IMG/VR virus record: IMGVR_UViG_3300007540_000140
Location: 1-21,791 of that record
Source of the DNA: a virus
DNA: 21,791 nt
Strand: one strand, 5' to 3'
The stretch's first letter is position 1, and each line of letters opens with the position of its first letter. Made by a program: the position numbers and the translations under genes. Below, piece after piece: positions 1-21,791 of the stretch. The notes beneath the pieces were generated by a model. The model searched no databases. It saw nothing but the letters and a program-made list of their open reading frames with translations, and was not told where the DNA came from.

Positions 1-1
1 A

Positions 2-826
2 GACGCAGCGCGTAACAGTGCCGCAACTTTTGCCCCGACCCCGGATGCTGCGTCACAGTCTCTTACTGCTGCGGAAAGATTAGATGCCTTTAATGTAAAA
101 CCGCTTCGCACGGCTTTTAACGGAAATCAACTTCCCGTGGAGCCCTACAAAGTCCCCGATTTAACAGAATCTGCAAAAAACATGATTACTGGCGGCGGCG
201 AAGGTCGGTTTGCTGCGGCGAAAGACGTGTTCATGCCTGCGGGCCCGACCCCTGCACAAGTTACCGCGGCGGGCAACCAAGCTTATCAAGCAGCCTACCA
301 AAACGCAATGTCCCTCCCCGGCATGACCCCCGAATTAGCTGCGGCTCAAGCAAGCAAAGCTATGCAGGCCGTAACAGCGGAAACACTAGGTCCTAGCATG
401 ATGCGGGCATATGGCCCTGCCGCCGCGCTGGGTACAGCGGGTGCCGCAGCCGCCGGTTTCTTTGATGCACCAGAAGAGGAGCCGGAAGAAGAGCGTTTGA
501 GCGTAGAAGAATATTATCAGCAAGACCCGAGCCGCTTCGGCTTGTCTTCTTTCCAGAACTACACCCCGCCAACAATGTTGTACCCGGGGGCACGGCCTTC
601 CCCTTATGCTGACGGCGGCCAAGTTTTCCCGCGTCGTAACGGCGGCATTATGCCAAACGAGGGCATCCCGAACCAAGACAGTGTGCGGGCAATGCTGATG
701 CCGGGTGAGTTTGTAATGACCACTGATGCGGTTCGCGGGCTAGGAGGCGGAAGCTTAAACAATGGTATTAACAACATGTACGACATGATGCGTAATCTAG
801 AGTCACGTGGAAGGGCGTTTGCATAA
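2..826 (+). CDS. Virion-associated protein, C-terminal part (5' cut by window edge)
   Basis: The frame is open from base 2 to the TAA at 824-826 with no stop, so the gene enters from outside the window; 274 residues are visible. An internal GTG at 137 is a poor start because coding-like sequence continues upstream of it. The visible part is Ala/Pro/Gln-rich, then has an acidic stretch (PEEEPEEE) and ends in a module reading YADGGQV, NGGIMP and AMLMPGEFVMTTDAV. Motifs of the type GG-x-V followed by D-S-x-x-A-x-L-x-PGEFV are familiar from the C-terminal ends of phage tape-measure and other virion proteins, which supports a structural role. The stop overlaps the next ATG by one base (TAATG), indicating translational coupling within the structural operon. 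The exact virion position is unknown. It could be a tail, neck or ejection protein. Confidence 0.7.
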   Translation, partial: DAARNSAATFAPTPDAASQSLTAAERLDAFNVKPLRTAFNGNQLPVEPYKVPDLTESAKNMITGGGEGRFAAAKDVFMPAGPTPAQVTAAGNQAYQAAYQNAMSLPGMTPELAAAQASKAMQAVTAETLGPSMMRAYGPAAALGTAGAAAAGFFDAPEEEPEEERLSVEEYYQQDPSRFGLSSFQNYTPPTMLYPGARPSPYADGGQVFPRRNGGIMPNEGIPNQDSVRAMLMPGEFVMTTDAVRGLGGGSLNNGINNMYDMMRNLESRGRAFA

Positions 827-1671
827 TGGCTACTGATACCCAGATTCAGATTATCCGGGAAGACCCGGATATTGAAGCCTACCGGCTTGGATTAATTAAA
901 GCTGCAAAAGGCCTCGCCGACACCCCAGTCACTCTGCCGACACAGCAGGTAGCCGGTCTCACCAGTATGCAGCAAGAGGCTTTGCGACGCGGGCAAGCGC
1001 AAGCGGCTTCCGGCATTGGCGCATACGCCCCTTATATGGCACAGGCTTCCGGCACTTTGACCGCCGCGCAGCAAGCTTTAGACCCGTCATCTTTGTCTAC
1101 ATACATGAACCCGTATCAGCAGTCTGTCCAAAACGAGATTGCTAGGTCTTATCAAATTCAAGCGCAGCAAGCCGGGTTAGGCGCAGTAGGTCAGCCCGGC
1201 GGGCCTTCCGCTTACGGCGGATCCCGTATGGCTGTCCAACAAGGCGAGATTGGCCGCAACATGGCGCAGGCAATGGCGCAGGCCCAAGCCGCGGCGTTTG
1301 AAAACGCACAACGCCAGCAGCTAGCACAAGGCGACGCGCTGGGAAGAGTTGGTCTACAGCAAGCTTCTCTTGGCGAAATGGCACAAGGCCTTGGCCAGAA
1401 AGAGACCTCTTACCTATACGATTTGGGCAAGCAGTTCCAAGCGCAAGACCAAGCCACTTTGGAGGCGCAGCGTCAAAGCAATATGGCGCAGCTATACGAG
1501 CCGTATCAGCGGTTGGGCTTTTTGTCAGACATCTACAAAGGTGCTCCGACTACGCAGCAAACACTTACATCCGCCACATCACCTAACGTATCTCCGGCGC
1601 AATCCATTTTGGGTATGGGCATTGCGGGCTTATCAGCGTATGCTGGAGCACAGAAAGCAGGGTTATTCTAA
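826..1671 (+). CDS. Putative internal virion or ejection protein, Ala/Gln-rich
   Basis: A 281-residue protein starting at the ATG that overlaps the previous stop. GGAAGGG at 809-815 could serve as a ribosome-binding site. The sequence is strongly Ala/Gln/Gly-rich and predicted to be mostly helical: an N-terminal part with LTSMQQEALRRGQAQA, a central YMNPYQQSVQNEIARSYQIQ segment and a GG-x-SAYGGSRMAV turn, then long A/Q-rich helices. The C-terminus is hydrophobic (SILGMGIAGLSAYAGAQKAG), which could interact with a membrane. Proteins with this NPYQQ...G...YGGSR layout occur beside the large internal proteins of marine podoviruses. A role like the small ejection proteins of T7 or P22 is inferred from composition and position only. 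No enzymatic motif is visible. The stop overlaps the next start by one base. Confidence 0.6.
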   Translation: MATDTQIQIIREDPDIEAYRLGLIKAAKGLADTPVTLPTQQVAGLTSMQQEALRRGQAQAASGIGAYAPYMAQASGTLTAAQQALDPSSLSTYMNPYQQSVQNEIARSYQIQAQQAGLGAVGQPGGPSAYGGSRMAVQQGEIGRNMAQAMAQAQAAAFENAQRQQLAQGDALGRVGLQQASLGEMAQGLGQKETSYLYDLGKQFQAQDQATLEAQRQSNMAQLYEPYQRLGFLSDIYKGAPTTQQTLTSATSPNVSPAQSILGMGIAGLSAYAGAQKAGLF

Positions 1672-4600
1672 TGATGAATAGAAGCATAATGGATCGTCAA
1701 ATGTTCGCCTCCGGCGGCCCGGTTTACATGCAGGAAGGTGGTGCACCTATGGACGCGGGCATTGCTGCCGCAGTTCCTCCTGCACCTATGGCGCAAGAGC
1801 AAATTGACCCGGCTATGCTTGAGTCAATGCTGACTCAAGCGTCACAAGGCTTGGGTGACTTGGAAGAGTCCGGCAGCTTTGAAGAAATGATGAACATGAT
1901 GCGCGGAGATGAGGCCCCGATTGAAGCTCGCCGCGAAGAGCTTGCTGGTTTGGTTGGCCCGGAAGATGCCGCGCAAACCCCTGAGTCTGTTTTGGCATTG
2001 GTGCAGCCCGTTATCCAGCTAGCTTCTGTGGATCAAGGCATTGGTGAGTTGGCCGCGGAACAAATGACGCAGCCAGTAGAGGGCGCAATGGCGGAGGGCA
2101 TTATGTCAACCGTAGCTCCTCCTCCGCAGCCCGCGGCTCCCGGCCCTATGATGGACCCCGCAATGATGGGGGCTGGGCAGCAACCACCCGTAAATTTTAA
2201 CCAAGGCGGGCTGGTCCGCCGAGGCGACAACCAGCCGGTTCAATACTTTGAAAAAGGCGGCGAAACTCTAGCAGATGAAAAAGGCGGCGAAACTCTAGCA
2301 GATTTTCAGAAAATGCTAGGCGTAAATGTTACGTCTCCACAAAACTTGTCTCAAGCGTCTTCTCTTGCGGGGACAATACCGGCGTATGAACCTAACTATG
2401 ACGAGCGTGTTCTAACTGCGGCCAAAGGCGCGGAGGCCCGTTATGTAAAAGCAGGGTTAGGGTCTGCCGAATCACGAGCCGCGGACCTTGAAGAACAAAA
2501 GCGCATGACGCAAGCCCAGATGCTGTTTGATATTGCAAACACAGCATTAACTTTTGCTGCGCCTATGGGAGGCGAACGGCGCGGGATGAGCCCAGCAGAA
2601 CGCTTGGCTATGGCTGCTACGCAAACAAAGCTACTGCCGACTATCGGCGCACGGGCTCAACAGCAACTTGAAGCAAAGAAAGCTGCGGGCAAAGAAGAGC
2701 GGGCACTCAAGCTTGCTGCGGTACAGCGCGGCGAAACACAGGTTGATACTGAAATAGCTGCGGAACAGGCTTTAGCAATAGCTAAAGCGAAGAAAAAAGA
2801 TAAAGAGTTTAAACCTATGAACATAGTTATTCCGGGCGGAGTAACCGTTCCGTTTAACGGTAATTCTGTTGAAGAGGTAGAACAAGCTAGAGCTTACATA
2901 AACAAATGGAATGAAGAGAACCCCGATCAGGTTAAGGCGGGCAACGTCGCTAAAATGTTTAACGTAGGAACGGAACCTACTAAGACAGGAGAGGCCGGAA
3001 CAAAAAAGACCTATACTGTAACAAAGCCAATTGTGTTTAAAGGTCAGAAAGTTCCCGCAGGAGATGAGATTACAGTTAGTTCTATTGAAGCTAACTCAAT
3101 TACAGGTTTTGCCACTTCGACTAGACCGTATACAGCACCTGCTGCCCCGTCATTACAGAATGTAAAATTTCCTGATGGCACCAGCCAGACATTTACTACG
3201 GGTACTGATGAAATAGCTAATGCTATCAAGCCTAAAAAAGACGGTGGTTTAGGTGGCGTGTTGGCGGGTAAAGCCTCTGTAAGCGAAGACGGTGTTATTA
3301 ACTTATACATTCCTAATGAAAATGGCGTTAATGGAAAAACAAAGGCATTTAAAGAAAACTCCAAAGAGTTTTGGGATGCGATTGGTAAAGGCGCATTATA
3401 TCAAGGCGCTTACACCCCGGAAAATCCAAAGTTACAAGTATTTAGAAAAGATGACGAGATTAAAACCGTACCTGTTGGAAGTAAAGACTACTATGAGCTA
3501 CCCGGAAAGGGTTGGAATCCGGGTGCTATCGTTTCTGAAACAAAGCCAGAAACAGGCACCTCTAACGTAAGAACAACGGCTCCTGTTAAAATAGGTGAGA
3601 TAACTATTCCGGGTGGAACGGCTGTTACGTTAGGCAATCAACAGATTGCGGATGTTTTAGACGCGCAACCGGGTGCCTTTGAGCCTGTTGCAGAAAAAGA
3701 CAGAAACAAGCCCGTATCCCCATTTGATTCTGGGTCCGCTGGAAAAGCCCTTAACTATTTTGTAACGGCAAAGGTTCCGGGCACAGATACTTTGGCACTA
3801 GACGCCTATGCGGACGGAGCAGATGACCCGATATTGGAAGCTCAATTCGCAGCGTTTACAAAAGTTACCACAGACGCAACTGGAAGAGCTCAGAAAAACG
3901 CTCTGCCACCATTTGTTGTAGACAAGATTAAAACGCGGGTTCTTGCTGGGGGTAAATCCCCTGTTCCGTTAAACACGTTAGGCTTAACGAGGGCTGAAAA
4001 AACTCGTTTGTTGCCGAGTCAAGATGTCCCACTTATTAATCCCGTCACCAAAAAGGTTAACATCGAAAGAGCTTTAGCTGACGGAACCTTTATTATAGAC
4101 ATTGGTGCCGATTTAACTCAAGCGACCGGCTTTACAAGCACCGTGGACCGTGTTGCCAATGCTTTTGCGAATCAATTTGGTAAAATAGGCATTGGACCCG
4201 GTTATGCTGGTGAAGAATCTCTTTTGACTACTTCGGCAGATGTGCAACTAGACGAACTGGCTAGACGAACTATTGCCACTTTCCGTCCAGATACTCGCAT
4301 ATTTAAATTAGACGTTCAAGGTTTAGAGAGTTTAGTAAAAGGCTTTAGACCCGGCGGGTTTTCCTCGGACCAAGGCGCTTTAGCATCTTTGAAAAAGACC
4401 AGAGACAGTTTAGCTTTAAATTATAGCAATGCTCTTGACGATTTACAAATGCACGACGAGGTTGCAGGGTCCTTATCCCCCAAAGACTATGGAATAGCCA
4501 GAACAGCAGAGAGAGATTTACGCCAGTTGATTGCAGAATACACAGCGGCTATTGTGGCGTTTGAAACAAATATGAGGCCGGGTGGAGCAACAAGTGCGGT

Positions 4601-4676
4601 TTCAACCTCGTCAAATATTACACCGACAGTCACGAGCACTTTACCTCGTGCGAGTCAATTTCCACCCGGACCTTAG
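1671..4676 (+). CDS. Large virion structural protein with GG-x-V motifs (1001 aa)
   Basis: The N-terminal ~190 residues are Met/Pro/Gln/Ala-rich and disordered-looking, with three Gly-Gly motifs: FASGGPVYMQEGG near residue 12, FNQGGLVRR near 177 and YFEKGGETLAD near 192, the last duplicated exactly. A helical, charged region follows (residues ~240-385). Next come repeated beta-type units built around an IPGG/VPAG turn, as in IVIPGGVTVPF, GQKVPAGDEITV and ITIPGGTAVTL. The C-terminal third is mixed and ends in Ser/Thr/Pro-rich sequence. No catalytic motif was recognised. ATG-ATG follows directly from the one-base overlap with the upstream stop. Gene size, position and motif sharing with its neighbours point to a virion protein, perhaps internal. 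The family is not one I can name. Base composition changes within the gene: it is GC-richer before about 2230 and AT-richer afterwards. Confidence 0.65.
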   Translation: MMNRSIMDRQMFASGGPVYMQEGGAPMDAGIAAAVPPAPMAQEQIDPAMLESMLTQASQGLGDLEESGSFEEMMNMMRGDEAPIEARREELAGLVGPEDAAQTPESVLALVQPVIQLASVDQGIGELAAEQMTQPVEGAMAEGIMSTVAPPPQPAAPGPMMDPAMMGAGQQPPVNFNQGGLVRRGDNQPVQYFEKGGETLADEKGGETLADFQKMLGVNVTSPQNLSQASSLAGTIPAYEPNYDERVLTAAKGAEARYVKAGLGSAESRAADLEEQKRMTQAQMLFDIANTALTFAAPMGGERRGMSPAERLAMAATQTKLLPTIGARAQQQLEAKKAAGKEERALKLAAVQRGETQVDTEIAAEQALAIAKAKKKDKEFKPMNIVIPGGVTVPFNGNSVEEVEQARAYINKWNEENPDQVKAGNVAKMFNVGTEPTKTGEAGTKKTYTVTKPIVFKGQKVPAGDEITVSSIEANSITGFATSTRPYTAPAAPSLQNVKFPDGTSQTFTTGTDEIANAIKPKKDGGLGGVLAGKASVSEDGVINLYIPNENGVNGKTKAFKENSKEFWDAIGKGALYQGAYTPENPKLQVFRKDDEIKTVPVGSKDYYELPGKGWNPGAIVSETKPETGTSNVRTTAPVKIGEITIPGGTAVTLGNQQIADVLDAQPGAFEPVAEKDRNKPVSPFDSGSAGKALNYFVTAKVPGTDTLALDAYADGADDPILEAQFAAFTKVTTDATGRAQKNALPPFVVDKIKTRVLAGGKSPVPLNTLGLTRAEKTRLLPSQDVPLINPVTKKVNIERALADGTFIIDIGADLTQATGFTSTVDRVANAFANQFGKIGIGPGYAGEESLLTTSADVQLDELARRTIATFRPDTRIFKLDVQGLESLVKGFRPGGFSSDQGALASLKKTRDSLALNYSNALDDLQMHDEVAGSLSPKDYGIARTAERDLRQLIAEYTAAIVAFETNMRPGGATSAVSTSSNITPTVTSTLPRASQFPPGP
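2250..2303 (+). repeat. Exact 27-bp in-frame tandem duplication
   Basis: Bases 2250-2276 and 2277-2303 are identical. Each unit encodes EKGGETLAD in the frame of the 1001-residue structural gene. The duplicated unit contains one of the Gly-Gly motifs that recur in this operon. Perfect identity, including silent positions, indicates a recent slippage or duplication event that added nine residues. Confidence 0.95.
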
Positions 4677-4685
4677 GAGCTTTAC

Positions 4686-7600
4686 GTGTCTGATTTAGAA
4701 ATAGATAAAGTAATAGTAACTCCGGAATATATTGACGATTTCCGGTTACAGTTTGGCGAGGATGCTCCTAACGCTTTTGCGGCAGATTTAGTGGGAACTT
4801 TTCAACAAGATTTTGCAACACAAGTAGCTGATGATCCAAATTTTTTAACTTTGGAAAGTATGAAAAACGGAACAGCAGGTTTTTTTGACAAACTTAGTCC
4901 AAACTATACGTTGCCCGTATTAGATTCCAGCGGTGTTGAAACACAAGTACCTATTCGGGATTTAAACGCTCAACAGAGAAAAGCTTTTTTTAACACAGAC
5001 GATGCGGTATCTGCTTTTTTTAGTAACGCCGAACCCGGCTCCTTACTTCGCAGTGGTCTAGGTGAGTTTCTAAAAACTGCTCCTAGTGTAGCCGCGGGGG
5101 TTGAAGCGGCAAAAGCTACGGCGGCTAGAACTTTTCGTACACCCCCTAAGTCTGTGCCGGGATTAGTGCTAAGAGCCGCACCGCCCGCCGCCGCTTTCAT
5201 TGCGGGCAGTATGTTATTGTACGAGGGAGCAGACTCTTTAGAAGAGCTTGCCTTGGGACCGGATCAAGTAATTCTTCCGGGCCACAAGTATGCCCATGAA
5301 ATGGCAAGAACTGGAGGCGGCGGAGCAGCCGGTATTCAATTTCCATTTTTAATGAGTAAAGCTACTAGCTCTGCCGCAAGAAACGTCATAGCTAATTTAA
5401 CGGAAGACGCACCGCGGCCCGCGGCTCTTCGTTTTACAGCTACTTTAGAAAAAATGATTGAAGACATGGGGGGACTTGCAAAAGGTTCTAAAACAGGAGC
5501 GGGGTTGACCATAGGAGCCGAAGGTGTTGCCGTTGGTGGCGCATCAGTAGGAGCGGGATATGCTGAAGACGTTTATCCCGGTCAAACAGGCCCTAGACTT
5601 GGTTTTGAGCTATTAGGCGGCATGACTTTTGCTTCTTCTTTTGGAAGACTTTTGCCTAAAGCTGTAGCTGGCATTAGAAGCAGTGGCGATGAAAGCGACA
5701 AATTTCTTGAAAAGATGATGACGGGCAAACAAGAGAAGCTGTTTACCAGAATTAAAGAGCTATACATAAAAAACGAGGGTAACTACGAAGGCATGATGGC
5801 CGACTTAGACAGTCCCGAAACAAACGCTATTTTGAAAGAAATTTTTCCTGATGTTGATTTTACCGCGGGTCAAAGGCTTGACGACAACACCGGTATTATT
5901 ATGCAACTTGAAGCTAAGATGGCGGGAGAAACCCCTGATTTAGCTGCTGCTCGTCAAGTATCTCACCGGCAGGCAAAAAGTTTTTTTGAAAAATGGATTG
6001 ATGGATTAAATTCAGACGGTTCTCCAGAAGCTTTGCGGACCGCAGCTATTTTAAGAAAGAACATGTTTACTGATTTACTGCAAAGGCGGCTCACTCTTGC
6101 CGTGGATGCAAGGGTCGCCGCTCGTAACCGTCTTCTCACCGGTGACGAAGCAAACGCACGGCCTCAATCTCAAAAAATATTTGCAACACAACTTGCCGAT
6201 ACTCTTGACACACAGTTAGAAATTGCTAGACGAATGGAAGGAAAACTTTGGAAAGACGTTGGCGGATTTACCGTTTTTGAGCCCGCAGATATTATTGACA
6301 CTGATTTTACGCCTGCTTTCATACTTAAATATGATGAGGTGTTTAACGATTTGTTGCCGAGGTATCAAAAAAAGTTTATTGATTCGGCCCCTGAATTATA
6401 CAAAACTGTTCAAGACATGAAAAGACGTTTAGGGCTTGATATTCGTGATGGTATTAAAGAACAAAACAATATTATAGCAAGCGTAGACGCACAAGACAGC
6501 GGCCCTGTTTCTTTAATAAGAACTCAAATAGAGAACAACATTAGCGGTCAGCCCCTTCAGGCTCAAATAAACCGTATGGACGAATTAATCGCTGGTTTAG
6601 AAAACGGTAACTTTAAAGGAGATCCTAGGTTTAATCTAAGAGACCCTGAAACGGGTGCCGGGGACATGGAACCTACAACTTTTTCCGTTAAAGGGACCGA
6701 AAAAGAAAACTATCTTAAAGTAGCTAGAGCTAAAAAGAAGCTTTTAGAGTTAGAGCAAGCTAGATTAGACCCTTCTCGCGTTGAACCAGTGAGCGCCACT
6801 GAACTAGTTAAACTTCGCAGAGAAGTACGCAATGACGCAGTAAACTTGTATTCTGGAGCGACAACTAAACTGGGCACTGCAAACCAAGCTCGCCAATTTG
6901 GAGAAATCGCCGAAGCTATTTTAGATGATTTAAACAGCGTTCCTGACGGGGCAAACAAAGCCTACGATCTCGCTAGAGCTTATTCTTTCGCACTAAACGA
7001 AGTATGGACACGATCTATTGCAGGCAAAGCTCGTGCAAAGACTGCAATGGGTGCAAATCGAATACCTGTAGAATTGTTAACTCAACAATTCGTTAGAGGA
7101 AACCCGGACGTTACAGACCTACGTATTCAAGAGTTACAAGGCGTAGCTGAGTTTGCCGTTGAGCAAGGGTTTGAAGGTGCAACCGGTGTGTTCACAACTC
7201 TTAATAACTTAATGGAAGGTGCCGTTAGAGCGGCGCAGAAAAAAGTTATGAACTTTGAAACAGGGCAGGTAAACGCCGCTGCTTTAGAAGCTTTTAAAAG
7301 AGACAACGCTGATTTATTAGACCGGTTTCCAAATTTAAAAAGTGATTTAAATGATGTGGTAAGTGCTCAACGAACCTTTGAAGCTTACGATGCTAGAAAA
7401 TCTTTTGGAAGAGATCTTGCGAACAAACAAAGCTATTTAGCGGCATTGATTGGTAACACTTCTCCAACAATGGCTATTAGCGAAGCCCTAAACTTTACAC
7501 CTAAAAACGCTCAACTAGCAGACCCTGTTGGTGGTTTACGAAGATTGTTTCGTTTGACCAGTGTTAAGTTTAAAGGTCCTGACGGAAAATTGTTACCTTT

Positions 7601-9206
7601 TGAAGAGCAACAGAAAATATCGAAAGGTGTTCAAGAGGGGTACTTAAACGCTATTCTTCAACACGCTGCAATGAAATCGGGCATAGAAGGTAAAACATAC
7701 GATCCTATAACTTTTCATAGAACACTTTTTGCACCATTGCCCGGACAGGGCGCAGGCAAACGCTCTTTAGTAGATTTAGCCGAGAGCTATGGTATAATGG
7801 ATGAGCAGCAGATACGCAGAATTAGAACTATATCTAATCAAATGGTAAAGTTAGCCGCTGCGGATGCCGCTGGAAATTTAGATGATCCGGAGCTAATTAA
7901 ACAATCTGGTCCTATTTTTGATTTCTATTTAGGTATGATGGGTCTTGCTGGAGGCACAAAGGTTTATCAAGGCCTAACTGGAGGCACCGGAGGCACGGCT
8001 TCGATTAGTGCTGCGGGATTTGGTAAAAACTTTATTTTGGATTTATTTAAAAATGCGCCCGCCTCTAAACGAGCAGAAATGCAAGCTTTGGTTTTTAAAA
8101 ATCCAAAAATGGCTGCGGCTCTTATAGATTCGCCAAAAACTGAAAAAGAAGTATCTAGGCAACGCGGAAAGATACGAGCCATATTTGAGGATAACGGGTT
8201 TAAAATATTTGGTGCAAATTTACCGTTTGTTATTAGAGAAGCTGGAGAAGACGAAGATGTCGGGACAGGTCGCACGACGCCAATTCCTACACCACGAGGC
8301 ATGTCTGTAAGCTCTGTCACACCAACAGCTATGCCCGCACCACAACCAGTTCCGGCGCAACGAGTTGCACCTCCCACCAGCACTCTTGCGTCGGCCACAC
8401 CCGTGGCACCACCGCCCGCGGCCAGCGGACCGGTGAACCGTCAACAGTATGCGTCTCTGTTCCCCAACGATATTGCCTCTGGCATGATCCGTCAGCAAGG
8501 AACTGCGCTTATGGCCGACGGCGGCGCGGTAAGACACTTGGCCGCGGGCGGCCGGGCTGATGGCCCCGGAAGTGAGTCTGAGGGGCACTCCTCGCACGGT
8601 TTTGGTGATTCTAATAGTAATTCAGGTAATCAAGATCGGTCTATGACAGTAGAGGAGCGGTACAGGGATAACTCTAACCGGATGAGATCAGATGTTATGG
8701 CGACTAATCGTGCCGCGCATTCAGGTATTATGGCGACTAATCGTGTCGCGCCTTCAGCGATAACCTCGCCAACCGCACCCGGGCCAACAAAAGCAGATGT
8801 TTTGGCCAGCATTCAAGCTGCGGCAGCGCGATCGCTTGCGACAAAAGATCTTCCGGACGTGGTCGGGGATTTCAGAAACCAGCTAGCCGCAGGACAGTTT
8901 GCCCAAACTAAATCGTCCGTTCAGCCCGCACAAAATGTAAACCCGACCACAGCTAGTTTGCCGGGACCTCCTTCAGGGCTGTTTGGAATTAGTATGCCAA
9001 CTATAGCTGCGCCACAAACTCCTATAAATAACGTGGAGTTATCAGCTCCTCCGGTAGGGCAGTTTGATATTCCAATTGGGCCGGGCCGGTTTGCTCCGGG
9101 TTATAACCCGGCGACAGGCGCTATAACCGGAACATACTCCGTACCTTTCGCTAAAGGCGGCGTAGTACAACAAGGTATCGGCAGCATGTTCCGCAGGGTG
9201 CGTTAG
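4686..9206 (+). CDS. Giant internal virion protein, probable ejection protein (1506 aa)
   Basis: The start is GTG at 4686 with AGGAG at 4675-4679, six bases upstream. The protein has an N-terminal alpha/beta region, then a Gly/Ala-rich hydrophobic stretch around residues 155-345, including PPAAAFIAGSMLLYEGA and LTIGAEGVAVGGASVGAGYA, which could contact a membrane. A long charged helical body (about 350-1180) follows. The tail from about 1195 is Pro/Ala-rich and low in complexity, containing RQQYASLFPND, LMADGGAVRHLAAGGRADG and a final FAKGGVVQQG. Very large proteins of this kind end the structural block of many podoviruses and are often ejected with the DNA, like T7 gp16; that role is inference. 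No lysozyme-type active site was recognised. The TAG overlaps the stop of the convergent helicase gene, leaving no room for a terminator between them. Confidence 0.65.
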   Translation: MSDLEIDKVIVTPEYIDDFRLQFGEDAPNAFAADLVGTFQQDFATQVADDPNFLTLESMKNGTAGFFDKLSPNYTLPVLDSSGVETQVPIRDLNAQQRKAFFNTDDAVSAFFSNAEPGSLLRSGLGEFLKTAPSVAAGVEAAKATAARTFRTPPKSVPGLVLRAAPPAAAFIAGSMLLYEGADSLEELALGPDQVILPGHKYAHEMARTGGGGAAGIQFPFLMSKATSSAARNVIANLTEDAPRPAALRFTATLEKMIEDMGGLAKGSKTGAGLTIGAEGVAVGGASVGAGYAEDVYPGQTGPRLGFELLGGMTFASSFGRLLPKAVAGIRSSGDESDKFLEKMMTGKQEKLFTRIKELYIKNEGNYEGMMADLDSPETNAILKEIFPDVDFTAGQRLDDNTGIIMQLEAKMAGETPDLAAARQVSHRQAKSFFEKWIDGLNSDGSPEALRTAAILRKNMFTDLLQRRLTLAVDARVAARNRLLTGDEANARPQSQKIFATQLADTLDTQLEIARRMEGKLWKDVGGFTVFEPADIIDTDFTPAFILKYDEVFNDLLPRYQKKFIDSAPELYKTVQDMKRRLGLDIRDGIKEQNNIIASVDAQDSGPVSLIRTQIENNISGQPLQAQINRMDELIAGLENGNFKGDPRFNLRDPETGAGDMEPTTFSVKGTEKENYLKVARAKKKLLELEQARLDPSRVEPVSATELVKLRREVRNDAVNLYSGATTKLGTANQARQFGEIAEAILDDLNSVPDGANKAYDLARAYSFALNEVWTRSIAGKARAKTAMGANRIPVELLTQQFVRGNPDVTDLRIQELQGVAEFAVEQGFEGATGVFTTLNNLMEGAVRAAQKKVMNFETGQVNAAALEAFKRDNADLLDRFPNLKSDLNDVVSAQRTFEAYDARKSFGRDLANKQSYLAALIGNTSPTMAISEALNFTPKNAQLADPVGGLRRLFRLTSVKFKGPDGKLLPFEEQQKISKGVQEGYLNAILQHAAMKSGIEGKTYDPITFHRTLFAPLPGQGAGKRSLVDLAESYGIMDEQQIRRIRTISNQMVKLAAADAAGNLDDPELIKQSGPIFDFYLGMMGLAGGTKVYQGLTGGTGGTASISAAGFGKNFILDLFKNAPASKRAEMQALVFKNPKMAAALIDSPKTEKEVSRQRGKIRAIFEDNGFKIFGANLPFVIREAGEDEDVGTGRTTPIPTPRGMSVSSVTPTAMPAPQPVPAQRVAPPTSTLASATPVAPPPAASGPVNRQQYASLFPNDIASGMIRQQGTALMADGGAVRHLAAGGRADGPGSESEGHSSHGFGDSNSNSGNQDRSMTVEERYRDNSNRMRSDVMATNRAAHSGIMATNRVAPSAITSPTAPGPTKADVLASIQAAAARSLATKDLPDVVGDFRNQLAAGQFAQTKSSVQPAQNVNPTTASLPGPPSGLFGISMPTIAAPQTPINNVELSAPPVGQFDIPIGPGRFAPGYNPATGAITGTYSVPFAKGGVVQQGIGSMFRRVR
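8694..8759 (+). repeat. Two imperfect 33-bp tandem units (11 residues each)
   Basis: Units 8694-8726 and 8727-8759 encode VMATNRAAHSG and IMATNRVAPSA inside the low-complexity tail of the 1506-residue protein. The central ATGGCGACTAATCGTG is identical in both. The copies differ at a few bases, so this duplication is older than the one at 2250. Confidence 0.85.
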
Positions 9207-10651
9207 ACCAACCAGTCGCGAACCTCTTCGCCCAGAACTTTTCCGGCAAGGTCGATCTTGCCACGCAAAGCTTTTAGTATTTTTTCGTCAATGGTTCTGG
9301 GCGACACAAGGTCAATATACGTCACTTTATTCTCTTGACCTATCCGGTGGGCACGGTCTTCGGACTGTAATCTTATTTCCAAATCATAGCTGTTGGAGTA
9401 ATATATCATCGTGTTAGCCGCGGTCAGGGTGATCCCGTAGCCCCCTGTCCGCGGTTGACCGACAAAGAAACGAAGCGAGCTGTCTTTATCTTGAAACTTG
9501 TTGACAATCTCTTGCCGCTCATCTTGCGGCGTAGCTCCGTAATAGGTTGCGACCGCTTCGGGCCCAAAGCGATCGCGCAGGGCCGAAGATACCTGTTGGA
9601 TGTCGTGTGTATACGTCGCCCAAATGATAGCTTTTCCCTGTAACTCGTCTACTACTTCCATTAATTCCTTTAACCGATTGTTATCCAGCTCTTGGATTTC
9701 TCCTTCGTCAGGCTGTAAGAAACCACAACATATTTGTTGTAAGCGCATGATCTGCGTCAAAACACTCGCCGTTGTCGCAAGCTCGCCGTTTTCCAGTTTG
9801 GCCAGCGCAAGCTTTTTCATCTGAGTGTATACACGTTTCTGCTCATCTGTCAGCGCCACGTCTCTTCTGATGTACATCTTATCGGGTAAGTCAAGACAAT
9901 GCTCTTTTAAAATGCGGTTACTAAAAGAGTCCAGCTTCAGGTTGAGTTCGTCCAACCGTCTGTAACCGACGATCTCCTGAAAAGCACGAGACCCCATCGT
10001 GCGCTTTTGAACAAGCGCGTACCGGTTTTGAAAAGAATAGTAGCTATTAAACCCCAAAGCGTCCGGAGACAAGAACGAGCATTGGCTAAATAAATCCATT
10101 GGGGACTTAGTAACAGGAGACCCCGTCAGGATGCGCTTATACTTAGCGTCTTTTGCCAGCATTAAAATGTTTTTAGTGCGCGTAGCTTTGCGGTTTTTAA
10201 TCGTAGTGCTTTCGTCCACGATCATAATATTAGCTGGGTTTTTGCATAGAAAGGCGTATGCGACTTGGGTGCCGCGCGGCGTTGACAACGCTTCAATGTT
10301 CATAACAAATATTTTTATGCCGTCAAAAGCGTCATATACCAGCGCCTTCATGTTTTCCTGAAAAGTTTTTGAAGTAGATGGCGTCCACCGCACAACACTG
10401 CGCTTAATGTCATCAGGCAAGTGCGTAGGTATTTCCCCTTGAACCCAGTTGTCATACACGCCTTTAGGCGCTAGGATCAAGGCCGCGTTGATTTGCTTGG
10501 CTTCATATAAAGCGCCAATCGTATCAATAGCCACCTTTGACTTACCCGTGCCCATCTCCATAAACAGCGCGTAATAGTCCGCGGCCCACGAATCTTTTAA
10601 GGCCGTCATTTGATGATCAAATGGTTTTGTTTTGAATTTATAATCCCGCAT
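9203..10651 (-). CDS. SNF2-family DEAD/DEAH-type helicase/ATPase
   Basis: A 482-residue superfamily 2 ATPase. Motifs in order: FDHQ near residue 11; motif I MGTGKSK with Lys37; motif Ia ILAPKGVYDNW (59-69); motif II DEST (146-149), in place of the usual DEAH; motif III LTGSPV (175-180); and C-terminal RLQSEDRAHRIGQENKV, the SNF2 motif VI signature. Such proteins translocate on double-stranded DNA; in phages they are thought to help replication, recombination or roadblock removal, but the substrate here is unknown. The ATG (complement of 10649-10651) has AAGGAG six bases upstream (complement of 10658-10663). It is one of only two minus-strand genes and is transcribed away from the replication genes, from a promoter that overlaps theirs. 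Its stop overlaps the stop of the convergent structural gene. Confidence 0.92.
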   Translation of the reverse strand: MRDYKFKTKPFDHQMTALKDSWAADYYALFMEMGTGKSKVAIDTIGALYEAKQINAALILAPKGVYDNWVQGEIPTHLPDDIKRSVVRWTPSTSKTFQENMKALVYDAFDGIKIFVMNIEALSTPRGTQVAYAFLCKNPANIMIVDESTTIKNRKATRTKNILMLAKDAKYKRILTGSPVTKSPMDLFSQCSFLSPDALGFNSYYSFQNRYALVQKRTMGSRAFQEIVGYRRLDELNLKLDSFSNRILKEHCLDLPDKMYIRRDVALTDEQKRVYTQMKKLALAKLENGELATTASVLTQIMRLQQICCGFLQPDEGEIQELDNNRLKELMEVVDELQGKAIIWATYTHDIQQVSSALRDRFGPEAVATYYGATPQDERQEIVNKFQDKDSSLRFFVGQPRTGGYGITLTAANTMIYYSNSYDLEIRLQSEDRAHRIGQENKVTYIDLVSPRTIDEKILKALRGKIDLAGKVLGEEVRDWLV

Positions 10652-10661
10652 AACTTTCTCC

Positions 10662-10690
10662 TTGACTATGCGAACATATAAGAATATATA
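10662..10690 (+). promoter_or_regulatory. Sigma70-like promoter for the replication genes
   Basis: -35 TTGACT (10662-10667), 17-base spacer, -10 TATATA (10685-10690). The expected start site is near 10697, about 40 bases before the ATG at 10736. Both -35 boxes of the divergent pair are the same hexamer, and they form the outer arms of a 40-bp symmetric arrangement (10662-10701). Confidence 0.65.
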
Positions 10691-10701
10691 CGTGGAGTCA
10701 A
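10673..10701 (-). promoter_or_regulatory. Sigma70-like promoter for the SNF2 helicase
   Basis: On the minus strand: -35 TTGACT (complement of 10696-10701), 17-base spacer, -10 TATGTT (complement of 10673-10678). The expected start site is near 10666, giving a leader of about 15 bases that just includes the AAGGAG site. It is laid directly over the plus-strand promoter at 10662-10690. Read by eye and untested. Confidence 0.65.
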
Positions 10702-10735
10702 GACCGGAAACGTGTCTTTAAAAAAGGAGATTGCG

Positions 10736-11314
10736 ATGAGCAATATATTTGACCAAATGGAAGCTGACTTTGAAGAAAAGCTGGCTTCATCAGTTGAAAA
10801 ACTGGACCAGAGCGACTTGACTACCGTCGCTGGAATGGCAAGAGCAATCCGAGATCAAGAAGAAAGCGTAGCCCAACTTGAGCAAAAACTCAAGGAGGAG
10901 AAACGTGCTTTGCTGAAGATGACGGATGAAGACTTGCCGACAATGCTGGCAGAAATCGGTTTGACCAGCATGAAGCTTGATGACGGTTCTGAAATCTCAG
11001 TCAAGCCAACCTACGGGGCGAACATCCTCGTGGACAATCGTCCGGCCGCTTATGACTGGCTTCGGGAGAACGGGTATGACGACATCATTAAGAATACCGT
11101 TGCTTGTACGTTTGGCAGAGGGGAAGACGATAAAGCGTCTGCCTTCAAAGCCTTTGCGGAAAAGGAGGGTTATTTTGCGGAGCAAGACACGGGTATCCAT
11201 CACTCGACGCTTCGTGCCTTTGTCAAGGAACGTGTTGAGAATGGTGACGACTTCCCAATGGAGTTATTTGGAGCATACGTCGGACAACGTGCCATCATTA
11301 AGAGGAGTAAATAA
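10736..11314 (+). CDS. Conserved-looking phage protein, N-terminal coiled coil
   Basis: The start is ATG at 10736, with AAGGAG at 10724-10729 six bases upstream; a GTG at 10712 lies too close to the predicted promoter start and is less likely. The 192-residue product begins with an acidic helical region (about residues 1-65) of coiled-coil type, including QLEQKLKEEKRALLKM. A compact alpha/beta part follows, with ISVKPTYGANILVDN, YDWLRENGYDDIIKN and a final LRAFVKERVENG...ELFGAYVGQRAIIKRSK. No enzymatic motif was recognised. It is the first gene after the divergent promoter and is followed by one base and then the putative SSB, so a role in replication or recombination beside SSB is likely but inferred. 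I cannot name the family. Confidence 0.75.
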   Translation: MSNIFDQMEADFEEKLASSVEKLDQSDLTTVAGMARAIRDQEESVAQLEQKLKEEKRALLKMTDEDLPTMLAEIGLTSMKLDDGSEISVKPTYGANILVDNRPAAYDWLRENGYDDIIKNTVACTFGRGEDDKASAFKAFAEKEGYFAEQDTGIHHSTLRAFVKERVENGDDFPMELFGAYVGQRAIIKRSK

Positions 11315-11315
11315 A

Positions 11316-12107
11316 ATGGCTGAAAAGAAAACAGAAGTTGCAGAAGCTAAGTCTGCTGAAATAATTCAATTCGATCCTACTATGTTTGAGGCAGACGCAG
11401 GCGTCGGTCTCGAAAATATGGGTCAAGACGATCTTGCGCTACCCTTCCTAAAGATTTTGGGCGGCATGAGTAAAGAATTGGACAACTTAGAGGAAGCGCG
11501 TAAAGGCGACATTTACAATACCGTCTCTGGGCTCGTTTCAAAGGGCAAGGACGGGCTTAACGTCATTCCGGTTGCCTACCAGCGCCGGTTCATTCAATGG
11601 GCCCCACTGGGCGAGGGAACGGGCGCACCGGTAGCGATTTATTCGCCCGGAGAAAAGAAGCCCGAAACCAAGCGCGATCCCGGCGACAACCGTGAATATG
11701 TACAAGACGGCTCTGGCCAGTACATCGAAGAAACGCATCAGCATTATGTCATCGTCGTACATGATGACGGCTCGCTGGAAACAGCTCTTGTTGCGATGAA
11801 ATCAACACAGTTGAAGAAATCACGCAAGTGGAACAGCATGATTTCCTCACTTACGCTGCAAGGCAAGAATGGGCCGTTTACACCGCCACGTTTTAGCCAC
11901 GTGTACAACTTGAAAACAACCCTTGAAGAAAACAGCAAGGGTAGCTGGCACGGGTGGGAAATGAGCCGTGTTGGCCCAGTCGAAGATGTGTCCACCTACA
12001 ACCGTGCTAAAGATTTTGCGAAAAGCATTATGGACGGCGAAGTTGTTGTAAAGCATCAGGACGAAAACGCGGGCGGGGACAGCTTCTCCGACGACGTACC
12101 GTTCTAA
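11316..12107 (+). CDS. Putative phage single-stranded DNA-binding protein
   Basis: A 263-residue protein with AGAGGAG at 11301-11307 eight bases before the ATG. The body has features of a conserved phage family: LPFLKILGGMSKELD, GLNVIPVAYQRRFIQW, an acidic/Thr-rich segment, MKSTQLKKSRKWNSMI and GSWHGWEMSRVG. The last residues are Gly/Asp/Ser-rich and end in SFSDDVPF. A short acidic tail closing in D-D-I/V-P-F is the hallmark of bacterial SSB, where it docks partner proteins such as primase and helicases. This tail, together with a position directly ahead of primase and polymerase, is the basis for the call. The body does not look like the ordinary bacterial OB-fold SSB, so it may be an analogue. 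Extending the frame upstream to 10977 would overlap the previous gene and is rejected. A strong terminator follows. Confidence 0.7.
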   Translation: MAEKKTEVAEAKSAEIIQFDPTMFEADAGVGLENMGQDDLALPFLKILGGMSKELDNLEEARKGDIYNTVSGLVSKGKDGLNVIPVAYQRRFIQWAPLGEGTGAPVAIYSPGEKKPETKRDPGDNREYVQDGSGQYIEETHQHYVIVVHDDGSLETALVAMKSTQLKKSRKWNSMISSLTLQGKNGPFTPPRFSHVYNLKTTLEENSKGSWHGWEMSRVGPVEDVSTYNRAKDFAKSIMDGEVVVKHQDENAGGDSFSDDVPF

Positions 12108-12113
12108 CCAATT

Positions 12114-12149
12114 GGGGTGACGTTATAACGCTTTAACGTCACCCCTTTT
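12114..12149 (+). terminator. Intrinsic terminator between SSB and primase genes
   Basis: GGGGTGACGTTA at 12114-12125 pairs perfectly with 12134-12145 around an 8-base loop, followed by TTTTGCTTTTT. It starts 7 bases after the SSB stop and ends 16 bases before the primase ATG. No promoter is visible between it and the primase, so downstream genes probably depend on readthrough or antitermination. Confidence 0.85.
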
Positions 12150-12165
12150 GCTTTTTGGGGGCATC

Positions 12166-13704
12166 ATGTCAGTAGAAAAGTTTTCCGCCATATTTAACGG
12201 CCTGCAATTGGCCTACGGCACATATAAAGTAGAAAAAAAGCAAGCGAACGGGAAGAACACCGGACGTGCGGCTATCGTGCGCGAACCACGGACCACGGAC
12301 CTGTGGGAAGGCCACCTGTCTGGTAAAGGGCGGGGTATAGGAATTATACCTATTAACGAAGACAACCAATGTGTTTGGGGTTGTATCGACGTTGACCAGT
12401 ATCCGCTTGATCACAAGTTGCTTGTAGAAAAAATCCGGAAGCTAAAACTTCCGTTGGTTGTCTGCCGGTCAAAATCCGGCGGGGCACATTGCTTTTTGTT
12501 TACCACTGCGTGGGTGGATGCAAAAGAGATGCAGGATACCCTAAAGCAGGTGTCTGCGGCGCTTGGTTACGGCGGCAGCGAGATATTTCCAAAGCAGGTG
12601 AAACTGCACCTAGACAGGGACGACGTAGGTAACTTCCTGAACCTACCTTATTACGATGCGGAAGAAGGCCTGCGTTATGCCATAAAAGACGACGGTACTT
12701 CTGCCACGCTCGATGAGTTCTTTGAGCTATATGAAGCGCACAAGCAGACCCCCGAGCAGATTTTAAAGTTACAGATAAGCGAAGAGGTAGAAGGCGGCTC
12801 GATGAAAGACGCCCCGCCTTGTTTGCAGTTTCTTACCAAGAATAAAATTAGCGAGGGTGGGCGTAATAACGGCTTGTTTAATTTAGGCGTGTATCTACGC
12901 AAGGCTTACCCAGATAGCTGGGAGACAGAAATCCTAACGTACAACATGATGTATCTTGAGCCGCCGCTGCCGTTGAACGAGGTCAACATTGTTGCCAAGC
13001 AGCTACAAAAGAAAGATTACACCTACCGTTGTTCGGACTCCCCGATTAACGCGCACTGTAATAAAGAGTTGTGCCAAACAAGGAAGCATGGCGTGGGTTC
13101 CGCCATACAAGGGGCTACTATAGCTAATTTGCGAAAGTATAACTCTATCCCACCAGTGTGGTTTGTAGATGTGAACGGCGAGCCCTTAGAGCTGGACACA
13201 GAAGGGCTGATGAACCAGACCGCGTTTCAGAAGGCCTGCATGGAGCAATTAAACAGTATGCCCCGCACGTTAAGTAAGCAGGCGTGGGAAGTACGTATTA
13301 GTGGCTTGATGAATGAAATGAAAGCTAATGAGAGCGCGATAATAGACGTGGCCATAGAAGCAAGCACTAGCGGCCAGTTTTACGATTATCTGGAAGAGTT
13401 TTGCGCCCATATGCAAAAGGCAAAAGATAAAGAAGAAATATTGCTGAAGCGGCCGTGGACAGATGACGAAACAAATTTAACTTTTTTCCGCCTAAAAGAT
13501 TTTGAGGCTTACCTGAAGCGTAATAAATTTTTCGAGTATAAGCCTTATAAGATAGCCCAGCGTTTAAGGGACATGGGTGGAGACAGCAAAGTTTTGAAAA
13601 TTAAAGGCCGACCAGTACGAGTGTGGCAGATACCCGCTTATGAAAGCATGGATATAGAATTCACTACACCTAAATTTGGAGGACAAGGGGAGGCACCTTT
13701 CTAA
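12166..13704 (+). CDS. AEP-type (archaeo-eukaryotic) primase
   Basis: The chosen start is ATG at 12166 (512 residues); a TTG at 12148 lies inside the terminator T-tract and is unlikely. The AEP catalytic core is clear: WGCIDVDQYP supplies the metal-binding pair D75/D77, CRSKSGGAHCFLF supplies the SxxGGxH nucleotide-binding motif with H108, and GNFLNLPYY follows as in related TOTE-type and phage primases. A helical middle domain resembles the primase C-terminal region. A Cys/His cluster C289-x7-H297-C298-x4-C303 could bind zinc. The C-terminus carries a winged-helix-like segment and ends in GEAPF. The enzyme would synthesise primers for the family A polymerase encoded downstream. Only a weak G-rich ribosome-binding site is present. 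The stop overlaps the next ATG (TAATG). A replicative helicase domain is not evident; the SNF2 or UvrD-like protein may supply unwinding. Confidence 0.88.
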   Translation: MSVEKFSAIFNGLQLAYGTYKVEKKQANGKNTGRAAIVREPRTTDLWEGHLSGKGRGIGIIPINEDNQCVWGCIDVDQYPLDHKLLVEKIRKLKLPLVVCRSKSGGAHCFLFTTAWVDAKEMQDTLKQVSAALGYGGSEIFPKQVKLHLDRDDVGNFLNLPYYDAEEGLRYAIKDDGTSATLDEFFELYEAHKQTPEQILKLQISEEVEGGSMKDAPPCLQFLTKNKISEGGRNNGLFNLGVYLRKAYPDSWETEILTYNMMYLEPPLPLNEVNIVAKQLQKKDYTYRCSDSPINAHCNKELCQTRKHGVGSAIQGATIANLRKYNSIPPVWFVDVNGEPLELDTEGLMNQTAFQKACMEQLNSMPRTLSKQAWEVRISGLMNEMKANESAIIDVAIEASTSGQFYDYLEEFCAHMQKAKDKEEILLKRPWTDDETNLTFFRLKDFEAYLKRNKFFEYKPYKIAQRLRDMGGDSKVLKIKGRPVRVWQIPAYESMDIEFTTPKFGGQGEAPF

Positions 13705-13955
13705 TGTTAAAAGCAGATGGATTTAACGACGCCTTTGTAGGTTTATGCCACCGCGCGGCACAGCCCGATGTTATTGCATATGATTTTGATAAATGCGTGG
13801 CAATCTTGTGTGAGCGTGACCGTATGGAATTCGATGAAGCGGTAGAGTTTATGTGGTTCAATGTAGTTGGCGCGTGGGTGGGAGAAGAGACCCCCGTGTT
13901 TATTAAGTTTATGGCTAACATAGAAGACATAACGGACGAAGAACATGGAAACTAA
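13704..13955 (+). CDS. Small conserved phage protein, unknown function
   Basis: An 83-residue protein translationally coupled to the primase by a one-base overlap; GGGGAGG at 13687-13693 may be its ribosome-binding site. It is acidic and rich in aromatic residues, with AYDFDKCVAILCERD and EAVEFMWFNVVGAWVGEETPVF. Small proteins with an FN-VVGAWVGE core are frequent in phage replication clusters, but I know of no assigned function. It overlaps the next gene by 11 bases. Its place between primase and helicase suggests an accessory role in replication. Confidence 0.8.
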   Translation: MLKADGFNDAFVGLCHRAAQPDVIAYDFDKCVAILCERDRMEFDEAVEFMWFNVVGAWVGEETPVFIKFMANIEDITDEEHGN

Positions 13956-15501
13956 AATCTTTCGCATTTACGGTCCCCCCGGAACCGGTAAAACAACCGC
14001 GCTGTTAAACATGGTAGACGAAGCCCTATCCAAGGGCGTAGACCCGTCTCTAATTGGTTACTTTGCCTTCACCAAACAGGCCGCTAATGAGGCCACAGAT
14101 CGCGCATGCAAGCGGTTTAATTTAGAGCCGTCGCAGTTGCCTTGGTTCCGTACTCTGCACAGCTTTGCGCTTCGCCTATCGGGCATCCGGCAGGATCAGG
14201 TTATGCAGCCAGAGCATTATGCAGAGCTTGGTAACGCCTTGGGGTTCGACCTTAACGTCGATAAATCAAGCCTGTCTGGAGAGGACGTGTTTGACCTAAA
14301 AAAAGACAATAACCCCGTCATCAACCTGATCAATCTTGCACGATTACGTAAGGTGACTCTTAAAGAGCAGTATGATCAAAGCAATATAGATTACCCGTGG
14401 AACACCACAAAGTATATCGCCGACGCGCTAATGGAATACAAGAATAGGTTCCAGCTTTATGACTTTACCGATATGCTAGAAGTGTTTGTACGAGACGCCG
14501 CGCAGTTCTGCCCACGGCTCGCGCTTACATTTATTGACGAAGCGCAAGACCTGTCACCCTTACAGTGGGATGTCGCCCACGTTTTAGAACAGCATTCTAA
14601 TAAAATATATTGCGCCGGAGATGACGACCAAGCGATTTACAAATGGGCGGGCGCAGACGTTGAACACTTTATCGGGCTGAATGGCGGGTACGAGGTTCTA
14701 GAGCAATCCTATAGAGTTCCGTCTACAGTGCACCCATTAGCAGAACGCATTGTCCGCCGGATCGCAAAACGGGTTCCTAAAAACTACCTGCCGCGACCAG
14801 ACAGTGGGCGCGTTGAGCGTATCGCCGATACCGGCTCTGTGGATTTTTCGGAGGGATCGTGGCTCGTGCTGGCGCAAGCGTCGTACTTCCTAACTGAAAT
14901 CCAACAAGAGCTAAAAAGCCGTGGCCATTTGTTCAGTTACCGCGGTAGACGATCTGTGTCTGAAAGCCTGAGTGAGGCAGTCAATGGCTGGGAACAGTTA
15001 AGAAGGGGTAAACAAATTACGGGCAAGGCCGCACGAACCGTGTACAGTTATATGTCAGTTGGAGACAGAGTCAAGAGGGGTTTTAAAAAATTACCCGCGC
15101 TTGACGATGATGATATGGTGACACTCGATGAACTGATCGCGGATCACGGCCTTATTAAATTCGTTCCCGTAGCAAACACTATGGACTACATTTATAACTG
15201 TGTCTGGCATACTGCAATGGATAAGCTGCCTAGTACCGAACGCGCGTACATCACGGCTCTGTTGCGGAGAGGTGAGAAATTTAACGCCGAACCCCGTATA
15301 AATGTGTCCACGATCCACGGCTCTAAAGGCGGCGAAGCCGACAATGTGGTACTATTCACCGGTTTATCCCCCGCTGCGGCTAAAGCAGCCGAAACTTCCC
15401 CCGACGACATACATAGAGTTTTTTATGTAGGCGTAACCAGAACTAAGAAAAATCTTTTCTTAGTTGAACCCGAAGACACAACAAAGGCTTATTTCATATG
15501 A
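13945..15501 (+). CDS. UvrD/PcrA-like superfamily 1 DNA helicase
   Basis: A 518-residue SF1A helicase. Walker A GPPGTGKTT lies at residues 10-18, FAFTKQAANEA is motif Ia, FIDEAQDLSPLQ (D198, E199) is motif II and AGDDDQAIYKWAG (D226-D228) is motif III. LEQSYRVP is motif IV, STIHGSKGGEADNVV is motif V and VFYVGVTRTKKNLFLV is motif VI. Family members unwind DNA 3' to 5' using ATP. It is shorter than UvrD (about 720 residues), so the accessory 1B/2B subdomains are probably reduced. It starts inside the previous gene and its TGA overlaps the next ATG (ATGA), so its translation is coupled to both neighbours. It may serve replication fork unwinding or recombination; which one cannot be decided here. 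Confidence 0.92.
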   Translation: METKIFRIYGPPGTGKTTALLNMVDEALSKGVDPSLIGYFAFTKQAANEATDRACKRFNLEPSQLPWFRTLHSFALRLSGIRQDQVMQPEHYAELGNALGFDLNVDKSSLSGEDVFDLKKDNNPVINLINLARLRKVTLKEQYDQSNIDYPWNTTKYIADALMEYKNRFQLYDFTDMLEVFVRDAAQFCPRLALTFIDEAQDLSPLQWDVAHVLEQHSNKIYCAGDDDQAIYKWAGADVEHFIGLNGGYEVLEQSYRVPSTVHPLAERIVRRIAKRVPKNYLPRPDSGRVERIADTGSVDFSEGSWLVLAQASYFLTEIQQELKSRGHLFSYRGRRSVSESLSEAVNGWEQLRRGKQITGKAARTVYSYMSVGDRVKRGFKKLPALDDDDMVTLDELIADHGLIKFVPVANTMDYIYNCVWHTAMDKLPSTERAYITALLRRGEKFNAEPRINVSTIHGSKGGEADNVVLFTGLSPAAAKAAETSPDDIHRVFYVGVTRTKKNLFLVEPEDTTKAYFI

Positions 15502-15773
15502 ACAGAGAAGAAATTTTAGACACCGCCGGAGATTTAATTAACGGCGACCGTGCAAAAGATTATGGTGATGCTCATAAAAACTTTCAGGACATAGCAAAGC
15601 TTTGGTCTGTTGTTTTGGGAACAGAGGTTACGGAGCAACAGTTTGTGCTCTGTATGATCATGGTTAAGGCCGCAAGGTTGATGAAAACAGACCACGAGGA
15701 CTCGTGGATCGACATTTGCGGTTATGCTGCGTTGGGCGGCGAAAACCTTATTTCCGATACTGAGCTTTTTTAA
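15498..15773 (+). CDS. DUF6378-like small phage protein
   Basis: A 91-residue protein with the pattern R-x-K-DYG-x-x-x-x-NF, IAKLWSVVLG, MIMVKAARLM and DSWIDICGYAALGGEN. This matches my memory of the phage family DUF6378, which often sits in nucleotide-metabolism or replication clusters and has no established function. It is fully helical by appearance and has no catalytic motif I recognise. The start overlaps the helicase stop as ATGA and no clear ribosome-binding site precedes it, so it probably relies on translational coupling. The stop overlaps the polymerase ATG by one base. Confidence 0.78.
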   Translation: MNREEILDTAGDLINGDRAKDYGDAHKNFQDIAKLWSVVLGTEVTEQQFVLCMIMVKAARLMKTDHEDSWIDICGYAALGGENLISDTELF

Positions 15774-17665
15774 TGGGGTTACAGATGACAATGTTCGGAC
15801 CCAAGAGTGAATGGGTTCCACCCGCAGAGTTGCCTGACATCTTCGAGGCAAAGCAAATTGCTATTGACGTGGAAACCCGCGACCCCAATATCAAAACCAA
15901 CGGGCCCGGATGGCCGACCGGTGATGGTGAGGTGGTGGGTTATGCAATCGCCGTTGCTGACTGGGCGGGATACATTCCAATCCGGCACCTTGGTGGCGGT
16001 AATCTCGATGAGCGGATTGTTAACAAGTGGCTTAAAAAAGTTTTTGAATGCCCTGCGGACAAGATCATGCACAACGCGCAATATGATGCGGGTTGGATAC
16101 GCCGGATGGGGTTTGTTTTAAACGGCAAGATAATTGACACAATGCTGATCGCTTCATTGCTGGATGAGAACAGATTTAGCTATAGCCTAAACTCTTTGTG
16201 TTACGAGCTGCTTGGTAAAATCAAAACAGAGAAAACTTTGCAAGAGGCTGCCCGCGAGTTTGGGCTCGACCCAAAAGCAGAGATGTGGAAGATGCCCGCG
16301 ATGTATGTCGGGCCTTACGCACAGAACGACGCGGAAATCACGCTAGAGCTTTGGAATTACTTGTCCACACAGTTAACGAAAGAAAACTTGTGGCAGATCG
16401 CAGAGCTGGAGCTTCAACTGTTACCGTGCCTGATCGACATGACGTGGCGCGGTGTCCGCATTGATCAGGACAGAGTTGAAAGAACACGCAACGCGCTTAT
16501 CAAAAAAGAAAAAGAAATTGTCAAACAGATAAAGCACGTGGCGGGAAGAGACGTAGAGCTCTGGGCGGCAAAATCTATCGCTGTTGCATTTGATGGGTTG
16601 GGTATTCCATATCCTAAAACAGAAAAGAACGCGCCGTCGTTTACCAAATCGTTTCTGTCCGACCACCCGCATGAACTGGCACAGCTAATCGTGCAGGCCC
16701 GAAACCTAAACAAGACCAGCGGCACGTTTATTAACACGATTATGAAACACTGCCGGTCTGATGGCCGCATTCATGGGCACATAAACCAGATAAGATCAGA
16801 CGATGGCGGTACGGTTTCGGGGCGCATTTCAATGTCAAACCCAAACTTACAGCAAATCCCCGCCCGCGACCCTGAACTAGGACCTATGATCCGGAGCCTG
16901 TTCTTGCCAGAAGAAGGGGAGCAGTGGGCAGCCATTGACTTCTCACAACAGGAACCGCGCATCTTGGTTCATTATGCACATGTATACGGCAAGTCCCGCG
17001 GAATGCAGATGGCTGGTGTAGAGGAGTTTGTTAATGCTTATAGACACGATCCTAATATGGATTTTCATACGATGGTTGCAGAAATGGCGGATATCCCGCG
17101 CAAGCAAGCGAAAACAATTAACCTAGGCATGATGTACGGCATGGGCGTGAATAAATTGTCCGACCAGCTAGACATTGACGTTGAAGAGGCCAAAAGTCTG
17201 GTTAAGCAATACCATGAACGTGTCCCGTTCGTTAAAGGTCTGATGAACGGCGTTCAGAAACGCTTGAACGACCGCAGTAGCAGTGGCTCCGTCCACTCTA
17301 TCTTAGGCCGCAAGTGCCGGTTTGATCTGTGGGAGCCAGACACCTTTGCCATGAATAAGGCTTTGCCTTACCGCGAAGCGGTGCAAGAGTATGGAGAGAC
17401 TACGCGGCTCAAGCGGGCTTACACATACAAAGCTTTGAACCGGTTAATCCAAGCATCTGCGGCGGACATGACCAAACAAGCTATGGTTAATTTGTATGAA
17501 GAGGGCTTTGTTCCGCTCATTCAAATCCATGATGAGATTGCCATGTCGGTGAAAAGTAAAGAAGATGCGGAAAGAGTTGCCAACATAATGGAAAATGCTG
17601 TACCATTGGAAGTACCCAGTAAATGTGACATCGAAATCGGTCCTAGCTGGGGAGAGGCGGTGTAA
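15773..17665 (+). CDS. DNA polymerase, family A (PolA-like, 3'-5' exonuclease proofreading)
   Basis: A 630-residue phage replicative polymerase. The exonuclease domain has D32-x-E34 (motif I), N101-x3-D105 (motif II) and Y182-x3-D186 (motif III), so proofreading should be intact. The polymerase domain has motif A DFSQQEPR with D389 and motif B RKQAKTINLGMMYG with R443, K447 and Y455. Motif C is QIHDE with D587 and E588. Residue 451, equivalent to Phe762 of E. coli Pol I, is Leu. There is no 5'-3' exonuclease domain, as in T7 polymerase. The annotated ATG overlaps the previous stop (TAATG); the in-frame ATG at 15785, preceded by GGGG, is an equally good start that would shorten the protein by four residues. 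It closes the replication gene cluster. Confidence 0.96.
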   Translation: MGLQMTMFGPKSEWVPPAELPDIFEAKQIAIDVETRDPNIKTNGPGWPTGDGEVVGYAIAVADWAGYIPIRHLGGGNLDERIVNKWLKKVFECPADKIMHNAQYDAGWIRRMGFVLNGKIIDTMLIASLLDENRFSYSLNSLCYELLGKIKTEKTLQEAAREFGLDPKAEMWKMPAMYVGPYAQNDAEITLELWNYLSTQLTKENLWQIAELELQLLPCLIDMTWRGVRIDQDRVERTRNALIKKEKEIVKQIKHVAGRDVELWAAKSIAVAFDGLGIPYPKTEKNAPSFTKSFLSDHPHELAQLIVQARNLNKTSGTFINTIMKHCRSDGRIHGHINQIRSDDGGTVSGRISMSNPNLQQIPARDPELGPMIRSLFLPEEGEQWAAIDFSQQEPRILVHYAHVYGKSRGMQMAGVEEFVNAYRHDPNMDFHTMVAEMADIPRKQAKTINLGMMYGMGVNKLSDQLDIDVEEAKSLVKQYHERVPFVKGLMNGVQKRLNDRSSSGSVHSILGRKCRFDLWEPDTFAMNKALPYREAVQEYGETTRLKRAYTYKALNRLIQASAADMTKQAMVNLYEEGFVPLIQIHDEIAMSVKSKEDAERVANIMENAVPLEVPSKCDIEIGPSWGEAV

Positions 17666-17666
17666 T

Positions 17667-17750
17667 ATGGCAAACGGGTTCGGAGTACCTTGGATTGACG
17701 CTATCCAAATCGTTCTGATGCTGCTTATTTTGTACCAAGTCAAAAAATAA
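17667..17750 (+). CDS. 27-residue putative single-span membrane peptide
   Basis: The ATG lies one base after the polymerase stop. The peptide has a short polar start (MANGFGVPW), then one hydrophobic segment (IDAIQIVLMLLILY) and a QVKK end, as expected for a single membrane span with its basic end in the cytoplasm. It precedes the terminator at 17782. Tiny membrane peptides at operon ends may be regulators or lysis accessories, but nothing here shows which. Its size makes a chance ORF possible; the tight spacing and clear membrane segment favour a real gene. Confidence 0.5.
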   Translation: MANGFGVPWIDAIQIVLMLLILYQVKK

Positions 17751-17781
17751 AGCATACGTTTTCATACTTTCTCCCTAAACT

Positions 17782-17812
17782 ACGGTTCTGTGCCCGTTCA
17801 GAGCCGTTTTTC
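17782..17812 (+). terminator. Intrinsic terminator ending the replication operon
   Basis: ACGGTTCTG at 17782-17790 pairs with CAGAGCCGT at 17799-17807 (one G-U pair) around an 8-base loop, followed by a run of T (TTTTTCT). It lies 32 bases after the small membrane-peptide gene and just before the next promoter. Confidence 0.8.
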
Positions 17813-17815
17813 TGC

Positions 17816-17844
17816 TTGTATTTCCGTATGTTCTCCTATATATT
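17816..17844 (+). promoter_or_regulatory. Sigma70-like promoter for the RHH gene
   Basis: -35 TTGTAT (17816-17821), 17-base spacer, -10 TATATT (17839-17844). The expected start is near 17851. The sequence around the -10 (CCTATATATTCGCTTA) closely resembles that of the SNF2 helicase promoter (CTTATATGTTCGCATA on the minus strand). CTCCTA at 17833-17838 and TAGGAG at 17864-17869 form an inverted repeat flanking the start site, a possible operator. Confidence 0.6.
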
Positions 17845-17875
17845 CGCTTACAAATGCCATATGTAGGAGCTCTTT

Positions 17876-18022
17876 ATGGACATAACTAAATGGAAATCTG
17901 TTCTTGTACCGATTGAGGTATACGATCAAATTCGTAAAATAGCCAAAGCAGAAGGCCGCACAATTAGTGGTCAGCTTCGGATTATGTGGGAAGTCTACAA
18001 GGTAGCAAAGCCAAATGGCTAA
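17876..18022 (+). CDS. 48-residue ribbon-helix-helix (Arc/CopG-like) DNA-binding protein
   Basis: The ATG at 17876 is preceded by AGGAG (17865-17869) at six bases. The protein fits the ribbon-helix-helix layout: a short beta strand (KSVLVP, residues 7-12), helix A (VYDQIRKIAKAEG), then the typical T-I-S turn into helix B (TISGQLRIMWEVYKVA). RHH proteins act as dimers that insert the paired strands into the DNA major groove and mostly repress. It has its own promoter just after a terminator, as autoregulators often do. The last 8 bases overlap the next gene. Likely targets are the nearby early promoters that share extended elements, but this is inference. Confidence 0.75.
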   Translation: MDITKWKSVLVPIEVYDQIRKIAKAEGRTISGQLRIMWEVYKVAKPNG

Positions 18023-18122
18023 ACAAATTTTAGCTCATGTGGCTAAAAAACGTATCCGCCGCCCAAACCGACATAAAAAACGGCTAAACAAACGCGATAA
18101 AGTAAAAACCTTTTTCGGTTGA
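18015..18122 (+). CDS. 35-residue highly basic protein
   Basis: The ATG lies inside the end of the RHH gene in another frame, indicating coupled translation. About half of the residues are Lys, Arg or His (KKRIRRPNRHKKRLNKR), followed by a hydrophobic TFFG end. Very basic mini-proteins of the RP-x-RHKK type occur in other marine phages, as I recall, without known function. Nucleic-acid binding is the natural guess. The TGA stop lies within the -35 box of the next promoter. Its size limits certainty, but the coupling and composition favour a real gene. Confidence 0.6.
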   Translation: MAKQILAHVAKKRIRRPNRHKKRLNKRDKVKTFFG

Positions 18123-18162
18123 CCTATTTTTTTATTAGTGGTATGGGATAAGTCTTACACAT
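18119..18162 (+). promoter_or_regulatory. Early promoter with TATGGGATAA element
   Basis: TTGACC (18119-18124), 17-base spacer, TATGGG (18142-18147), extended as TATGGGATAAGTCTTACACA to about 18162. The same 21-base element recurs with three changes at 21250-21270, downstream of another TTGACA. The -10 hexamer is a poor sigma70 match, so the conserved element may also be an operator. The TTGAC box is built over the stop codon of the preceding gene, as at 21225. Confidence 0.55.
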
Positions 18163-18179
18163 TTAATTGGGAGATTAGA

Positions 18180-18593
18180 ATGGACTATTCAAAACTACTC
18201 GTTTCAACTATCGGCGATGTTTTAAGTGACGCCGAAGACCACGGCATGAAGCCGACGCCTGCTATGAAACGGCTCGCGGCCTACGGCCTTTTGGTTGAAG
18301 CTCAACTTGACGACGCCGAAACCGCTAAAATACCGGACAATGTCCACTTTACCCCTGACGGGGAAATGGCGTTCGAGTTCACTCCGGAAGGGGCGAAAGA
18401 GCCAAAAGTAAAGCGCAAGAACGGCCGTAAAAACTGCAAGCATTGTAGTACGCGGCTCACGGGTCTTCAGCGCGTCTATTGCTCTAAATATTGTTCCAAG
18501 CGCGACTGGGCAAAAAGCAACCCTGATCGGGTAAAGGCTCATTATGATAAACATTATAAGAAGTCAAAACAAAAGCTCACTTTGGTGAAATGA
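18180..18593 (+). CDS. Zinc-finger protein (137 aa), unknown function
   Basis: The ATG at 18180 has GGGAG at 18169-18173 six bases upstream; a GTG at 18138 lies at the promoter and is rejected. The N-terminal 75 residues are helical and acidic (LLVSTIGDVLSDAEDHG, MKRLAAYGLLVEAQL). A basic linker leads to a treble-clef-like Cys cluster, C86-x2-C89-x11-C101-x3-C105, with CSKYCSKRDW, and then a Lys-rich tail ending in KLTLVK. The zinc part resembles small DNA-binding or HNH-adjacent fingers but lacks HNH catalytic residues. It is the first of four consecutive zinc-binding genes; the TGA overlaps the next ATG (ATGA). A DNA-binding role is likely. Confidence 0.75.
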   Translation: MDYSKLLVSTIGDVLSDAEDHGMKPTPAMKRLAAYGLLVEAQLDDAETAKIPDNVHFTPDGEMAFEFTPEGAKEPKVKRKNGRKNCKHCSTRLTGLQRVYCSKYCSKRDWAKSNPDRVKAHYDKHYKKSKQKLTLVK

Positions 18594-18745
18594 AAACTTG
18601 CCCTGAGTGCGGCGGGGAGGGACAATGTGAGTATGAAGTCTCAGTGTCCTCCCCAATGTCTTGGCGGGGCGGGTGGCTTGAAGACCGGTTGTTAGAGTGC
18701 GAGCTTTGTGGCGGATCAGGGGAATTGGAAGATGGTGAAGAATAG
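18590..18745 (+). CDS. 51-residue DnaJ-type zinc-ribbon protein
   Basis: The ATG overlaps the previous stop (ATGA). The protein contains two C-x-x-C-G-G-x-G motifs, CPECGGEG (residues 4-11) and CELCGGSG (37-44), separated by about 30 residues, giving one complete four-cysteine zinc site like half of the DnaJ central domain. There is no J domain. Such stand-alone mini-proteins occur in phages and may bind nucleic acid or act as a zinc chaperone module; the function is unknown. It overlaps the next gene by 14 bases. Confidence 0.7.
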   Translation: MKTCPECGGEGQCEYEVSVSSPMSWRGGWLEDRLLECELCGGSGELEDGEE

Positions 18746-18938
18746 AGAGCTGAACTATCCCCCTAAACCTTTTGGTGACGCCGGTAAAGTGCAAGAACTG
18801 CTAAACAACAACCAGTGCCCGCGCTGTCGGACAAATTTACCACCAGTCGAAGTGCACGGTCATGTGCAATGCGCCGTGTGCAAACTTTATATCAACGAAT
18901 GCTGTCAGGGAGAGCAATGTGATTTGCCCGAAGTGTGA
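18732..18938 (+). CDS. 68-residue Cys-rich zinc-binding protein
   Basis: The preferred start is ATG at 18732, with AGGGGA at 18718-18723 eight bases upstream; a GTG at 18708 in the same frame is possible. After a 25-residue polar start come seven cysteines: CPRC (29-32), CAVC (47-50), C57, C58 and C63, with HGHVQC between. The first four form a zinc ribbon; the ECCQGEQC end could form a second site. No function is assigned. It overlaps both neighbours (14 and 20 bases), typical of a translationally coupled early phage operon. Confidence 0.7.
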   Translation: MVKNRELNYPPKPFGDAGKVQELLNNNQCPRCRTNLPPVEVHGHVQCAVCKLYINECCQGEQCDLPEV

Positions 18939-19197
18939 GGGGAAAAGTAAAGTATATAATAGCCGACCTAAAAATAATACAATCCGTCGGAATAGAAAGT
19001 GCCTAGAGTGTGGACATAAATACACGACCCTAGAACTACTGGAACACCCCGCAGAAAAAATAGTGCGGCCTACGAAGCCAAAATTAACACTGGTTAAAAA
19101 GAAGAAACCGAAGCATAAATCGCGGTTCACGGACCTTGATTTTGATAATATGTCTGATGAAGAACTGGAAGCAGCTATCTACGAAGGCCGGTTATAG
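18919..19197 (+). CDS. NrdR-like zinc-ribbon protein (92 aa)
   Basis: GTG at 18919 is chosen because AGGGAG (18907-18912) precedes it by six bases and because it puts the zinc ribbon at the very start, as in NrdR. The ribbon is C3-x2-C6-x21-C28-x2-C31 with NSRPKNNTIRRNRKCLECG and KYTTLE, closely following the NrdR pattern VxDSR...IRRRRECxxCxxRFTTxE. The ATP-cone domain of cellular NrdR is absent. Instead there is a Lys-rich linker (KPKLTLVKKKKPKHK) and an acidic end. NrdR represses ribonucleotide reductase genes, so a phage version could bind host or phage promoters; this is inference. The end overlaps the convergent nuclease gene by 6 bases. Confidence 0.72.
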   Translation: MICPKCEGKSKVYNSRPKNNTIRRNRKCLECGHKYTTLELLEHPAEKIVRPTKPKLTLVKKKKPKHKSRFTDLDFDNMSDEELEAAIYEGRL

Positions 19198-19587
19198 CGT
19201 TAGGCATTTATCCCACGACCGCGCTTCTAAATCATCTCTATCAAACTTTTGGGGCAGAAACCGCTTGGTTATCTGCCCCTTTAAACATCCCACTCTTTTA
19301 AAAATTACCCGCTCTCTATCCAGAGCAACAAACGCCACGATGTCGCATTCGTTTTCTGTCAGTGGCCGTTTCTTCCCGCCATGCGCTAAAGAAAACTGAT
19401 ACCCCTGCCCGCTGTGATTTCTTTTGTATTGGCTGGACTTGACCTGAACGCGTAAAAGCCCCTGTTCTGTACTGGCGACAATGTCCGTGGTCTCCATGTG
19501 AACGATCTCACATGTAATACCCAGCTTCATCAACCGAAGCAGACAAATCAACTCACCCATTTTTCCGGCTTCGACAGCTTTGTACAT
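19192..19587 (-). CDS. PD-(D/E)XK-family endonuclease (131 aa)
   Basis: The second minus-strand gene. Catalytic residues fit the PD-(D/E)XK fold: GE (G11-E12) in the first helix, D35 in TTDIVAS and QVK (Q48-x-K50) in LLRVQVKSSQ, followed by a beta strand YQFSL and a NECDIVAFVALD segment. The layout resembles the PDDEXK_5 family, which includes the cyanobacterial intron endonuclease I-Ssp6803I, and small Holliday-junction resolvases. In this phage it could process replication intermediates or cut host DNA. ATG is the complement of 19585-19587, without a strong ribosome-binding site; an internal ATG at residue 10 is an alternative that would keep the GE. It converges on and overlaps the NrdR-like gene. 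Confidence 0.75.
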   Translation of the reverse strand: MYKAVEAGKMGELICLLRLMKLGITCEIVHMETTDIVASTEQGLLRVQVKSSQYKRNHSGQGYQFSLAHGGKKRPLTENECDIVAFVALDRERVIFKRVGCLKGQITKRFLPQKFDRDDLEARSWDKCLTL

Positions 19588-19645
19588 GAAATTTAGTTTA
19601 TAGAGAATTTATTGAAAAAAAACATCTTTTTTGCCTATTTATATG

Positions 19646-19673
19646 TTGCATTTCCCATACAATCGTATATATT
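19646..19673 (+). promoter_or_regulatory. Promoter of the candidate small RNA
   Basis: TTGCAT (19646-19651), 16-base spacer, TATATT (19668-19673). The expected start is near 19680. The -10 region (GTATATATTCAGCTTT) resembles those at 17839 and, on the minus strand, at 10673. The only thing between this promoter and the terminator at 19712 is a short non-coding stretch. Confidence 0.5.
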
Positions 19674-19679
19674 CAGCTT

Positions 19680-19752
19680 TGTAGAGCCCCCAAGTTCTAC
19701 ATTCCCGTAGTGAAAACCCCCAGAGTCATGCCTCTCTGGGGGTTTTCTTTTT
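19680..19752 (+). ncRNA. Candidate phage small RNA with anti-Shine-Dalgarno segment
   Basis: About 70 bases lie between a predicted start near 19680 and the end of a perfect intrinsic terminator; no credible ORF fits. GTAGA (19681-19685) can pair with TCTAC (19696-19700), leaving the segment TCCCGTAGTG (19703-19712) between this hairpin and the terminator stem, where it could be single-stranded. That segment is exactly complementary to CACTACGGGA in the GIY-YIG leader (19801-19810), and its first eight bases to CTACGGGA in the leaders at 21275 and 21458. This is the layout of a base-pairing regulatory RNA. The stretch could instead be an ordinary terminator plus leader that folds in cis. Prediction by eye only. 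Confidence 0.4.
19712..19752 (+). terminator. Strong intrinsic terminator upstream of the GIY-YIG gene
   Basis: GAAAACCCCCAGAG at 19712-19725 pairs perfectly with CTCTGGGGGTTTTC at 19734-19747 around an 8-base loop, followed by TTTTT. It is the most stable-looking hairpin in the window. No plus-strand gene lies in the preceding 500 bases, so its natural substrate is either the short transcript from 19680 or readthrough antisense to the nuclease gene. Confidence 0.9.
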
Positions 19753-19756
19753 CCTG

Positions 19757-19786
19757 TTGACAATATGTTGTCATTTATATTATATG
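19757..19786 (+). promoter_or_regulatory. Promoter of the GIY-YIG gene
   Basis: A consensus TTGACA at 19757-19762 is followed by TATATG at 19781-19786 (18-base spacer), reading on as TATATGGGAG. The element resembles TATATGGGATAA at 21248. The expected start, near 19793-19796, places the mRNA end just before CACTACGGGAG, the segment complementary to the candidate small RNA. Confidence 0.6.
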
Positions 19787-19818
19787 GGAGGTATCTTATG
19801 CACTACGGGAGAACGACT

Positions 19819-20802
19819 ATGCTTGTGTACCTTGCTACAAATTCTGTAAATGGGATGCAATATGTAGGGGCGGCTCTTTGCCTAAACAAAAGAAAGTCAG
19901 CGCACCTGAGTGCCGCTCGCCGCGGGCGGGGGAGCAAGAACAGCTTACAAGAGGCTATTCGCGTCTACGGCGAAGATAACTTCATTTTTTCCGTTTTAGA
20001 CACAGCCAAAGACCGCAAAGACTTATCCAAAAAAGAACACCAGTGGATAGATAAATTAAACACGGTTCACCCTCACGGCTACAACCTGTTGCGCGGAAAC
20101 TACAGCACGGATCTTAAAAATAACGGGAAATATGTAAGCGTTAAAGTAGATGGCCGGACATTTCCCACCATAAATGCCGCCGCTAAACATTACGGGGTGA
20201 GTGTGTCCAGTTTTAGGAACAGGTTACAACGTGGATGGACGCCAGAACAGGCGGTAGACTTAGTCGATCCACCCGAAGATTACCGCGAACAAAAAACTTT
20301 TGTCCCAATTACCATTGAGGGAAAAACTTTCAAGTGTAGCACAGATGCCGCCAAACATTATGGGATGGTTCTATGCACCCTGCGGCAACGATTAAACAAG
20401 GGCTACACGCCAGAACAAGCGGTTGGACTTGAGCCTACGCCGAAAAACCGCTTCCTACACCCCAACATGAACAGCATAACAATCAAAGGCAAAACCTTTG
20501 ATAGCGAACGGCAGGCCTGCATCTATTTTAGTGAAAAACTCGGCATCAAAGCACGAACACTAAAAGCACGGTTAAAGAAAGGCTGGGACTGGGACGATGT
20601 CCTGTCCCCTGAAATTTCGCACCGCGCACGAGTGCCACGCAAAAATAATTACAAATATGTAGTCGGAAACAAAACTTATCGGACATCTAAGGAGCTTGGA
20701 GCGGCTTATGGAATTTCTGGAAGTTATGCGCGTGTTCTTATTTATAAGAATAAAGGTAAGACCTTAAATGAAATATTTTTGAAAGGAGACAACAATGAAT
20801 AG
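19819..20802 (+). CDS. GIY-YIG homing-type endonuclease with four DNA-binding repeats
   Basis: Start ATG 19819 is preferred: GGGAG (19807-19811) precedes it by seven bases and the ORF then begins right at the nuclease domain. ATG 19798 is possible, but its GGGAGG site would fall outside the predicted transcript. The 327-residue protein opens with a GIY-YIG domain: LVYLATN and YVG correspond to GIY and YIG, followed by KRKSAH, AIRVYGEDNF and KKEHQWID with the likely catalytic Glu. Then four units of about 50 residues follow the pattern I-x-GKTF...AAKHYG...LRxRLxKGWTPEQAV; units one and two are clear and three and four diverged. They resemble the helix-turn-helix repeats of intron-encoded and free-standing homing endonucleases. 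No intron is visible, so it is probably a free-standing mobile endonuclease. It overlaps the next gene by 8 bases. Confidence 0.85.
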   Translation: MLVYLATNSVNGMQYVGAALCLNKRKSAHLSAARRGRGSKNSLQEAIRVYGEDNFIFSVLDTAKDRKDLSKKEHQWIDKLNTVHPHGYNLLRGNYSTDLKNNGKYVSVKVDGRTFPTINAAAKHYGVSVSSFRNRLQRGWTPEQAVDLVDPPEDYREQKTFVPITIEGKTFKCSTDAAKHYGMVLCTLRQRLNKGYTPEQAVGLEPTPKNRFLHPNMNSITIKGKTFDSERQACIYFSEKLGIKARTLKARLKKGWDWDDVLSPEISHRARVPRKNNYKYVVGNKTYRTSKELGAAYGISGSYARVLIYKNKGKTLNEIFLKGDNNE

Positions 20803-20980
20803 ATCAGATATAATTCAAGATAAGGTGCGTGAAATGGACTGGCAAACAGCCCTGACGCTGGTAAATACAGCAGTCGATCTCCACGCATCACGGATCGCAT
20901 CTCTAGGCGAGTTCTCGCCAGACGCTGTTGACGCATCACTTAACGTGATCGCAGCTTGGAAAAGGATACAACGCGGATGA
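20795..20980 (+). CDS. Small hypothetical protein (61 aa)
   Basis: The ATG lies inside the end of the GIY-YIG gene and is preceded by AAGGAG at 20783-20788, six bases away, a good ribosome-binding site. The product is helical, with WQTALTLVNTAVDLHASRIA and DASLNVIAAWKRIQRG, and has no recognisable motif. The stop overlaps the next ATG (ATGA). It may be the gene that originally followed the promoter before the endonuclease settled upstream. Function unknown. Confidence 0.7.
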   Translation: MNRSDIIQDKVREMDWQTALTLVNTAVDLHASRIASLGEFSPDAVDASLNVIAAWKRIQRG

Positions 20981-21228
20981 GTAAGATTGAAAAAGACTTC
21001 GATCTAGCCGGTGAAATGATCAACGAAGTCTTAGATGACTTTGAAGCCGGTAATCTAGACGCGGGAGCCGCGCTTGGCGGCGCAATGACCGCGCTTGTCT
21101 TTCGTATCATCCTATCCTCACCCGACGTTTCAACAGCTATGGGCATGATTACATCGTCTATGGCCAGCGGAGCGCAGCTCGCGGCACACTACCAAGACGC
21201 TATCGACGATGATGAAGTTCGCCATTGA
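20977..21228 (+). CDS. Small hypothetical protein (83 aa)
   Basis: The ATG at 20977 overlaps the previous stop (ATGA), so this start is preferred over an in-frame ATG at 20956. The product is acidic and helical: an amphipathic start (IEKDFDLAGEMINEVLDDFEAG), then a Gly/Ala-rich, moderately hydrophobic middle (ALGGAMTALVFRIIL), a Ser/Ala part and an acidic end (DAIDDDEVRH). The middle could be a buried helix or a weak membrane segment. The TGA lies in the TTGACA box of the next promoter. Function unknown. Confidence 0.7.
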   Translation: MSKIEKDFDLAGEMINEVLDDFEAGNLDAGAALGGAMTALVFRIILSSPDVSTAMGMITSSMASGAQLAAHYQDAIDDDEVRH

Positions 21229-21270
21229 CAACTTTTTATTTATGTAGTATATGGGATAAATCGTATACAT
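21225..21270 (+). promoter_or_regulatory. Early promoter with TATGGGATAA element (second copy)
   Basis: TTGACA (21225-21230), 17-base spacer, TATATG (21248-21253), reading on as GGATAAATCGTATACAT to 21270. It shares an 18-of-21 match with the element at 18142-18162. As there, the TTGAC box covers the stop codon of the upstream gene. It drives the small gene at 21290. Confidence 0.65.
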
Positions 21271-21271
21271 A

Positions 21272-21292
21272 TAGCTACGGGAGATTGCTATG
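21272..21292 (+). repeat. Repeated translation-initiation segment, copy 1
   Basis: A 21-base segment beginning TAGCTACGGGAG and ending in the ATG of the gene at 21290 is identical to 21455-21475. It contains the ribosome-binding site GGGAG. CTACGGGA within it is complementary to the candidate small RNA at 19703-19710. Confidence 0.9.
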
Positions 21293-21457
21293 GAAGAATT
21301 ACCACTTGACCACGAGCCTAGTCTGGATCATTGGGCAAAATGTATTGCCGATGATGACCTAGCCACTGGCTACCACACAAACTGGGATTATGCTTATGAG
21401 CAGGCGTGGCACTCATTGGATGCCGAATATAATTATAACTACGAATATCAATGGTAG
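21290..21457 (+). CDS. 55-residue protein with SLDHWAKC motif
   Basis: The ATG at 21290 has GGGAG seven bases upstream and its own promoter. The product is acidic and aromatic-rich (NWDYAYEQAWHSLDAEYNYNY), with SLDHWAKCIADDDL near the N-terminus. The same SL-x-HWAKC core occurs in the next gene (SLEHWAKCFRDGTLDD), so the two probably share a domain. No known family was recognised. The stop codon lies within the second copy of the repeated initiation segment. Confidence 0.65.
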   Translation: MEELPLDHEPSLDHWAKCIADDDLATGYHTNWDYAYEQAWHSLDAEYNYNYEYQW

Positions 21458-21475
21458 CTACGGGAGATTGCTATG
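21455..21475 (+). repeat. Repeated translation-initiation segment, copy 2
   Basis: An exact copy of 21272-21292, ending in the ATG of the gene at 21473 and starting at the TAG stop of the previous gene. The identity covers the spacing and start codon as well as the ribosome-binding site, so it is either a duplicated gene start or a segment kept for regulation. Confidence 0.9.
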
Positions 21476-21791
21476 ACATTTAACGCTAACGAACGCACCA
21501 GATATATCGCTAAATGCGCTGGTGTAGATTATGACGACCTGATCACACATCAGGACGCCAACCCCGCCATCACAATGTATCTGGATGACTTTAAAGTTAT
21601 CGAGAACGAGCTCCGCGCTGCGTATATCGTAGGCAAAGCAACAAAGACCGCGGCTCACGGTTCTTCGAGCCTTATCGACAGCCTTGAGCATTGGGCTAAG
21701 TGTTTCAGGGATGGAACCTTGGACGACAGCAACGCAGAAGAAATTGCGTATTTTCTGGAAGACCATGCACATGGTCTGCGGACGTGGGAGG
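21473..21791 (+). CDS. Hypothetical protein with SLEHWAKC motif (3' cut by window edge)
   Basis: An ATG after GGGAG opens a frame that stays open to the window end; 106 residues are visible. The sequence is acidic and helical (NERTRYIAKCAGVDYDDLI, DDFKVIENELRAAYIVG). SLIDSLEHWAKCFRDGTLDD near residue 70 resembles the N-terminus of the 55-residue protein just upstream. Together with the identical initiation segment this suggests a partial gene duplication. No function is recognised. Confidence 0.7.
   Translation, partial: MTFNANERTRYIAKCAGVDYDDLITHQDANPAITMYLDDFKVIENELRAAYIVGKATKTAAHGSSSLIDSLEHWAKCFRDGTLDDSNAEEIAYFLEDHAHGLRTWE

Follow-up and report, generated by a model that had tools for sequence, protein, structure and literature searches.

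The DNA segment at positions 19680–19752 very probably encodes a trans-acting small RNA of the phage with multiple targets, which would keep ribosomes from binding to mRNAs of the same phage, probably early ones. The comparison of related phages reveals a conserved RNA structure, a leader motif shared by several genes and a covariation of seed and leaders that includes orthologous genes. In the mechanism proposed here, an RNA of approximately 73 nt would be transcribed from its own promoter and would consist of a 5′ hairpin, an exposed seed of 10 nt and an intrinsic terminator. The seed would pair in trans with ACUACGGGA(G/A), overlapping the Shine-Dalgarno sequence of several genes of the same phage located downstream of the replication genes, and this pairing of 8–11 bp over the ribosome-binding site would block initiation, lowering the expression of the whole gene set, e.g., for early-gene shut-off or balance. 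We infer the transcription of the small RNA, its repressive sign, its timing and any involvement of a chaperone; the target genes are called early judging from their position and promoter type.

The window, i.e., the whole stretch of DNA that was analyzed, is an entire IMG/VR virus record of 21,791 bases. It encodes tail or ejection-type proteins, SNF2- and UvrD-type helicases, a primase-like protein and a family A DNA polymerase (15773–17665), which is followed by many small genes. Megablast and distant blast searches of named phages revealed neither a close relative of the window nor a relative with the small-RNA element. A search with the polymerase resulted in 80 related contigs, and the carriers of the element are a family of uncultivated, mostly marine phages. 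The cassette at 19640–19812 aligns in 29 related loci, several of these without the flanking genes of the window, and the cassette alignment comprises 30 sequences. Moreover, the pattern of hairpin and seed matches 61 IMG/VR contigs, and divergent homologues with other seeds were recovered by a covariance model and a terminator scan of the relatives. In the named relatives HTVC023P, HTVC027P and 023Pt_psg01 a comparable seed-leader pair was not found. In the named complete genome DSL-LC04 (L224:24560–24800, OR003939.1), GTTCCTGTATGG precedes a terminator, and within the stretch analyzed each of the four ATACAGGA sites lies directly before a gene start; this locus is possibly a diverged version with another seed and a candidate analogue. 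A polymerase scan of GTDB genomes for hosts gave one close match, on a contig that is binned in a Verrucomicrobiales MAG and equals the viral record L244 in length, and two distant matches, and no host was assigned from these.

The locus and its targets in the window comprise the following features:

19646–19673, plus strand: candidate small-RNA promoter, TTGCAT-16-TATATT with a conserved spacer (30-sequence alignment)
19680–19701, plus strand: 5′ hairpin, 8-bp stem TGTAGAGC / GTTCTACA with the C-rich loop CCCCAA (fold and pair counts)
19702–19711, plus strand: single-stranded seed UUCCCGUAGU, unpaired probability 0.97, complementary to three leaders of the window
19712–19752, plus strand: intrinsic terminator, 14-bp stem (19712–19747) followed by TTTTTCC (covariation)
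19757–19786, plus strand: predicted promoter of the downstream operon, TTGACA-18-TATATG, conserved in relatives
19801–19811, plus strand: target site 1, CACTACGGGAG, leader of the GIY-YIG gene (19819–20802), predicted duplex −19.0 kcal/mol
21275–21283, plus strand: target site 2, CTACGGGAG, leader of a 55-aa gene (21290–21457), predicted duplex −15.9 kcal/mol
21458–21466, plus strand: target site 3, CTACGGGAG, leader of a gene that starts at 21473 and runs off the window, predicted duplex −15.9 kcal/mol

The terminator and the non-coding character of this candidate transcription unit are clear, and its predicted promoter is recognized by a weak consensus together with conservation. The sequence-only reading had placed a sigma70-like promoter at 19646–19673. 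Its match to the consensus is weak, and a promoter scan of the window scored it below threshold and left it unlisted; however, relatives carry TTGACT-17-TATATA or TATATG at the same position. The 14-bp terminator hairpin and the lack of an ORF described in that reading were borne out, as 14 pairs precede a T-run, the U-tail of which is present in the candidate small RNA, and no ORF fits within the segment. The linkers of 0–2 nt and the terminator loops are variable in length, and the indels in linkers and loops of the relatives are not multiples of three, which argues against a coding reading of the segment. Mostly kept in the aligned relatives are the 5′ hairpin (TGTARAGCCCCCAAGYTYTACA in most of them), the segment TTCCCGTAGT and the terminator CCCCCAGAG...CTCTGGGGG-T(n); the next promoter is largely conserved as TTGACA-N17/18-TATATRGGA, and within the window the promoter type TTGACA...TATATGGGA is found again from 21225.

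The fold of 19680–19752 reaches z = −7.3 compared to shuffles. In 27 distinct sequences, 98.2% of the cells are paired at 19 pairs and five pairs are changed on both sides, two of them in the 5′ hairpin (98.6% of cells paired) and three in the terminator (98.0%). None of 500 shuffles reached the observed pairing or covariation and no slid register came near either. These 27 sequences were gathered partly by pattern, so that the conservation of the seed among them is an effect of the search, while pairs outside the pattern are unaffected. The seed is unpaired to 86–99% in all 27 homologues; a conserved secondary structure and an accessible seed, as in trans-acting base-pairing small RNAs, are both found.

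Several further observations concern this locus. Most members of clade A, i.e., the phages with the seed of the window, share the promoter spacer at 19652–19667 (TTCCCATACAATCG); its reverse complement resembles TATATGGGA of the next promoter, and CCCATA recurs at the corresponding place in clades B, C and D; this spacer may be an operator. The hairpin loop CCCCAA (19688–19693) is unpaired and yet nearly invariant in clade A, and many RNAs of the sister clade B carry GGTTGCCCCC in the terminator loop, suggesting that the conserved C-rich loops are a possible second pairing site or protein site. Upstream of the cassette, the minus-strand gene 19192–19587 is convergent with the upstream operon and its PHROGs matches are all of unknown function; DNA similar to it is present in some relatives and absent from others.

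It was claimed from the sequence of the window that TCCCGTAGTG (19703–19712) is the reverse complement of CACTACGGGA (19801–19810) and that its first eight bases match two further leaders. Both matches are exact, the latter as CTACGGGA at 21275 and at 21458, each just before an ATG. G19712 is both the last base of this 10-mer and the first base of the terminator stem, and the free seed is therefore 19702–19711. The predicted duplexes of the small RNA with the leaders of the window have 8–11 bp and −15.9 to −19.0 kcal/mol, with values up to about −20 kcal/mol in relatives. When up to two mismatches are allowed, the window contains 16 sites of CACTACGGGA compared to 12.1 expected, which is no enrichment; the two exact copies alone stand out. 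On the window alone the seed-leader match is at most suggestive, and it is the relatives that lift it far above chance. The gene 19819–20802 encodes a GIY-YIG domain (Pfam). An in-frame ATG at 19798 precedes its assumed start at 19819; one relative (L107) does not have this ATG, which favors the start at 19819 and a position of the motif in the 5′ leader. In three relatives (L003, L004 and L006) the same promoter-leader leads straight into the gene found here at 20795, and in three others (L022, L025 and L009) a GIY-YIG gene of approximately 86% identity is located elsewhere. It thus seems that the GIY-YIG gene was inserted after the leader motif and ahead of the gene at 20795, and that the endonuclease has in this way been brought under the control of the leader. 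The sequence CTACGGGAG (19803–19811) is also present in helix 14 of bacterial 16S rRNA at the site of probe EUB338; the seeds of clades B, C and F lack a match to this site, which makes a shared rRNA target unlikely.

In clade A (seed UUCCCGUAGU), the leader (A)CUACGGGA lies just before the start codon in up to 6–7 genes per phage, and gene starts follow ACTACGGGA(G/A), as is the case for three genes of the window. The octamer CTACGGGA is among the commonest leader 8-mers in most contigs of clade A in a count that is blind to the seed, and CTACGGAG is among the commonest in the clade B contigs L052 and G014. Moreover, when terminator-adjacent 7-mers were ranked by their complementarity to repeated leader 7-mers, taking in every terminator of a contig, the small RNA came first in G001, G005, L271 and L269. 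Many leaders carry ACTACGGGAA, which has a longer match to the seed and a weaker Shine-Dalgarno sequence. The predicted targets are accessory genes located downstream of the replication genes and encode GIY-YIG endonuclease, DUF932-like, DUF7227 and small unknown proteins. The pattern CTACGGGAGANNNNCTATG was rejected as a leader marker in viral contigs, since some of its matches are not leaders but the clade E small RNA (AACTACGGGAGAGGGCCTATGA) in antisense.

The strongest evidence for pairing comes from lineages in which the seed has changed. Clade B carries the seed CUCCGUAGU and leaders of the form CUACGGAG or ACTACGGAG, and no CTACGGGA leader was found in it. In contigs that continue for 3 kb or more downstream of polA, counting leaders once per sequence and ignoring kinship, phages with the seed CCCGUAGU (clade A) have 60 distinct CTACGGGA leaders and no CTACGGAG leader, whereas phages with the seed CUCCGUAG (clade B) have 33 CTACGGAG leaders and no CTACGGGA leader. 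Many of the clade B RNAs were identified by reading and by a relaxed seed rule, as the strict automatic finder missed them. On the plus strand downstream of polA, 123 of 129 occurrences of CTACGGGA and 42 of 45 of CTACGGAG lie just before an ATG, totals that include repeats since some entries are overlapping loci of one contig. Furthermore, at least four families of orthologous targets differ between the clades in step with the seed: the leader of a 128-aa family is ACTACGGGAGG in clade A and ACTACGGAGG in clade B, that of the DUF7227 family is ACTACGGGAA and ACTACGGAGG, respectively, and the DUF932-like family and a family of approximately 125 aa behave likewise. In leaders with a YTAC prefix the ratio of GGGA to GGAG is 95:4 in clade A vs. 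0:11 in clade B; in leaders without this prefix it is 69:233 vs. 5:34 (P = 0.21, ancestry ignored), so that a shift in Shine-Dalgarno preference does not explain the change of the leaders. A duplex-energy matrix of swapped seeds was uninformative because the seeds are of unequal length and the columns not comparable, and exact octamers were used instead.

Other lineages add cases of differing weight. In one contig (L018), the seed is UUCCCGUAAU and the leaders are of the UUACGGGAG type (GTTACGGGAG, ATTACGGGAG), a case that is qualified by TTACGGGA leaders occurring in clade A too, beside ACTACGGGA. In another (L269), the 3′ part of the seed is UAGUUAGU and five leaders are ACUAACUA; every one of the five ACTAACTA sites on the plus strand lies in a leader, and in the relatives L231 and L232 of this contig the extensions are different. 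Within clade A, a T precedes A(C/T)TACGGGA in 19 of 42 cases with the seed end GUAGUA compared to 7 of 43 with GUAGUG (P = 0.005, ancestry ignored). Clade C (L229) has one matching leader, in clade F (L070) no leader with a full-length match was found, and in clade E, where the evidence is weaker, the pairing would occur mainly via UAACUA with a mismatch or bulge before GGAG. On the polymerase tree, four changes suffice to account for the five seed types and each minority type is in one piece, which shows that the events are few, yet matched at several unlinked leaders; the difference between clades A and B may be a single seed event that was then followed at several leaders. As for a trans-acting small RNA, the complement of the seed is thus found in several unlinked mRNAs and changes with it from lineage to lineage. 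The idea that one phage RNA pairs with several leaders withstood the check in relatives proposed for it, as seed and leaders change together in related phages.

The covariation indicates pairing and not its sign. In a scenario that we consider improbable, the pairing would activate or stabilize the target mRNAs, or the leaders would be sponges titrating the RNA from another (host) target; the conserved C-rich loops in hairpin 1 of clade A and in the terminator loop of clade B are without a known partner, which leaves room for other partners. However, the paired segment includes the Shine-Dalgarno sequence a short distance upstream of the start codon, a place at which pairing normally prevents initiation, and the target sites are not unusually structured (accessibility marginally higher than for other leaders, P = 0.06), so that there is little to open. 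A role in cis, offered as the alternative in the sequence-only reading, is very unlikely. Here, the segment would only be the terminator of transcription from upstream and a cis element, with TCCCGTAGTG sequestering the next leader in a folded readthrough mRNA. Approximately 90 nt and a strong terminator separate the seed from the first leader, and as the gene 19192–19587 lies on the minus strand, plus-strand transcripts that begin further upstream could terminate here. However, matching leaders are kilobases distant, several relatives keep the seed though the adjacent gene has no motif (AAAGGAG in L028 and L029), and the 5′ hairpin, needless for a plain terminator, is conserved and covaries. 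Hardly tenable is a reading without pairing, in which the leaders would share the motif through duplication of a promoter-leader module or as a favored form of the Shine-Dalgarno sequence, and its complement would be a coincidence or protein-binding site: repetition is partly duplication, the leaders at 21275 and 21458 being identical over at least 16 bases, but most motif leaders share the motif alone in otherwise unrelated contexts, the change from CGGGA to CGGAG is restricted to leaders with a seed-complementary prefix and matches the seed change, and a protein site would not need complementary changes.

Repression in trans by a small RNA has parallels in bacteria, where RsaE/RoxS and CcsR are examples of anti-Shine-Dalgarno small RNAs that have a C-rich seed and multiple targets. 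Similarly, these have a hairpin and an intrinsic terminator and an exposed C-rich segment that pairs with the Shine-Dalgarno sequence of a set of mRNAs. In contrast, the RNA described here is phage-encoded and its seed extends beyond the Shine-Dalgarno core (GUAGU:ACUAC), which would give specificity for phage leaders. No Rfam family was found in the window at its gathering score. The best weak match is the plasmid counter-transcribed RNA ctRNA_pGA1 (RF00236; 28.8 bits at 19676–19757, gathering score 45), and this identity was rejected, as the match is far below the gathering score and the RNA does not overlap a rep mRNA in antisense, a rep gene not being seen here.

Phage small RNAs include the trans-acting, Hfq-binding VpdS of phage VP882 and PreS of phage lambda, and VpdS alters mRNA levels of both phage and host (PMC12197685). 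Like the RNA proposed here, they are short, encoded by a phage and directed at mRNAs that are encoded elsewhere. However, they are single Hfq-binding cases from temperate phages with a described role centered on host RNAs (PMC12197685), whereas here the RNA is conserved across a lineage, several of the phage's own genes share a leader motif, and both covary. The phage antisense RNAs OOP (lambda, target cII), sar (P22, ant) and c4 (P1/P7, ant) also are short phage RNAs pairing with phage mRNAs, and sar interferes with the translation initiation of its target (PMC12197685). These were described with one target each and antisense pairing; instead of an extended complementarity to a single adjoining target, we find a seed match of 8–11 nt to several unlinked leaders, many of which are kilobases away. 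A literature search of limited coverage that included pelagiphages gave nothing relevant, and novelty is judged within it: for the most part, the phage small RNAs found described so far stand alone, and many of them belong to temperate phages that infect enterobacteria and vibrios; a conserved multi-target regulon of the phage's own genes, with a seed covarying with its targets, would be new compared to them.

As a summary, the sequence alone points to a small-RNA regulon that is conserved across a large phage lineage, and the evolutionary record would be that of a multi-target RNA regulator changing its code without losing its targets. The natural seed variants are ready-made matched and mismatched test pairs. 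Because seeds and leaders were rewritten together in each lineage, the RNA might also define compatibility groups by shutting off a co-infecting phage of the same seed type and not one of another type, an exclusion or incompatibility at the RNA level like that of plasmid counter-transcribed RNAs; this reading is doubtful, and if true it would supply a reason for the divergence of the seeds. If such a regulon is typical, uncultivated phages would use RNA besides transcription factors to control their own genes.
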